NCBI GenBank assembly: GCA_020629715.1
Contig: JAHDCU010000002.1
Span: forward strand, 62,001-126,000
Reading direction: 5' to 3'
Length of the DNA: 64,000 nt
DNA from: Saprospiraceae bacterium
Lineage (GTDB): Bacteria > Bacteroidota > Bacteroidia > Chitinophagales > Saprospiraceae
The translations under genes and the position numbers were made by a program. The notes beneath the pieces are model-generated. The model was given only the letters and a program-made list of their open reading frames with translations, searched no databases and was not told the DNA's origin. Shown here one piece after another: positions 1 through 64,000 of the stretch. Position 1 is the first letter of the stretch. Every line of letters begins with the position of its first letter.

Positions 1-508
1 CCGTGATTTCGTTGATATCTTCTACTGGTCTGAATTCTAGACCAGCTTGTTGTCTTGCTAGCGCTTTAAGGTAAGTACCTGGATATTGTTCTTTAGATTT
101 TTCAGCTTGTTGTAAATCGGTCAACAAATGATCAGGCGCTTCTACAGAGGGCATTTCATTTTGATGATCAAATCCTTCTTGTCTCTTTTGAAAAGATGCA
201 GCCATCACGAAAATGGCTTTGCCATGCTGGATCGCGGTTACTCTTCTAGTTGAAAAACTACCACCATCTCTGAGTTTTTGAACTTGATAAACAATCGGTT
301 TTTCCACATCACCTGGAAGTATAAAATAACCATGAAATGAATGAGCGAATCGATCATCAGCTACAGTTCGATACGCGGCATTTAAAGATTGTCCAAGCAC
401 TTGACCGCCAAATACTCTTCGCCAAGGAGTCTTATAACTTTGTCCACGATAAAGACAATCTTCTAACTCTTCTAAGGTGATGAGATCGATGATTTCATCC
501 AAATTCAT
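1..508 (-). CDS. tesB: acyl-CoA thioesterase II (TesB-like), C-terminus beyond the window
   Basis: Partial gene: the N-terminal 169 codons are present and the C-terminus lies outside the left edge. The translation starts MNLDEIIDLITLEELE and contains the hot-dog signature around YRGQSYKTPWRRVFGGQVLG, followed by SLNAAYRTV and the FHGYFILPGD stretch, all typical of the first hot-dog domain of TesB. This family hydrolyses medium- and long-chain acyl-CoA to free acid and CoA in the cytoplasm. The catalytic Asp/Thr/Gln of TesB sit in the missing half, so activity cannot be judged. The start is taken at 508; an in-frame ATG at 517 would add three residues. It lies 15 bp downstream of an enoyl-CoA hydratase gene on the same strand and is probably the last visible member of that operon. 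Confidence 0.85.
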   Translation of the reverse strand, partial: MNLDEIIDLITLEELEDCLYRGQSYKTPWRRVFGGQVLGQSLNAAYRTVADDRFAHSFHGYFILPGDVEKPIVYQVQKLRDGGSFSTRRVTAIQHGKAIFVMAASFQKRQEGFDHQNEMPSVEAPDHLLTDLQQAEKSKEQYPGTYLKALARQQAGLEFRPVEDINEIT

Positions 509-523
509 GATGTGCATACATGC

Positions 524-1327
524 TTATTTTGATCTATAATCCTGAAAATTTCCAGGTCTCTTTTGCATACCAGAATAAACGGCTTCTAGTTGATTTGGTT
601 TTTTCATAACACGATCTTGCAATTCTGACTCTAGCATATAACCGTCTTTCTCATTTAAATATGGAGCTGTATTAAACAAGCGCTTCGCTTCTACCATAGC
701 ACTTGGACTCTTAGCTGAGATTTCTTTTGCAAGTTTCAGCGCATCTTCTAGAGGATTTTCTGAAGCATGAGTAGCAAAACCATAAGAAACAGCTTCTTGA
801 CCACTGAATACTCGATGCGTATAAGTCAGTTCTTTCACAATATCTTCTCTAACGTTGTGCCTCCAAAGCTGAGATCCTGCCATATCTGGAATCAATCCCC
901 ATTTCATTTCCATAATGCTTAATCTCGTATCAGGATGTATGTATTTGATATCTGCTCCAGACATAATCTGTAAACCACCCCCAAAAGCAACACCATGAAT
1001 CGCTGCAATGACTGGTATATCGATAGATCTCCACTTATAAGCGACAGCTTGCCAGGTATTGACCATGCCATGTGTCCGCTCAGATAGGGGAGTCTCCATC
1101 ATTTCGTTTGGAGTAGTAAACATCGAAAGATCTAATCCAGCACAGAAACCTTTTCCATTTCCATGCAGTACGACTACTCGTACACTTGGATTTGCTTGAA
1201 TTTCATCAGCGGCATTTATGATGGCCTTAAACATGGCTTCATCCAAAGCATTCAGTTTGTCGGCTCTATTTAAGGTAACCGTAGCCACATGATCTTCGAT
1301 ATCAATCAAAACTCGATTTTGATTCAT
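524..1327 (-). CDS. crotonase-family enoyl-CoA hydratase/isomerase
   Basis: 267 aa, a single crotonase domain. The oxyanion-hole motifs are visible: GKGFCAGLDLS (about residues 58-68) and AAIHGVAFGGGLQ (108-120). Of the two hydratase glutamates, the first position (GGGxE) is Gln120 while the second is Glu140 in SIMEMKWG. Asp148 in GLIPDMAG lines up with the extra aspartate of dienoyl-CoA isomerases (ECH1 type). From family knowledge, this pattern fits an isomerase or a specialised member better than classical crotonase. The start codon overlaps the stop of the upstream FAD-oxidoreductase gene by 4 bp (ATGA type), so the two are probably translationally coupled. The assignment to the superfamily is secure; the exact reaction is inference. 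Confidence 0.88.
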   Translation of the reverse strand: MNQNRVLIDIEDHVATVTLNRADKLNALDEAMFKAIINAADEIQANPSVRVVVLHGNGKGFCAGLDLSMFTTPNEMMETPLSERTHGMVNTWQAVAYKWRSIDIPVIAAIHGVAFGGGLQIMSGADIKYIHPDTRLSIMEMKWGLIPDMAGSQLWRHNVREDIVKELTYTHRVFSGQEAVSYGFATHASENPLEDALKLAKEISAKSPSAMVEAKRLFNTAPYLNEKDGYMLESELQDRVMKKPNQLEAVYSGMQKRPGNFQDYRSK

Positions 1328-2712
1328 AGGTCAAATATTTTTCCTTGGTTTAAAATGTTATTGGGGTCTAAGGTTCTTTTTAAAGTTTTCATGAGAGCTA
1401 TTTCGCTTTCAGATTTTGATATTCCTAGATATGCTTTCTTATGTACTCCGATGCCATGTTCAGCAGAAACGGAGCCGTTAAGTTCTTGAAGATTTTGATA
1501 GATGATGTCATTTATTTCATTGATGATGGTATCATTTTGTTCAGATTTACCAACTATGAAATGAATGTTTCCATCTGCGACATGACCAAATGTGACTACT
1601 TTTTCAACTTTTGGATGGTGATTTAAATCTTCTAGAATTCGATCGACTTCCTTTCCAATCTTTCCAATCGGAATACTGATATCAAAATGTTGATCATGTT
1701 GACATTGCGAAGCTGATACATGTACATCCTCTCTAATTTTCCAAAACCACTCAAGGTCTGATTCGGATTGAGCGAGTACGGCATCTTCAATCAAATTATT
1801 TTCCATAGTTTGTTCTAAAAGTTTAGAAAGCCTATCCAAATCTTGTTGATAATCACTCCCTAAACCTTCAATAAGAACATAATATTTAAACTCTTGACTC
1901 ATTGGTGGTTTAACCAATGACGGTGGAGAAGTAGCCGTTTTGTAAAAGTTATTCCACATCAACTCGAACCCCGACAAGGTACCCGACATACCTGAATCAA
2001 AATGCTTTAATAATTTAATGACATGTTCATAATGGTTGACTCCGAGCAAAGCACTGACTCTACTAGAAGGTTTTTCTCTTAGCTTTAATACTGCTTTTGT
2101 AATGATGCCTAATGTACCTTCACTTCCCATGAATAGCTGCTTCAGATCGTAGCCTGAGTTATCTTTTATAATTTTTCTTAGGTTTGAAAGTATGGTGCCA
2201 TCAGCCAAAACAACCTCTAAACCTAATACCTGCTCTTTAGCCATCCCATATCGGAGTACTCGAAGCCCACCCGCATTTGTTGATAGAATACCCCCAATCT
2301 GTGCAGAGCCCTTTGCTCCGAAGTTTAATGGAAATATTAATTGTTTCTCTGCAGCAGCTTCATGTACTTGTTGTAGTATAGTTCCAGCTTCTACAGTGAT
2401 AGTACGAGCATCTTCATCCAGCTCGATAATTTTATTCATTTTAGCCAGTGAGATAACTACACAATCAGATTCTGTCTCAGTACCACCGACTAAATTTGTC
2501 CGACCGCCATGCACAACTACTGCGATGTCTTTATCATTAAGAGTTTTTAAGCAGTATGATAATTGATCAATATTTTCAGGTGTAATCAAGAGGCTTGCAT
2601 TTAATCCCTCTTGCATTTTCCAGATATGAGTATAATGATCGCGAAGTGCAGAACCAGAAGTAAAAATTGCCTCAGGCATGACTTCGAGTAGTGTTTCGAG
2701 CTTTTTATTCAT
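1324..2712 (-). CDS. GlcD-type FAD-binding oxidoreductase (2-hydroxyacid dehydrogenase family)
   Basis: 462 aa. The N-terminal FAD_binding_4 domain shows VVVHGGRTNLVGGTE (66-80), then FGAKGSAQIGG and STNAGGLRVLRYG (about 131-156), and FMGSEGTLGI. The C-terminal FAD-oxidase_C domain has FGHVADGNIHF and VSAEHGIG near the end. Relatives include glycolate/D-lactate dehydrogenase (GlcD, Dld) and D-2-hydroxyglutarate dehydrogenase, which oxidise 2-hydroxy acids with FAD and pass electrons to a quinone or flavoprotein. The length suits GlcD/D2HGDH. No GlcE or Fe-S partner is next to it. Its placement among acyl-CoA genes suggests a hydroxy-acid substrate arising from lipid breakdown, but the substrate is unknown. 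Confidence 0.85.
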   Translation of the reverse strand: MNKKLETLLEVMPEAIFTSGSALRDHYTHIWKMQEGLNASLLITPENIDQLSYCLKTLNDKDIAVVVHGGRTNLVGGTETESDCVVISLAKMNKIIELDEDARTITVEAGTILQQVHEAAAEKQLIFPLNFGAKGSAQIGGILSTNAGGLRVLRYGMAKEQVLGLEVVLADGTILSNLRKIIKDNSGYDLKQLFMGSEGTLGIITKAVLKLREKPSSRVSALLGVNHYEHVIKLLKHFDSGMSGTLSGFELMWNNFYKTATSPPSLVKPPMSQEFKYYVLIEGLGSDYQQDLDRLSKLLEQTMENNLIEDAVLAQSESDLEWFWKIREDVHVSASQCQHDQHFDISIPIGKIGKEVDRILEDLNHHPKVEKVVTFGHVADGNIHFIVGKSEQNDTIINEINDIIYQNLQELNGSVSAEHGIGVHKKAYLGISKSESEIALMKTLKRTLDPNNILNQGKIFDL

Positions 2713-2824
2713 TTTACGTAAAAATACCTATTCTTTTATTCATCAACTTTAATCAAGCTTATCGCCAATTAATTTTTATAGTTTTATTTTAGATGATCAG
2801 CAAGAATTATAAAAGGAGTGTTGG

Positions 2825-2851
2825 AAAGGTGTCATCAAGACGCCTTTTTTT
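2825..2851. terminator. hairpin with T-run after the quinone oxidoreductase gene
   Basis: AAAGGTGTC and GACGCCTTT form a stem of about 9 bp (one G-T wobble) around the loop ATCAA. On the + strand it is followed by a T-run, while both flanking genes are on the minus strand, where only three T follow. It may act as a weak terminator or be incidental. It ends inside the stop codon of the minus-strand gene at 2850-3827. Confidence 0.35.
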
Positions 2852-3827
2852 AATTCATGGTAATTACAATTTTTCCTTTTACTTTTCTATCCATCATATA
2901 GCTCAATGCTTCTGGTGCATCTTCGAGTTTAAATCTCTTATCTATGCGAGGTTTCAATTCTCCTCGCTGAAGCATTTGAAATAACTCCATACTATTCTTC
3001 ATATTTAGAGATGGATTTCTTTGTGCAAAACTTCCCCAGAAAACGCCAATTATGGAACACCCCTTCAGTAAAGGTAGATTAATCGGAATCTTAGGAATTT
3101 CACCTGCCGTGAAGCCTACTACAAGCAGTCGCCCATTCCATCCACAAGCACGTAAAGCCTGCTCTGTATAATCACCTCCTACTGGATCAAATATTACATC
3201 AGCGCCATTTCCATTCGTAAGCTCTTTGATTCTAGCTTTAAGGTTTTCCTTGGTATAATTTATAAGTTCATCTGCACCGTGTTTCTTACACATGTCTAAT
3301 TTTTCTTGGTTGGATGCACAAGCAATCACTCTAGCCCCCATAGTTTTAGCAATCTCTACAGCTGCAAGACCTACACCACCTGAAGCACCTAATATAACCA
3401 ATGTTTCATCTTTTTGTAGTTGTGCCCGGTCTTTTAGTGCATGAAAGGATGTACCATAAGCTAACATAAATGATGATGCCAAATCAAAGTCCATTTGTGG
3501 AGGCTTTGGAAAAATAGATTTGTAATGAACGGCTACCTCTTCAGCAAACCCTCCGAAAGGAATAAAACCTATAATATCGTCTCCCACTTTATATCCTTTT
3601 ACTTGATCACCTATCTCCATGATGGTACCAGCAATATCACTACCTGGAGAAAAGGGCAAATCTGGTTTAAACTGATACTTCCCTTGAATAATTAAGGTAT
3701 CCGGAAAGTTAACAGAGCATGCCTTGATTTTGACTTTAACCTCATTGGCTTTGATAGTAGGAGATTCTATATCAAGATATTGAAGAAGCTCTGGCCCTCC
3801 TAGTTGGTCGCATATTATAGCTTTCAT
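2850..3827 (-). CDS. NADPH:quinone oxidoreductase-like MDR-family reductase
   Basis: 325 aa, zinc-independent medium-chain dehydrogenase/reductase. The N-terminal GroES-like part contains KACSVNFPDTLIIQGKYQ and LPFSPGSDIAGTI. The Rossmann fold shows VILGASGGVGLAAVEIAK (about 145-162) and the GADVIFDPVGG segment. There is no structural-zinc cysteine cluster, consistent with the QOR branch. Members reduce quinones, enones or enoyl-CoA thioesters with NADPH in the cytosol. The gene starts 9 bp after the phosphotransferase gene and is followed by a 137-bp gap before the FAD enzyme, so the operon may be divided here. Given the cluster, an enoyl-CoA-type substrate is possible, but this is inference. 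Confidence 0.87.
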   Translation of the reverse strand: MKAIICDQLGGPELLQYLDIESPTIKANEVKVKIKACSVNFPDTLIIQGKYQFKPDLPFSPGSDIAGTIMEIGDQVKGYKVGDDIIGFIPFGGFAEEVAVHYKSIFPKPPQMDFDLASSFMLAYGTSFHALKDRAQLQKDETLVILGASGGVGLAAVEIAKTMGARVIACASNQEKLDMCKKHGADELINYTKENLKARIKELTNGNGADVIFDPVGGDYTEQALRACGWNGRLLVVGFTAGEIPKIPINLPLLKGCSIIGVFWGSFAQRNPSLNMKNSMELFQMLQRGELKPRIDKRFKLEDAPEALSYMMDRKVKGKIVITMN

Positions 3828-3836
3828 ATCGATTTT

Positions 3837-4895
3837 TTAAAAAAGGTTTTCAATTTTATTTTTCTCTATAGCCTGATGTGCCACCATACAAAGTAACTCG
3901 CTTGCCTGTTCAAGACTGGCAAATTTTGGATTATCAGTAAAGCCATGCTTATATCTATAGAATATCTGCTGAGCAATAACAGCGATTTTAAAAAGCCCAT
4001 AAGCATAATAGAAAGTGAGATGTTCTATATTTCTACCAGACTTTATAGCATACATCTCTACGATTTCTGATCGACTTGGATTACCATCCATGATCGTAGG
4101 AGAGGGTATACCCTGAATAATCAAAGGGCCATCTGACTTCATTGTCCAGTAGCCAAGCGTAGTACCTAGATCCATCATTGGATCTCCTAGAGTACACATC
4201 TCCCAATCTAGCACCGCGCTGATCGACTGCCATTGATTATTTTCAAATACGACATTATCATATTTAAAGTCATTGTGAATGAGTGAATGATCGTAATGAT
4301 TTGGTTTATTGGCGTCCATCCAAGACATCACTATATCCGCCGCCTTTACATCTTTTGTCTTTGCTTTTAAATACTGCTTGCCCCAGTTGAGTACTTGCCG
4401 TTCGACATATCCTTGTGGCTTACCGAGATCGGACAATGTTGAATTTTTATAATCAAAAGCATGTAATCTTACTAAACAGTCCAACCATGTATTGGAAATT
4501 GTTTTAAAATCGGTACTAGAAACCTTCTTGCTTTTAGCCTCTTTTAAGTTTAATACAATACCATCAACTTTTTCCATTAAATAAAAATCAGATCCCATGA
4601 TATTGTGATCATCACAAAAATGGATTGGCTTAGGTGCAAGATTACTTTCGTTCTTTAATCCAGTCAATACACGATACTCTCGCCACATGTCATGCCCCCT
4701 TTTGATCGCTCCTTTTGGGGGCTTTCTGAGCACAAATTCTTGGTCTCCTATCTCTAATAGAAAAGTCAAATTCGAAAAACCATTAGAGTATTGAGTTACA
4801 TTAAATTCTGAGTGAATATCTGAGATAATCCCTTGATTACTCAAGTAGTTTTTTAATGTATCTTTTGAAAAATGATCGTTTATATCTACTGACAT
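3837..4895 (-). CDS. APH-family phosphotransferase, ACAD10/ACAD11 kinase-domain type
   Basis: 352 aa, a single APH/choline-kinase fold. Seen: FVLRKPPKGAIKRGHDMWRE near the ATP site (the lysine-containing strand), the Brenner-type catalytic loop LIHNDFKYDNVVF, and the metal-binding segment LDWEMCTLGDPMMDLG. This KPP...LLP-like arrangement is typical of the kinase domain fused to acyl-CoA dehydrogenase in ACAD10/11 and of free-standing bacterial relatives next to beta-oxidation genes. In ACAD10/11 and in the levulinate (Lva) pathway such kinases phosphorylate the hydroxyl of a hydroxyacyl-CoA. No acyl-CoA dehydrogenase is visible in the window, so that partner would have to be elsewhere. It lies 61 bp downstream of the MaoC gene. 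Confidence 0.85.
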   Translation of the reverse strand: MSVDINDHFSKDTLKNYLSNQGIISDIHSEFNVTQYSNGFSNLTFLLEIGDQEFVLRKPPKGAIKRGHDMWREYRVLTGLKNESNLAPKPIHFCDDHNIMGSDFYLMEKVDGIVLNLKEAKSKKVSSTDFKTISNTWLDCLVRLHAFDYKNSTLSDLGKPQGYVERQVLNWGKQYLKAKTKDVKAADIVMSWMDANKPNHYDHSLIHNDFKYDNVVFENNQWQSISAVLDWEMCTLGDPMMDLGTTLGYWTMKSDGPLIIQGIPSPTIMDGNPSRSEIVEMYAIKSGRNIEHLTFYYAYGLFKIAVIAQQIFYRYKHGFTDNPKFASLEQASELLCMVAHQAIEKNKIENLF

Positions 4896-4956
4896 GTATT
4901 AATAAATCTAGTGATGTTTCGAATAGTTGAGTTAAATATTTTTTTTCTGACGCTAA

Positions 4957-5430
4957 TTAAAAGTAACCAATGCCAATCCATTCGGCTACACAAGCTGGCT
5001 TACTCTGTCCATTGATTTCAATAGACAATTCCATTTTATACTTGGCTCCTCCATCAAATGTTTCAAAATTTATCAGCTTAAACCTACCGCGTATTTCATT
5101 ATCTACCATTACAGCATTCATAAATCTGATCTTATCGAAACCATAATTTACACCCATTTTCAAATTTCCAATTGTTAAACATTCTTCTAGAAATTTAGAA
5201 GCCATGGAAAGGATCAAAAATCCATGTGCTATTGGTTTTTTATAGGGTGATTCTTTTTGTGATCTTACTGGATCCGTATGTATCCATTGTTCATCTTTTG
5301 TAACGGTAGCAAAAGTATTGATCATCGTTTGATCTATTTTTATCCATGGTGATACTCCTAGCTCTTGTCCAATGAATGTATCAAGCTCTATAAGCGAGTT
5401 AACTAAAGTCTTATATTGATCTGTTTGCAT
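4957..5430 (-). CDS. MaoC-family hydratase, (R)-specific enoyl-CoA hydratase type
   Basis: 157 aa hot-dog protein. The hydratase-2 signature is visible as FATVTKDEQWIHTDPVR followed by PYKKPIAHGFLILSMAS: the catalytic Asp and His in DxxxxH and the IAHGF segment are conserved. The KIRFMNAVMVDNEIRGRF strand follows, as in PhaJ/MaoC proteins. It hydrates trans-2-enoyl-CoA to (R)-3-hydroxyacyl-CoA in the cytoplasm. It is 12 bp downstream of an SDR gene, which would be a natural partner oxidising or reducing the (R)-3-hydroxyacyl product. Confidence 0.9.
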   Translation of the reverse strand: MQTDQYKTLVNSLIELDTFIGQELGVSPWIKIDQTMINTFATVTKDEQWIHTDPVRSQKESPYKKPIAHGFLILSMASKFLEECLTIGNLKMGVNYGFDKIRFMNAVMVDNEIRGRFKLINFETFDGGAKYKMELSIEINGQSKPACVAEWIGIGYF

Positions 5431-5442
5431 GTCTAGTCTCGA

Positions 5443-6189
5443 TTAAGATGGATAAGCACCTCCATTGGCATGTAGTGTGATGCCACTTACAAATTGAGCT
5501 TCTTTAGATGCTAAAAAAAGATAACAATAACCCATATCTTGTGGAGTACCAATTCTTCCCATTGGTATCATTTTTATCCCTGACTCAACGACATGATCAG
5601 GCATGGCATCCGTCATATCTGATTTTACAAATCCTGGTGCTACACAATTGACCGTGATTCCATATCGTCCAACTTCTTTGCATAATGCTCGTGTAAATCC
5701 TTGGATGGCCGCTTTAGTTGCACAGTAATTGGTTTGTCCAAAAGCTCCTGCCGAGGCATTAATAGATGATGCGGATATAATACGTCCATAACCAGCTTCT
5801 TTCATAATAGGCAATATCGCCTTGGTCGTAACGTATAGCGAATTAAGATTGACATTGATAACACTATTCCACTCATCATCAGACATCTTTTGAAATGATC
5901 TATCTCTGATGATACCAGCGTTGTTTATCATTATATCTATTCTACCAAACTTGGAATTTATCTTCTCGACGGCTGACTCTACACTCTCTTTGGACGTAAC
6001 ATCTACTTTCTGAAAGAAAATCTCATATCCATCATTAGTCAGTCTATCAGCGACCTCTTTTCCTCTATCCAATACGTCCCACAATACGACTCGAGCACCT
6101 GCATTGCAGAATACTTCGCATATTCCTTCTCCTATTCCTTTGGCTCCTCCTGTAATAATGGCTACTTGACCTTTTAGACTGAATATCAT
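5443..6189 (-). CDS. SDR-family 3-oxoacyl reductase (FabG/PhaB-like)
   Basis: 248 aa classical short-chain dehydrogenase. The cofactor motif is TGGAKGIGEGI (residues about 14-24), followed by NNAGI, the catalytic Ser in SASSINASAG, and NYCATKAA with the Tyr-x-x-x-Lys pair intact. The C-terminus FVSGITLHANGGAYPS is FabG-like. An Asp (LWDVLDRG) after the second strand hints at NAD(H) preference. It should interconvert 3-oxoacyl and (R)-3-hydroxyacyl thioesters. Its neighbours, MaoC downstream and a second SDR upstream (21 bp), support a role in acyl-CoA rather than membrane fatty-acid synthesis. Confidence 0.88.
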   Translation of the reverse strand: MIFSLKGQVAIITGGAKGIGEGICEVFCNAGARVVLWDVLDRGKEVADRLTNDGYEIFFQKVDVTSKESVESAVEKINSKFGRIDIMINNAGIIRDRSFQKMSDDEWNSVINVNLNSLYVTTKAILPIMKEAGYGRIISASSINASAGAFGQTNYCATKAAIQGFTRALCKEVGRYGITVNCVAPGFVKSDMTDAMPDHVVESGIKMIPMGRIGTPQDMGYCYLFLASKEAQFVSGITLHANGGAYPS

Positions 6190-6210
6190 GATTTATTGTT
6201 TTATTGGTTA

Positions 6211-7029
6211 TTACTTGGCTAGATCTCTTAATGTATGAATTAGCTTCATGCTTCCCAATGCTAGATGATCCATACCATCGACATACATGGTGATACCACT
6301 TATGTAGCTAGATAATGGACTCGATAAAAACATCACGGCATTAGCTATATCTTCTATCTCTCCAAGTCTATTCATTAGGTTTTCTTTTTCAAAATCCGTA
6401 AAATAGGCTTTGATCTGATCTGGATAGGTATCTAAACCTGAAGAACGAATAATACCAGGCGCAATAGCGTTAAGTCTGATTCCGTACGATGACCATTCTT
6501 GAGCTAGACTTTTAGTCATGTTTTCGACTCCTGCTCTTGCTGCCGCAGTATGTGCCATACCAGGTAATCCTCTTATGACGGAAGCGATTATATTGACTAC
6601 ATTACCGCTTTGCTGAGGGATCATGAAGTATTTCGCAATGGCTTGCGTCATGTGGAATGTTCCATTTAGATTGTTATTTATAACCGCATTCCATCCATTG
6701 GAGCTCATCCATTCTGCAGGTGCTGGAAACTGGCCGCCAGCATTATTGATCAGTATATCAACATGCCCCATCTGCTTTTGTATAAAATTACATAGTCCAT
6801 CGACATGATCTATATCTCGTATATCGCAAGGATAATGATAACAGACACCATAATCATTTAATTCATTAGCAGCCTTTTCCAGTAGATCCTTTTTTCTAGA
6901 ACAAATAATTACCTCTGCTCCTAGGTTGAGGTATCTTTTAGCGATGCCGTATCCTATACCGCTCCTTCCACCACTGACTAATACTTTTTTATTTTTGAAT
7001 AGCTCTTTATGATATAATTCCTTGCTCAT
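6211..7029 (-). CDS. SDR-family enoyl-CoA reductase, PECR/DECR-like
   Basis: 272 aa. The N-terminal nucleotide-binding motif is SGGRSGIGYGIA (19-30), with Arg-rich ICSRKKD after the second strand suggesting NADPH. NNAGGQFPAP (95-104) and the GWNAVINNNLNGTF segment resemble 2,4-dienoyl-CoA and peroxisomal trans-2-enoyl-CoA reductases. The usual Tyr-x-x-x-Lys is replaced: the stretch HTAAARAGVENMTKSLA has Thr161 and Arg165 at those positions, as in the AARAGV motif of PECR. This supports a reductase acting on unsaturated acyl-CoA rather than a hydroxyacyl dehydrogenase. It starts 4 bp after the upstream lipoprotein gene. Confidence 0.83.
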   Translation of the reverse strand: MSKELYHKELFKNKKVLVSGGRSGIGYGIAKRYLNLGAEVIICSRKKDLLEKAANELNDYGVCYHYPCDIRDIDHVDGLCNFIQKQMGHVDILINNAGGQFPAPAEWMSSNGWNAVINNNLNGTFHMTQAIAKYFMIPQQSGNVVNIIASVIRGLPGMAHTAAARAGVENMTKSLAQEWSSYGIRLNAIAPGIIRSSGLDTYPDQIKAYFTDFEKENLMNRLGEIEDIANAVMFLSSPLSSYISGITMYVDGMDHLALGSMKLIHTLRDLAK

Positions 7030-7033
7030 TATC

Positions 7034-7939
7034 TCAATTTAATGGTTCGTATTTTATAATTCTTCCTGGCTTACTCTTATTTCCTTCCGAGCATAAAAAA
7101 AGAGTACCATGATTGGAAAAACAAATGCCCTCAATCTGAGGGTATAATTTCTTATCAAGTAAAGAAACCAATTTTACAATTCTATTGACATCGAGCACCA
7201 CGATCATATTCCCTCTTGCCGACGTAATATAAGTCTCTTTAGTGATGGGGTGAATACAAATACCAGAAGGTGAAAACTGTTTAATCTGTTTAGATATTTT
7301 ATCCGCAATGTCGAAACCGATCTGAGCTTTATATTGGTTAAGTAGCTCATCATCAGTTATCAATATTTCGGTAGAAAGCTCTTTTGTTTGGAGATCAAAT
7401 TTATAAATGGCCTTGCTATTCGTTCCTTTTCGTCCCAAAACAAAGCCTTTCCCTGCGAGAAGCAGAGCTTTTGATTTTTCATCATAACATAGTCCTTCAA
7501 TATTATTATTTTTAGAAAGTGTAGTATTGTACTGTTCTCCACTTGTGAGATTATAAATAGTACCGTTGCTTTTTGCAATAAATAAATTTTCTCCTACGTG
7601 ACATATACCCTCGTAGTCTCCACGCTCTAGCGCTTTCCATGAATCAATTATAGATCCATTTTTCTCATCAATCGTATAGATAGTACCCACTTCGTCGTTA
7701 TGACAATACATAACATTTTGTCTAGTATCGAAAGTGAGACCAGAAATTTCTTTCAGCTTTTTAGGCAAGTCAAATACGCTCGCAGGATTATCGTAGTCAT
7801 AGGCTCCGAATGGTTTAGATTGATCAATTTCAAAATCAACAGTATCATTTTTCTCCAGAGAAGCATTTTTGCATGAAAAAATAATCAACCCAGCTATGCA
7901 GATGAGCAAAACCATAATATGTAGCTGACTTCTACGCAT
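7034..7939 (-). CDS. lipoprotein with SdiA-regulated-type beta-propeller
   Basis: 301 aa. A hydrophobic signal (LLICIAGLIIFSC) ends in a lipobox with Cys at about position 23, so an envelope lipoprotein is likely. The body contains LKEISGLTFD, the YCHNDEVGTIYTID blade and RGDYEGICHVGENLFIAKSNG, which match the SdiA-regulated domain family, whose function is unknown and which folds as a propeller. HPITKETYITSARGN and QIEGICFSNHGTLFLCSEG are later blades. It heads the minus-strand lipid cluster with only 4 bp to the next gene, though its own role in that pathway is unclear. No clear -7 box was found within the 209-bp upstream gap on this strand. Confidence 0.75.
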   Translation of the reverse strand: MRRSQLHIMVLLICIAGLIIFSCKNASLEKNDTVDFEIDQSKPFGAYDYDNPASVFDLPKKLKEISGLTFDTRQNVMYCHNDEVGTIYTIDEKNGSIIDSWKALERGDYEGICHVGENLFIAKSNGTIYNLTSGEQYNTTLSKNNNIEGLCYDEKSKALLLAGKGFVLGRKGTNSKAIYKFDLQTKELSTEILITDDELLNQYKAQIGFDIADKISKQIKQFSPSGICIHPITKETYITSARGNMIVVLDVNRIVKLVSLLDKKLYPQIEGICFSNHGTLFLCSEGNKSKPGRIIKYEPLN

Positions 7940-8103
7940 CTATTGAAATGATATTTCGCTGACCATATGTTGATATTTAACTTCTCGCAAAATGGCAATA
8001 ATTTAACTCAGAGTATAGTTTTTGACTCAAAGAATTGAAAACTAATTTCACATCATTACCTTTAAGCACAATATTATAATTAACAATTTGGTGAATACCA
8101 TGT

Positions 8104-8111
8104 TAAGTTTG
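8104..8111 (+). promoter_or_regulatory. probable -7 box of fadH
   Basis: TAAGTTTG matches the Bacteroidota -7 consensus TAnnTTTG exactly, 37 bp before the fadH ATG. A TTTG at 8087-8090 is present, but the 13-bp spacer is shorter than usual, so the -33 element is uncertain. Confidence 0.4.
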
Positions 8112-8145
8112 GGTTTGTAACCTAAGCTAAAAATCTAAATCTTAA

Positions 8146-10182
<2,037 letters not shown>

Positions 10183-10433
10183 GTTATAGATGTCCTTTTG
10201 TCATGAAACAAAAGAACCAAAAATCCCGCCTTGCCGACGAGGCAGGTCTAGGCTGTATTCGTTTCTTAACGCTACGTTGAAATTAAAATCCTGAACAAAA
10301 AAAAATCGCCATAAGATTTTTAGTTTTACTTAGCGTTACAGATTATTGTAGTCTAGCCGATTCTATTATACATTAGTTCAACTCAAACAGTATTTTGTTC
10401 TATACGGATTTTAAATCCTTCTCTGCTAAAATG
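10183..10433. repeat. structured intergenic element, possible dispersed repeat
   Basis: No gene is seen in the 317 bp between the convergent fadH and yajC. The stretch has several exact inverted repeats: CTTTTGT/ACAAAAG (10195-10201/10208-10214), TAACGCTA/TAGCGTTA (10267-10274/10331-10338) and TTAAAATCC/GGATTTTAA (10283-10291/10406-10414), plus a GC-rich hairpin near 10230-10250 (TTGCC/GGCAG). From memory, the GAAACAAAAGAACC and AACGCTACGTTGAAATT words recur between genes in Bacteroidota. Only one copy is in this window, so its repeat status is unproven. Confidence 0.4.
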
Positions 10434-10489
10434 AATAAGGCCGACATCTCGTGAGACAAGAGATGAGGGGTAGTGCTTATCACCTTATT
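10434..10489. terminator. nested inverted repeat between convergent fadH and yajC
   Basis: The outer arms AATAAGG (10434-10440) and CCTTATT (10483-10489) enclose inner arms CATCTC (10445-10450) and GAGATG (10460-10465). It sits 10 bp after the yajC stop on the minus strand. No clean T-run follows, so it could be a terminator, an mRNA 3' stabiliser or part of the preceding element. Confidence 0.4.
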
Positions 10490-10499
10490 ATTGGAATTT

Positions 10500-10823
10500 C
10501 TACTCCTCTTTTCCCTTAGCAACCTTATGGTACTGATCCGTCATCTCTTTCGAAATTGCAATTGGAAGTATTTTGATAAATGTCTTGGGATCAATCTGGA
10601 TAGTCATATCCTTACCGTCGATACTTTTGATCTTTCCGATGATTCCACTGCTCATAACTACCTCATCACCTTTCTGAAGGTTGTCTAGAAAATTATTTTG
10701 TTCCTTTTGCTTTTTCATCTGAGGTCGCATAAAGAAGAAATACATAATCAGCAGAATACCCCCAAAAAATAAAATGGTTTGTAAACCACCACCTTCAGCT
10801 TGCAAAATCATCATTGAATACAT
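10500..10823 (-). CDS. yajC: Sec translocon accessory subunit YajC
   Basis: 107 aa with one N-terminal membrane helix (LQTILFFGGILLIMYFFFMRP, about residues 14-34), then KKQKEQNNFLDNLQKGDEVV and SSGIIGKI, the standard YajC signature. It is an inner-membrane partner of SecDF-YidC in protein export. The start at 10823 is the longest; inner ATGs at 10814 and 10811 are equally possible. It is 9 bp downstream of the DUF1573 gene and shares its promoter. The C-terminal extension rich in Lys/Glu is normal for the phylum. Confidence 0.93.
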   Translation of the reverse strand: MYSMMILQAEGGGLQTILFFGGILLIMYFFFMRPQMKKQKEQNNFLDNLQKGDEVVMSSGIIGKIKSIDGKDMTIQIDPKTFIKILPIAISKEMTDQYHKVAKGKEE

Positions 10824-10832
10824 AGATATATT

Positions 10833-11279
10833 TTAATTAGGATTTACGTATCCCGACAAAGTTAATAGGCTTTCTCGTTTGTAGGTATTGGAATATACTT
10901 TGATTTCTTTTTTCTGGATGTTCTTTTTCCTTTCTGTATCGAAAACAATGTCTATTTTTCCCTTTCCTCCAGGAGGTATAGCTTCTTTGGTAAAGTAAGG
11001 AACAGTGCATCCGCAACTTGTTTTAGTATCTAATATATAAAGGTCTTTTTGGCCATCATTTGTAAAAGGAAAGCTGATTTGCAATGTATCACCTTGCTGA
11101 GCTACACCATAGTCGTATGATATAAAATCAAATTTGAGTATCGGCTGAGAGCTTGGATCTTCATCATCAACAAAGGCGATCATATCTTCATAGTTGACAC
11201 TAGAGGACTTAGATGTAGTAGATGTATTATCGCACGATATCATTGCTAGGCAACATAAAACAGGAATAAAGATTTTCAT
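10833..11279 (-). CDS. DUF1573-domain lipoprotein
   Basis: 148 aa from the start chosen here. ATG at 11279 gives MKIFIPVLCCLAMISCDN, a lipoprotein signal with the lipobox Cys at residue 16; the longer open frame to 11348 would run into aroK and past the promoter. The DUF1573 domain (an Ig-like/ASPM-like beta fold) is seen in LKFDFISYDYGVAQQGD, FPFTNDGQKDLYI, SCGCTVPYFTKEAIPPG and KGKIDIVFDTERKKN. The family is abundant in Bacteroidota envelopes and its function is not established. It is probably co-transcribed with yajC. Confidence 0.85.
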   Translation of the reverse strand: MKIFIPVLCCLAMISCDNTSTTSKSSSVNYEDMIAFVDDEDPSSQPILKFDFISYDYGVAQQGDTLQISFPFTNDGQKDLYILDTKTSCGCTVPYFTKEAIPPGGKGKIDIVFDTERKKNIQKKEIKVYSNTYKRESLLTLSGYVNPN

Positions 11280-11283
11280 ATAT

Positions 11284-11313
11284 ATTGAACTAGAATGCAA
11301 AAGTATACCTTTG
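11284..11313 (+). promoter_or_regulatory. aroK promoter
   Basis: -33-like ATTG (11284-11287), an 18-bp spacer and -7 TACCTTTG (11306-11313). Only 9 bp separate the -7 box from the aroK ATG at 11323, so the transcript should have almost no leader. Confidence 0.6.
11298..11305 (-). promoter_or_regulatory. -7 box for the DUF1573-yajC operon
   Basis: On the minus strand this reads TACTTTTG, an exact TAnnTTTG match, 18 bp before the chosen ATG at 11279. It directly abuts the oppositely oriented box of aroK (11306-11313). It supports the inner start of the DUF1573 gene, since the outer one would lie upstream of the promoter. Confidence 0.6.
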
Positions 11314-11322
11314 TTATCAATA

Positions 11323-11850
11323 ATGAAAGTCACTAAAAAGACAGCCAATCGGATTTATTTAATAGGCTTTATGGGCTCCGGAAAATCAACACTTGGACCT
11401 ATGCTGGCAAAGTCATTAGACTTAGATTTTGTTGATCTTGACGACCTTATCGAAGAAGTAGAAGCCATGAAAATTTCTGAAATATTTGAAAGAAAAGGTG
11501 AGCAGTATTTCAGGAATAAAGAGCGAGAGATCCTGGCAACGACAGAATCATATTCAAATACTGTATTCGCCACGGGAGGTGGGCTACCTTGTTACAATCA
11601 AAATATGAAAATGATTCAAAAACTTGGATATTCCATATATCTAGAGTTAACGCCTTTGCAAATTTTCAATCGAATAAAGAATAGCACTAATCGCCCACTT
11701 GTAAACAGATTATCTACCGTTCAATTAAAGCAGTTTATACAAGACACCTTATCAAAAAGAGTAGAATATTATAATCAAGCCATGACTGTAGTAAATGCCC
11801 ATCAACCTATTGAAAAATTGGTCATTGAGTGCATGATCAAAATCGAATAG
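11323..11850 (+). CDS. aroK: shikimate kinase
   Basis: 175 aa from ATG 11323 (MKVTKKTANRIYLIGF); the open frame runs further upstream, but the extra part lies across the divergent gene and the promoter. Walker A is GFMGSGKST at about residues 14-22, the shikimate-binding Asp is in FVDLDDLIEE, FRNKEREIL carries the binding Arg, FATGGGLPC is the GGG shikimate loop, and NRPLV is the LID arginine region. The length is typical of AroK. It phosphorylates shikimate with ATP in the chorismate pathway. No other aro gene is nearby. Confidence 0.94.
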   Translation: MKVTKKTANRIYLIGFMGSGKSTLGPMLAKSLDLDFVDLDDLIEEVEAMKISEIFERKGEQYFRNKEREILATTESYSNTVFATGGGLPCYNQNMKMIQKLGYSIYLELTPLQIFNRIKNSTNRPLVNRLSTVQLKQFIQDTLSKRVEYYNQAMTVVNAHQPIEKLVIECMIKIE

Positions 11851-11973
11851 TCTTGTTTCGGACGATTTATCATGCTGTCTCGAAAGGCAAAGATCTTTCT
11901 TAACTTGATTATCGTTAAAGCATAATTACACTTAATCAGAAGATAGTACTCTTTTATTGTTTATTAGAATTGT

Positions 11974-11981
11974 TATTTTCG
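11974..11981 (+). promoter_or_regulatory. probable -7 box of trxB
   Basis: TATTTTCG, followed by CAGCC, is a one-mismatch version of TAnnTTTG, 19 bp before the trxB ATG. A TTG lies upstream at 11957-11959 with a short 14-bp spacer. Confidence 0.4.
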
Positions 11982-12000
11982 CAGCCGAAATTATAGAATT

Positions 12001-12939
12001 ATGTCAGACACTATTCACAATACAGTTATTATAGGTTCAGGGCCCGCAGGATATACCGCCGCTATATATGCCGCCAGAGCTAATATGGCACCGGTATTAT
12101 ATACAGGTAAAGAGCCTGGCGGTCAGTTGATGATTACCACTGATGTTGAAAATTACCCTGGGTATCCTAAAGGTGTCATGGGTCCTCAGATGATGGATGA
12201 TTTTAGAGATCAAGCAGCTCGTTTTGGTACTACTATAAATTATGAATTAATTTCTAAGGTTGATTTTTCAGGTCCAGTTCATAAAGTATGGACAGAATCT
12301 GGAGAAGAGGTGCATGCACATTCTGTTATTATATCTACCGGTGCTAGTGCAAAGTGGCTAGGGCTACCTTCTGAGACTCGATTGATGAATAAGGGGGTAT
12401 CCGCATGTGCGGTATGTGATGGATTCTTTTTCAAGGGACTTGAAGTGGCGGTTGTCGGAGCTGGTGATACCGCAGCAGAGGAGGCAAGTTACCTGGCTAA
12501 ACTTTGTCCGAAGGTACATATGCTAGTACGTAGAGATGAGATGAGGGCATCTAAGATCATGCAGAAAAGAGTCATGAACACTGAAAATATTATTATTCAC
12601 TGGAATACCGAGACACAAGAAGTACTTGGAGATGTTGAAGTTGAAGGTGTAAGAGTAATCAATAATAAGACACAAGAAGTTTCAGATATTCCTGTAAAAG
12701 CCTTCTTCGTAGCTATTGGACACAAGCCGAATACGGATATTTTCAAGGATTGGTTAGATATGGATGGTGCCGGGTATCTCAAAACGGTGCCGGGTACAAC
12801 ACGTACTAAAGTGGAAGGAGTATTTGCGAGCGGAGATGCTCAAGATAATGTCTATCGACAGGCAGTCACGGCAGCAGGCACCGGTTGTATGGCAGCGCTT
12901 GATGCTGAAAGGTATTTGACAGAAAAAGAAATCATCTAG
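12001..12939 (+). CDS. trxB: thioredoxin-disulfide reductase
   Basis: 312 aa. The FAD-binding motif is IIGSGPAGYTAAIYAARA near the N-terminus, then GGQLMITTDVENYPG. The redox centre CAVCDG (CxxC) is at about residues 136-141, VVGAGDTAAEEA is the NADPH Rossmann, LVRRDEMRASK provides the phosphate-binding arginines, and GVFASGDAQD is the C-terminal FAD motif. All active-site features of low-molecular-weight TrxB are present. It reduces thioredoxin with NADPH in the cytoplasm. A cupin gene follows after 31 bp and may be co-transcribed. Confidence 0.96.
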   Translation: MSDTIHNTVIIGSGPAGYTAAIYAARANMAPVLYTGKEPGGQLMITTDVENYPGYPKGVMGPQMMDDFRDQAARFGTTINYELISKVDFSGPVHKVWTESGEEVHAHSVIISTGASAKWLGLPSETRLMNKGVSACAVCDGFFFKGLEVAVVGAGDTAAEEASYLAKLCPKVHMLVRRDEMRASKIMQKRVMNTENIIIHWNTETQEVLGDVEVEGVRVINNKTQEVSDIPVKAFFVAIGHKPNTDIFKDWLDMDGAGYLKTVPGTTRTKVEGVFASGDAQDNVYRQAVTAAGTGCMAALDAERYLTEKEII

Positions 12940-12970
12940 TAAGAATCCACCATCTATACACTACAAATCT

Positions 12971-13336
12971 ATGGAAGCCATCAATATCGCTCATAAACTA
13001 TCAAAGTTTGACAAGCAATGGCATCCCCATCGTATTGCCACCGTGGATGATAATCAAGTATATTTGGCAAAACTACAGGGTGATTTTGTATGGCATAAGC
13101 ATAATGATGAAGATGAGCTATTTCAAGTCATCAAAGGAACGCTTATCATGAAGTTTCGCGATAAGCAAGTGAAAGTCAAAACTGGAGAGTTAATAGTAGT
13201 GCCGAAAGGTGTAGAGCATTGCCCAGCTACAGAAAATAATGAGGAGGTACATGTACTACTTTTCGAAAAGTCAAGTACCAAACATACAGGAAATACAATA
13301 TCAGAACGTACTGTATCTGAGTATATAGAATTATAA
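12971..13336 (+). CDS. small cupin-domain protein
   Basis: 121 aa single-domain cupin. Motif 1 is seen in WHKHNDEDELFQVIKG (the HxHxxxxE metal-ligand pattern), and motif 2 in GELIVVPKGVEHCP with the third His. The fold is a double-stranded beta-helix that usually binds one metal ion. Members include isomerases, dioxygenases and sensor domains, and no specific reaction can be deduced. It lies 31 bp after trxB and 35 bp before fbaA on the same strand, suggesting read-through transcription. Confidence 0.85.
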   Translation: MEAINIAHKLSKFDKQWHPHRIATVDDNQVYLAKLQGDFVWHKHNDEDELFQVIKGTLIMKFRDKQVKVKTGELIVVPKGVEHCPATENNEEVHVLLFEKSSTKHTGNTISERTVSEYIEL

Positions 13337-13371
13337 CTTAGCTTAGTCAACGTCTAACAAATACAAATCAA

Positions 13372-14445
13372 ATGACAACTAAACGATTTAGAGCAGGAGT
13401 ACTTCATGGTGATGAAGTTACAGAAGTATTCAATTATGCCAACGATAATAACTTTGCGCTACCAGCCGTCAATGTGGTAGGCACCAATACTGTCAATGCC
13501 GTTATAGAAACCGCTAGAGAAGTCAATTCTCCAGTTATTGTACAATTCTCTAATGGTGGAGCAAGTTTCTTTGCTGGTAAAGGATTAAGCAATGATGGTC
13601 AAAATGCCGCGATCATTGGTGGTGTTTCAGGTGCTATGCATGTACATCAAGTAGCTGAAGCATATGGCGTTCCTGTAATATTACATACAGATCATTGTCA
13701 TAAAAAATTATTACCCTGGGTAAGTGGATTGTTGGATGCTGGTGAGAAATACTTTGAGCAAACAGGTCGTCCGTTATACAGCAGTCATATGTTAGATTTA
13801 TCTGAGGAGTCGATCGAAGAGAATATGGATATCTCTTGTGAGTATTTCGAAAGAATGAATAAACTAGGTATGACACTTGAGATCGAACTAGGTGTCACTG
13901 GTGGAGAGGAAGATGGTGTAGATAATACTGATGTAGATAGTTCTAAACTCTATACACAACCTGATGAGGTCGCATACTCTTACGAGAGATTATCAAAAAT
14001 AAGCGACCGATTTACGGTGGCCGCTGCATTCGGTAATGTACATGGGGTATACAAACCTGGTAATGTAAAACTGCAGCCAATTATATTGAAGAATAGCCAG
14101 ATTCACATTAAAGAAAAATTTGGTTTGGATTCTGATAATCCTGTCAACTTTGTATTTCATGGTGGATCAGGATCTTCAAGAGAGGAGATCAGAGAAGCTA
14201 TAGAATATGGTGCAGTTAAAATGAATATTGATACTGATCTACAGTGGGCATTCTGGGATGGTATCCGAGGTTATGAATCAAAGAATAAGGCATATTTACA
14301 AGCACAGATCGGAAATCCTGATGGAGATGATAAACCAAATAAAAAATACTACGATCCTAGAAAATGGCTTAGAGTGGCTGAAGGAAGTTTTCAGAAAAGA
14401 CTCATACAAGCTTTTGAAGATTTAAATTGTATGAATAGAAATTAG
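13372..14445 (+). CDS. fbaA: class II fructose-bisphosphate aldolase
   Basis: 357 aa, the length of class IIA E. coli-type FbaA. Zinc ligands are visible in ILHTDHCHKK, LEIELGVTGGEEDG, FGNVHGVYKPG and FVFHGGSGSS; the catalytic Asp is in HTDH and the phosphate-binding GGSGS loop is intact. Near the C-terminus, KMNIDTDLQWAFWDG is the standard NxDTD segment. It cleaves fructose-1,6-bisphosphate to DHAP and glyceraldehyde-3-phosphate. A strong terminator follows. Confidence 0.96.
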   Translation: MTTKRFRAGVLHGDEVTEVFNYANDNNFALPAVNVVGTNTVNAVIETAREVNSPVIVQFSNGGASFFAGKGLSNDGQNAAIIGGVSGAMHVHQVAEAYGVPVILHTDHCHKKLLPWVSGLLDAGEKYFEQTGRPLYSSHMLDLSEESIEENMDISCEYFERMNKLGMTLEIELGVTGGEEDGVDNTDVDSSKLYTQPDEVAYSYERLSKISDRFTVAAAFGNVHGVYKPGNVKLQPIILKNSQIHIKEKFGLDSDNPVNFVFHGGSGSSREEIREAIEYGAVKMNIDTDLQWAFWDGIRGYESKNKAYLQAQIGNPDGDDKPNKKYYDPRKWLRVAEGSFQKRLIQAFEDLNCMNRN

Positions 14446-14472
14446 TGTAATACTACTACAAAAGCTATATTT

Positions 14473-14510
14473 AAGGGACGGTGATTAATTACATCGTCCC
14501 TTATTTTTTT
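14473..14510 (+). terminator. intrinsic terminator after fbaA
   Basis: AAGGGACG (14473-14480) pairs with CGTCCCTT (14495-14502), extended by three more pairs into the loop, and is followed by TATTTTTTT-like sequence up to 14510. It lies 28 bp after the fbaA stop and is a classic rho-independent terminator. Confidence 0.85.
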
Positions 14511-14565
14511 AAGTTACTGAAGGGTTGTTACCAACTTTCATTTTATAAAACGAAAACCAACAATT

Positions 14566-15333
14566 ATGATCGTATACGGATCAAGAGCAAGTACAATGAG
14601 TCAAGTAATTCATGAAAATTTACCATGTAATCATTGTGAAACAAGAGATCAGCACAGAATGACCATTTTCGGTAAATACGCTCATATCTTTTGGATACCA
14701 TTATTTCCGATAGGTCGTGCCGCTGTGGATGAATGCGGAAACTGCAAAAGAACCATAGAAAAAAGTGAATTTAATACAGCTATACTAGAGGCTCATAAAC
14801 AACAATTAGCTGAAACTAAAAGACCGATCTGGCATTGGATAGGACTGATATTAGTGGGAGGCTTTTTCTTACTTTCTACGATTATAGGAGGTATAGCAGC
14901 TGCAACATATGAACCCGAACCACGAGAAATTCTATTAAATGAACAAATAGATCTGCTCACAAAGACTCCTGACGAGACGGATACTTTGACTACCAAGCTC
15001 CAATCATTTTTAAACATCATGGTCGTCGAGGAAATGAAGCCTCAAAATTTTAAATATCGAATCGCTTTGGATGATTACAAAGCGCTAATCTTAGTAAAAA
15101 TCCCGAGATTAAATATGCTAGACGAGGCAGTCTATCCAGAACTTCTTGAAACCGTAGAAACGGTACTTACATCTCAAAAAGATCTTGAGACCAAAGATTT
15201 ATACATTGGTATACGAGGTCGATCCTCCATGGAAATGGCTAAAACTCCCGCAGATACTCGATATGGTAACGGTTGCGAGCGCCTATTATATGAGTTTTTC
15301 GGAGTTGAGGAACAGACAGTGCCAGTAGAGTAA
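14566..15333 (+). CDS. zinc-ribbon single-pass membrane protein of unknown function
   Basis: 255 aa. The N-terminal region has two Cys pairs, LPCNHCETRDQ (about 24-34) and DECGNCKRT (57-65), forming a probable zinc ribbon around a hydrophobic IFGKYAHIFWIPLFPIGR segment typical of zinc-ribbon membrane proteins of this kind. One clear transmembrane helix, IGLILVGGFFLLSTIIGGIA, covers about residues 91-110. The remainder is soluble and includes LLNEQIDLLTKTPDETDTL and a C-terminal MEMAKTPADTRYGNGCERLLYEFFG. No enzyme motif was recognised. It follows the fbaA terminator and so probably has its own promoter. Confidence 0.7.
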   Translation: MIVYGSRASTMSQVIHENLPCNHCETRDQHRMTIFGKYAHIFWIPLFPIGRAAVDECGNCKRTIEKSEFNTAILEAHKQQLAETKRPIWHWIGLILVGGFFLLSTIIGGIAAATYEPEPREILLNEQIDLLTKTPDETDTLTTKLQSFLNIMVVEEMKPQNFKYRIALDDYKALILVKIPRLNMLDEAVYPELLETVETVLTSQKDLETKDLYIGIRGRSSMEMAKTPADTRYGNGCERLLYEFFGVEEQTVPVE

Positions 15334-15551
15334 CGACTTAGTCTTAATTAACAGGTATTTATTTATATCTTCTAAATAGTTCACATAAGGAGCGGCATAC
15401 AAGAATTACGCTCTTTCGCTTTTCAGGGCATGCTATCAAGGCTCACAATGTTAAGTACATGTTATTCAGTATTAATTATATATTAACTAAAGTCAACTAC
15501 AATTCATATTGATCTAACAATCATATAAGATGAGGGTAAAAATGATCACTC

Positions 15552-15559
15552 TACATTTG
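15552..15559 (+). promoter_or_regulatory. probable -7 box of the lipoprotein gene at 15601
   Basis: TACATTTG followed by CA is an exact TAnnTTTG match, 41 bp before the ATG at 15601. No convincing -33 TTTG at proper spacing was found. The rest of the 15334-15600 gap shows only a weak GAGCG/CGCTC inverted repeat. Confidence 0.45.
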
Positions 15560-15600
15560 CAGTAGAATCAAATCATTAATAACTCAAGTATTATTAAAAC

Positions 15601-16887
15601 ATGAAAAACCTTAAAGCCTTAGCATTATTTGCAATCTTCAGCGGAGCACTAATGTTCACTTCTTGTGAAGAGGAACCTACATGTAATGTTATCTGTGATA
15701 CCAATTACGAAAGAACGGAAGACTGTACATGCGAGCGAATACTTGCTGACAACGAAATATTGATTACTGACAATGTTTCTTCCAATACGACTTGGACATC
15801 AGATAAAATCCATATTCTAGCAAATAGAATATCTGTAGTGGATGGAGCAACTTTGACGATAGAGCCCGGTACAATTATCAAAGGAGAAGAGGGCATAGAA
15901 GCTAATGCAACTGCTCTTTTAGTATCTAGAGGATCTAAAATTCAAGCAAACGGTACAGCCAATGCTCCTATCATCTTTACTTCTGATGCTGATATGATTC
16001 AGCCAGGAGACATTGAGTCACCTAACCTTGCAGTGACTTCTAGTGGTCTTTGGGGTGGAGTAATAATTCTTGGAAATGCTCCTATCTCAGCTGATGCTTC
16101 TGCAGTACAGATCGAAGGTATCCCTCCTTCTGATCAAAATGGTCTATACGGTGGATCTGATATCAGTGATAATTCAGGATCATTTACGTATGTTTCTATT
16201 CGTCATGGCGGAGCAGATATAGGTGAAGGAAATGAAATCAACGGACTTACTCTAGGTGGAGTGGGTAACGGTACTACAATCAACCACGTAGAAATAATCT
16301 CGAATGTAGATGATGGTTTCGAATTTTTTGGTGGATCCGTAAATGCTTCTGACTTATTAGTATGGAATCAAGGAGATGATGCATATGATTGTGATCAATC
16401 ATGGTCAGGTATGGTAGATAACTTCATTTATATAGCGGGTGCAAATTCTGATCATGCTTTAGAACTCGATGGTGCAGAAGGCACTGATGTGGCTTCTTTC
16501 ACATTCAGAAATGGATCTCTTAAAGGATTTACTGCAGGTGAAGGCGAGTACATTGACTTTAGAGACGAGGTAAGATGTGACATTAGAAATTCTTACTTCT
16601 TCAATTTCCCTGGAGTAGCAGATGTAGAGCTTGATTCTGATGGCGAATCTGCTTTATGGACAAGTGGTGATATCACCGTTACTGATTTAGAATTTAACGT
16701 AAGTCACCTAACAGAAGGAAACTTAACTATCACTGATATTTTTGCTGATAAGTCTGAAACTTTAGATGCATTTGCTGATCGTGCACCTGATGCACAGATA
16801 GTGGATACTAGATCACTTGGTGCTAACAGAAATGACTTTATGGGATGGTCTTTAGCAGCAGTTACAGGTGAACTAAGTGATTTTTAA
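15601..16887 (+). CDS. secreted lipoprotein with beta-helix-like body, partner of the TonB receptor
   Basis: 428 aa. A signal peptide ends with LMFTSC, the lipobox Cys at residue 22, followed by EEEP, an acidic +2 region that in Bacteroidota often marks surface-exported lipoproteins. A short Cys-rich stretch (TCNVICD, DCTCE) follows. The body has VVDGATLTIEPGTIIKG, SSGLWGGVIILGNAP, GGVGNGTTINHVEIISNVDDGFEFFGG and similar strands, suggesting a right-handed beta-helix. Proteins of this type are common in Bacteroidota immediately before TonB-dependent receptors; the function is unproven. It lies just upstream of the receptor gene, separated by a strong hairpin. Confidence 0.75.
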   Translation: MKNLKALALFAIFSGALMFTSCEEEPTCNVICDTNYERTEDCTCERILADNEILITDNVSSNTTWTSDKIHILANRISVVDGATLTIEPGTIIKGEEGIEANATALLVSRGSKIQANGTANAPIIFTSDADMIQPGDIESPNLAVTSSGLWGGVIILGNAPISADASAVQIEGIPPSDQNGLYGGSDISDNSGSFTYVSIRHGGADIGEGNEINGLTLGGVGNGTTINHVEIISNVDDGFEFFGGSVNASDLLVWNQGDDAYDCDQSWSGMVDNFIYIAGANSDHALELDGAEGTDVASFTFRNGSLKGFTAGEGEYIDFRDEVRCDIRNSYFFNFPGVADVELDSDGESALWTSGDITVTDLEFNVSHLTEGNLTITDIFADKSETLDAFADRAPDAQIVDTRSLGANRNDFMGWSLAAVTGELSDF

Positions 16888-16915
16888 TAGCTAACCATTT
16901 TACCAAATATTTATA

Positions 16916-16960
16916 AGCTGGCTTATTAAGTCAACTAATAAGCCAGCTATATTTTCTTTT
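16916..16960 (+). terminator. strong hairpin between lipoprotein and TonB-receptor genes
   Basis: AGCTGGCTTATTA (16916-16928) and TAATAAGCCAGCT (16936-16948) form a perfect 13-bp stem with a 7-nt loop, followed by ATATTTTCTTTT. It lies 28 bp after one stop and 10 bp before the next ATG. It is probably an intrinsic terminator that leaks or attenuates transcription into the receptor. Confidence 0.75.
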
Positions 16961-16970
16961 AAATACTAAC

Positions 16971-19835
16971 ATGAAAAATTTTCTTACACTTTGCGCTTGT
17001 GTAATATTTTGCACTTTAAATTCTTTTGCCCAATCCGGTACTGTACGTGGTTTTATGTACGAGGATGCCTCCGGCGAACCAGTTCTATTTGGAGCTGTCG
17101 ATGTTGCCGAAACAATGACAGGTACAACTTCAGATCTTGATGGAGCATACGCTTTAGATCTTGATTCAGGTACATACACCCTTACTTTTTCTTACCTTGG
17201 ATACAGTGATCTTACGATCAGCGATGTAATTGTTGTTGCAGGCGAAGTAACTACAGTAGATGCTCGTCTCAAAGAAGAATCTGAGCTACTAGAAGAGATC
17301 GTAATTACGGCTCAGCAAGCTAGAAATACGGAAGCAGCTTTAGCCACCATCAAGAGAAAATCTACCAATGTACTAGACGGAATATCTTCTGCAAGCTTCA
17401 GAAAAATAGGTGACTCAGATGCGGCGGCAGCCGTAAAAAGAGTACCAGGTGTATCTATAGAAGGTGGTAAGTATGTATACGTACGTGGCCTTGGTGATCG
17501 TTACACAAAATCTACACTTAATGGCATGGATATCCCAGGACTGGATCCTGATCGTAATACGATGCAGATGGACATATTCCCTACCAATATCATCGACAAT
17601 ATAATTGTTACAAAGACCTTCACAGCAGATCTACCTGCTGACTTTACAGGTGGCGTAGTCAATATTAATACAAAAGATTTTCCAGAAGCTAAAAGAAGTA
17701 GTATAAGTATAGGACTAGGATATAACCCAAGTATGCACTTCAAGAGTAACTACCTATCTTATGAGGGTGGTGCCACAGATTATCTAGGATTTGATGATGG
17801 TACAAGAGAAATTCCAACTGCTGATGTAGAAGGAATACCAACCAGAGTTCAAGTGCTTTCTAATGCTAATGCTGAAGCTCCTTATACATCTATATTAAAC
17901 AACTTTAACCCTACATTAGCTGGAATGCGTACGAATAGTGCGATGGACTACAGCTTTGGATATAGCATCGGTAATCAAATCAACAAGGACAAGTATACCT
18001 TAGGCTATAATGTGGCTCTAACGTATAAAAACAGTACTGATTTTTACGAAGGAGCTGTCCAACAACGATACGGTAAAGGGAATACATCCGACGTATTTGA
18101 AATGGAACTCAGAGAGAGTCAGATAGGTGATATAGGTAAAAACAATGTTTTACTAGGCGGTCTTGCGGGATTATCACTCAAAACAACGAAATCTAAATAT
18201 ATCTTGAACCTGATGCGACTACAAAATGGTGAATCTCAAGCAGGTTTATTCAATTATATCGGCGCTGATCAAGGATCTAACTTTACCGCGGATCAACACA
18301 ACTTAGAATATAGCCAACGATCTATTACAAATGCATTACTCTCTGGTGCTCATACACTAGCAGAGGGAGAGTGGAAAATTGACTGGAAAGTATCTCCAAC
18401 TATCAGTAATATTACTGATCCAGATATTAGATTTACACGTATTCGTACTGATAATAATGGATATTCTATTGGAACTGAATCTGGAATACCGCAACGTATT
18501 TGGAGATTTTTAGATGAAATTAATTTGGCGAGTAAAGCAGATGTAACAAGATCTTATACATTCCGTGACGAAAAAGCAAAACTTAGAGTCGGGGGTGGGT
18601 ATACCTTCAAAAGACGTGATTATGAGATTAATGGATTCTCCATATTTACAGGTAACACAGAGGTGACGGAAGATCCTAATACATTATTCCAATCTTCGAA
18701 TTTCTTTAATAGAGAAAACACAGAAGGTTTATATTATGCTCCTCAATTTATTCCTAATAATGCCAATGCATTCGAATCTCAAGTACAGAATATAGCCGCT
18801 TACGTATCAAATGAGTTTACACCATTTGATAAATTAAAGGCAATCGTAGGTGTACGTATGGAGTCATATGTGCAAAACTACTCAGGCAGAAACCAAAGCA
18901 ATCAAGTATTTGATAATGAAGAGGTACTAAACGATCTAGATTTATTCCCTACCTTAAATTTGATTTATTCAGTTAGAGAAAATCACAATCTACGTGCTTC
19001 ATTTACTCGTACTATTGCTAGACCATCTTTTAAAGAGGCTTCTTTCGCTACAATCATTGATCCTATATCTGGTCGTACATTTATCGGAGGGTTTTTCTCT
19101 GATATCGATGTAGAGACTGGTGAGGAAATCTGGGATGGTAACTTAACTAAAACGAATATCAACAATTTTGACTTGAGATATGAGATGTTTCAAGGAGGTG
19201 GTCAAAATATCTCGTTAAGTGCTTTCTATAAAACTTTTGAAAATCCGATCGAGATCGTACAATATGTACAAGCGACTAATAACTTCCAACCTAGAAATGT
19301 AGGTAATGGTCAAGTACTTGGAGTTGAACTTGAGTTCAGAAAATCACTAGGATCTTTAGATAGTAAACTAAATGCATTTAGTGTAAACGGTAACATCACT
19401 GTAACAGAATCATCAATCAAGATGAATGAAACTGAAAGAAGATCACGTATCAATAATGCTCGTGATGGAGAAGAAATAGGTGACTCTCGTGATATGGCAG
19501 GTCAAGCGCCATATATTATCAATGCTGGACTATCTTACAATGGTAGAGATAATGGACTGGAACTAGGTATGTTCTATAATGTACAAGGTCGTACACTGCA
19601 GTATGTCGGTATCGCCGATAGACCTGATGTTTACAGTGTACCTTTTCAAAGTCTCAATTTTTCAGCAAACTATACTTTTGGTATGGATAGAAAATTTAGA
19701 GCAGGACTCAAAGTCAATAACATCTTGAATAACGCCAGAGAATCTGTGTTTGAAAGCTTCAATGCTGAAGATCAACTATTCTCTTCTATCAGGCCACAGA
19801 CATCAATAGGAATGAGTCTTTCGTACAGACTTTAG
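16971..19835 (+). CDS. TonB-dependent outer-membrane receptor with carboxypeptidase-regulatory N-domain
   Basis: 954 aa. The signal peptide covers residues 1-21 (MKNFLTLCACVIFCTLNSFA). A CarboxypepD_reg-like domain follows (GTVRGFMYEDASGEPVLFG... to about 105), then the plug with RKIGDSDAAAAVKRVPGVS, YVYVRGLGDRYTKSTLNG and FTGGVVNINTKDFPE. The rest is a 22-strand-type barrel, including HNLRASFTRTIARPSFKEAS, and ends in an aromatic/hydrophobic terminus (MSLSYRL). The architecture matches Bacteroidota receptors for siderophores, glycans or peptides; the substrate cannot be inferred. It probably works with the upstream lipoprotein as an outer-membrane uptake pair. Confidence 0.92.
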   Translation: MKNFLTLCACVIFCTLNSFAQSGTVRGFMYEDASGEPVLFGAVDVAETMTGTTSDLDGAYALDLDSGTYTLTFSYLGYSDLTISDVIVVAGEVTTVDARLKEESELLEEIVITAQQARNTEAALATIKRKSTNVLDGISSASFRKIGDSDAAAAVKRVPGVSIEGGKYVYVRGLGDRYTKSTLNGMDIPGLDPDRNTMQMDIFPTNIIDNIIVTKTFTADLPADFTGGVVNINTKDFPEAKRSSISIGLGYNPSMHFKSNYLSYEGGATDYLGFDDGTREIPTADVEGIPTRVQVLSNANAEAPYTSILNNFNPTLAGMRTNSAMDYSFGYSIGNQINKDKYTLGYNVALTYKNSTDFYEGAVQQRYGKGNTSDVFEMELRESQIGDIGKNNVLLGGLAGLSLKTTKSKYILNLMRLQNGESQAGLFNYIGADQGSNFTADQHNLEYSQRSITNALLSGAHTLAEGEWKIDWKVSPTISNITDPDIRFTRIRTDNNGYSIGTESGIPQRIWRFLDEINLASKADVTRSYTFRDEKAKLRVGGGYTFKRRDYEINGFSIFTGNTEVTEDPNTLFQSSNFFNRENTEGLYYAPQFIPNNANAFESQVQNIAAYVSNEFTPFDKLKAIVGVRMESYVQNYSGRNQSNQVFDNEEVLNDLDLFPTLNLIYSVRENHNLRASFTRTIARPSFKEASFATIIDPISGRTFIGGFFSDIDVETGEEIWDGNLTKTNINNFDLRYEMFQGGGQNISLSAFYKTFENPIEIVQYVQATNNFQPRNVGNGQVLGVELEFRKSLGSLDSKLNAFSVNGNITVTESSIKMNETERRSRINNARDGEEIGDSRDMAGQAPYIINAGLSYNGRDNGLELGMFYNVQGRTLQYVGIADRPDVYSVPFQSLNFSANYTFGMDRKFRAGLKVNNILNNARESVFESFNAEDQLFSSIRPQTSIGMSLSYRL

Positions 19836-19889
19836 AGATTTAAAACATAGATATATTCCCTAGCGCAAAAGGGATAATTTTCATGTAAG

Positions 19890-19916
19890 AGCTCCGATTT
19901 ATCGGGGCTTTTTTTT
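19890..19916 (+). terminator. intrinsic terminator after the TonB receptor
   Basis: AGCTCCG (19890-19896) pairs with CGGGGCT (19903-19909) with one T-G wobble around loop ATTTAT, followed by a run of T to 19916. It lies 55 bp after the receptor stop. Confidence 0.85.
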
Positions 19917-20007
19917 ATGTTAAATACTTTGATATCTTGATTTAAAGTTAATTTATAATTAGCTTAGTATTACCGTAATGTTAACTGCATGTTATCAACC
20001 TAACTAA

Positions 20008-20013
20008 AAGGAG
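20008..20013 (+). promoter_or_regulatory. strong Shine-Dalgarno of the retropepsin-like gene
   Basis: AAGGAG lies 6 nt before the ATG at 20020. Such a complete SD is rare among genes of this window, so this mRNA may be translated efficiently. It fixes the start. Confidence 0.6.
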
Positions 20014-20019
20014 TACATT

Positions 20020-20847
20020 ATGAATACTAAAAAACTTATATATATAATCGGATTACTATTTGTAAACGCTTTCGTTTTACAAGCAAATACTATCCCTTTT
20101 GACTTCGATAAAGGACTGATCATTATAGAGGTTTCTGTAGACGGTAAGGAGATGGAGTTTGTATTTGATACAGGTTCATCGGATATCATTTTACATCAAA
20201 AGAATATAGATGCTTCCATGGAATTCGCATCACTTGATGGCAGTATGAAAGCTGGAGAAAAAACGATAGAAAATCTTAATGTGGGTAATATTGACAAAAA
20301 TAATATCGATATCACCACGATGGACTTGAGTGAAGTGAGATCATATCTCAATCGTGATATTCAAGGCATGTTAGGATCACATATATTTTCACCCTCAGTG
20401 ATCTATATCAATTACATCACTAAAGAACTAAAACTTGATAGTCCAGAAGTATATGTCGATAGCTATCAACATAAAGTCTCTTACCATACTGAATATGGCA
20501 CTCCTATATGTAACATACAAGTTAATGGTACATCTTACGCAGTTCTTCTAGATACTGGTGCTAGTACTCATTTTTTTGATCCAAGTCTTGGTATAGAAGA
20601 TGATACTCGCGATGGAGTTTCAGTTACCACAGTTGCAGGAGAGCAAACTTCGGAAGCCATCAATGTAAAAGTCTCAGCCTTAGGTTCTAAAGAAAATATA
20701 GAATTTCAGGCGTATTCAAAATCATTTGATGCAATGAATGAATTACTTGATGAAGAAATGATTATGGGTATATTAAGTATATCTCAGATATCTGCAAATT
20801 CTGAGGTGGTATTCGATACCACGCATGGTATAATGTATTTTAACTAA
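20020..20847 (+). CDS. secreted two-lobed retropepsin-like aspartic protease
   Basis: 275 aa. A hydrophobic signal (LIYIIGLLFVNAFVLQA) spans about residues 6-22. Two aspartic-protease half-motifs occur in one chain: FVFDTGSSDIIL with Asp50 and VLLDTGASTHFF with Asp178. Each is followed by a hydrophobic Gly-Leu/Ile element (IQGMLGSHIF near 114-123; IMGILSISQI near the C-terminus). A retropepsin normally works as a homodimer of one lobe, whereas this chain could form an intramolecular pepsin-like active site. The location is probably periplasmic or secreted. The stop codon overlaps the end of the convergent dnaG by 4 bp. Substrate unknown. Confidence 0.8.
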   Translation: MNTKKLIYIIGLLFVNAFVLQANTIPFDFDKGLIIIEVSVDGKEMEFVFDTGSSDIILHQKNIDASMEFASLDGSMKAGEKTIENLNVGNIDKNNIDITTMDLSEVRSYLNRDIQGMLGSHIFSPSVIYINYITKELKLDSPEVYVDSYQHKVSYHTEYGTPICNIQVNGTSYAVLLDTGASTHFFDPSLGIEDDTRDGVSVTTVAGEQTSEAINVKVSALGSKENIEFQAYSKSFDAMNELLDEEMIMGILSISQISANSEVVFDTTHGIMYFN

Positions 20848-22898
20848 AGTATGACAGTATTTAGTTCATTTGCCATAAAATTACGTTGCTCTTGTAGTTT
20901 TTGTAGTAAACGCATATTGATGACAAAATCATCTGGCGATATATCCTCTTTCTTTAATTCCCTTTCTGTTTCAAGTATAAGTTGTTTTACTTTTTTGATC
21001 TTAAATCTTAAGATGGCCTGATAGCTGTCCTTTTCAAAATTTTCACTAGGTTCTTTTTGTGTTTGGAGCTCTACGCCTTTATCAGACCAATTTGCATAAG
21101 TATAAGGGCTAGCCATGAAAGTGATAGCTTCTGATCTTATTTCTTCATCTTGATGGTTGGTAAAAAGAGTATTCCAATTTTCGATTTGATCAAGATTATT
21201 GTAAGCTAAAAGGATCATAGATTTATGAAGATCAGAGCTAAAATAATCTAGCATATCAGCTATATTCTGATAGATGTATTCTGCCACTGTGATAGTTTCT
21301 TGATCATCATACCATCGGTGCCCCATAGTAACTATGATACGGGTAAGATCACGCTCTTGATGATCGATGGTAGCATCACGTTTATATTCTTGTATCTCTT
21401 GCTTAGGATCTTCAGGTTCATATACGTCTTCAGAGCGAGGATAACCGTCATCCTCACCTCGTTCCATATATTGATATGGATTATCATCGTCGCTAGCAGA
21501 ACTTGAGGGTTTCGCATTAGCTATTTTAGCCTGTGATTGCGCTCTAGCTTTAGATCGTTGCTCTCGTAGTGCATCGCGATCTTTTTCTAAACGCTTCTTT
21601 TTGATCTCTCCTTTGATCGCATTGTTGGTTTCTGCTACCAAAATGCGCTCTTCTATATCTAATAACTTTGAACAATGCTGTATATAAACCGATCTTTTGA
21701 GAGTATCTGAAATCTTACTGATACTCTCCACAATATCCCTAAGCAGCGTGGCTTTTTTGATAGGATCATTACCTGCCTCTTCAATAACAAGCTGCGTTTT
21801 GAAGAGTATAAAATCTTTACTTTCTTTTTCTACATAGTCTTTGAAGGCTGCCGTACCAACTCGCTTAACATAGCTATCAGGATCTTCTTTATCAGGCAGT
21901 AACACCAACTTTACGTTCATGTCTTGCTCTAGTATGAGATCCATCCCTCTCAGTGCAGCTTTTATTCCTGCTCCATCGCCATCGTACATAACAGTAATAT
22001 TATCCGTATATCGTTTTACAAGTCTTATCTGCTCTTTAGTCAGAGAGGTGCCAGAGGAGGCAACTGCATTTCGTACATCGGATTGATGCAAGGAAATGAC
22101 ATCAGTATAACCCTCTACCATGATACAGTTATCCTGCTTCCTGATCTCTGTTTTTGCTTGATAGATACCGTAAAGCGTCTTTCGCTTATTATAGATTTCA
22201 GACTCTGGAGAATTGACGTACTTAGGAGCTTTCTTATTTTCAGTAAGAATTCTTCCTCCAAATCCAATAACCTTTCCACTCAGATTATGAATGGGAAATA
22301 TGACTCGTCCGCGATAAAAATCATAATCGCTTCTACTTACCAAACCTAGCTTACGCAAAAGCTCAATATTATATTGTTTTTCTACGGCTAGCTTTGTAAA
22401 ATGATCATAAGAGTTGATCGCATATCCGAGATTGAATTCTTTGACCGTATCCATCCTAAAACCTCGCTCCTTGAAGTAGGAGAGTCCTATGGATTTCCCT
22501 TCATCTGTTTCTACTAGATTATGATGAAAATGTTCCGCGGCAAACTTATTGATCAAGTATAAGCTCTCCGCTAATTGTTGCTCTTGCTTTTGCTCATGGG
22601 TCTTTTGAGTTTCTTCGATCTCAATTCCATACTTCGCAGCTAGGTGACGTAAAGCTTCAGGATAGCTAAGACTTTCATGCTCCATGATGAAGTTGACAGG
22701 ATTTCCTCCTTTGCCACAACCAAAACACTTATAGATATTCTTGGCTGGAGAAACGGTAAAAGACGGAGTTTTTTCATCATGAAAAGGACAAAGCCCGATC
22801 ATATTTACACCACGTCTTTTAAGATTCACATAGTCCTGTATGACGTCCTCAACCTGAGCCGTATTGAGTATTTCATTGATGGTGTTTTGTGAAATCAT
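20844..22898 (-). CDS. dnaG: DNA primase
   Basis: 684 aa. The N-terminal CHC2 zinc finger is CPFHDEKTPSFTVSPAKN then KCFGCGKGGN (residues about 37-66). The RNA polymerase core shows YFKERGF, LGYAINSYD and FGGRIL, and the TOPRIM domain has VEGYTDVISLH and VMYDGDGAGIKAA. The C-terminal region contains a charged, low-complexity linker (KKKRLEKDRDALREQRSK... to PEDPKQE, about 430-515) before the DnaB-binding helical part. It synthesises RNA primers for replication. Upstream on the same strand, dapB ends 37 bp away. Confidence 0.95.
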   Translation of the reverse strand: MISQNTINEILNTAQVEDVIQDYVNLKRRGVNMIGLCPFHDEKTPSFTVSPAKNIYKCFGCGKGGNPVNFIMEHESLSYPEALRHLAAKYGIEIEETQKTHEQKQEQQLAESLYLINKFAAEHFHHNLVETDEGKSIGLSYFKERGFRMDTVKEFNLGYAINSYDHFTKLAVEKQYNIELLRKLGLVSRSDYDFYRGRVIFPIHNLSGKVIGFGGRILTENKKAPKYVNSPESEIYNKRKTLYGIYQAKTEIRKQDNCIMVEGYTDVISLHQSDVRNAVASSGTSLTKEQIRLVKRYTDNITVMYDGDGAGIKAALRGMDLILEQDMNVKLVLLPDKEDPDSYVKRVGTAAFKDYVEKESKDFILFKTQLVIEEAGNDPIKKATLLRDIVESISKISDTLKRSVYIQHCSKLLDIEERILVAETNNAIKGEIKKKRLEKDRDALREQRSKARAQSQAKIANAKPSSSASDDDNPYQYMERGEDDGYPRSEDVYEPEDPKQEIQEYKRDATIDHQERDLTRIIVTMGHRWYDDQETITVAEYIYQNIADMLDYFSSDLHKSMILLAYNNLDQIENWNTLFTNHQDEEIRSEAITFMASPYTYANWSDKGVELQTQKEPSENFEKDSYQAILRFKIKKVKQLILETERELKKEDISPDDFVINMRLLQKLQEQRNFMANELNTVIL

Positions 22899-22935
22899 TA
22901 ATAATTATCTCTTGGATCTTATTTCTAAGATAGCA

Positions 22936-23658
22936 CTATTTACGTGCATCAATAACATCCTGCATTGTATGTAGTCCTACTTTTCCTACTAAATACTCAG
23001 CAGCCATTACGGCTCCTATCGCAAATCCATCTCGACTTTTAGCGACATGATTGATAGATATTTCATCAATTGCTCCAGCATAAGTGACGATATGGGTACC
23101 TGGTACATCATCAACACGATGACTTGCGATAGTCAAGGTGTCAGTATCTTTATTATCAAGATCATCAGTCCATTTGATTACTGTAGGGTGAATCTGATTG
23201 ATCTGCTGTGCCAAGGTGATCGCGGTACCGCTCGGAGCATCTTTCTTTTCGGTATGATGTACTTCCTGTATCAATGGTAGATATTCACGATAGGGGCCTA
23301 AGATTTCAACCAATTGTTTGTTAAGTTCAAAAAAGAGATTGACTCCGATGCTGAAATTTGATGCATATAGAAAACCGACTTTTTGCTCATTGGCATATCT
23401 CACAATATCTCTAAAGCGATCCAACCATCCTGTCGTACCAGACACTACTGATACGCCTTGACTGATCAAATAATTGATATTATCATAAGCCGCATCAGGA
23501 TGAGAAAATTCAATCGCAACATCTGCCTCATTAATATTTTGACAAGCCTTGAGCTCATCAAAACTATTTGGTTTGGCAATGATTTCATATCCTCTATTCT
23601 GGATAAATTTTTCAATGGCTTTACCCATTTTCCCGTACCCTACAATTGCTACTTTCAT
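22936..23658 (-). CDS. dapB: 4-hydroxy-tetrahydrodipicolinate reductase
   Basis: 240 aa, the short form common in Bacteroidota. The N-terminal Rossmann is VAIVGYGKMGKAIEKF, VVSGTTGW is the NADPH-region loop, and the catalytic motif EVHHTEKKDAPSGTAITLA carries the His pair and substrate Lys. IASHRVDDVPGTHIVTYAG completes the C-terminal domain. It catalyses the second committed step of lysine/diaminopimelate synthesis. It is likely co-transcribed with dnaG downstream. Confidence 0.95.
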   Translation of the reverse strand: MKVAIVGYGKMGKAIEKFIQNRGYEIIAKPNSFDELKACQNINEADVAIEFSHPDAAYDNINYLISQGVSVVSGTTGWLDRFRDIVRYANEQKVGFLYASNFSIGVNLFFELNKQLVEILGPYREYLPLIQEVHHTEKKDAPSGTAITLAQQINQIHPTVIKWTDDLDNKDTDTLTIASHRVDDVPGTHIVTYAGAIDEISINHVAKSRDGFAIGAVMAAEYLVGKVGLHTMQDVIDARK

Positions 23659-23786
23659 ATATCTATTACACTTAAGAATCAGTCTGAAAGTTTAGGTTCG
23701 ATTACAATGACTTACTTATAGATTCTAATCAATAATCGAAGCAATCTTTAAACTCTAAACCTTAGACGTTCAACTAAAATTCGTTG

Positions 23787-23794
23787 CAAAGTTA
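23787..23794 (-). promoter_or_regulatory. probable -7 box of dapB-dnaG
   Basis: On the minus strand this reads TAACTTTG followed by CAACG, an exact TAnnTTTG match. It would give a leader of about 125 nt before the dapB ATG. It sits back-to-back with the hemE promoter (23820-23827) on the other strand. Confidence 0.45.
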
Positions 23795-23819
23795 TGACTC
23801 TATATGTATGATCGTAAAG

Positions 23820-23827
23820 TATCTTTG
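23820..23827 (+). promoter_or_regulatory. hemE -7 box, almost touching the start codon
   Basis: TATCTTTG, an exact consensus match, ends only 4 bp before the hemE ATG at 23832. If used, transcription would begin at or next to the start codon and the mRNA would be leaderless. Confidence 0.5.
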
Positions 23828-23831
23828 ATTT

Positions 23832-24857
23832 ATGTTGAAAAATGACCTACTACTGCGAACTCTAAACAGTGAACCCGTAGAAAGACCACCGATATGGCTT
23901 ATGCGCCAGGCAGGTAGAATATTACCTCAATATAGAAAGGTAAGAGCAAGTCTTTCTGGCTTTGTAGAATTGGTGAAAAATCCAGATTTAGCGGCCGAAG
24001 TAACCATACAGCCTGTGGATGAGCTTGATGTAGATGCTGCAATCATCTTCAGTGATATCCTTGTGATTCCAGAATGTATGGGCTTGCATTATGAGCTTAT
24101 CGAAAAGAAAGGTCCATTTTTCCCAACGACGATACATAGTAGAGCGGATATAGAAAAATTAGATTCTGGTAAAAGTGCTGCAGAGCGATTGGATTATGTC
24201 TACCAAGCACTCGCCAATACTAGCCAAAGATTAGATGGACGAGTTCCTTTGATTGGCTTTGCAGGAGCGCCTTGGACACTCATGTGCTATATGATTGAAG
24301 GGCAGGGTAGTAAGACCTTTAGCAAAGCAAAATCTTTTCTGTATCGTGAGCCTGCTGCATCAGAATTACTCCTCGATAAACTTACTGAAACTATTATTGA
24401 ATATCTAAAACTTAAGATTGCCAATGGGGCTCAAGTAGTACAAGTATTTGACTCTTGGTCAGGCGTTTTAGATCAGAAATTGTACAAAAAATTCATGATT
24501 CCTCGACTTCGGCAGATACGTGAGGCTATCACAGAAGTGCCAGTTATTTTATTTAGTAAAGGTGCTTGGTTTGCGCTAGATGAGATTGCAGCGTTAAAGC
24601 CTAATGCCATCGGATTAGACTGGAATATAGAGCCAACATATGCAAGATCAATAGTAGGAAATGATCAAGTGGTGCAAGGCAATCTTGATCCATGCCAATT
24701 GTATGGAGATGTGAAATCATTAGAGTCCGCTGTCGATCAGATGATCAACAGCTTTGGAAGAAACCACATCGTCAATCTAGGGCATGGCGTATATCCTGAT
24801 ACGCCGTTAGATCATGTTAAGCATTTTGTTTCTTATGTGAAAAGGTATCGGTATTAG
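23832..24857 (+). CDS. hemE: uroporphyrinogen decarboxylase
   Basis: 341 aa, the usual length. The signature RPPIWLMRQAGRILPQYR is near residues 18-35, the catalytic Asp lies in IIFSDILVIPECMG, and GFAGAPWTLMCYMIEGQGSK is the second family signature. VVQGNLDPCQLYG and HIVNLGHGVYPDTPLDHVK close the TIM barrel. It decarboxylates uroporphyrinogen III to coproporphyrinogen III in heme synthesis. No other hem gene is adjacent in the window. Confidence 0.95.
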   Translation: MLKNDLLLRTLNSEPVERPPIWLMRQAGRILPQYRKVRASLSGFVELVKNPDLAAEVTIQPVDELDVDAAIIFSDILVIPECMGLHYELIEKKGPFFPTTIHSRADIEKLDSGKSAAERLDYVYQALANTSQRLDGRVPLIGFAGAPWTLMCYMIEGQGSKTFSKAKSFLYREPAASELLLDKLTETIIEYLKLKIANGAQVVQVFDSWSGVLDQKLYKKFMIPRLRQIREAITEVPVILFSKGAWFALDEIAALKPNAIGLDWNIEPTYARSIVGNDQVVQGNLDPCQLYGDVKSLESAVDQMINSFGRNHIVNLGHGVYPDTPLDHVKHFVSYVKRYRY

Positions 24858-24904
24858 TCTATTTTAAGGTTGAATAGTCATTATATCTTTCGTACATTTC
24901 TTGT

Positions 24905-27526
24905 ATGAAGGAAGCTCAAGGATCGGATCGTCAAGCAAGTTTGTTTAAATTCAAAGAACTAAAAGCGTATAGCTCTACAGAATGGCTAGCTAATAATCGT
25001 AAGAAGTATCGTCAAGTATTTGAGCGGGGTCTGACCTCTTATATCTACGCAGAGTTATCTCTATATAACAAAATGTATGATAAAGAATCATGGGAGATCG
25101 ATATCGATATCAAATGTTTTGAGGTATTGAAATCTGATCGTTTAGTTTGTGATCTTCAGTTTAAGAAAAAAGTATCCAAGTATGACCCTATTGTCTACTT
25201 AAGGGAAGGATGGGGTAATAAGAAAATTGGTGTATTTTGGAAAAAAGGAACCTACTACTGGGAAGCTTGGATCAATGGCAAAAAGGTCGGCACTAAATAC
25301 TTCTATGTTGAAGACGCAGGTAGTGAAACTCAGCCGACATATCTCAATTATTTTAATATTCAAAACATCAGGCTTTACGAGGGTCCTTATGAGGATATTG
25401 AGTCTGAAGATCGTGTATATCTAAGTGAATTTAACCGTGATCAGACACGATACGCTTATGTAGAGTTATTGGCTGTCAATAAACTGCCTAATATTGAATG
25501 GAATGCAGAGGTATTCGTACGATTTTATAATAATGCTCGAGAGCTAAAAGGCGAAGTTTCTAGATTGTCCTCTGTCAACAAGGGTGATCATGAGTTTGTG
25601 ATGACGGCAGGATGGGGAAGCAATGCCAAAGGATCATGGAGAGATGGAACTTACACCATAGAAGTAGTATGCCATGATCATCTGATAGCATCGGTAGATC
25701 TTGTGATTTCTGATGAGATGAGGGAAGGTATTCCACGTATTCATTTTACAGACGCTGACTATGATGATTATCAAGAAATAGAAGATCCTTATGAGGGAGA
25801 TTTTGAGACGATTATGGATCGCTTAAATGGATACATAGGATTAGAAAGTATCAAAAAGCAAGTCCGCGAACATGCGCAGTATATTCAGTTTTTACAACTG
25901 AGAAAAGATAAAGGATTTGAGGATAAAGAATCCTTGGATATACATTCTGTGTTTACAGGTAATCCAGGTACTGGTAAGACAACTATCGCTAAGATGATGG
26001 GGGCATTATATCACAAAATGGGACTTCTCAAGAGTGGCCATGTACATGAGGTAGATCGGGTAGATCTTATCGGAGAATACATCGGCCAAACCGCTCCAAA
26101 AGTGAAAGCAGCCATAGACAAGGCAAAGGGTGGAATACTGTTTATCGATGAAGCGTATTCCCTATCAAGATCATCGGAGGATAGCAAAGACTTTGGTAAA
26201 GAGGTTATTGAAATATTGGTGAAAGCAATGTCTAATAAGAGGCAAGAATTTGCTGTAATCGTTGCAGGATATCCTAAGGAGATGAAAAATATGATTGAGT
26301 CTAATCCTGGATTAAAATCACGATTTAAGCACTTCTTTGAATTTAAAGATTATACTCCTCAGGAACTTAGCCAAATCGCTGAAGTCGCCGCCATTGAGAA
26401 AGGGATTCATCTTACCGATACCGCTAAAGAGTATCTTGATATGATGATCACAAAAGCATATCGAGACCGCGACCGTACTTTTGGTAATGCTCGCTACGTG
26501 CACGACATCTTAGATAAATCCATGATCAATCTTGGAGTAAGAATCATGAGTCGTAAGTTTCCAGAAAAGTCAAGTAAGACAGACCTTGCGCAAATCTCAA
26601 TAAATGATATCAAAGCAATCCAGTCTATCTCCGATCAGGTCAAACCCAATATTGCGATCGATGAAGAGCTACTGAAAATATCTTTAGCAGAGCTGGATGG
26701 ATTGATTGGTATCAACAATATCAAGGAGGAGATACGAGATCTTGTTCGCATCGTACGATTTTACAAAGATAGCGGTAAGGATGTACTGCAACGATTTTTT
26801 CTACATACCGTATTTGTGGGTAATCCAGGCACGGGGAAGACCACTATCGCGAGGATTCTGACCAGAATATATGCAGCTCTAGGTATTCTGGAGCGAGGCC
26901 ACATCGTAGAGACTGATCGACAAGGATTGATTGCTGGTTTTGTAGGTCAGACGGCCATCAAGACTTCTGAACGTATCGATGAAGCACTGGGAGGTGTTTT
27001 ATTTATTGATGAGGCATATGCACTATCTAATTTCAATGGTCTACAAGGTGATTATGGAAATGAGGCTATACAGACTATACTCAAAAGAATGGAAGATGAC
27101 AGAGGTCAGTTTTTTGTTTTTGCGGCAGGATATCCTGACAATATGGAGGTATTCTTAAAAGCTAATCCTGGACTGAGCTCACGTTTTGATAAAGTGCTTC
27201 GTTTTGAGGATTATAATGCCAGTGAACTCCTGCAGATTGCCATAAAAATGCTTAAAGATGAAGGCTATAAAATTAAGGCTCAAGCTAAAGCAGCACTTGC
27301 AGAAAAACTTTATGATTTATATGAAAAGCGAGATAAGTACTTTGGTAACGCCCGTGCAGTAAGAAAAGTAATATCAGAACTTATACAGATACAAAACCTA
27401 AGGTTGGCTGAAGACAAAATACTTGATGAGTCAGTGGCTATCGAAATATCATTACTTGATGTATCTATGCTAAAATCATCTGTAGATCAGAAAACCCTTA
27501 GATCAAAGGGCATTGGTTTCAATTAA
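24905..27526 (+). CDS. tandem CbbX/SpoVK-type AAA+ ATPase with duplicated N-terminal beta domains
   Basis: 873 aa in four parts. Two related beta-rich N-terminal domains (about 17-137 and 150-270) share a GWG....G.W..GTY..E pattern (GWGNKKIGVFWKKGTYYWE and GWGSNAKGSWRDGTYTIE). Then come two AAA+ modules: Walker A GNPGTGKT at 352-359 and 639-646, Walker B ILFIDEA and VLFIDEA near 411-417 and 698-704, with GQTAPKVKAAID and GQTAIKTSERID after each. The AAA modules belong to the CbbX/SpoVK/EccA group of remodelling ATPases, usually hexameric. The client is unknown. Its 3' end overlaps the convergent lipoprotein gene by 8 bp. Confidence 0.85.
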   Translation: MKEAQGSDRQASLFKFKELKAYSSTEWLANNRKKYRQVFERGLTSYIYAELSLYNKMYDKESWEIDIDIKCFEVLKSDRLVCDLQFKKKVSKYDPIVYLREGWGNKKIGVFWKKGTYYWEAWINGKKVGTKYFYVEDAGSETQPTYLNYFNIQNIRLYEGPYEDIESEDRVYLSEFNRDQTRYAYVELLAVNKLPNIEWNAEVFVRFYNNARELKGEVSRLSSVNKGDHEFVMTAGWGSNAKGSWRDGTYTIEVVCHDHLIASVDLVISDEMREGIPRIHFTDADYDDYQEIEDPYEGDFETIMDRLNGYIGLESIKKQVREHAQYIQFLQLRKDKGFEDKESLDIHSVFTGNPGTGKTTIAKMMGALYHKMGLLKSGHVHEVDRVDLIGEYIGQTAPKVKAAIDKAKGGILFIDEAYSLSRSSEDSKDFGKEVIEILVKAMSNKRQEFAVIVAGYPKEMKNMIESNPGLKSRFKHFFEFKDYTPQELSQIAEVAAIEKGIHLTDTAKEYLDMMITKAYRDRDRTFGNARYVHDILDKSMINLGVRIMSRKFPEKSSKTDLAQISINDIKAIQSISDQVKPNIAIDEELLKISLAELDGLIGINNIKEEIRDLVRIVRFYKDSGKDVLQRFFLHTVFVGNPGTGKTTIARILTRIYAALGILERGHIVETDRQGLIAGFVGQTAIKTSERIDEALGGVLFIDEAYALSNFNGLQGDYGNEAIQTILKRMEDDRGQFFVFAAGYPDNMEVFLKANPGLSSRFDKVLRFEDYNASELLQIAIKMLKDEGYKIKAQAKAALAEKLYDLYEKRDKYFGNARAVRKVISELIQIQNLRLAEDKILDESVAIEISLLDVSMLKSSVDQKTLRSKGIGFN

Positions 27527-28145
27527 TAGTTTCAAGTTTAGGATTTCGCTGCGCAGGGAATGGTATACTTACTGAATCCAGATGGGTAGTCGTTACTGTA
27601 ACTTGCATTGGTATATTATCCAAAATATCATTATCGATTCTGTCTTCCATAGCCTGTATCTGCCTTAATACTTCCACTAATGATTGTATCGTTTTATCAT
27701 CATCGAGAATCAACTTGAATATAGCCTTACTTGGTTGTTTTGGATAATCTACTCGTCTTTTAGGATTTAAATAGTATTCCTTGAATAGTTTAAGACTCTT
27801 ACTATCATTTTCGCATAGATTAAAAGCAAATTCATTTCTAACATTGCATAAATAGACTCTCATATCCATAGCTCTACGATGGCTAAATTTATTAACTCCT
27901 GATGATCTACAAGATGCATGAATTTTAAAATCAAAAGGATTATACTCTTCTATATTACCTATAACCTTAGCATGGGTTTTGAATCCTTGACAATCCAACG
28001 GATCTATTATTTCGATGAACTCCGTAATCTTTGAATCATGATTAAAATAAATAAGATCTGATCCATCAGTGGCGAACAAAAGCAGCTCCGTGGGTTGTTT
28101 ACAGGAAGTAAGGAATATCAAAATGAAAGGAATGACCCGCATCAT
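27519..28145 (-). CDS. small lipoprotein of unknown function
   Basis: 208 aa. MMRVIPFILIFLTSCKQ is a lipoprotein signal with the lipobox Cys near residue 15. The body is mainly mixed alpha/beta with cysteines (DPLDCQGF, HASCRSSG, YLCNVRNEF, NLCENDSK) that could form disulphides in the periplasm. No family was recognised. SHRRAMDMRVYL faintly recalls the OmpA-like motif but lacks the rest. It follows the beta-barrel gene after a 94-bp gap on the same strand and could be a third component of that envelope unit. Start: the second ATG is equally possible. Confidence 0.6.
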   Translation of the reverse strand: MMRVIPFILIFLTSCKQPTELLLFATDGSDLIYFNHDSKITEFIEIIDPLDCQGFKTHAKVIGNIEEYNPFDFKIHASCRSSGVNKFSHRRAMDMRVYLCNVRNEFAFNLCENDSKSLKLFKEYYLNPKRRVDYPKQPSKAIFKLILDDDKTIQSLVEVLRQIQAMEDRIDNDILDNIPMQVTVTTTHLDSVSIPFPAQRNPKLETIN

Positions 28146-28239
28146 CGTACACTTTGATATTAAGTTGTAAATCGATTAATGTATGGTGTAAAAGCAACTC
28201 AATTTTAAATAATTTCAATCACACTCATAATTCAGTAGG

Positions 28240-29901
28240 TTAAAATTGAACTTGAATACCACCAATCACATGTATCCCAAAAGTAGGGTAGCCATTCAGT
28301 AAGCTGTACTGATTATTGAGAAGATTATTTCCTTTTATAAATAATCCGAAATGATCAGAGAAGTTGTAGTCTGCTTCGATACTCAAATCATATTGCCAAT
28401 TATTCTTTAGAACTTCGAGATCGGTATTTTGATATTGAGTGGCTTCTGTAGCTGTAAAAGAAGCTCCTATATGCAGTCGATCTTCTTCCAAGAGATATGC
28501 ACCAATTGATCCCATCGCATGCAGACTCGGGATATGAAATAGAGTTTGATTATCATCTAAAATAAAAAACTGCTTTATAAGCTGCCCATTTACTATAAAA
28601 AGATCACCTAACTCATATTCGCAATCAAACCGCAAAGCAATCTGATGGTAATCTTCATAGCTGATATCAAATAATCTTAAATCATTCTGACTGTTAAGGA
28701 AAGTAGCTTGGTTTGACAAGATGTCGTATGATGCAGAGACTCCATAATCCAAAATTTGATCGGTATTACTTTTTAGCTCTAACGATATCGTTTGTTTAAT
28801 ACGATTTTCATAAAAATCCTGATTAGGGTCTATAAATTGATTGACCGATAAAAGTTCATTGAGACTATTCTTTGTGATTTGCTGGTCACTGCTTAGCTGA
28901 ATATAGTGTTTTGCAATATCAAATAATTCAATCTTCAATTTTGGCCAAATAGCTGGCGAATCATTTATATATGCCACATTTATACCAAGTCCATATGCAA
29001 ATTGATCTCGACTAAAACGACTAGATAATTCAGCATCAACCAAATAATCTGTCTCATTCTGATAATCAGTCAAATGATTAAGCAATTTTAGTTCTACTAA
29101 ATTTAAATCATTGAAAATATAAGTAGCACGACCACCTATACGTAGATCATTTTCTGATCCGGAAAAAATAGAAGCATCGGCGTTAGTCAATGTCCAAGCG
29201 GCCTGAAGATCGTAAATTAAGTTTGCCTCCTTTTCATTAATATTTCTTATTCCAAGACTGAGTCCATTTTGATAATTCACACGATCAAAATCAAGGGAGG
29301 GGTCTATCATAAAACTGGTATCATTAGTGAGTAGAGATTGTTTTCTATCAAAATCTACATCTGCATAGATCTGAAAAAGATCAAGATTATAAAATCCTCC
29401 TAGATCGATATCAATATGTTGATAGTCCCTATCTGGATCAGTAGCACTACCTCCATTGTAATGTCCATATGTATCTATTCCAAATAGCTCATCATATCTT
29501 ATAGCTGAACCCAATGATGCGTATGGACTATTAAGACTAGAATAACCTAGTCTTGCCCAGTGAGATTGACTTTCATAAGACAGTATGGGTCGCATAGCTA
29601 AGGGTCGAATAACAGGAGCAGGGTAGTCCACATCAACGGGTACGGCTGTTATATTATATTCATAAGTCTTTATACTTGTTTCAGATGTCTCAATCGAGGG
29701 CTGCACTTCTATCATCTTTACTCTTCCAATACGTGCATCAAATTCTTTGACCACTTCTACCTGCTCAAGATCCAACTCCTTAGACCTTGTGGTATCTTGT
29801 ATTTCAGTCTCTACCACTTGTGCATTCAATGTCAGGGTGGTCAAAACCATCAAATAGACTGAAATAAAAAGTATCTTCTTATGTATAGCCATATTACTCA
29901 T
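28240..29901 (-). CDS. outer-membrane beta-barrel protein paired with TPR protein
   Basis: 553 aa. A signal peptide (ILFISVYLMVLTTLTLNAQ) is followed by a linker with DLEQVEVVKEFDARIGRV, then a long barrel of alternating strands (HWARLGYSSLNSPYASLGS, YQHIDIDLGGFYNLDLFQIYAD, and so on) ending in FGIHVIGGIQVQF, a terminal aromatic residue typical of outer-membrane insertion. A TonB plug domain is not evident, so it is a short TonB-receptor-like barrel. From memory, this barrel commonly follows a roughly 1000-residue TPR protein in Bacteroidota. Its start overlaps the TPR gene by 8 bp, suggesting coupling. Confidence 0.75.
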   Translation of the reverse strand: MSNMAIHKKILFISVYLMVLTTLTLNAQVVETEIQDTTRSKELDLEQVEVVKEFDARIGRVKMIEVQPSIETSETSIKTYEYNITAVPVDVDYPAPVIRPLAMRPILSYESQSHWARLGYSSLNSPYASLGSAIRYDELFGIDTYGHYNGGSATDPDRDYQHIDIDLGGFYNLDLFQIYADVDFDRKQSLLTNDTSFMIDPSLDFDRVNYQNGLSLGIRNINEKEANLIYDLQAAWTLTNADASIFSGSENDLRIGGRATYIFNDLNLVELKLLNHLTDYQNETDYLVDAELSSRFSRDQFAYGLGINVAYINDSPAIWPKLKIELFDIAKHYIQLSSDQQITKNSLNELLSVNQFIDPNQDFYENRIKQTISLELKSNTDQILDYGVSASYDILSNQATFLNSQNDLRLFDISYEDYHQIALRFDCEYELGDLFIVNGQLIKQFFILDDNQTLFHIPSLHAMGSIGAYLLEEDRLHIGASFTATEATQYQNTDLEVLKNNWQYDLSIEADYNFSDHFGLFIKGNNLLNNQYSLLNGYPTFGIHVIGGIQVQF

Positions 29902-32900
29902 TATTACCTGTTGTATCTAATTCAATAAGACCATTTTCACTTTGCGCCTTGAGACGATTTTGATCGGCAGTTATGGATTGTACTTGCTCCAGCTTTGATT
30001 GAGCAACATTTAATATCTCTTCATTTGTCTTAAAATTTTCTATGAGTGCTTCAAGAGCAGCTTGTGCATTGAATAAGTCCTCCTTTACAACGTAGATATC
30101 GCTCAAGAGGATAAGACTTCTAGCAACCCAATCAGGATAAGCTCCATAGCTTATATTGGTATTATTACACTGTTCTTCAGCTAGTGCAAACTCACCCTCA
30201 TCAAAAGAAATTTTACTCAGCAGATAACTCGACTCAGCGGCTTTATTGTTTTTAGAATTGTTGACCACAAAGCGAAGTATTGCTTTTGCATTTTGATAAT
30301 CTTTTCTATTGAAGTATACCTTGCCTAAGTAGTATGCTGCAATAGTACGTTCATCTATTGTGGATAATGGATCTTCATAGACTAATCTACCGTACTTGGT
30401 AATTTCATTCCTATCATTTATCCTAAAGGCACTTTGAAGAGCCCCCATTTGCGCTTCATGTTTGATATTTTTATCAAAGTGTGACGTATCTAATCTGCTA
30501 TAATAATTCAGAGCACGTTTGAAATCTTGCGCATGGTTATAACTAATTATAGCTGCCTTTTTCAATGCTTTTTTAGAGTATTCTCCATTATCGACATCGA
30601 TAATCTTGCTATAGTCTTGAAGAGCAAGATTGTAGTTTTTAAGCAAAGAGTGACTCTCTCCACGATAGTAATATGCGTCTAAGTTATATAAGCCTTTTTC
30701 GAAGTCATCCAAATATTGAGAAAACGAAAACACTGCTCCATTATAATCGGCTTCTTGGTACTTAGACCATGCAACAGCATAAGTTAGACTATCCTGCTCT
30801 AGATTAGTGAGCTCATATCCTGGCAGTTTTTTGATAAAATCAAAATATCTACGCGGTGTAGAAAGATCATCCACGTAGATTTCTTTGATGGCCAGCAATG
30901 CTTCTGCACTTTCTTTACTTGTGGCATTATTATCAAAAATCTGCTTATAGTAAGCTAATGCAGACTCTACATCACCTTGATTATAACTTAACAATCCTAA
31001 CTTTAAAAAGGAATTATTCGTAAGATCTGATCGATTTTTATAGGTATCGACTAGTTTTTCAAATGATGATACTGCCTGCTCTGAATTACCTAATCCCATA
31101 AAAGTATTCCCCAAATCATAATAAGCCTGATCAGCATATTCAGACTTAGGATATTGAGCAACCAATTCTTCTAAGCTTATGATTTTGTCGTAAGGCTTTC
31201 CACTCAATCCTTCTAGAGTAGCTTTTTGATAGAGTACATAGTCTCCAAGATAATCACCATAATCCAGTGCCCCTTCATACTTTCCAAGCGCTCGACTATA
31301 TTGTTTTAGCTTATACATACAATCTCCCTGTCGCAGCATGGCATCTTGGTACAACTTCACATCCTGACCAGATAAATTAGAGATGCCTTCTTCTTCATAC
31401 AAAATGGCAAGTTGATTAAAATGATATTGACTTGTCTTGTAATCCTTATTTTTTAAAAAATTATAGGCTTGCGTATAATGGGCGTCTTTGATATGGGACT
31501 CGATCGCAGAGTTTGATCTATTCTCAAGCACTGTTTCTAATGCCTCTATACTTAGATCGAACTGCTCCAGATTATTATAGATTTTCCCTCTCCAATAGTT
31601 GGACTTAAGCGTAAGTCCAGCATTTTGGCTATACACCATAGAACTATCAATAGAGCTGAGCGCTTTTTGGAAGTTTTTATCTTTGTAGTATTGTATCCCT
31701 TGGTACAAATTAATCTTTTGATGAGTAGCCTGTAATTCTGGTGATTTTACCTTGATAGAACGCAGTATTTTATTAGCATTACTATAGTCGGTTGTTCTAT
31801 TGAGTATGTCACTAATGATTTTTTGAGAATCCGAATAATAAGGAGAACTCTTTGCTACATTGATTAAGGTATTGATCGCATCACGCTCAAAATTTAATTC
31901 TGCCGATAACTTTCCATAGTTATACTCGGCCTCTCGAGCCAACTGGCCATCATAGTCCATGATGCTTACTTTCCTAAACGCTGTCCGTGCTGATTTTTTA
32001 TTTCCTGATTTTAAAAAGCAATCTGCTAAGTAATTATTAGATAATTGGCCAATCTGTGTATCGAGCTCTACGAGCTGCGTAAAGTTATCAATAGCATCAT
32101 CGCAGTTACCCAAACGATATTGTGTATAAGCCAGTTGATAGAACTCTTCCGCAGTTAATTCCTCTGAGTTATTCTCATAATATTCAAGGTGAGGAAGTGC
32201 TTTCTCATAATTTTGAAGTTCGAAATAAGCTTGTCCTAGCAGTAAGCGAATATTTAGGATACTTTGTATCCTAGACTTGGTGATTGCAGATTCTGCATAT
32301 CGTATAAGCTCTTCATATCTAGCCTCAGCAAAATAAATCTGGGTTAAATAGTAGGGAATATATGATCGGTACTGTGGTGCATCTCCAATTTTTTGAAAAG
32401 TACTAATGGCTCCTTCATAGTTCTGTTGAAAATAAAGGCACATCCCAAAATAATAGTTTGCTGCATAGTAGTAATCGCTTTTACTCTCCTTAATAAGATC
32501 TAAATAAAATATAGCCTTATCAAATTCTTGCAGTACAAAATGGCAGTAGGCCTTTTTAAAATTAGCCTCTGCATATTGATCTCTATTCAGTTCATATTTG
32601 GATAGTAAATCATAATAATCCAGGGCTTCTTGATATTCCTTACCTACGTATTTCATATCTGCAATAGTCATCAATAAATCAATCAATTCATATCTCGGAT
32701 AATACTTTCTGATGACCAGATCGATACATTGCTGAGCTGCATACTCCTCATACTTTACACTCGCTAGACATGTATTGATGGAGGCGTCTATTTCTGGTTG
32801 TAAAAGGAGTATACCATCATTAAATGATTTCTCTCTATGACTGATACTAGGCAAATAAAGGTTATGGTGATCAAGATAATCAAGTTCACTACACCAACGC

Positions 32901-33022
32901 GTTGCTTGCCTTTCTGCCTGCGTTACTTGCCCATGTAAGCCTATTGAGCTGAAGAGAAATCCAAATAATAAAATTATAAAAGCAACTGAAATGCTAAGAT
33001 GTTTATATATCTCAGAGTACAT
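29894..33022 (-). CDS. very long tetratricopeptide-repeat envelope protein
   Basis: 1042 aa. An N-terminal hydrophobic signal (about residues 9-32, ending GLHGQ) precedes a chain of TPR units over essentially the whole length, for example YQEALDYYDLLSKYELN, FDKAIFYLDLIKE, YEKALPHLEYYENNS, SRALGKYEGALDYG, SEQAVSSFEKLVDTYKN and YNLALQDYSKIIDVD. The pattern of Ala/Gly/Tyr spacing indicates two dozen or so repeats, partly of the YbgF/BamD-like Tol-Pal type. TPR superhelices act as protein-binding scaffolds, so it probably works in the periplasm with the coupled barrel. Specific role unknown. Confidence 0.82.
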   Translation of the reverse strand: MYSEIYKHLSISVAFIILLFGFLFSSIGLHGQVTQAERQATRWCSELDYLDHHNLYLPSISHREKSFNDGILLLQPEIDASINTCLASVKYEEYAAQQCIDLVIRKYYPRYELIDLLMTIADMKYVGKEYQEALDYYDLLSKYELNRDQYAEANFKKAYCHFVLQEFDKAIFYLDLIKESKSDYYYAANYYFGMCLYFQQNYEGAISTFQKIGDAPQYRSYIPYYLTQIYFAEARYEELIRYAESAITKSRIQSILNIRLLLGQAYFELQNYEKALPHLEYYENNSEELTAEEFYQLAYTQYRLGNCDDAIDNFTQLVELDTQIGQLSNNYLADCFLKSGNKKSARTAFRKVSIMDYDGQLAREAEYNYGKLSAELNFERDAINTLINVAKSSPYYSDSQKIISDILNRTTDYSNANKILRSIKVKSPELQATHQKINLYQGIQYYKDKNFQKALSSIDSSMVYSQNAGLTLKSNYWRGKIYNNLEQFDLSIEALETVLENRSNSAIESHIKDAHYTQAYNFLKNKDYKTSQYHFNQLAILYEEEGISNLSGQDVKLYQDAMLRQGDCMYKLKQYSRALGKYEGALDYGDYLGDYVLYQKATLEGLSGKPYDKIISLEELVAQYPKSEYADQAYYDLGNTFMGLGNSEQAVSSFEKLVDTYKNRSDLTNNSFLKLGLLSYNQGDVESALAYYKQIFDNNATSKESAEALLAIKEIYVDDLSTPRRYFDFIKKLPGYELTNLEQDSLTYAVAWSKYQEADYNGAVFSFSQYLDDFEKGLYNLDAYYYRGESHSLLKNYNLALQDYSKIIDVDNGEYSKKALKKAAIISYNHAQDFKRALNYYSRLDTSHFDKNIKHEAQMGALQSAFRINDRNEITKYGRLVYEDPLSTIDERTIAAYYLGKVYFNRKDYQNAKAILRFVVNNSKNNKAAESSYLLSKISFDEGEFALAEEQCNNTNISYGAYPDWVARSLILLSDIYVVKEDLFNAQAALEALIENFKTNEEILNVAQSKLEQVQSITADQNRLKAQSENGLIELDTTGNNE

Positions 33023-33077
33023 AAAGGTATCTTATTGTCTTATGTAATATGGAAACGCTATTGCTATGAAAGAATTG

Positions 33078-33085
33078 CAAAGATA
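33078..33085 (-). promoter_or_regulatory. probable -7 box of the TPR-barrel operon
   Basis: The minus strand reads TATCTTTG followed by CAA, an exact consensus match, 55 bp before the TPR gene start. It lies in the 119-bp gap after the ABC-F gene, which otherwise shows nothing. Confidence 0.5.
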
Positions 33086-33141
33086 ACACCTTATATGATA
33101 GGTATTTCTAATATAAATCTTAAAGTTTCCTTATAAGCTAA

Positions 33142-34812
<1,671 letters not shown>

Positions 34813-34982
34813 TTATCGACTGCAGACTTATCAATATCATACTTATAGCCCCTACAAGAGTGCGGGATTAGGATACCACTTTTCGAATTTTAATTGTTAA
34901 AGTTTCCTTTAGAAAACACATTAATACTTTTTGGCATATTACTTGTCTTCATAAAGATGAACACCTAAAAACCCTTACAAGT

Positions 34983-37900
34983 ATGACAATATCATCTATC
35001 AAGATGTGTTGGCTAGCTATGTTTATTAATATAATTGTAATAAACATGAGCCTAAATGCCCAAGCTGTATGTCCCGATTCTCTCATGTGGAGTGAATACA
35101 TGAGTAATCAATTTCCCAATGATCTATCATTTTATACTTTCAATCTTGAGGAAGTCAACATGGGTGATCAAAAAATAAGTTTTGAGCATACCGATGTTAA
35201 TAATGTTGGATCCGTTTACAATAACTCCATTTATGAAGGCATCTTAGGAGGTCTTTCAAATGTTTTAATATTATCAGTAGAAGGTAGTAGTGACGGAGTG
35301 ATTACTAAAACTATCACGTTTGATCCACCAGTCTATGATCTTTCATTTTCTATATTAGACATAGACCAACATGAAGAATTCATATGGCAAGATGAAATAA
35401 CAGTTGCTGTGAAGTCGAATGGGCTTACATTACCAATTAACGCATCTAACATCCATGAAATGGGTAATTGTACTCGATTTGATGATACTACTGATATGTT
35501 TTATGGCGTTTGCAAAGTTGAAAACTTTGACCCCATAAGCGGGAATGTGGATTTAAATTTTGGAGGTCCAATAGAGGAAATATTTTTATCCTATGAATAC
35601 GGTCAATCAACCTCCGAAGATTACGGTCTTCAGGTTATAGGATTAAGTAATCTACATTTCAAAAGTGACGCTAATTGTAGAAATATCGTTGCGGTTGATG
35701 ACGAACTATGTCTCGGTGGATTGGATGATTTCTTTAGTTTCAACCCACTAGATAATGATATTGAAGGTTCATTCTCAATTTCGCCATCTTCATTAACTGT
35801 TATTAATGATAATACTTTAGGAGAGATTTTGAATATTTCTTCAAAAGGGGACATTTTTTACGAAAAATCTTCCTCTGCTTGGTCCACTGATATTTTACAA
35901 TATGAAATATGTGATGTAAATGGCATATGCGATACAGCGCAGATAAAATTAGTTAACGGTGGAGAGATAGAATATCTATTTGCTGAGGATGATCAAAAAA
36001 GTATGTTTACTCGACAGACCATATCGGGTAATGTTCTTTTAAATGATATCTCCTCAAGTCAAACTAAGGTGATCACCGAGTTCACTAAATCTCCTGGTGG
36101 ATCATTTGAATTAAACTCTGATGGGAGTTATCATTTTGTTCCAGATACCAATTTTTCTGGAGTATATACTTGTAGTTATACCGTCTGCAATCCTGCAAGA
36201 ACAATCTGTGATGATGCGACTCTATACATTCACGTGATACCGATGACCTTAGAAATAGAAGACGAATTTTTATTTATGAGTACCGAACTGATTATTAATA
36301 ATTCAGGAATGCAATCTTTTGACTTAAAGTCCTTTATTTCAAAATCTAACGGCACAAATAGTTTTGTGTTTATGAATAATACAGCTACGTCGGATAATAT
36401 TAGTTTATCGCAGGATGGTATACTTACTGTCGATACCAATAAGGTGATCCAAGAACAATTGAGTATAAGAGTGATTGACCCAGTAACGGGTAATTATAAA
36501 GATGCTTTGTTCAATATCTTATCGAGATCTATGGTACTTTCTGAATGCGAACCCGCCGTATTGCAATCCAAGGATGATATTGCATTTACTTGTACCGATA
36601 CTGATGTTTCAATCAATGTTAGTGCTAACGACCATTCTGATGATGCATTCGTAACCAAAACGTATTCTGTCGTTGATAATGTCAATCATGGCAACCTAGT
36701 TTTTGGTAGTACAGGTACCGCTTTCTATACTCCAGAGGCAGGCTATATGGGTAATGATGAAATGACTTATGAAGTATGTTTTTCTAAGCTAGAAAATGTA
36801 GAAAGCCCGATCGAAAAGAGTAGTGTATCTAATACTAGTATACCTAATGGTGTTGCTCAAGTCTATTCACCTATACAGATTGAAGAAGAAGGGTTTATTG
36901 AAAACGTAAGAATCAATAATATCATGATTGATCATCAAAAACCATCAGAGCTTAGTCTGTACTTGGTAGATCCTAATGGCAATGAATATAGAATAGCGTC
37001 TGGATTTTGTGATTTATCTGATCAGTTATCCTTTTCTATAGCATCCAATGCATCAAACAATATCATACCATGTCCTTCCAATGGAGCGATCATCACACCT
37101 CAGACTCCGCTCAATAATCTAATAGGTCAATCAATAAAGGGGGTTTGGTTCTTGAAGGTTGAAGACTCTAATACTGGACAAAATGCTGGAACATTGACAT
37201 CTTGGGATTTAGAGTTTGTTTATCAAGTTGAAAAAACTCTCTCTTGCCAACAGTCAACATTAAGTATTTTAGTGATTTCCAAACCAGAAGCACCTATCTT
37301 GGAGGAAGACTGCTACATACTATCCCCAGATAACATTTTGACTATCAATGTATTAGAAAACGACACAGATATCAACAATGATCTAGATAGAAGTACTTTG
37401 GTATTTGATCAAACTAATCTTGTAGGTCAAATATCTACAAATGATGACGGATCTATCATTTTTACTTCGGACGAAGATTTCGTCGGTGAAACATTTTCAC
37501 AGTATACCGTTTGTGACACCTTGGGTTTATGCAGTGATACTCAAGTTAAGTTTATGATTTCTAAAGTTTTAGCTGATTCTAATTATGAATTTAATGCTTA
37601 TGTCAAAGATCTTGAAATTATATTATTCACCGACTTATTTGATGACCTTTCAGCTTATTCTGAGCTTCAATATGAAGAACTGAAAGAAGGTAATGTCTTA
37701 GCTATTTCAGATTTAAGAAAGATTGAGAAACTAAGCGATCTAGAATATTCCATAGATATATTATCTGGTCAAAATAGACGAGTATTCAGAGTGAATTTAG
37801 TAACTCATGATGGACGAGTTGATTACTCTGAATGGAAAGAAGTGTATATCGATCGTACTAATGATAACTATACTGTATATCCAAATTTCATTGAAGACCA

Positions 37901-38108
37901 ATTTCGAATCATAACGCCTATATCATCAAATACTGGCGAACTAAAAATCTCAATTTTTGATATTCAAGGTCAAAGAATCTATTCAAAGTCATGTCGAGTA
38001 GGGGAGACAATTACTTGGCCTTCAAGCTTTAATACAGCAGGACTTTATATCGTAACCATCAAGAGTAAAAACCAAAAAGAGAAATCGATTCGAGTATATA
38101 AACAATAA
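34983..38108 (+). CDS. T9SS-exported protein with Ig/cadherin-like repeats and a P-domain
   Basis: 1041 aa. A signal peptide (about 1-27, ending SLNAQA) leads to an N-terminal beta domain (to about 225). Several Big_9/cadherin-like units are recognised by the N-D and Y.VC.. pattern (FNPLDNDIEG; VLLNDISSSQ; VSANDHSDD; VLENDTDINND). A proprotein-convertase P/homoB domain lies at about 619-749 (IPNGVAQVYSPI, LSLYLVDPNGNEY, IKGVWFLKVEDSNTGQNAGTL). The C-terminus (VYPNFIEDQF, GELKISIFDIQGQRIY, TAGLYIVTIKSK) is a type A T9SS sorting domain. It should be secreted and anchored at the cell surface. No protease domain is present, so this is an adhesin/scaffold-like protein; function inferred only. Confidence 0.85.
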   Translation: MTISSIKMCWLAMFINIIVINMSLNAQAVCPDSLMWSEYMSNQFPNDLSFYTFNLEEVNMGDQKISFEHTDVNNVGSVYNNSIYEGILGGLSNVLILSVEGSSDGVITKTITFDPPVYDLSFSILDIDQHEEFIWQDEITVAVKSNGLTLPINASNIHEMGNCTRFDDTTDMFYGVCKVENFDPISGNVDLNFGGPIEEIFLSYEYGQSTSEDYGLQVIGLSNLHFKSDANCRNIVAVDDELCLGGLDDFFSFNPLDNDIEGSFSISPSSLTVINDNTLGEILNISSKGDIFYEKSSSAWSTDILQYEICDVNGICDTAQIKLVNGGEIEYLFAEDDQKSMFTRQTISGNVLLNDISSSQTKVITEFTKSPGGSFELNSDGSYHFVPDTNFSGVYTCSYTVCNPARTICDDATLYIHVIPMTLEIEDEFLFMSTELIINNSGMQSFDLKSFISKSNGTNSFVFMNNTATSDNISLSQDGILTVDTNKVIQEQLSIRVIDPVTGNYKDALFNILSRSMVLSECEPAVLQSKDDIAFTCTDTDVSINVSANDHSDDAFVTKTYSVVDNVNHGNLVFGSTGTAFYTPEAGYMGNDEMTYEVCFSKLENVESPIEKSSVSNTSIPNGVAQVYSPIQIEEEGFIENVRINNIMIDHQKPSELSLYLVDPNGNEYRIASGFCDLSDQLSFSIASNASNNIIPCPSNGAIITPQTPLNNLIGQSIKGVWFLKVEDSNTGQNAGTLTSWDLEFVYQVEKTLSCQQSTLSILVISKPEAPILEEDCYILSPDNILTINVLENDTDINNDLDRSTLVFDQTNLVGQISTNDDGSIIFTSDEDFVGETFSQYTVCDTLGLCSDTQVKFMISKVLADSNYEFNAYVKDLEIILFTDLFDDLSAYSELQYEELKEGNVLAISDLRKIEKLSDLEYSIDILSGQNRRVFRVNLVTHDGRVDYSEWKEVYIDRTNDNYTVYPNFIEDQFRIITPISSNTGELKISIFDIQGQRIYSKSCRVGETITWPSSFNTAGLYIVTIKSKNQKEKSIRVYKQ

Positions 38109-38156
38109 GGATAAGGTAAATCAAGAAGATTTTTAAATGCCTACTCATCTAAATAC

Positions 38157-38192
38157 TGAATACTTACTTATCCATTGATAAGTAAGTATTCA
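38157..38192. terminator. perfect 16-bp hairpin after the T9SS protein
   Basis: TGAATACTTACTTATC (38157-38172) is exactly complementary to 38177-38192 around the loop CATT. No T-run follows. It lies 48 bp after the stop and 45 bp before the next promoter box. Likely a transcript 3' end, or possibly a binding site. Confidence 0.55.
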
Positions 38193-38236
38193 CGACTAGA
38201 ATCAACTTTAGATCATGATTAGGCTTTAATATGTGG

Positions 38237-38244
38237 TACTTTTG
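38237..38244 (+). promoter_or_regulatory. probable -7 box of the CHU_C-domain gene
   Basis: TACTTTTG followed by CAGCG is an exact consensus match, 79 bp before the chosen ATG at 38324. Confidence 0.5.
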
Positions 38245-38323
38245 CAGCGTTTGAACGTCTTATATAATATTACCTGCAATAGTTTCTTTAGGATAAGATA
38301 TTTTGATCATAAACCTATTCTTG

Positions 38324-40696
38324 ATGAGAATCAAAAAGCCAGTTCTTCTTTTTATTTTTCTAAATATATACGCTTTAAGCACATTAGCACAAGTACCAAG
38401 TCCTTGTGGTGAAAACCCTCAGATGACTTCGTTTTGTGATCAAGCATGTGTGATTTGTGATATAGATGGGTTCTCAGGGATCAATGACCTGACTGCACAA
38501 GGGCAGGGGTTTAGCAACTTTTGTACCACTCAATACAACAACATGCAATATATTGCATTCATCGCAGGCAGTACCAATTTAAGTATTAGGGTTGATGTCG
38601 GCACCTGTACAGGAGGTATATTTGGAGTCCAAAGCTTAGAAGTTGGTTTTTTTAGAAGTGATGATTGCGAAACCTTTATCCCAATTACAGATTGCGATAC
38701 TGATATTCCAGGAAATACTTCCGAAACTTTCACAAACACTACTCCCTTAATTATTGGTCAACATTATTATATGGTTATTGACGGTTCTGCTGGGACAAAC
38801 TGCGAATGGACATTCAATGTAATAGATGGAACTACAGAAGTTTTACCGCTCGATATTACAGCTCCGATCATGGCACCCAAGGAAGCATGTCCTAATACAC
38901 CAATTGAATTTGAAACCGAAGATATCGTGGGAGCAGCGATATATTTTTGGCAAATAGATGGTGTAAATCAACCTGGAACTTCCTCTATCAATGAACTAAG
39001 TTTCGAAGCTGATGGCACCTATGAAGTATGCGTAACGGCTGCAAATGTATGTAACGAGGCTGAGCCTGCATGTACAACGGTCAATGTAAGAACACCTGGT
39101 ACAACCAATCTGAATTACATACTTTGTGATGGTGATTGTGTCGAAGAAAATAATATCGAATATTGTCAGACAGGAACGACAACAGATTTTATCACATTAC
39201 CATCAGGATGTGATAGTACTATCATTATTGACATTGAAGTATTGCCGCAGCCTGTGTCTAATATTGATCTTTGGATATGCAATGATGAGGCGTTTTTAAT
39301 TGGTGATGTTCCTTATAGTGAAACTGGTAGTTATATTGACACTGTACTTACATCTAATGATTGCGATAGTATCGTCAATCTAGAATTAAGAGTAATTGAA
39401 TGTGAAATCATTGGTATCCCTGATTATATACCTGTGGTATGTATAGGGGAGAGTAGTGGTACTCTTTTATTTTCAGTGGAGCAAGGAGAGCCTCCTTTAA
39501 ACTATACCTATACCAATATTGAAGATTCTTCGATCACTGGAAGTGGGATCACTCCCTTACTACAGGATAATAGAATTGAAAATATACCAGCTGGCATCTA
39601 TCAAATATACATATCTGATAACTTCGGCAATGATGTCGTGGTTCGTCAACAAGTAACCGAACCCTCATCACTACTCAATACATTCGAAGCGAGTCAATAT
39701 GGAGATTTCAATATAAGTTGTTTAGAAACCAATGGATTACCTGGAGCTGATGGTAGTTTGACAAGTATGCCCATAGGTGGTCACGGTGACTATAGCTTTT
39801 TATGGTCTACAGGTGCTAATACACAGACTATTTCCAATATTACAGCTGGTAGTTATGAGGTAACCATTACAGATAGGCTAGGCTGTCAGCTCGTTGATCA
39901 ATATACCATGATAGCACCGCCTATCTTAGAAAGTGAAGTTGAATTTATTGATCCAAATTGTGATGGTTTTGATACTGGCATTGTAAGTATCAATCTTACG
40001 GGCGGGGGAGTGCCCACTTATAGCTATGCTTTGAATGGATCTATGTTCACCGACTCGGTAGTATACCAAAATTTAGTAGAAGGCAATTATACGGTAGATA
40101 TTATGGATAATAATGGATGCATAAGTTCTTATACCGGTTTATTAACTGCTCCAGATATACCAGTCATTACTTTCGATAGTATATATACTGTTGACTTAGG
40201 AGATAGTATTGAAATTATTCCAGGTATTAATGACAGCTCTATCGATTCGATTATATGGACAGCTGTGGAGGAGATCCCTGATTGTGACGATTGCTTTGAA
40301 ACCTATGTACGACCACTTAGAGATACTGAATATACCTTGACTGTATATTCTCAAGATGGCTGTAGTGACAGTAAGTCAGTAAGCGTTTTAGTAAATGAAC
40401 GCCGTCGTGTATATATTCCCAATACATTTTCGCCCAATCAAGATAATGTCAACGATCGATTTTCTGTATTTGGAGGTATAGAAGTCGCTAGGATTGATCA
40501 ACTTCAAGTTTTTGATCGCTGGGGAAATCTCGTATATGATGAAACGAATATTCCAATCAATGACAATAGTACTGGATGGGATGGCTTACTAAAAGAAGAC
40601 GATGTAATCCCTGGAGTATACACATACCTGACCACCGTACGATTTATTGATGATGTCATTCTGCCTTATACCGGTAGTATTATGGTAGCTAGATGA
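38324..40696 (+). CDS. secreted protein with SprB-like repeats and CHU_C (type B T9SS) domain
   Basis: 790 aa from ATG 38324 (MRIKKPVLLFIFLNIYALST, a good signal peptide); an ATG 21 bp upstream in frame is possible. The N-terminal Cys-rich domain (FCDQACVICDIDGFSG) recalls proteins with lectin-like or jellyroll folds. A PKD-like domain lies near residues 190-255, then SprB-type repeats (LPGADGSLTSMPIGGHGDYSF, TISNITAGSYEVTITD, EGNYTVDIMDNNGC). The last 95 residues, YIPNTFSPNQDNVNDRF through VFDRWGNLVYD to YTGSIMVAR, are the gliding-motility-associated CHU_C domain. It is exported by the type IX system and is probably a surface adhesin. Confidence 0.88.
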   Translation: MRIKKPVLLFIFLNIYALSTLAQVPSPCGENPQMTSFCDQACVICDIDGFSGINDLTAQGQGFSNFCTTQYNNMQYIAFIAGSTNLSIRVDVGTCTGGIFGVQSLEVGFFRSDDCETFIPITDCDTDIPGNTSETFTNTTPLIIGQHYYMVIDGSAGTNCEWTFNVIDGTTEVLPLDITAPIMAPKEACPNTPIEFETEDIVGAAIYFWQIDGVNQPGTSSINELSFEADGTYEVCVTAANVCNEAEPACTTVNVRTPGTTNLNYILCDGDCVEENNIEYCQTGTTTDFITLPSGCDSTIIIDIEVLPQPVSNIDLWICNDEAFLIGDVPYSETGSYIDTVLTSNDCDSIVNLELRVIECEIIGIPDYIPVVCIGESSGTLLFSVEQGEPPLNYTYTNIEDSSITGSGITPLLQDNRIENIPAGIYQIYISDNFGNDVVVRQQVTEPSSLLNTFEASQYGDFNISCLETNGLPGADGSLTSMPIGGHGDYSFLWSTGANTQTISNITAGSYEVTITDRLGCQLVDQYTMIAPPILESEVEFIDPNCDGFDTGIVSINLTGGGVPTYSYALNGSMFTDSVVYQNLVEGNYTVDIMDNNGCISSYTGLLTAPDIPVITFDSIYTVDLGDSIEIIPGINDSSIDSIIWTAVEEIPDCDDCFETYVRPLRDTEYTLTVYSQDGCSDSKSVSVLVNERRRVYIPNTFSPNQDNVNDRFSVFGGIEVARIDQLQVFDRWGNLVYDETNIPINDNSTGWDGLLKEDDVIPGVYTYLTTVRFIDDVILPYTGSIMVAR

Positions 40697-40867
40697 TTGG
40701 TGGATTAAACTTTGACCTAGTTGAAGTTCTTCATTCTCCGCTATTCTTAGTTTTTTTCAAAAAGAAGATCAATAAGATTTTTGTGGCGATAATTTTCGCT
40801 TTTCAAAACTTAGCTATAAGAATGTCTTTATAAATCTTTGTGATACTTTTGTACAATCCTTTAGATT
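40697..40867. other. AT-rich intergenic stretch
   Basis: Together with 41108-41294 this makes up most of a 598-bp region holding at most one small ORF. Only a weak GCGA/TCGC hairpin followed by TTTTC near 40784-40802 and a T-rich/A-rich TTTTTTTCAAAAAGAA near 40750 were seen. No promoter box of the usual type was found. Confidence 0.5.
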
Positions 40868-41107
40868 TTAGAATTTCAATATCCTTAGAAAAAAGTTTTT
40901 TTTAATTATTGAAATATTAATGAGTTCATAAATATTTCCGAAATGAGGTTTCTGCAATTTATTCACAGACTGTTTTTTTTTTAAAATTCCCATTTTTTCA
41001 GCACAAGACTTTAGCGTAAAGCCATGTGATTTATTTTTTACCATATAATGATGAATTTCTTGACCGGCATGCCAAGAATATATTTCTTCTATTTTCTTTT
41101 TGGACAT
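40868..41107 (-). CDS. small HTH-like protein, possibly a gene remnant
   Basis: 79 aa starting MSKKKIEEIYSWHAGQEI. The middle, HGFTLKSCAEKMGILKKKQ followed by SVNKLQKPHFGN, resembles the two helices of an XRE-type helix-turn-helix (GxTxxxxAEKMGI...VNKLQK). The C-terminus (SIIKKNFFLRILKF) is basic and hydrophobic and does not look like the rest of a regulator, so the gene may be truncated. It is isolated in AT-rich DNA without a clear operon. A real product is plausible but uncertain; it could be a degenerate regulator or antitoxin. Confidence 0.35.
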   Translation of the reverse strand: MSKKKIEEIYSWHAGQEIHHYMVKNKSHGFTLKSCAEKMGILKKKQSVNKLQKPHFGNIYELINISIIKKNFFLRILKF

Positions 41108-41294
41108 TTGAACTTAGTTTAATCAATTATGGAGTTAGCTTCAAAAAAAATCCTCAGCTAAATATTAACATTTATACAACACGATACTTTAGCCCTAACT
41201 ATGCTTGGTGGTAATTGATAACATATTCTTTTTACCGCACTTATGCGTTTTTGCCTATAATTAATATTATGTTAAGTAGCGAATTTTCCCCTAA
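41108..41294. other. AT-rich intergenic stretch
   Basis: 187 bp between the small HTH-like ORF and the SIMPL genes. No gene, strong hairpin or TAnnTTTG box was recognised. Confidence 0.5.
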
Positions 41295-42023
41295 CTAGTA
41301 TAGCTCAAATAATACTCTAAGCGAATATGTGCTATACCTCTCATATAAGGGTTGAACTATTCCCCCATTCCTACTACTGATACCAATTACTTCTTTCTGA
41401 TCATTTCGAGTTGATCTAGGCGATGGTAAGGCCATGACACTAACAGAGGTCAAATCATCAATTCCTACAACCTCTACATTATCCTTGGCTAATCCTTTAG
41501 CTATAGTCTTTGCTTTATGCATGGCATGTTTTAAAGCTGAGACCGCTTTATCGTCCTCTTGCTCAAATGAATGAGCTCTAAAAATTGCATTTACCTCATA
41601 CGCATCTGCAAAATTTGCAATTGCTAGATCATATACTTTATGCAGTTCGTCTAAGTCAGTACTTGTATGTCTATATGTACTTGATCTATTTTTATCCGCA
41701 AGATCTTTTAATTCGGTACGTATATTGGATCTATCGAATGCAATTCCTGAGGCTATCAGATCTTTTTCAAAATCATATTCCTTTTCCTCAAGAGTGATAT
41801 AGCCTATCTCAGGATCACATTTATTGTTATTTTCTTTAAAGGTAACATCAATAAAATAAGTTTCTGGAGCGACTATTTTTTGATCATTTAAGCTATTGTT
41901 ATATCCCATGATATTGAGCTTTACCACAGGACTTTGAGATCTAAGGCCCACATGTGCAAACATCATAAAACTTAGCACGATGTACAGGAATGATTTTAAC
42001 CTTGAGAATGTATGTCGTATCAT
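41295..42023 (-). CDS. SIMPL (DUF541)-domain protein, divergent
   Basis: 242 aa from ATG 42023; the open frame to 42041 begins with TTG. MIRHTFSRLKSFLYIVLSFMMFAHVGLRSQS is a signal peptide. The body has the SIMPL-type pattern of a long helix followed by strands: VYDLAIANFADAYEVNAIFRAHSFEQEDDKAVSALKHAMHKAKTIA... contains the conserved A..A..KA..IA helix, then VEVVGIDDLTSVSVM, and the C-terminal YSLRVLFELY strand. Members are periplasmic or outer-membrane-associated and implicated in stress or protein interaction; function is not defined. It is preceded after 10 bp by another SIMPL gene. Confidence 0.7.
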   Translation of the reverse strand: MIRHTFSRLKSFLYIVLSFMMFAHVGLRSQSPVVKLNIMGYNNSLNDQKIVAPETYFIDVTFKENNNKCDPEIGYITLEEKEYDFEKDLIASGIAFDRSNIRTELKDLADKNRSSTYRHTSTDLDELHKVYDLAIANFADAYEVNAIFRAHSFEQEDDKAVSALKHAMHKAKTIAKGLAKDNVEVVGIDDLTSVSVMALPSPRSTRNDQKEVIGISSRNGGIVQPLYERYSTYSLRVLFELY

Positions 42024-42033
42024 AAACAATCGA

Positions 42034-42660
42034 TTAATCAATCAACTCAAATGTGACTACAACACTGTAGGCAACGCCTTTAGAGTCACTAGTATTTGAA
42101 CTGCTATATGATCTTGCGGATTCCAATCTAGATTGGTCCTCCAAGTTTAAGACCTCCCCTACTGATTTACCGATTTCTTTTGCCAGAGCTTTGGCTTTTC
42201 TTCGAGCATCATCGATGGCTTCAAGTGCTAAATCGTCATATACTGATGGATCTACTTTATCAAAGGTATATGAGACGTCAGAGAATGTTAATCCTTCTTG
42301 CTGAATTTCCATGACTTTTCTAGCAGTTTCTTTGTCTTTCAAATAAATCCAATAGTTTTCTGATGGAACCTTATTATAGTTTCTAGCTGGCGGCCATATC
42401 TCTTCTAGACCTGAAGATGGTAAACCAATGGCAGATAGTTCAGTATTCAAATTTTCTCTTACTTCATCTATCGGTATATATCTTACTTTTCTATACTCAT
42501 TAGGAGCAACTTCTTGTAATGTTGCTTTTAGTTTTATACCATTACTTTTTACAACATGCTTTGCATTACCGAGTATTCTGATAAATTTCTCTGTGGACTG
42601 GCTATTGACCACAGATATAAACATGAAAGCTAAACACGTAACTAATAATAATTTTTTCAC
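42034..42660 (-). CDS. SIMPL (DUF541)-domain protein
   Basis: 208 aa if translation starts at GTG 42660, which gives MKKLLLVTCLAFMFISVVNSQS, a clean signal peptide; no ATG is available upstream in frame, and the frame opens with TTG at 42687. The SIMPL core is seen in GLTFSDVSYTFDKVDP, VYDDLALEAIDDARRKAKALAKEIGKSVGEVLNLED and the terminal YSVVVTFELID strand. It and the next gene form a pair of diverged paralogues, probably exported together. A box TTAGTTTG at about 42704 on this strand is one mismatch from the -7 consensus. Confidence 0.75.
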   Translation of the reverse strand: MKKLLLVTCLAFMFISVVNSQSTEKFIRILGNAKHVVKSNGIKLKATLQEVAPNEYRKVRYIPIDEVRENLNTELSAIGLPSSGLEEIWPPARNYNKVPSENYWIYLKDKETARKVMEIQQEGLTFSDVSYTFDKVDPSVYDDLALEAIDDARRKAKALAKEIGKSVGEVLNLEDQSRLESARSYSSSNTSDSKGVAYSVVVTFELID

Positions 42661-42758
42661 AGTCTTGAATTTAATTTTTACTATCAACTCTTTATTAACC
42701 CAAACTAAATATATAAAATCTAATTTAACCTAGATCATCATAAACGCTATTAATACAT

Positions 42759-42766
42759 TATTTTCG
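42759..42766 (+). promoter_or_regulatory. probable -7 box of purB
   Basis: TATTTTCG, one mismatch from TAnnTTTG and identical to the trxB box, lies 18 bp before the purB ATG. Confidence 0.4.
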
Positions 42767-42784
42767 TTTTCAAAATATGGATAG

Positions 42785-44128
42785 ATGATCACTAATATAT
42801 CTCCAATAGATGGCCGATATGCCAATAAAACTGAGGAACTTTCGGCTTTCTTTTCCGAGTATGCACTTATAAAATATCGCGTATGGGTGGAAATTGAATA
42901 CTTCAAAGCGCTGATAAATCTCCCTTTGCCCCAACTCAAGCAGTTCAATACAGAAGGTAATGACCAGCAACTATTGAATAAAATCGTAGACAACTTTACC
43001 ATAGATCATGCGCAACGTATAAAAGAAATTGAACGTACTACCAATCACGATGTAAAAGCTGTAGAGTATTTCATCAAAGAACAACTCAGAGGAACGTCAT
43101 ACGAAGATCATCTCGAATTTATTCACTTTGGTTTAACTTCGCAAGACATTAATAATACTGCTATACCTGCTAGCATACGAGATGCAGTCAAGGAAGTATT
43201 TTTACCCAAAATACATGATGTAATAAATAAACTCAAAGAATGCACTTCAGAGTATAAAGGTATAGCCATGCTAGCACGTACTCATGGCCAGCCAGCCTCC
43301 CCTACCACCTTGGGCAAAGAATTTCAAGTATTTGTGACTAGGCTTGAAATGCAACTCAAAAAACTTGAAGACATTCAATATACAGCAAAATTTGGAGGAG
43401 CCACAGGAAACCTCAATGCACATAAAGTAACCTATCCTGATATTGATTGGATTAGTTTTGCACAGACATTTGTGGAGGAACATTTGCAACTACAACGACA
43501 GTCCGTTACGACTCAGATAGAGCATTATGATCATTTGGCAGAATTATTTCACATTCTGATGAGGATCAATACCATATTGATAGACCTTGCAAGAGATATA
43601 TGGACCTATATTTCCATTGACTATTTCAAACAAAAGACGATTGCCGGTGAAATAGGTTCTAGCGCTATGCCACATAAGGTCAATCCTATCGATTTTGAAA
43701 ATGCGGAAGGTAATCTTGGGGTAGCTAATGCTATTTTTCAACATTTAGCACAAAAATTACCTATCTCAAGACTGCAGCGAGATCTTACCGATAGCACTGT
43801 CTTAAGAAATGTTGGAGTCCCTTTTGGTCATACAATTATTGCTTTCAAGTCTATATTAAAAGGGCTTTCAAAGCTTGAACTCAACAAAGAAAAGTTAGAT
43901 GACGATCTAGATCAGAATTGGGCTGTAGTAGCAGAAGCCATTCAAAATATATTGCGTCGTGAAGCCTATCCCAAACCATATGAGGCATTAAAAGACTTGA
44001 CAAGAGGTAAACATCAGATCAATAAATCAACCATTCATGAATTTATTGAGTCACTTGATATTTCCAATGAGCTAAAAAAAGAAATGAAAGTCATCACACC
44101 ATTTAATTATGTTGGATATTACTCTTGA
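42785..44128 (+). CDS. purB: adenylosuccinate lyase
   Basis: 447 aa. The fumarase/aspartase-superfamily signature GEIGSSAMPHKVNPIDFENAEG is intact. TNHDVKAVEYFIK (residues about 88-100) and HFGLTSQDINNTA carry substrate-binding residues, and MLARTHGQPASPTTLGKE contains the catalytic His. The sequence matches the short E. coli-type PurB. It acts in both steps of purine synthesis that release fumarate. It stands alone, diverging from the SIMPL pair. Confidence 0.95.
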   Translation: MITNISPIDGRYANKTEELSAFFSEYALIKYRVWVEIEYFKALINLPLPQLKQFNTEGNDQQLLNKIVDNFTIDHAQRIKEIERTTNHDVKAVEYFIKEQLRGTSYEDHLEFIHFGLTSQDINNTAIPASIRDAVKEVFLPKIHDVINKLKECTSEYKGIAMLARTHGQPASPTTLGKEFQVFVTRLEMQLKKLEDIQYTAKFGGATGNLNAHKVTYPDIDWISFAQTFVEEHLQLQRQSVTTQIEHYDHLAELFHILMRINTILIDLARDIWTYISIDYFKQKTIAGEIGSSAMPHKVNPIDFENAEGNLGVANAIFQHLAQKLPISRLQRDLTDSTVLRNVGVPFGHTIIAFKSILKGLSKLELNKEKLDDDLDQNWAVVAEAIQNILRREAYPKPYEALKDLTRGKHQINKSTIHEFIESLDISNELKKEMKVITPFNYVGYYS

Positions 44129-44195
44129 TCATGGAGATTTTAGAAGGTAGTCACATGTATTAGATAAAAGAGCAGGCAAAATAGTCTTGTTACTA

Positions 44196-44226
44196 GTTTT
44201 CTGTTTTCTACATTTGTGAGCCCATA
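44196..44226 (+). promoter_or_regulatory. trkAH promoter
   Basis: CTTG (44196-44199), a 19-bp spacer and TACATTTG (44219-44226) fit the Bacteroidota -33/-7 pattern. The leader would be about 85-90 nt before the trkA ATG. Confidence 0.55.
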
Positions 44227-44317
44227 GCCGTTAGTCTAATCATACTAGATAAAGTATAAATGCTTAACACATTGTTGGTTTAAGTAATTTGGACTTTCTG
44301 AGTGAGGAATAAGGAAT

Positions 44318-45658
44318 ATGAAAATAGTTATCGCAGGTGCTGGAGCCATTGGATTGCATCTAGCTGAGTTGCTCTCTAAAGAAAATCAAGATATTACCTT
44401 GATCGATATCAATGAAAATGTCTTAGATCAAGCCACTAAAAACCTTGATGTACTAACTATCCAAGGTGATGTATCCAGCATACATGTACTCAAGCAGATC
44501 AACCTTAAAAAGACTAATTTATTTATAGCGGTCACCACACATGAGCAAGCAAATTTGCTATCTGCTATTTTAGCCAAAAAGTTAGGAGCAGACAATACCA
44601 TTGCACGTATATCTAATGCCGAGCATCTAGAAGAAGGGCATAAAGAGTTGATTAATCAACTTGGAGTAGATGTATTGATTTCCCCACAGAAATTAGCAGC
44701 ACTCGAGATTGAACGATTACTACAAAGAGCTTCGTTCACGGATTTATTTGAGTTTGAGGAAGGCAAAATTTCAATCGTAGGATTTACACTTGATTCTACA
44801 TGCCCATTGATAAATCAATCTATTTCTGAAATCGGAAATCAGACAACTGGATTTCATTTTCGTGGAATCGCTATTTTACGTAAACACCGAACAATTATCC
44901 CTAGTGGTAATACCATCTTACAAAAAGGAGATCACCTATATGTAGCTACCCAAAATGAATCCATTGAATCTGTCATGCAGTTTGCTGGAAAACAACTAAA
45001 GCCTATCAGGCATGTTATGATCGTGGGCGGTACTCCCCTTGCCTTGAGGACAGCTCAGCAAATCGAAAAACACTATGATGTGACTATCGTAGTGCAAGAT
45101 GAAGACGTTGCCAAAGAGTTTGTAGAAACGCTTGAAAACTGTCTAGTCATACATTCCAATACCGACGATATAGATACACTCAAAACAGAAGGTCTAGAGC
45201 AGATGGATGCATTTATAGCATTGACAGACAACTCTGAGACTAATATCATATCTAGCTTGATGGCAGAGGAATTAGGTGTATACAAAACGGTGGCACTCGT
45301 GGAGAATGTAAACTACATTCACATATCCCAGAATATAGGTATAGATACCATCATCAATAAAAAGCTAATCGCTGCAAATAACATTTTCCGATTTGTAAGG
45401 AAAGGTCGAGTCGAGGCAATTGCGAGCCTTCATGGTGTAAATGCTGAAATCATAGAATTTATTGTACATAAAAAGAATCGACTATTACAGCACCCTATAC
45501 GTAAACTAGGCCTACCTAAAACATCCATTATTGCGGGGATCATCCGTGGTGATCAAAATATTGTCCCCGATGGTGATTTTACTTTTGAGTTAGGGGATAA
45601 GGTCATTATTCTAGCGATGCCTGAAGCCATCCATAAGGTTGAAGAAATTTTTAAGTAA
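44318..45658 (+). CDS. trkA: Trk potassium-transport regulatory subunit TrkA
   Basis: 446 aa with two RCK modules. The first NAD-binding Rossmann is KIVIAGAGAIGLHLAELLS with the acidic LIDINENVLDQA; the second begins HVMIVGGTPLALRTAQQIE (about residue 230). Each is followed by an RCK_C domain (GKISIVGFTLD; GVNAEIIEFIVH...DKVIILAMP). The second GxGxxG is degenerate (VGGTPLAL). It is a cytosolic peripheral subunit that gates TrkH in response to nucleotides. Its stop overlaps the trkH start by one base (TAATG). Confidence 0.93.
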   Translation: MKIVIAGAGAIGLHLAELLSKENQDITLIDINENVLDQATKNLDVLTIQGDVSSIHVLKQINLKKTNLFIAVTTHEQANLLSAILAKKLGADNTIARISNAEHLEEGHKELINQLGVDVLISPQKLAALEIERLLQRASFTDLFEFEEGKISIVGFTLDSTCPLINQSISEIGNQTTGFHFRGIAILRKHRTIIPSGNTILQKGDHLYVATQNESIESVMQFAGKQLKPIRHVMIVGGTPLALRTAQQIEKHYDVTIVVQDEDVAKEFVETLENCLVIHSNTDDIDTLKTEGLEQMDAFIALTDNSETNIISSLMAEELGVYKTVALVENVNYIHISQNIGIDTIINKKLIAANNIFRFVRKGRVEAIASLHGVNAEIIEFIVHKKNRLLQHPIRKLGLPKTSIIAGIIRGDQNIVPDGDFTFELGDKVIILAMPEAIHKVEEIFK

Positions 45659-47121
45659 TGATCAATTCTGGAGTAGTTATCAATATACTTGGCGCATTAT
45701 TGACCATTCTTGCTGCATTTATGCTCATTTCACTACCCTTCTCGTTTTATTATCAAGCAGAGGATAGCATATATTTACTTTCAGCCTCTTGTACTACATT
45801 CGCTATAGGTGCAACGGCTTGGTACTTCAGTAAGGATCGTAGTAAGAAAATAGGAAAACGAGAAGGATTTTTAATTGTAAGTCTGGGATGGCTTACTGTA
45901 GCACTGTTTAGTGCTCTACCCTATTGGTTTAGCGGAGTTTTATCAGATTTTTCCAATGCATTTTTTGAAAGTGTATCAGGATTAACTACTACAGGCGCAT
46001 CAGTCATCAATGACATCGAGATTGTACCAAAAGGAATTTTATTCTGGAGAAGTCTCACCCAATGGTTAGGTGGTATGGGTATAATCGTACTCACTGTAGC
46101 ATTATTTCCACTTTTGGGAATTGGTGGTGTTGAGCTTTTCGTGGCTGAAGCACCTGGACCTACATCTGATAAAATTCATCCACGTATAAAGGAAACTGCG
46201 AAGCGACTTTGGTACATTTACGTAGGTCTCACAGCACTGCTTATTGTACTATTAAAGCTTAACGGCATGTCCGTTTATGATGCTATTAATCATGGGCTAA
46301 CAACTATGGCCACTGGTGGATTCTCGACTAAAAATGCTAGCATAGCATACTTTCAAAATCCAGTAATACATTATCTTATCGCTGGCTTCATGTTTATTGC
46401 AGGGATCAACTATACGGTAATCTATTATAGTATTAAAGGAAATTTTAGAAGAGTTTGGAACAGTGATGAATTTAAAACATATATCTTTTTGATTTTTAGT
46501 TTGACCATGCTCGTAGCTCTAATTGTTTATCACTCCACAGGTCAGGGAGTAGAACAATCTTTCCGTGAGGGGCTCTTTCAGATCACATCAATTATTACGA
46601 CCACAGGCTTTGTATCCGCAGACTATACTTCATGGACACCTTTTATAACGATCTTATTTTTCATACTTCTCTTTGTTGGTGCAAGTGCGGGTTCTACAAG
46701 TGGAGGTATCAAAATCATACGTCATCTCGTGATCTTTAAAAATACCATACTTGAGCTTAAGAGACTGCTGCATCCCAAAGCTATCATCAGAATGAAAGTG
46801 GATAAAAAAATAGTAGCTCCAAGAGTATTGACTCATATCCTGGTTTTCTTACTACTGTACATGATTTTATTCATCATTGGATCGATGATCATGACCGTTG
46901 TACTTTCAGATTTCGATCAACCCTTACTGACTGCTATTGGTGCCGTGGCTACTTCTCTTGGTAATGTCGGACCATCAATCGCTGAGCTAGGGCCTTTAGA
47001 TAACTTTTCTGCAGTTCCAACCTCTGGTAAATGGGTACTTATATCTTTGATGCTACTGGGACGACTAGAGTTATTTACCATCTTGATCCTATTTACACCT
47101 TATTTCTGGCGAATCAATTGA
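45658..47121 (+). CDS. trkH: Trk potassium-uptake channel TrkH
   Basis: 487 aa integral membrane protein with about ten helices plus pore loops. The selectivity-filter region repeats are visible: SGLTTTGASVI, TTMATGGFSTKN, SIITTTGFVSADY and GAVATSLGNVGPS. LGGMGIIVLTVALFPLLGIGGVELFVAEAPGP is the family signature. It forms a dimeric K+ channel/transporter in the inner membrane with TrkA. It is translationally coupled to trkA. Confidence 0.94.
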   Translation: MINSGVVINILGALLTILAAFMLISLPFSFYYQAEDSIYLLSASCTTFAIGATAWYFSKDRSKKIGKREGFLIVSLGWLTVALFSALPYWFSGVLSDFSNAFFESVSGLTTTGASVINDIEIVPKGILFWRSLTQWLGGMGIIVLTVALFPLLGIGGVELFVAEAPGPTSDKIHPRIKETAKRLWYIYVGLTALLIVLLKLNGMSVYDAINHGLTTMATGGFSTKNASIAYFQNPVIHYLIAGFMFIAGINYTVIYYSIKGNFRRVWNSDEFKTYIFLIFSLTMLVALIVYHSTGQGVEQSFREGLFQITSIITTTGFVSADYTSWTPFITILFFILLFVGASAGSTSGGIKIIRHLVIFKNTILELKRLLHPKAIIRMKVDKKIVAPRVLTHILVFLLLYMILFIIGSMIMTVVLSDFDQPLLTAIGAVATSLGNVGPSIAELGPLDNFSAVPTSGKWVLISLMLLGRLELFTILILFTPYFWRIN

Positions 47122-47148
47122 TAGTTATTCGAATAGTTAGATAACTAT
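47121..47148. terminator. AT-rich inverted repeat between convergent trkH and nth
   Basis: ATAGTTAT (47121-47128) and ATAACTAT (47141-47148) are exact complements around a 12-nt loop. They overlap the ends of both convergent genes. A weak bidirectional termination signal is possible; the low GC content makes it uncertain. Confidence 0.3.
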
Positions 47149-47780
47149 TTAAACAACGTCGCCCGCCCATACTTCGAGCATATCGGACAAGCATGTGGAT
47201 CATGACTACGTGCTGGGCAATACTCTCTTCCGAAAAAGATGATTTGTAGATGTAGCTTATTCCAAAGCTCTTTGGGGAATAGTCGCTTGAGGTCTTTCTC
47301 CGTCTTTTCTACGTTTTTGCCCGTACTAAGCTTCCATCGATAAGCCAGTCTATGGATATGGGTATCCACTGGAAAAGCTGGCACTCCAAATGCTTGGGAC
47401 ATCACTACACCCGCGGTCTTATGCCCTACTCCTGGTAATCGCTCTAGTGCTTCCATATCCGCAGGAACTTCTCCGTTATGCTCTTCCAATAGTATATGAG
47501 ATAGCTGGTGTATAGCCTTGGATTTACGAGGAGATAATCCGCAAGGGCGTATGATTTGTCTGATTTGCTCTACCTCTAGCTGACTCATTGCGAGAGGATT
47601 ATCCGCAAGAGCAAAGAGATGAGGAGTTACGATATTGACTCGTGCATCCGTGCATTGAGCACTTAATAGTACAGCAATCAATAAGGTATATGGATCAGTA
47701 TGATCAAGAGGTACAGGAGTCTCTGGATAATATCCTTCTAACATCTCAGCGATGTCATTGGCGATCTCTTGTTTCGTCAT
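47145..47780 (-). CDS. nth: endonuclease III
   Basis: 211 aa. The helix-hairpin-helix LPGVGHKTAGVVMSQAFG carries the catalytic Lys, and FPVDTHIHRLAYRW the catalytic Asp. ALLLSAQ-like LLIAVLLSAQCTDARVN is near residues 29-45. The C-terminal iron-sulphur loop is EYCPARSHDPHACPICSKYG: Cys-x9-Cys-x2-Cys, with no fourth Cys before the end, unlike the Cx6Cx2Cx5C of E. coli Nth. The cluster may be absent or ligated differently. It excises oxidised pyrimidines and nicks abasic sites. It is the last gene of the rluA-family/acyl-CoA reductase operon (8-bp gap). Confidence 0.92.
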   Translation of the reverse strand: MTKQEIANDIAEMLEGYYPETPVPLDHTDPYTLLIAVLLSAQCTDARVNIVTPHLFALADNPLAMSQLEVEQIRQIIRPCGLSPRKSKAIHQLSHILLEEHNGEVPADMEALERLPGVGHKTAGVVMSQAFGVPAFPVDTHIHRLAYRWKLSTGKNVEKTEKDLKRLFPKELWNKLHLQIIFFGREYCPARSHDPHACPICSKYGRATLFK

Positions 47781-47788
47781 GATCAGTA

Positions 47789-48802
47789 TTATAGATTGGT
47801 CAAAAATTGCATAGTATCAACGCCGTCCGCATAGTCGTTTATTGCTGGTTTTTGAGCTTCACCAAATGCGAAATAATCTACTCCTAGTTCAGCATGACTA
47901 CTTACAATACATTGTATTTCTTGATCCTTTTCGATAAGATGACGATTGAGTTCTTTGATATCGGTATAGTACTCGTAATGTACTGTAGCAATCCGACTGG
48001 GAATCATTGGATCTTCTTTCAAGAGCAAACATGAGTTTTGCAAAAACTCAACCTTGTTCAGCAACCAGAGCGCCAAGGTATAATCGTAGTTATTGCGATA
48101 TTTATTGTGATTAGCAAGGTTCTTATTCCTATCCAAATGTTCCATCAACTTGCTGATATCATATCCTTCTGGCAGATACAGTTTGGATACATTTCGGCAA
48201 CCTAATCCGAAATATTGAAATATGTCAATAGCTAAATTATCTAGTTCAGTCTCTGACTCTTCTCCAGATAATACCGCTACCGCATTTCTGTTTTTTCTAA
48301 AGATATGCGGGTATTTCCCAAAATATTGATCAAAATAAAGCGATGCATTATTAGACCCTGTAGCGATGACGGCATCAAAGTCCTTGAGGCGCTCTACGAT
48401 TTGAAAAGATTGTTCAAATCCCGGATATGCTAGCTCTCCTTGCTTCAACAATAGCGGAATTAAAATAGCATCTTTGTCGCTTAGCTTGATCTTAGCTAGA
48501 TTACCACTTAAAATCACACAAAGTATATCATGAAAACCGACACAAGGGATATTGCCGGCAAGCACTAGACCTATCGCTTTCTGTTGATCTGATATCGTAT
48601 AGTTACTTGCAAATTGATGAAGCTTACTCGCATCTAGAAATGCCTTAGTAATCGCTTCCAATGATAACCAAACATTATCTTCCGTAAACCATCTATTCTT
48701 TAAAACTGAAAGCTTAACCGCTTGAGTCAGCTGTTCATCTTTAGCTAAGATGTATTTGCCAATGTGAGAAAAAGCCTTTATTCTATTCGTAAGATCCAGC
48801 AT
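47789..48802 (-). CDS. LuxC-family acyl-CoA reductase
   Basis: 337 aa. The sequence matches the LuxC/acyl-CoA reductase family as found in Bacteroidota: LVLAGNIPCVGFHDILCVILSGN near residues 75-97, AVIATGSNNASLYFDQYF, FRKNRNAVAVLSG and FGLGCRNVSKLYLPEGYD with the presumed catalytic Cys. These NADPH enzymes reduce acyl-CoA to aldehyde. It is shorter than true LuxC (about 480 aa) because the N-terminal part is missing, which is usual for this group. Its start overlaps the stop of the pseudouridine synthase gene by one base (TAATG). Confidence 0.85.
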   Translation of the reverse strand: MLDLTNRIKAFSHIGKYILAKDEQLTQAVKLSVLKNRWFTEDNVWLSLEAITKAFLDASKLHQFASNYTISDQQKAIGLVLAGNIPCVGFHDILCVILSGNLAKIKLSDKDAILIPLLLKQGELAYPGFEQSFQIVERLKDFDAVIATGSNNASLYFDQYFGKYPHIFRKNRNAVAVLSGEESETELDNLAIDIFQYFGLGCRNVSKLYLPEGYDISKLMEHLDRNKNLANHNKYRNNYDYTLALWLLNKVEFLQNSCLLLKEDPMIPSRIATVHYEYYTDIKELNRHLIEKDQEIQCIVSSHAELGVDYFAFGEAQKPAINDYADGVDTMQFLTNL

Positions 48803-49845
48803 TACATTTTAGCTTTTTTACTAGAAACGTAGTCGTGCCACTTGTTAACTACCTCTTGAAAGTCACTAGGTAGCTCTGCGGTAAAGTGCATATATTCCTT
48901 GGTAGACGGATGTACAAAACCTATGCTTTTGGCATGTAACGCTTGTCTAGGTAATAGTTTGAAACAGTTATTGACAAACTGCTTATACTTGGCATAGACG
49001 GTTCCTTTCTTGATAAATTGACCTCCGTAACGCTCATCATTAAAAAGCGGATGTCCTTTGTATTTCATATGTACCCTAATCTGGTGAGTTCGACCAGTCT
49101 CTAGTTTACATTTGACCAAACTTACGTAATACATATCTTTTAAAACCTCATAATGAGTCACCGCATGTTTTCCCTCATCTCCATCAGGAAATACCGTCAT
49201 TTGTAGACGTTCTTTGGGGTGTCGTCCAATATTGCCCTCGATAGTACCTTTGTCATCATCAAATGCTCCCCATATCAACGCAATGTACTCTCTATCGATA
49301 CTGTGATCAAAAAACTGCTTTGCCAGCTCTGTCATGGCAAATTCAGTCTTGGCAATGAGCATGAGACCTGATGTATTTTTATCAATCCGATGTACGATGC
49401 CTGGACGATCAAGTTCATTACCTTCTTTAACTGGTAAGTCCATGTTTTTAAAATAGTGAGCCAGTCCATTAACCAAAGTGCCCGTTTCATTACCGATACC
49501 AGGGTGAACTACCAGACCAGGTGGCTTAAAGATCACCATAAGATCCTTATCCTCATATCGGATATCCAAGTCCATCTCCTCAGGTATTACACGATCGCCT
49601 AATCCTCTAGAAGGTGGTAATGCCAGATGAATATCTTCATTAGGACGTACTTTGTAGTTCGCTTTCACTGCTTTACCATTGATCGTTACAGCTCCCTCTT
49701 TGATACCGTTTTGGATTTTGTTTCGACTGACTTTTTCGAGTCTATCGAGTAAAAATTTATCAATGCGTATTGGCGATTGTCCAGGATCAGTCCTGATCAC
49801 CATTTCGTTGCTCTGCTCCCCATGTTCCGTGTGGTCCTCTTTCAT
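48802..49845 (-). CDS. RluA-family pseudouridine synthase (RluD-like, with S4 domain)
   Basis: 347 aa from ATG 49845 (MKEDHTEHGEQSNEMVIRTD); the frame extends to 49908, but a promoter box lies between. The N-terminal S4 RNA-binding domain is IRIDKFLLDRLEKVSRNKIQNGIKEG. The catalytic core has LVVHPGIGNETGTLVNGL and GIVHRIDKNTSGLMLIAKT with the catalytic Asp of HRIDKxTSG, then KLETGRTHQIRVHMKYKGHP. The domain order matches RluD, which modifies 23S rRNA helix 69, but RluC/RluD cannot be separated by eye. First gene of a three-gene operon with the acyl-CoA reductase and nth. Confidence 0.9.
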   Translation of the reverse strand: MKEDHTEHGEQSNEMVIRTDPGQSPIRIDKFLLDRLEKVSRNKIQNGIKEGAVTINGKAVKANYKVRPNEDIHLALPPSRGLGDRVIPEEMDLDIRYEDKDLMVIFKPPGLVVHPGIGNETGTLVNGLAHYFKNMDLPVKEGNELDRPGIVHRIDKNTSGLMLIAKTEFAMTELAKQFFDHSIDREYIALIWGAFDDDKGTIEGNIGRHPKERLQMTVFPDGDEGKHAVTHYEVLKDMYYVSLVKCKLETGRTHQIRVHMKYKGHPLFNDERYGGQFIKKGTVYAKYKQFVNNCFKLLPRQALHAKSIGFVHPSTKEYMHFTAELPSDFQEVVNKWHDYVSSKKAKM

Positions 49846-49851
49846 GTGTTG

Positions 49852-49859
49852 CAAAGATA
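49852..49859 (-). promoter_or_regulatory. -7 box of the rluA-family/acyl-CoA reductase/nth operon
   Basis: The minus strand reads TATCTTTG followed by CAACAC and the ATG, an exact consensus match with only 6 bp to the start at 49845. It implies a leaderless or very short-leader mRNA and supports that start. Confidence 0.55.
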
Positions 49860-49970
49860 TGCTTTGTTTTGAAACTCTCTTGATGAACCATCGAGGCTTA
49901 GAGGTCATAGAGCATTTCTAATAGTTAAATGCGGTTGGATTTCAAACTTTACTTAGACTTAGACCTAGAC

Positions 49971-50807
49971 TTAAACTTTAACTCGCTTAACCCACACATT
50001 ACCTATCAAACTCAAGATAATTATAAACATGGCTAAGATAGCTATCCAAGATTGGCTTTCGCCGAAAATCATCCAACCTGCTATAATCGTAAAGATGGCC
50101 TCAGCGTATTTAAATGGTGTAATGAGATTGGCTTCTGCATTTTGAAGTGCTTTAGTCATATAGACCTGTGCATAAAATCCGAATATACCCATCATAGATA
50201 CGATCAGCCATTCAATACCTTGGGGCATTACCCAATGAAATATACTCCACAATCCGCCGACCAAAAAGCAGGTACACATGAAATAGTTCACAACAATGAC
50301 GGGATGCTCAGTCTTACCAATTTTTCTAATAATGACATATACTCCACCACTAAATATTGCAGTCACCATTGACCACCCTAATGCCGTGGTACTGATACGT
50401 ACATCAAAGCCCTTGAGTAAAGCAACACCAATGAATGCTGATATGAAAAATACCCATTGCCATTTCCTAACTTTCTCTCCCAGAAATATTATGGCTAGTA
50501 CAGCAGCAGCAATCGGCGATAAATACCGCAAGGATACCGCCGAAGCCATCGGCATTAACTGTAGAGTTTTGTAAAAAATAGCCATGGATGTAAGTCCGAC
50601 AATGGATCTCAATAAAAGTATTGAAGGACGATTACCTACAATAGAAAGATTTAATCTATAGATCAAAATCAATCCACAAATCACAGAACCCATGGCTCGA
50701 AAGAAGACTAGCTGCATCGTTCCAAAATGATCAACGAATCGGATACAAGCATTGAGCGCTGTAAATAGCGCTGCAGAAATAATCATATAGCCAATGGCCT
50801 TTTTCAT
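49971..50807 (-). CDS. DMT/EamA-family transporter
   Basis: 278 aa from ATG 50807 (MKKAIGYMIISAALFTALN); the extra three codons upstream start with TTG. About ten transmembrane helices in two EamA halves are visible (AVSLRYLSPIAAAVLAIIFLGEKV for the first signature; NLITPFKYAEAIFTIIAGWMIFGE for the second). These are inner-membrane exporters of metabolites, with substrate undefined. An upstream GTCCTTTG on this strand 6 bp before the ATG weakly resembles a -7 box. It diverges from the RND operon. Confidence 0.88.
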   Translation of the reverse strand: MKKAIGYMIISAALFTALNACIRFVDHFGTMQLVFFRAMGSVICGLILIYRLNLSIVGNRPSILLLRSIVGLTSMAIFYKTLQLMPMASAVSLRYLSPIAAAVLAIIFLGEKVRKWQWVFFISAFIGVALLKGFDVRISTTALGWSMVTAIFSGGVYVIIRKIGKTEHPVIVVNYFMCTCFLVGGLWSIFHWVMPQGIEWLIVSMMGIFGFYAQVYMTKALQNAEANLITPFKYAEAIFTIIAGWMIFGESQSWIAILAMFIIILSLIGNVWVKRVKV

Positions 50808-50987
50808 AGTATGCAAAGGACGTCAATCTAACGGAAGTAAACAAAGTGATCACATGTGAGTATAGAAGCTTGCTGAAGAGATGAACTTTTACCCCCATAT
50901 TTCGTACTGATTAGGTGTCTAAACATGTATTCCTATAAAACACCCCTGATTTGGCGTGATGATACATGGAAATAAATAGAAAAAACT

Positions 50988-52103
50988 ATGACTAAACGAC
51001 AATGGATCATCTCGATCGTCAGCTCTATCATCATCGTATTGATAGGTGCAGGAGTTTCTCAAATGTTGAGCAAGCAAAAAGAAAGTACGATCTCAAAGTC
51101 CTCTAAAGGTGAATCGATCAGAACTGTACAATTAGAGCAATTTCCTGCCAAAACTAGAAATGCTGTAATATCAATTGATGGAAGAGTAACGGCTATCGAA
51201 AAAATAAATGTTGCAGCAGAAGTTTCTGGAAGATTGAGTAGTGGAATAAAGTCTTATAAAAATGGCTCTTACTTCAATAAAGGTGATTTACTCTTTCAAA
51301 TAGAGTCCAAGGATGAAGTACTCAATTTGAAGGCAGCAAAGGCACAGTTATACTCGGCGATTACACAGGCGATGCCGGATATCAAGTTTGATTTCCCCGA
51401 ATCGTTTAACGCTTGGAAAGCATATTTAGATCAATTTGACTATGATAAACCACTGAGTCCTCTACCAAAAGCTCAGACAGTACAAGAGAATTATTTCATA
51501 GGTGGTCGATCGATCCCTAATCAATATTTCAGCATTAAAAGTCAAGAAGAACGGTTAAAAGACTTCAATATCTATGCGCCATTTTCAGGGGTATTCTTAT
51601 CAGTCAATGCATTTCCAGGTAGTCTCGTTACACCCGGCGTTAATCTCGGCCAGATCATGAATACTAGTCGTTACGAGATGGTCTCTCCCCTATCTGCTGA
51701 AGAAATGTCTTTAGTAAAAACAGGGCAAAAAGTAAGTCTTCGGGACGAATCCACAGGTCAAGAATATATAGGTACGATAAGCAGATTTAGTAGACAGATA
51801 GATCAGACCACGCAGAGTATCCCAATGTATATCAGCGTATCGGGTAAAGGGCTGCGAGATGGGATGTACCTAAAGGGATCAATCAACGGAAAGGAAGTGA
51901 ATGGACTTTCTAAAATTCCAAAAACAGCCATCATCAATCAAAATGAGCTTTATGTGGCCAAGGATAGTTCTATTCAAAAAATAGATATCGAGGTCAAAAG
52001 CTTTGAAGGTGACTCTGCTTTGGTGAGCGGCATATCACCTAATGATCGTATTGTGGTATCAAGTACGAATAACCTCTATGTAGGCCAAAAAGTAAATTAC
52101 TAG
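50988..52103 (+). CDS. RND efflux periplasmic adaptor (membrane fusion protein)
   Basis: 371 aa. An N-terminal membrane anchor (WIISIVSSIIIVLIGAGVS, residues 5-23) is followed by the lipoyl/barrel-sandwich region (VISIDGRVTAIEKINVAAEVSGRL), a short helical hairpin (LNLKAAKAQLYSA), the second lipoyl half (DFNIYAPFSGVFLSVNAFPGSLVTPG) and beta-barrel strands. The hairpin is short compared with AcrA. It links the inner-membrane pump to TolC. The pump gene begins 3 bp downstream. Confidence 0.9.
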   Translation: MTKRQWIISIVSSIIIVLIGAGVSQMLSKQKESTISKSSKGESIRTVQLEQFPAKTRNAVISIDGRVTAIEKINVAAEVSGRLSSGIKSYKNGSYFNKGDLLFQIESKDEVLNLKAAKAQLYSAITQAMPDIKFDFPESFNAWKAYLDQFDYDKPLSPLPKAQTVQENYFIGGRSIPNQYFSIKSQEERLKDFNIYAPFSGVFLSVNAFPGSLVTPGVNLGQIMNTSRYEMVSPLSAEEMSLVKTGQKVSLRDESTGQEYIGTISRFSRQIDQTTQSIPMYISVSGKGLRDGMYLKGSINGKEVNGLSKIPKTAIINQNELYVAKDSSIQKIDIEVKSFEGDSALVSGISPNDRIVVSSTNNLYVGQKVNY

Positions 52104-52106
52104 AGG

Positions 52107-55100
52107 ATGAAGAGTATTATCAATTTTTTCCTGCGTAATAACGTGGCGGCCAATCTTCTGATGGTATTCATATTCATTATGGGGATCGTTGGACTTTTAC
52201 AGATCAAAACGACCTTTTTCCCAGAGCAGCCTAGTAAGTTGATCAATATACAAGTGATCTACCCCGGTGCATCTCCTGAAGAAATGGAAGAGGGAGTCAC
52301 AACCAAAATAGAGGAAAACCTTATCGGCATTAAAGGTCTGAAACGAAGCACATCTACCTCTTCTGAAAATGCAGCTACGATTATTGTTGAGGCTCAAGAA
52401 GGCACGGACATGGACATCCTTTTACAAGATGTCAAAAATGCAGTAGATCGGATCAACTCCTTCCCCTCTTCCATGGAGCCTCCTGTAATCTATAAGCAAG
52501 AGCAGCTTAGTGCCGCCTATCAATTTGCGATCAGCGGTGATATGGACTTACGAGTATTGAAGCGGCTGGCACGAGGGATTGAAGATGATATCTTAGCCAT
52601 TAACGGCATCAGTAAGGTTGCTTTAGAAGGTTTTCCTGAAGAAGAGATCGAAATAGCCTTTAGAGAGCAAGATATGCGGGCGATTAATATCACTTTTAAT
52701 GAAGCTGTACAAGCTATATCTCAAACCAATATCCTAACTACAGGAGGTACGATCAAAACCAAAGCTGAAGACTTGCTGATTCGAGCCAAGAATAAACAAT
52801 ATTATGCAGATGAACTCCGCGATATTCCTGTCAGATCCAATGCCAATGGGGGAATCGTATATCTCCATCAAATTGCAGATATCAAAGATCGATGGGAAGA
52901 TTCGCCAGTTAGGAATTATGTCAATAATACGCCTTCCGTAAGTATCAATGTCTCCAATACACTTGATGAAGATATGTTCGGGGTATCGGACAGTGTCAAA
53001 GAATACTTGGAAGAGTTCAAAAAAGATCATCCTGAAGTGACGGTTACTGAAATCCGTGATGGTAAAGAGTATCTCAATCAAAGGATCAGTTTTATTAAAG
53101 AAAATGGACTTCTGGGATTCATAATCGTGTTGATCCTATTAGCCATGTTTTTAAATCTTCGCTTATCATTTTGGGTGGCACTAGCGATACCGATTTCTTT
53201 TGCGGGTATGTTTATGGTAGCTGGATTATTAGGGATTACCATAAATGTCATTTCCACATTCGGAATGATTGTAGTTATTGGGATATTGGTAGATGACGGT
53301 ATTGTCATTGCAGAAAACATCTATCAACACTACGAGCGAGGCTCGGGGCCTATGAAGGCAGCATTAGATGGTACGATGGAAGTATTACCTGCTGTAACAT
53401 CAGCCATTATCACAACCGTGGTTGCATTCTCGTCTTTCTTTTTCATTGACGGATTTCTTGGAGATGTATTTAAGGAATTAGCCATTGTAGTGATTTTCAC
53501 TTTAGTATTTTCTTTAGTGGAAGGAGCATTGATATTGCCTGCTCACATTGCACATTCAGAAGCCTTGAAAGAAGGACCGGAGAATACTAATCGTATCGGT
53601 AAGTTTTTTGAAAATATCATGGAGTTTCTGAAGACTAAATTCTACGGCCCCCTTTTGAAATTTAGTATGAAATATCCACTACCTACTTTGACCTTATGTA
53701 TTGCAGGATTACTAATAGTGGTCGGTGCATTTAGAGGTGGATTTATAAAAGGCACTTTCTTTCCTTTTGTACAGTCTGACAGTTTCCAAATATCCCTTGA
53801 ACTACCAGCGGGTGCCAGTGAATCTCAAATGTATCCTTTGACGGATTCTATCCAAAATGCTATCTGGATAGTCAATGATCAAATGACTGCAGAACACTTT
53901 ACAGATAGTATCGATTTGATCGAAAAGGTGGTGCTCAGCATGGGCCCATCTAGTTATAAAGCCAACTTGAGTATATACCTACGGGATGGAGAATCTAGAC
54001 CTGGTGTTACCAATAGAATGATCACAAATGCTATCAAAAAACAACTCGGACCGATCTATGAAGCAGAGAATCTGGTATTTGGATTAGGTAATATCTTCGG
54101 AGATCCTGTTTCTATATCACTGCTTGGAACCAATGCACAAGAGATTGCACTTGCCGTAGATGAGCTCAAATCAAGCTTAGCCAACATCTCAGAACTCACA
54201 GACATACAAGACAATAATCGAGAAGGTCTCAAAGAAGTGGAGCTTAGCCTAACACCTAAAGCTCACAATTTAGGAATTACCTTGGGCGAACTGATGCAAA
54301 ATATTAGACAAGGCTTCTTTGGAGCAGAGATACAACGACTACAACGGGGCGTAGATGAAGTCAAAGTATGGGTTAGATATGGAGAGTCAGATCGGTCGTC
54401 TTTGGATGATCTAGCCAATATGCGGTATCGGACCGCAGATGGTCGCTCTATTCCAGTATCAGAATTAGCCAATTTTGAAATCAAACGTGGTGTTATCACC
54501 ATCAATCACCTTGATGGGCGTAGAGAGATCAGGGTCACCGCAGATGTTAGTGATGATAAGGCTTCTGTGAGTGACATCAATAGTGATATTAACAGCGAAA
54601 TCTTACCAGCGATATTGAAAAAATATCCTTCCGTAAGTGTAGGTCTGGAAGGTCAAGCTAGATCTAATGCCGAGACTGCTGCCAGTATGCAGACGGTCAT
54701 GCCATTAATGTTCTTATGTATGTTTTTCATCATTGTACTCACTTTTAGTTCAGTCAGCCAAGCTATGATCGTTTTTATGTTGATTCCGTTTGGCTTCATT
54801 GGAGTTGGATTTGGTCATTGGTTTATGGATAAGCCTATCAGTCTCTTGTCGATACTCGGTGTGATAGCTTTGATTGGTATATTGGTTAATGATGCACTGG
54901 TATTCATATCCACCTTCAATGATAAAATCAAAGTTGGGGAGCGATTTAAAGATGCTTTATACGACACAGGAGTATCGAGATTTAGACCTATTTTACTGAC
55001 CACAATTACTACTGTAGCTGGGCTATTGCCTTTAATGTTAGAGAAAAGTGTCCAGGCTCAGTTTTTGATCCCGATGGCCATTTCGGTAGCCTTTGGTTTG

Positions 55101-55343
55101 ATGATTTCTACTTTCGTACTGCTGATTTTGATTCCTGCTTTGGTCGTAATCGCAAGTGACATCAGAGTGATGTCCATGTCATTATGGACAGGTAATCAAT
55201 TTACACGAGCTGAAGCTGAGCCAGCCCATCCATCAAGACAAATGCCTTGGTTGATTACGTTATTACTAGCCATTGCAACCCTGGCTGCCATAGGAATGGT
55301 CACTTATGCATCTATTACCTTATCAAATCTAATCTTCTCATGA
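52107..55343 (+). CDS. RND-family efflux pump, inner-membrane permease
   Basis: 1078 aa, the AcrB/HAE-RND architecture with two transmembrane bundles and two large periplasmic loops. Seen: NFFLRNNVAANLLMVFIFIMG start, IYPGASPEEMEEGVTTKIEENL, TM4 proton-relay VVIGILVDDGIVIAENIYQHYERG with the Asp pair, and LGVIALIGILVNDALVFISTFND in TM10. PILLTTITTVAGLLPLM is the typical second-half signature. It exports small molecules using proton-motive force. The divergence from AcrB is large, so no drug specificity is given. The TolC gene overlaps by 4 bp. Confidence 0.93.
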   Translation: MKSIINFFLRNNVAANLLMVFIFIMGIVGLLQIKTTFFPEQPSKLINIQVIYPGASPEEMEEGVTTKIEENLIGIKGLKRSTSTSSENAATIIVEAQEGTDMDILLQDVKNAVDRINSFPSSMEPPVIYKQEQLSAAYQFAISGDMDLRVLKRLARGIEDDILAINGISKVALEGFPEEEIEIAFREQDMRAINITFNEAVQAISQTNILTTGGTIKTKAEDLLIRAKNKQYYADELRDIPVRSNANGGIVYLHQIADIKDRWEDSPVRNYVNNTPSVSINVSNTLDEDMFGVSDSVKEYLEEFKKDHPEVTVTEIRDGKEYLNQRISFIKENGLLGFIIVLILLAMFLNLRLSFWVALAIPISFAGMFMVAGLLGITINVISTFGMIVVIGILVDDGIVIAENIYQHYERGSGPMKAALDGTMEVLPAVTSAIITTVVAFSSFFFIDGFLGDVFKELAIVVIFTLVFSLVEGALILPAHIAHSEALKEGPENTNRIGKFFENIMEFLKTKFYGPLLKFSMKYPLPTLTLCIAGLLIVVGAFRGGFIKGTFFPFVQSDSFQISLELPAGASESQMYPLTDSIQNAIWIVNDQMTAEHFTDSIDLIEKVVLSMGPSSYKANLSIYLRDGESRPGVTNRMITNAIKKQLGPIYEAENLVFGLGNIFGDPVSISLLGTNAQEIALAVDELKSSLANISELTDIQDNNREGLKEVELSLTPKAHNLGITLGELMQNIRQGFFGAEIQRLQRGVDEVKVWVRYGESDRSSLDDLANMRYRTADGRSIPVSELANFEIKRGVITINHLDGRREIRVTADVSDDKASVSDINSDINSEILPAILKKYPSVSVGLEGQARSNAETAASMQTVMPLMFLCMFFIIVLTFSSVSQAMIVFMLIPFGFIGVGFGHWFMDKPISLLSILGVIALIGILVNDALVFISTFNDKIKVGERFKDALYDTGVSRFRPILLTTITTVAGLLPLMLEKSVQAQFLIPMAISVAFGLMISTFVLLILIPALVVIASDIRVMSMSLWTGNQFTRAEAEPAHPSRQMPWLITLLLAIATLAAIGMVTYASITLSNLIFS

Positions 55344-56665
55344 GAATAGCTTATATATATTTCATTTTACTCTTATTTTGTCTTAGCAGTAGCAAGCTAC
55401 AGGCACAAGAAGAGTTATTTTTGGAGAGCGTGATTTCGATAGGATTAGAAAATAATTTTGGTATCAAAATCGCCGAACAAAATATCAGAATCGCCGAAAA
55501 CAATAACACTTGGGCACGTGCCGGTAAAGGTATTACAGTGGATGTAAACGGTAGTTTCTCTAATTCGTTGACTCGAAATAATAATCCTGCTAGCTTCATT
55601 CAAGGTAATTTTTACAATGGTGCTTTGGGAGTAAGTCTAGATGCCAACTGGACGGTCTATAGTGGCGGTAGGATTACCATCAATAAGGATCAACTCAGTT
55701 TGGATGTACAAAATCAGTTGCTTAATCAAGAGGTAGCTATTCATGATCTCTATCGCGAACTGATCCAAAACTACTACAATGTAATCCTGCAACAAGAACG
55801 CTACGACCAACTACAATCTAGTCTAACATTATCTAAAAGACGGCTTGAGTATGAAAATGTAAGAAAAGACTTCGGTAGCTCTAATAGCTTCAATCTCGTA
55901 CAATTTGAATCTGCTCAACTCAATGATTCGTTGGCTCTGAAAGCACAAGAGCTACAAGTAGAACAAGCTAAAAATCAGTTATTCCAAAGTCTGAATATCG
56001 AAAGTTCTGATGACTATGTTTTTGTAGAAAAGCTCTCAGTTGATATTGAAGAAATCGATGCAGATGCACTCAAAAACCAACTCAGTGAGGAGAATTATAC
56101 TTTAAAAACACTGGCCGTGGTCCAAGAGCTTAACATCCTCAATACCAAACTAGCCAGGGCGGCCAAGAAACCAACGGTTAACCTAAATGCATCTGTAGGA
56201 TTCACCGAAAATGGATTTAAGTTTTTTGCAGACGACCCAAATACTGGAGAACCCTTCCCTTTTACGCTTGGAAATAATATCTCCGGTAGTCTCAATGCCA
56301 TTGTATCCTATGGCTTGATCGATCGAGGAATCCGAGATACCAATATCGCCAACGCTGAACTCCAAGAGGACATCGATCAAATCTCCATCGAGCAAGCTCA
56401 ATATGTGCTTAATCAACAACTCGAGCAACTCGTCACCAACTACGATAACCAAATTGCACAACTCCAAATCTCCGATGAGCAAATCGAAGTGGCGAGGAAA
56501 AGTGTTGACCTTACAGAAGAGCGATTCAAATCTGGACAGCTCTCCTCTATAGATCTCATTAATGTCCAAAATCAACTTACCGCAACACTCTTCAGTAAAA
56601 TCAATACCATTTATGGCTTATTGATCACGAAGAATGAGATTGATTATTTGGTAGGGCGGTATTGA
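55340..56665 (+). CDS. TolC-family outer-membrane efflux channel
   Basis: 441 aa from ATG 55340, which overlaps the pump stop (ATGA) and begins a good signal peptide MRIAYIYFILLLFCLSSSKLQAQ; the longer frame would overlap the pump gene. The two OEP repeats of long helices are visible (ENNFGIKIAEQNIRIAENN; LYRELIQNYYNVILQQERYDQLQ; QYVLNQQLEQLVTNYDNQIAQLQISDEQIEVARKSVD interrupted here), and ERFKSGQLSSIDLINVQNQL is the classical TolC C-terminal motif. It completes the tripartite RND pump. Confidence 0.93.
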   Translation: MRIAYIYFILLLFCLSSSKLQAQEELFLESVISIGLENNFGIKIAEQNIRIAENNNTWARAGKGITVDVNGSFSNSLTRNNNPASFIQGNFYNGALGVSLDANWTVYSGGRITINKDQLSLDVQNQLLNQEVAIHDLYRELIQNYYNVILQQERYDQLQSSLTLSKRRLEYENVRKDFGSSNSFNLVQFESAQLNDSLALKAQELQVEQAKNQLFQSLNIESSDDYVFVEKLSVDIEEIDADALKNQLSEENYTLKTLAVVQELNILNTKLARAAKKPTVNLNASVGFTENGFKFFADDPNTGEPFPFTLGNNISGSLNAIVSYGLIDRGIRDTNIANAELQEDIDQISIEQAQYVLNQQLEQLVTNYDNQIAQLQISDEQIEVARKSVDLTEERFKSGQLSSIDLINVQNQLTATLFSKINTIYGLLITKNEIDYLVGRY

Positions 56666-56689
56666 GAAGTAATAGAACAGATTAGTTTG

Positions 56690-57082
56690 TCACTTGAAGT
56701 ATCTTAGAATTCTCTCTCGATCCTCAATATCTTTATCAGATTTGTGATAAAGTTCGATAAATACTATTTTTTCCTGCTTGGAATAGATAGCTTCTGATCG
56801 ACTATCACAATATTTGTCTAATGGAGAGTTGAAATAAGCATATACTAATCTAAGACCGGAATTAACACCTTTTCCCTTTAAAGATTTGCATGCTATTTTC
56901 TTGACCTTGATGACACATGTTTCTATTCCGAGATTATTGATTCTATAACTAAAAGGAGGTCTTTCGTCTGGCAAAATCTCTAAAACTTGTTTTACCGTGG
57001 CAAGATCTTCAGGAATCGATCTATATTTTTTACTAAGCTTCTTTTTATCTTTCCCAAACTCTTTCAGCTCTTCAAAATTCAT
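56690..57082 (-). CDS. RelE/ParE-like toxin of a Panacea-type toxin-antitoxin pair
   Basis: 130 aa. The first part KEFGKDKKKLSKKYRSIPEDLATVKQVLE resembles the helical hairpin at the start of RelE/ParE toxins. The middle and end (NSGLRLVYAYFNS and EKIVFIELYHKSDKDIEDRERILRYF) give the beta-strand core (R-x-x-Y; I-x-x-L/I-Y-x-K) of that fold. The family could be a gp49/HigB-like branch, and mRNA cleavage on the ribosome would then be expected. It starts 2 bp after the stop of the antitoxin gene, which is the first gene of the pair. The toxin identification is from pattern and context. Confidence 0.65.
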   Translation of the reverse strand: MNFEELKEFGKDKKKLSKKYRSIPEDLATVKQVLEILPDERPPFSYRINNLGIETCVIKVKKIACKSLKGKGVNSGLRLVYAYFNSPLDKYCDSRSEAIYSKQEKIVFIELYHKSDKDIEDRERILRYFK

Positions 57083-57084
57083 CC

Positions 57085-57876
57085 TTATACTTCTTCTTGA
57101 TAGTTTCTGACTGAGAAAGGTGCTTCACGATAAAAAACCAATTCATAATTAATTTCTTTCCCTTCTTTGGATGCTTTCCAGGGAATATCTTGATGAGAAT
57201 AATTACTTATGGCTTTTGCACTCCAATCAGAATACAGATCAATTACCTTATCAATAACCTCCTTCTCAGAGGCTTTTAATTTTGTTAAATCTGACTTCTT
57301 AAGTGGTATATATCTAGTCTGAGTATAATTATGATATTCCGTTTTGATCCGCTTTAGTTCACCTTCATCAATCATGGTTTTGATTATAGCATCTAAATTG
57401 TTTGGAACTGGACCATATGGAAGTTTTCTATACGTTGCACCTGATAAATGCTCCTCATAGAGTTCATAATAATTAAAATCTGAGAAATACAACAACTTGT
57501 ATAAAAGGGTCTCACCCACATTTGGTTTACCTGCACAATGCTCTAGAATATAAAGCAGGACATTTTTAAATTTATTGATTTCAAGTGTGGGTACGGATAT
57601 TCTGTCATAGGACTGCTTTTCTTCTTGTACTTCTGTTTTAATGTAAGGTTCTACATCAGACTCCTGCCCCATAAAATCATCCATAGAAAAACGCAGCTCT
57701 ATAGATAGCCGATACATTTCTAATGCAGAAAGACTTCTGTTCCCCAACTCTACCTGAGTCATAGCCGATCTAGAAACGCCAATGCGTTTTGCAAGATCAT
57801 CTTGAGAAAGCCCTTTGCCTCGGCGTAAGGTTGATAATCTCTTTCCTAATTCTTGCGGTGTGATGTCAGATATCAT
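57085..57876 (-). CDS. HTH + Panacea (DUF4065) antitoxin
   Basis: 263 aa from ATG 57876 (MISDITPQELGKRLSTLRRG); the open frame to 57933 starts with GTG and would lie across the promoter. An XRE-type HTH covers about residues 8-60 (GLSQDDLAKRIGVSRSAMTQVELGNRSLS). The C-terminal Panacea/SocA-like domain (DUF4065) spans about 105-245: LLYKLLYFSDFNYYELYEEHL, YRKLPYGPVPNN and SHQDIPWKAS. Panacea proteins are promiscuous antitoxins that pair with unrelated toxins, with an HTH fused in many. It is transcribed before the toxin, and its DNA-binding domain fits the inverted repeat at 57916-57932. Confidence 0.78.
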   Translation of the reverse strand: MISDITPQELGKRLSTLRRGKGLSQDDLAKRIGVSRSAMTQVELGNRSLSALEMYRLSIELRFSMDDFMGQESDVEPYIKTEVQEEKQSYDRISVPTLEINKFKNVLLYILEHCAGKPNVGETLLYKLLYFSDFNYYELYEEHLSGATYRKLPYGPVPNNLDAIIKTMIDEGELKRIKTEYHNYTQTRYIPLKKSDLTKLKASEKEVIDKVIDLYSDWSAKAISNYSHQDIPWKASKEGKEINYELVFYREAPFSVRNYQEEV

Positions 57877-57902
57877 AAGAGATTCCAGATATTTGGTCTT
57901 AG

Positions 57903-57932
57903 CAAAGATACTAAATGTTTGGTATTCAAACA
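57903..57932 (-). promoter_or_regulatory. promoter with overlapping operator of the Panacea toxin-antitoxin pair
   Basis: On the minus strand, TTTG (complement of 57927-57930), a 16-bp spacer and TATCTTTG (57903-57910) form a promoter. The inverted repeat TGTTTG-GTATT-CAAACA (57916-57932) covers the -33 box, as expected for autorepression by the HTH antitoxin. A related AATGTTTAG half-site occurs on the minus strand near 57949-57957. Confidence 0.55.
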
Positions 57933-58083
57933 CTATAATGATAAATATCTAAACATTATTTGTTCTATTCCCTAAACTAACAAAATGCAATACTCTCAGC
58001 ATTTCAAATACTAATTTTCGCTTGGATAGACAATTAATAAAAGGAAACTTAAACATTCTTTTCAAGTAAATTTTAGATTATAC

Positions 58084-59067
58084 TCAAAACCACCCCTTCC
58101 TTTTAAAATACCAAATTGAGCAACAGGTAATCAAGATCATCAATCCCAATAAACAGAAATAGCCATATTCAATTTGTAGCTCTGGGATATACTTAAAATT
58201 CATACCATATAGACCTGCTAGGAAACTGAGTGGGATGAATATGACGGAGAAAATCGTTAGTGTTTTCATAACCTCATTGAGTCGATGTGATTGCATGCTG
58301 AATACAAAATTCATCTTACTCTCTAGCTCTGCCAATTCAAATTCTGTATCTAGGATAAGGGTGACGACTTGCTCTTTAAGCTCAGAGAAATAATGAGTCT
58401 GAAAGTCCTCAAAATCGAGTTTCTCAAGCTTGATGATGGCATCACGGAGTGCCATAGAGTATCTTCGGATGGTATTTAGTGATTGTTTTTGCTGCTCTAT
58501 TTTTACAATATGATCAGGCGAAGGATCATGTATACTTTTGGCGGATTCTTCAATTGATTTGACATTGAAATTGGCAAAAGCCGTAGAATAATTATCTATG
58601 ATGGACTCCAAGATAAGGAAGAGTAAGTAGTCCACTCCCCTCTTTCGGATGATCCCCATATTATTTCTGATGCGTTCTCGTATCCAATCAAAGTAATCAC
58701 CATGCTTTTCTTGCTGACTCCATATAAATTGACCCCCGATGATGAATCGCATGTGCTCTGCACTCAACTCATTTCCGTCGGTCAGTAATATGTTTAAGGT
58801 CAATAATATCTCTCGATCCAGCTGAATTAGCTTATTCGTATGATCGTCATTATTGAGTAGCTTGAGTAGAAACTCATCTAGGCGATTTTCCTGCACTACC
58901 ACCCTCGAATCTTCAAAACAATCGAGGCTATATGTATTGAGCCATACTACCTGGTCTTTATAGCTGTTGAATTTTAGATGCCCAATAGTCAGATTTGTGA
59001 TATGCGACTCTCTTTGCATATCATAGTGTATTAAGCTGGAAGATTCAAGAAATGCAGAAGTAAGCAT
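58084..59067 (-). CDS. corA: CorA-family magnesium/cobalt transporter
   Basis: 327 aa. A long cytosolic helical domain (residues 1 to about 265) is followed by two C-terminal transmembrane helices. The pore motif is visible as SFLAGLYGMNFKYIPEL with the conserved GMN, followed by the last helix YFCLLGLMILITCCSIWYF and the positively charged KRKGWF end. The stalk helix VFSMQSHRLNEVMKTLTIFSVIFIPL is typical. It forms a pentameric Mg2+ channel in the inner membrane. The crotonase-like gene upstream ends 3 bp before its start. Confidence 0.93.
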   Translation of the reverse strand: MLTSAFLESSSLIHYDMQRESHITNLTIGHLKFNSYKDQVVWLNTYSLDCFEDSRVVVQENRLDEFLLKLLNNDDHTNKLIQLDREILLTLNILLTDGNELSAEHMRFIIGGQFIWSQQEKHGDYFDWIRERIRNNMGIIRKRGVDYLLFLILESIIDNYSTAFANFNVKSIEESAKSIHDPSPDHIVKIEQQKQSLNTIRRYSMALRDAIIKLEKLDFEDFQTHYFSELKEQVVTLILDTEFELAELESKMNFVFSMQSHRLNEVMKTLTIFSVIFIPLSFLAGLYGMNFKYIPELQIEYGYFCLLGLMILITCCSIWYFKRKGWF

Positions 59068-59070
59068 ATC

Positions 59071-59850
59071 CTAAGATTTCTTGGCCTTCAACGACGCCAT
59101 AAAGAAGTCAAACTTCTTTTTGGTCTTGGGACTCAGCATTGATTTTTCGATAGCCTCCATCCATCTTGACATATCTGCTTCAGAATGCTTTACAAGTCCT
59201 TTTTTGGTCAATATTCGTGTTTCTATGAATGCCTCTATATCTACTTTTAGAATCTGTGTCATATACTCTTCTGCCCTACTTAGCACATGATCGACTTCGA
59301 TAGATTCGTGTACCAAGCCAAGATCTAGAGCTACATCACTGTTATATAATGCCGCTTGCTGCATGAGTGCAAATGCTCGGTCTTCGCCTAAGGCATAGGC
59401 GTATATATCACAATAAAGTTCTGGTATAGACAAAGACATTTTGAATTCATTCATACCCATGACATGCTTATCGCCCTTACCCATAATACGGTAGTCAGAG
59501 CAAAGCGCCATGATAGTTCCTGCAGCTGGAGCAAATCCTGTAATAGCGCATACGACTGGTTTTGGAAAATGGATGAGGTCTAGCATCATTTGGAAATTAG
59601 ACCTCCAAAAGTCTCTTACATACTCGTCACCTCCTGTTGCCAACGCAACTACATCCAATCCAGCGCAGAAGCAATGTGGACGACCCGCTATGATAATTCC
59701 TCTGATCGAATCATCTTCTTTAAATACACCCAATGCATGAGAGACTTCATCCGTGATCGCTTTATTGAGGACATTGACTTTTCCATTATTGAGTTGTATT
59801 ATAGCGTAGCCTTCTCTGTTGTGAATGATTAGCGTTTCGTAATTGCTCAT
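59071..59850 (-). CDS. crotonase-family protein, delta3-delta2-enoyl-CoA isomerase-like
   Basis: 259 aa from ATG 59850 (MSNYETLIIHNREGYAIIQL); the frame continues to 59916, but those residues look unlike the family. GRPHCFCAGLDVVAL is the first oxyanion-hole motif, and CAITGFAPAAGTIMALCSDYRIM the second, with Ala/Gly rather than the hydratase GGGxE. The sole candidate base is Glu135 in GMNEFKMSL. This matches the ECI1-type isomerase pattern (PAGG..ALxCDYR...NE) better than a hydratase. It shares an operon with corA, a functionally unrelated neighbour. Confidence 0.82.
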   Translation of the reverse strand: MSNYETLIIHNREGYAIIQLNNGKVNVLNKAITDEVSHALGVFKEDDSIRGIIIAGRPHCFCAGLDVVALATGGDEYVRDFWRSNFQMMLDLIHFPKPVVCAITGFAPAAGTIMALCSDYRIMGKGDKHVMGMNEFKMSLSIPELYCDIYAYALGEDRAFALMQQAALYNSDVALDLGLVHESIEVDHVLSRAEEYMTQILKVDIEAFIETRILTKKGLVKHSEADMSRWMEAIEKSMLSPKTKKKFDFFMASLKAKKS

Positions 59851-59898
59851 AATTTTTGTCCTATCTTTACAGTGTAAATTATTAAATGCTACACCAAT

Positions 59899-60993
59899 TT
59901 GATTACTAAAATTCAAGTTAAGGGTTTTAAAAGTATTAAGGAATTAGAGATTGACCTAAATCCTGTGAATATCTTAATCGGCGCTAATGGAGCTGGAAAA
60001 AGTAACTTCATTTCTATATTTTCTTTTTTGAGACATGTAATGAATAAGAATCTTCAACAGCATGTTATCAAATCAGGCGGAGCGGATAAAATACTTCATT
60101 ATGGAAAGAAGATAACCCAAGAAATAGAAATTATAATTCATCTCAAATCGAAAAACAATCATAGAAATCAATTCATTTTAAATCTAGGAGTATCAAATAA
60201 TACACTTTTTATAAAAAATGTAAGAACTAAATATTTTCATGCAGGATCTTGGACTGACTTTCAAGATTACGAAACAAACGTTTGGGAATCTCAGTTTGCT
60301 AACATAAAACATGGTCAAGCTCATTTTGTAAGTCCACGGATTTTGGAATATCAAGTCTACCATTTTCACGATACTAGCAATAGTTCGGTTATTAAAGGTA
60401 ACGCAAACATAAACGATGCTTACTTTTTGAGACCAGATGGTAGTAATCTCGCCGCCATATTACACTATTTAAAAGAAAATAACCCGTATGTATTAAGAAA
60501 AATAGAACTAACCATTAAATCGATTGCTCCTTTTTTTGACTCATTTGTTCTGCTTCCTCAAAAACTCAATCCCAATTCTATTGAATTAATGTGGAAAGAA
60601 GTCAGCGCTCTAGACGTATATTTCAATGCTCATGATCTATCCGATGGAACCTTAAGATTTATATGTCTAGCAACTCTGCTTTTACAACCCTTTCCTCCGA
60701 GTACTATTATTATTGACGAGCCAGAACTTGGGCTGCATCCAGCTGCTATAAATAAGCTGTCAGCGATGATTAAAGTTGCTTCTACTAAATCTCAAATTAT
60801 TATCTCTACTCAATCGAGCAGCTTGATAGATAACTTTGAAACTGATGAAATAATAATTTGTGATAGGAACCTAAGTGGATCTATATTTAATCGGTTACGA
60901 GAGCAGGACTTAGATGTTTGGCTAAATGATTATTCTCTTGGTGAATTATGGGAAAATTATAAAATTGGAGCTCAACCAAGTTTGATACCATGA
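59899..60993 (+). CDS. AAA15/SMC-like ATPase of an AAA-DUF4276 cassette
   Basis: 364 aa. The start codon appears to be TTG (59899): the protein then begins TKIQVKGFKSIKELEIDLNP, and no in-frame ATG occurs before the upstream stop. Walker A is GANGAGKSN (28-36), an ABC-like signature DLSDGTLRF is near 246-254, Walker B IIIDEPELGLHP is at 270-281, followed by the H-loop-like STQSSSLID. It resembles AAA ATPases of the OLD/RecF/AAA15 type, such as those in PARIS (AriA) and RloA-like defence systems. The length suits a stand-alone ATPase without a TOPRIM tail. It overlaps the DUF4276 gene by 4 bp. A box TATCTTTA at 59862 is one mismatch from the -7 consensus. Confidence 0.8.
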   Translation: MITKIQVKGFKSIKELEIDLNPVNILIGANGAGKSNFISIFSFLRHVMNKNLQQHVIKSGGADKILHYGKKITQEIEIIIHLKSKNNHRNQFILNLGVSNNTLFIKNVRTKYFHAGSWTDFQDYETNVWESQFANIKHGQAHFVSPRILEYQVYHFHDTSNSSVIKGNANINDAYFLRPDGSNLAAILHYLKENNPYVLRKIELTIKSIAPFFDSFVLLPQKLNPNSIELMWKEVSALDVYFNAHDLSDGTLRFICLATLLLQPFPPSTIIIDEPELGLHPAAINKLSAMIKVASTKSQIIISTQSSSLIDNFETDEIIICDRNLSGSIFNRLREQDLDVWLNDYSLGELWENYKIGAQPSLIP

Positions 60994-61640
60994 GCCAAAG
61001 ATTAGTGTTTATAGTAGAAGGTCAAACTGAGGTCAACTTTGTGAATAAAGTTATTATACCTGAACTCATAATTGAATTTCCTACATGCCAACCCATTGCT
61101 CAGACAATTATTTCAAATAGAAGAAAACATAAAAAAGGAGGTGTACCAGGTTATCCGAAATTTAGAAACGAAATAGATCGGACCTTAGCACAAGGCGATG
61201 TTTTAATTACTACGTTAATCGACTTCTATAAATTACCTTCTGACTTTCCAGAATTTACTGTTGATTCGTCAAGAATTGACGTTATCGAGTCTGCAATTTT
61301 AGAAGATTTTGAAAATAACCCAAATCTTATTCCATATATCCAAAAACATGAATTTGAAGCGCTGCTATTTACTAATCGAACCGGATTTGAAATATGTACT
61401 CAAGATAAAACTGCACTTCAGGAGATAGACCAAATTATTATCGATTATCCAAATCCGGAAGATATCAATACTGGCCCCGAATCATTCCCTTCAAAACGTA
61501 TGAAAGCTATATTTAATTATAAAAAGACATTCCACGGAGACTTATTACTTGAAGGCTTAACTGTCGATAAAATTAGGCATAAATGCTCAAGGTTTTCAAC
61601 TTGGATCTCAAAATTGAAACAAAGACTTCTGATTTTTTAA
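60990..61640 (+). CDS. DUF4276-family (TOPRIM-like) effector of the AAA-DUF4276 cassette
   Basis: 216 aa. IVEGQTEVNFV (8-18) contains the TOPRIM Glu of the VEGxTE motif, TTLIDFYKLP (74-83) has the DxY acidic motif, and KHEFEALLF (119-127) adds more acidic residues; together these are the DUF4276 pattern. Such proteins may act as nucleases or nucleotide hydrolases. Coupling by an ATGA overlap to the AAA gene recalls split OLD and PARIS systems, where the ATPase senses a phage trigger and controls the partner. PARIS uses DUF4435 instead, so this would be a cousin. Defence function is inference. Confidence 0.72.
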   Translation: MSQRLVFIVEGQTEVNFVNKVIIPELIIEFPTCQPIAQTIISNRRKHKKGGVPGYPKFRNEIDRTLAQGDVLITTLIDFYKLPSDFPEFTVDSSRIDVIESAILEDFENNPNLIPYIQKHEFEALLFTNRTGFEICTQDKTALQEIDQIIIDYPNPEDINTGPESFPSKRMKAIFNYKKTFHGDLLLEGLTVDKIRHKCSRFSTWISKLKQRLLIF

Positions 61641-61647
61641 GAAATCT

Positions 61648-63204
61648 TCACTTAGCCACCGAAAGTATCTTCGCTTTTCTACCCGTCGATGATTTCATTT
61701 CAATGACATAATTGCCAGATACTAGATCGCTCAGATCAATAGCAACTTGATAATTACCAGCACTATATGATCTTTCTGAAACCACTCTTACTTGATGACC
61801 TAGTACATCAAAGATTGAAATTCTAATTAGCGTTTCTGATGTTACAGCAAGCTCTACATTAGTGAAATGAGTCGCGGGATTAGGATAGATTTTGATATCC
61901 TCCACCTCAAAGCTAGTCTCTTCAGTATTGACAGAAGAACAAGATTGAATGATGGGAATGTATTGAAAATTATCGTATAGTACATCCCTGATCTCTTCCT
62001 CCGAAGCATCAAACCAGTCTTTCAATACGCTGGCGTAAATAGATCTGAAATCATATTGCATGGCAACGCCTTCTTGACTATCTACCGTTTCTGCAATTTC
62101 AGGATTATCTCCTATTATATTGGGATTGATACACTTTCCAAAAATGAATAAAGGAGCCGCACTACCATGATCAGTACCGTTACTGAAATTGGAGGCGATA
62201 CGCCTTCCAAACTCCGAAAAAGTCATGCTCAACACTCGTTCTTCGCAACCCAGTATTTTGAGATCCTTCTGAAAACTGTAGGCGGCATCACTTAGGGTTT
62301 TAAGCAGGTCGGCATGTATTCCTGTTGTCGTATCTCCATCTACTACTTGCTCCGCATGGGTATCAAAACCACCTAGAGAAACCACGTAGATTTTAGTTTT
62401 TGAACCACCACTGATCAGTTTTGCAACAATCTTGAGCTGTCTTGCAAGCGGATTGTTCTCATCATAAACTGCAATATTGTTACCCTGATCATAGGCTGTA
62501 GATACAGACTCAGAGTAAGCATTGGTCTGCTTGATAGAATCACGGATAAATTTTAACTCTATCCCGTAACAGGTGCTATCTTCACTTCCCTCTATGGTCT
62601 CTTCTATCTGCGTTAGCTCTTCTGGGTTGTTCAAAGCAATGCTATAATTAGAGCTGATACCTTGACAAGTTTCTGATACGATATACCCTAAAGTAATCGC
62701 AAAGGGATCAGGATTTTCATCATCAGGATAGCCCTCTGGGTATCCAGGATATCGAAGATTCATAAAACGCCCCAGCCAACCCGAAGTCAAAAATTCATCC
62801 GATGAGGAACCTGTAGTCCAGATATCTGTGCTCCTAAAGTGAGATCTATTTTGGTCAGGATACCCTACGCCTTGGACAAGAGACATTCTAGCATCATCAT
62901 ACAATGCTTTCATACCTCCAAGATTGGGATGCAGACCATTCGTTTCCGTAAATGGAAGTATACTATTTTCTGGAATAATTACATTAGGTCTTGCATTCAC
63001 CAGTCGATCATATTGGTCTAGCGGGATCACTGTATTTAGTCCATCGTTACCTCCATTAAGTTGAATCAATACGAGGACCTTATCACTATCGCCATTGATA
63101 ATATTGAATAAACCAGAATTGGTCAATGCCGAAACTTCCATACCACCAAGCATAAGCGGCAGCGTCAATATCGAACCAGACTGCAAAAACTTCCTTCTTT
63201 TCAT
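61648..63204 (-). CDS. DUF1501-domain protein with Tat signal and T9SS type A domain
   Basis: 518 aa. MKRRKFLQSGSILTLPLML is a twin-arginine signal (RRKFL). The DUF1501 body shows LIQLNGGNDGLNTVIPLDQYDRL, LPFTETNGLHPNLGGMKALYDD, LVQGVGYPDQNRSHFRSTDIW, LGGFDTHAEQV and MTFSEFGRRIASNFSNGTDHGSAAPLFIFG, which contain conserved metal-binding-type His/Asp residues of the alkaline-phosphatase-like fold. The C-terminal 80 residues (IKIYPNPATHF, RISIFDVLGHQ, SGNYVIEMKSS) are a T9SS sorting domain. DUF1501 genes usually sit after DUF1800 genes, as here (15-bp gap). Confidence 0.88.
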   Translation of the reverse strand: MKRRKFLQSGSILTLPLMLGGMEVSALTNSGLFNIINGDSDKVLVLIQLNGGNDGLNTVIPLDQYDRLVNARPNVIIPENSILPFTETNGLHPNLGGMKALYDDARMSLVQGVGYPDQNRSHFRSTDIWTTGSSSDEFLTSGWLGRFMNLRYPGYPEGYPDDENPDPFAITLGYIVSETCQGISSNYSIALNNPEELTQIEETIEGSEDSTCYGIELKFIRDSIKQTNAYSESVSTAYDQGNNIAVYDENNPLARQLKIVAKLISGGSKTKIYVVSLGGFDTHAEQVVDGDTTTGIHADLLKTLSDAAYSFQKDLKILGCEERVLSMTFSEFGRRIASNFSNGTDHGSAAPLFIFGKCINPNIIGDNPEIAETVDSQEGVAMQYDFRSIYASVLKDWFDASEEEIRDVLYDNFQYIPIIQSCSSVNTEETSFEVEDIKIYPNPATHFTNVELAVTSETLIRISIFDVLGHQVRVVSERSYSAGNYQVAIDLSDLVSGNYVIEMKSSTGRKAKILSVAK

Positions 63205-63219
63205 GTTTTAGTGGTTTTA

Positions 63220-64000
63220 CTAGCTTAGATAATATTCTGGCATACGGAGCATGGTAACCAAAACGAGTTTCAATTTATTTTCTATCGACAGCGCTAGCTC
63301 CTGATCATCAGGATTAGCGAGATGTTCTGAGTACTCTACCGTCCATTCAAAATCGGGTAAGCCTTGCAAAACATAAGCTTTCAGTACGGTTAATTGTTGA
63401 TCCGTCAATGTTTTTGGCATCAGAAGTTTATTCAGATCGCTAAGTATGACATTAATATCATAAGGATCTGAAAGTTCTGAGATTAATTTTAAACCACTCA
63501 CTTCAAATCGTTCATTCATGATATCAAAACCCACATAAGAAATTACATCGGTCAATGTTCTTCTCAATGGGATAGTCACAGAATTAATCCATAATTGATA
63601 GTAGGACGGCTCTTGATAATATGCCTTCCACCCCGCGACATTTGGTGGACTAAATATCTCTTGTTGCAATACTCCACAGTATGAAAATACTTGAGCCCAA
63701 AATGTATACTTATTTTCTAATGCCTCTGGAGATTTTATATCAAGCTGATTAAAAATAGCCATCATAAAATCGATTGGGCTTTTGATCATACAACCTATGC
63801 GCTCGGCATCATAGAAGTGTTGCGACCTAAATAGAGTATCCAATACTGGCATGATATCAAAATCACTTTCTCGCATAATCTGCGCTAAAGGTTGAATGAT
63901 ATTATTTTCGATTTCCTCGGTGATCTCGTAGTAAACAAACCACCTATATAGCTTTCTTACGATAAAGCTGGCAGGATCTCCATATTCAAAAATTGCATCT
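63220..64000 (-). CDS. DUF1800-family protein, N-terminus beyond the window
   Basis: Partial: the frame is open to the right edge and encodes DAIFEYGDPASFIVRKLYRW upstream of the first internal Met. Recognisable DUF1800 pieces are ASFIVRKLYRWFVYYEI, LFRSQHFYDAERIGCMIKSP, FSPPNVAGWKAYYQEPSYYQLW and the C-terminal VLVTMLRMPEYYLS. DUF1800 proteins are secreted and of unknown function, and they co-occur with DUF1501 in Bacteroidota and Planctomycetes. About 260 codons are visible, so more than half of the expected length is missing. Confidence 0.88.
   Translation of the reverse strand, partial: DAIFEYGDPASFIVRKLYRWFVYYEITEEIENNIIQPLAQIMRESDFDIMPVLDTLFRSQHFYDAERIGCMIKSPIDFMMAIFNQLDIKSPEALENKYTFWAQVFSYCGVLQQEIFSPPNVAGWKAYYQEPSYYQLWINSVTIPLRRTLTDVISYVGFDIMNERFEVSGLKLISELSDPYDINVILSDLNKLLMPKTLTDQQLTVLKAYVLQGLPDFEWTVEYSEHLANPDDQELALSIENKLKLVLVTMLRMPEYYLS

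Follow-up and report, generated by a model that had tools for sequence, protein, structure and literature searches.

PanAT toxin–antitoxin systems are established, with an HTH domain present in 343 PanAs, and it has been proposed that the Panacea domain acts as a sensor and that the HTH, where present, controls the operon (PMC8832971, PMC10440598 for the systems; PMC10440598 for the proposal). According to the same two papers, ParE is among the domains of predicted Panacea partners, and the RelE/ParE fold is one of those common in the NetFlax network. The locus described here, which lies in a 64,000-nucleotide stretch of Saprospiraceae DNA (the window), resembles the published systems (PMC8832971, 2022; PMC10440598, 2023) in being a chromosomal, antitoxin-first, two-gene arrangement with an HTH-Panacea antitoxin, but differs in its toxin, Table 1 of PMC8832971 describing none of its ten characterised pairs as RelE-like. 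The cluster to which this PanT belongs may well be contained in the published Panacea dataset (Dataset S1 of PMC8832971).

With respect to the toxin, the comparison to be made is with Vibrio cholerae HigBA2, the HigB2 of which is listed under PF06296 (RelE). PanT shares with HigB2 the fold, as predicted here, along with the KG(K/R)G..G.R..Y and Y.K motifs, and both operons encode an HTH antitoxin, that of HigBA2 having been crystallised on operator DNA (title of 8a0x). The two are dissimilar in that the order in PF_RelE systems is described as toxin first (PMC11980606), whereas panAT is antitoxin first and has an added Panacea domain, and in that PanT is longer by about a dozen residues between its second helix and the strand at 57–63 and lacks a Pfam match of its own. 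The MqsR:PanA pairs of B. fungorum and L. rossiae also have an RNase as toxin and, as antitoxin, a Panacea protein with an HTH (PMC10440598), and PMC11980606 places MqsR alongside RelE in the BECR-fold superfamily. MqsR is, however, of another toxin family, and the B. fungorum system neutralises via a zinc-binding domain (PMC10440598), whereas besides HTH and Panacea no further domain was recognised by Pfam in the PanA of the window.

The locus is very probably a type II PanAT module, in which a RelE/HigB2-like mRNase, PanT, is neutralised by PanA and the operon is autorepressed via two palindromes. In such a module, PanT, as a RelE-superfamily toxin close to HigB2, would cut mRNA on the ribosome, such that translation stops, and PanA would bind and neutralise PanT through its Panacea domain, its HTH face, or both. 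The HTH of the PanA dimer would occupy two 17-bp palindromes, 23 bp apart, which cover the −33 region, thereby keeping the operon off, and loss of PanA or excess of PanT, as possible triggers, would lift the repression.

The panAT pair and its distribution

At 56690–57876 on the minus strand, the window contains a PanAT-type gene pair, with panA first and panT second and a gap of 2 bp between them (TAA-GG-ATG). Both reading frames and the gap are as given in the initial annotation, which described an HTH-DUF4065 protein 2 bp ahead of a RelE/ParE-like toxin. The pair and the segment that carries it are as follows.

57085–57876, minus strand: panA, 263 aa, HTH-Panacea antitoxin and probable autorepressor, assigned by its Pfam domains, with an ATG start as in relatives
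56690–57082, minus strand: panT, 130 aa, RelE/HigB2-like toxin, assigned by predicted fold, family profile match and conserved R78, Y112 and K114
56672–58081, no strand assigned: panAT-bearing segment of about 1.4 kb, flanked by a tolC-like gene and corA, which converge, and absent from a congener

PanA matches SocA_Panacea (PF13274) with an E value of 3e-22 and 80.1 bits against a cut-off of 25.7, and matches HTH_3 at 3e-8, above the Pfam cut-off; a search with PF13274 finds one Panacea protein in its own genome. A GTG at 57933 was considered as the panA start and ruled out, as it precedes the −7 box, and the relatives begin at the position of the ATG at 57876.

Downstream of the pair, a tolC-like gene on the plus strand (named by eye) ends at 56665, and on the other side corA (minus strand; Pfam CorA, 6e-44), convergent with the tolC-like gene, ends at 58084. 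An Rfam scan of 55300–59100 gave no match above the gathering score. In one congener (G001, C346) the equivalent site is empty, 89 nt standing in for the 1410 nt that carry panAT in the window, and is bordered by a corA that is 85% identical and by a tolC-like end that is 95% identical over 115 residues; the module was, therefore, either gained here or lost there. Some 2 kb from panAT, at 59899–61640 on the plus strand, an AAA_21 ATPase gene is followed by one for a DUF4276 protein, a pair which matches PADLOC HEC-01A (1.7e-130) and HEC-01B (7e-62) and is as such a candidate anti-phage system.

PanT is found in 7 of 100 kin genomes, its own included, and is absent from both of the two congeners searched, one of which is 65% complete. 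A pattern search of a species-genome collection gave 406 matches, of which 278 encode PanT relatives; 80 of these were fetched, and the titles listed are of Bacteroidota or unassigned bacteria. Ignavibacteria are here counted as Bacteroidota. Collections of phage, plasmid and viral contigs yielded no PanT relative.

A PanA relative lies directly upstream of panT on the same strand in 78 of the 80 fetched loci, the two others being L011, at the end of a contig, and L074, in which a fragment of an IstB_IS21 gene (6e-32) precedes panT. The match to panA is partial in L050, L061 and L071, for which a contig end is the explanation in L050 and L071 and not in L061. The commonest panA–panT junction is a 4-bp overlap (52/78), and in 74 of the 78 loci the gap is between −11 and +43, the other four being unclassified. 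In other words, the two genes form an operon within 100 nt of each other in several species, with a Panacea domain in the antitoxin, as is characteristic of PanAT. L001, L003, L004 and L008 were dropped as duplicates before one comparison of relatives. PanA and PanT distances correlate across the 78 loci with r of 0.77, a value reached in none of 999 permutations (at most 0.29), and in a sample of 395 genomes from across the phylum a close PanA (E below 1e-89) is present in five, with a close PanT (E below 1e-27) in those same five and no others. A flank gene is common to 88 of 3160 locus pairs, which is a lower bound, many loci having short flanks. The pair at 56690–57876 is a genuine and well-conserved PanAT module of a kind already known, the distribution of which, on comparison of these genomes, is patchy and mobile.

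As a separate observation, L074:1–839, from a pond MAG, has panT behind the IstB_IS21 fragment in the place of panA and may represent an orphan toxin.

Predicted fold and putative catalytic residues of PanT

The PanT of the window has no match in Pfam, NCBIfam or PADLOC, and a comparison with PDB sequences gave no convincing match (best E 0.71). The curated cut-off of PF06296 (RelE) is missed both by the window toxin and by the members of its family (best E 0.0012), so that PanT is filed here as RelE-like and not as a member of PF06296. When matches are admitted up to a limit of E 5, weak ones to PF06296 appear in 49 of the 84 family members, although unrelated families score alike in that scan, namely DUF7683 (10 members, best 0.002) and FadA (16 members, 0.0099). 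With a profile built from the PanT family alone, V. cholerae HigB2 scores best among the PDB profiles, at a marginal E of 0.0045 over positions 62–103 of 114.

An AlphaFold2 model of PanT from 84 sequences has a pLDDT of 83.9 and a pTM of 0.77, a first model from 7 sequences (pLDDT 43) having been discarded. The modelled alignment took in RelE-like intermediates, such that the fold prediction is only partly independent of the RelE hypothesis. A Foldseek search of the model against the PDB gave no E below 0.001; the best value was 0.18 (YoeB/ParE), and the top matches were to YoeB/ParE and YafQ. VIA-align, which re-ranks Foldseek's own matches and in which neighbouring rows within Z 1 count as tied, places HigB2 first with Z 10.4 and an rmsd of 2.1 over 91 residues, archaeal RelE and YafQ following in a tie. 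Among the 50 VIA-align matches listed, 46 have a toxin or a toxin–antitoxin complex in the title, the other four being 7etr, 2otr, 1z8m and ribosome-bound Cami1. A RelE/BECR fold is thus predicted for PanT, which agrees with the RelE/ParE fold that the initial annotation expected of the 130-aa protein and the absence of which it named as counting against its reading.

The residues at the putative active site are strongly conserved, with R78 in 84/84, Y112 in 80/84 and K114 in 82/84 family members, and in the profile alignment they align with R64, Y82 and K84 of HigB2 (chain index). PMC9098466 equates HigB2 Y82 with a core residue that stands two positions ahead of a lysine, the counterpart of catalytic RelE R81, and also names RelE R61 as catalytic. 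Read as motifs, the PanT residues would map to RelE R61 and R81, with R78 as the putative R61 equivalent. RelE and gyrase-targeting ParE have a common fold, and PanT might be a ParE-type gyrase inhibitor and not an mRNase, the rest of the module remaining unchanged. Such a reading could draw on the ParE structures among the VIA-align matches listed (5cw7 with Z 8.8; 6n90, titled YoeB/ParE, with Z 9.8) and on weak ParE_toxin matches in 7/84 family members, but it is unlikely in view of the greater number of family members with PF06296 matches, of HigB2 being top in both the profile and the VIA comparisons (rows within Z 1 being tied) and of the near invariance of the RelE-type catalytic R, Y and K. 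ParE toxins are described as being without RNase catalytic residues (PMC11980606), whereas PanT has them. Since these residues are kept in PanT and absent from ParE toxins, mRNA cleavage is to be expected, and PanT, as a member of the RelE superfamily, is probably a ribosome-dependent mRNA endonuclease.

In a toxin alignment of 60 of the 84 family toxins and 24 others, PanT carries an insertion of about 12–22 residues between its last two core strands (window 56770–56830), which is also found in L009–L011, L014, L030, L053 and L070, most of the family being without it.

Promoter and putative operators

The region ahead of panA contains the following elements.

57939–57955, minus strand: distal, decayed operator O2, TGTTTAGATATTTATCA, 23 bp from O1, with 7 of 8 conserved letters
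57916–57932, minus strand: proximal operator O1, TGTTTGAATACCAAACA, 17.6 bits, overlapping the −33 region
57931–57933, minus strand: slot which we take to be the −33 promoter element, GTG here and TTG in 49/57 relatives, 20 nt ahead of the −7 box
57903–57910, minus strand: −7 box TATCTTTG, of the Bacteroidota form TAnnTTTG
57898, minus strand: predicted transcription start, placed from the box position in PMC9723704, giving a leader of about 22 nt

The consensus TAnnTTTG is as printed in PMC9723704, in which the box is at −12 to −5. A promoter of the form TTTG-N16-TATCTTTG had been suggested for this region, the letters of which are indeed in place, but what is conserved among the relatives is the TTG 20 nt before the box, TTTG at the N16 spacing occurring in 11/57. 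The conserved TTG of the slot overlaps the start of the palindrome.

The inverted repeat TGTTTG-N5-CAAACA had also been annotated and is present on the minus strand at O1. With one mismatch permitted it occurs once in the 64 kb, where 0.20 occurrences are expected and 18 of 100 shuffles contain at least one, and the looser form TGTT-N9-AACA occurs once in the window, with 1.52 expected. The palindrome is, therefore, weakly surprising within the window alone, and its significance emerges from the comparison of loci. A set of 78 panA upstream regions, including that of the window, was reduced to 70 by dropping 8 near-duplicates. In the last 110 nt before panA, TGTT-N9-AACA is found in 58 of these 70 non-redundant loci (window included), whereas 200 dinucleotide shuffles gave 1.2 loci on average and 5 at most; the other spacers, N3–N8 and N10–N15, give 0–7 of 70, and the exact palindrome is absent in 12. 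The −7 box TANNTTTG is found in 60/70 loci (shuffles: mean 10.7, maximum 19).

What had been taken for a second related half-site is indeed a nearby copy, but a more complete one, being a whole, if decayed, second operator which stands at the 23-bp period of the family. Two exact palindromes are present in 26 loci and are spaced by 23 bp in all 26, and among the 57 relatives that have the proximal site, 44 retain at least 6 of the 8 letters at the site 23 bp upstream of it. Seven other offsets give 0–2, and the closest of these run into the proximal site, which constrains them. Of the 127,968 window positions on both strands, the O1 score is reached at 2 and that of O2, 7.7 bits, at 50. A third candidate operator, GTTTAGGGAATAGAACA, scores 6.0 bits, which is too weak to claim.

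A conserved operator thus overlaps the operon's own promoter, an arrangement typical of autoregulated type II operons. A description of a Panacea operator was not found in the main-text passages covered from PMC8832971, PMC10440598, PMC11980606, PMC9098466, PMC2701414 and PMC9723704. Within its own genome, the combination of palindrome and −7 box occurs once at zero mismatch; at one mismatch there are four further matches and two in all with a reversed control, such that no wider regulon is claimed.

The TGTT and AACA arms are AT-rich and generic, and the palindrome is a putative PanA site, from which it could be argued that it is the target of some other host regulator. This would seem highly improbable, since the palindrome travels with panA through mostly unrelated flanks (the 88/3160 pairs given above), is unique together with its box in the genome, and is kept by toxinless PanA relatives (see below), whereas L092 and L093, with a different HTH, carry another palindrome (by eye). 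Conservation through mostly unrelated flanks and retention by the toxinless relatives also lend support to autoregulation by the HTH-Panacea antitoxin, as first suggested for this locus. Among the points against the locus being a module of the type proposed are the failure of PanT to match Pfam, the decay of O2 in the window, the departure of the −33 slot from consensus, and the report that some published PanTs are non-toxic or not rescued in E. coli (PMC8832971).

Toxinless relatives and apparent exchange of partners

Thirteen genomes of another Bacteroidota family, f38 (12 of genus g146 and 1 of g151; L124–L130 and L132–L137), code for a protein resembling HTH-PanA, in most cases some 207 aa long, and in the same phylum sample none of them has a PanT among matches at E 0.01. 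Pfam finds the HTH alone in the four proteins scanned. A profile of the Panacea half, however, matches all six proteins checked, with whole-sequence E values of 3e-8 to 4e-18, the main stretch of the match covering about two thirds of the profile. Just before the start, TGTT-N9-AACA is present in 7 of 9 upstream regions (all g146) and differs by one letter in the other two; these nine regions, from the 13 loci, are closely related to each other and the count is without a shuffle control. No TAnnTTTG box was found in the nine. In six loci with larger flanks (L173–L178), a divergent neighbour is common to all six, the one scanned having weak vWA similarity (E 0.0019, below cut-off), and in three an exonuclease-like gene (by eye) comes after. 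The antitoxin in f38 looks to be vertically inherited and seems to be a domesticated one with a shortened Panacea domain. Retention of the palindrome by relatives that have no toxin suggests that the operator belongs to the antitoxin.

The persistence of these toxinless proteins at a conserved place with the palindrome would fit a mainly sensing or regulatory role for panAT as well, with PanA as repressor and PanT as a weakly toxic or non-toxic corepressor. We think this very unlikely: hardly any of the 84 toxins lacks a catalytic residue, and, as with active toxins, the module is mobile and patchily distributed. Within the type II module that we prefer, a more elaborate scheme can be envisaged, tentative and on balance doubtful, in which HTH-PanA would be a cooperative repressor, its two dimers 23 bp apart being bridged by PanT (conditional cooperativity), and Panacea would be a sensor that frees the toxin and opens the promoter. 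The f38 antitoxin, having lost its toxin and part of Panacea but not the palindrome, would then serve as a fixed regulator in the chromosome, next to the divergent, weakly vWA-like gene.

Further out, the next PanT matches in Bacteroidota (E of about 1e-9 to 1e-2) were inspected at 25 loci, L094–L118. The matching gene is found just after an ORF of 63–75 aa in 17, just before a gene for a 95–97-aa protein, HTH-like by eye, in 5, and next to neither in 3. RelE-type modules are organised in this way, with short or HTH-like neighbours, so the PanT branch has apparently switched its antitoxin partner. The sister branch, L092 and L093, also has an HTH-PanA, diverged and with the different HTH mentioned above; L092 is without TGTT-N9-AACA, and L093 has one chance-like match that overlaps its −7 box.

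Two other Panacea arrangements were seen. At L131:1112–1962, a stand-alone Panacea protein is followed by a 114-aa protein that has no Pfam match and is RelE/ParE-like by eye. In L138, L140, L141 and L145, a gene for 117–121 aa immediately precedes that of a different Panacea protein, which is about 330 aa long.

Many toxins have a Panacea antitoxin as their partner, and the panAT family provides a well-defined model for the proposal, made in PMC10440598, of a sensor combined with an HTH regulator. What this locus and its relatives add are the double operator and the toxinless relatives. With a stable HTH-Panacea/RelE-like pair that is found in many Bacteroidota and has a sharp double operator, repression, neutralisation and sensing should be separable by means of truncations and mutations of the operator arms.
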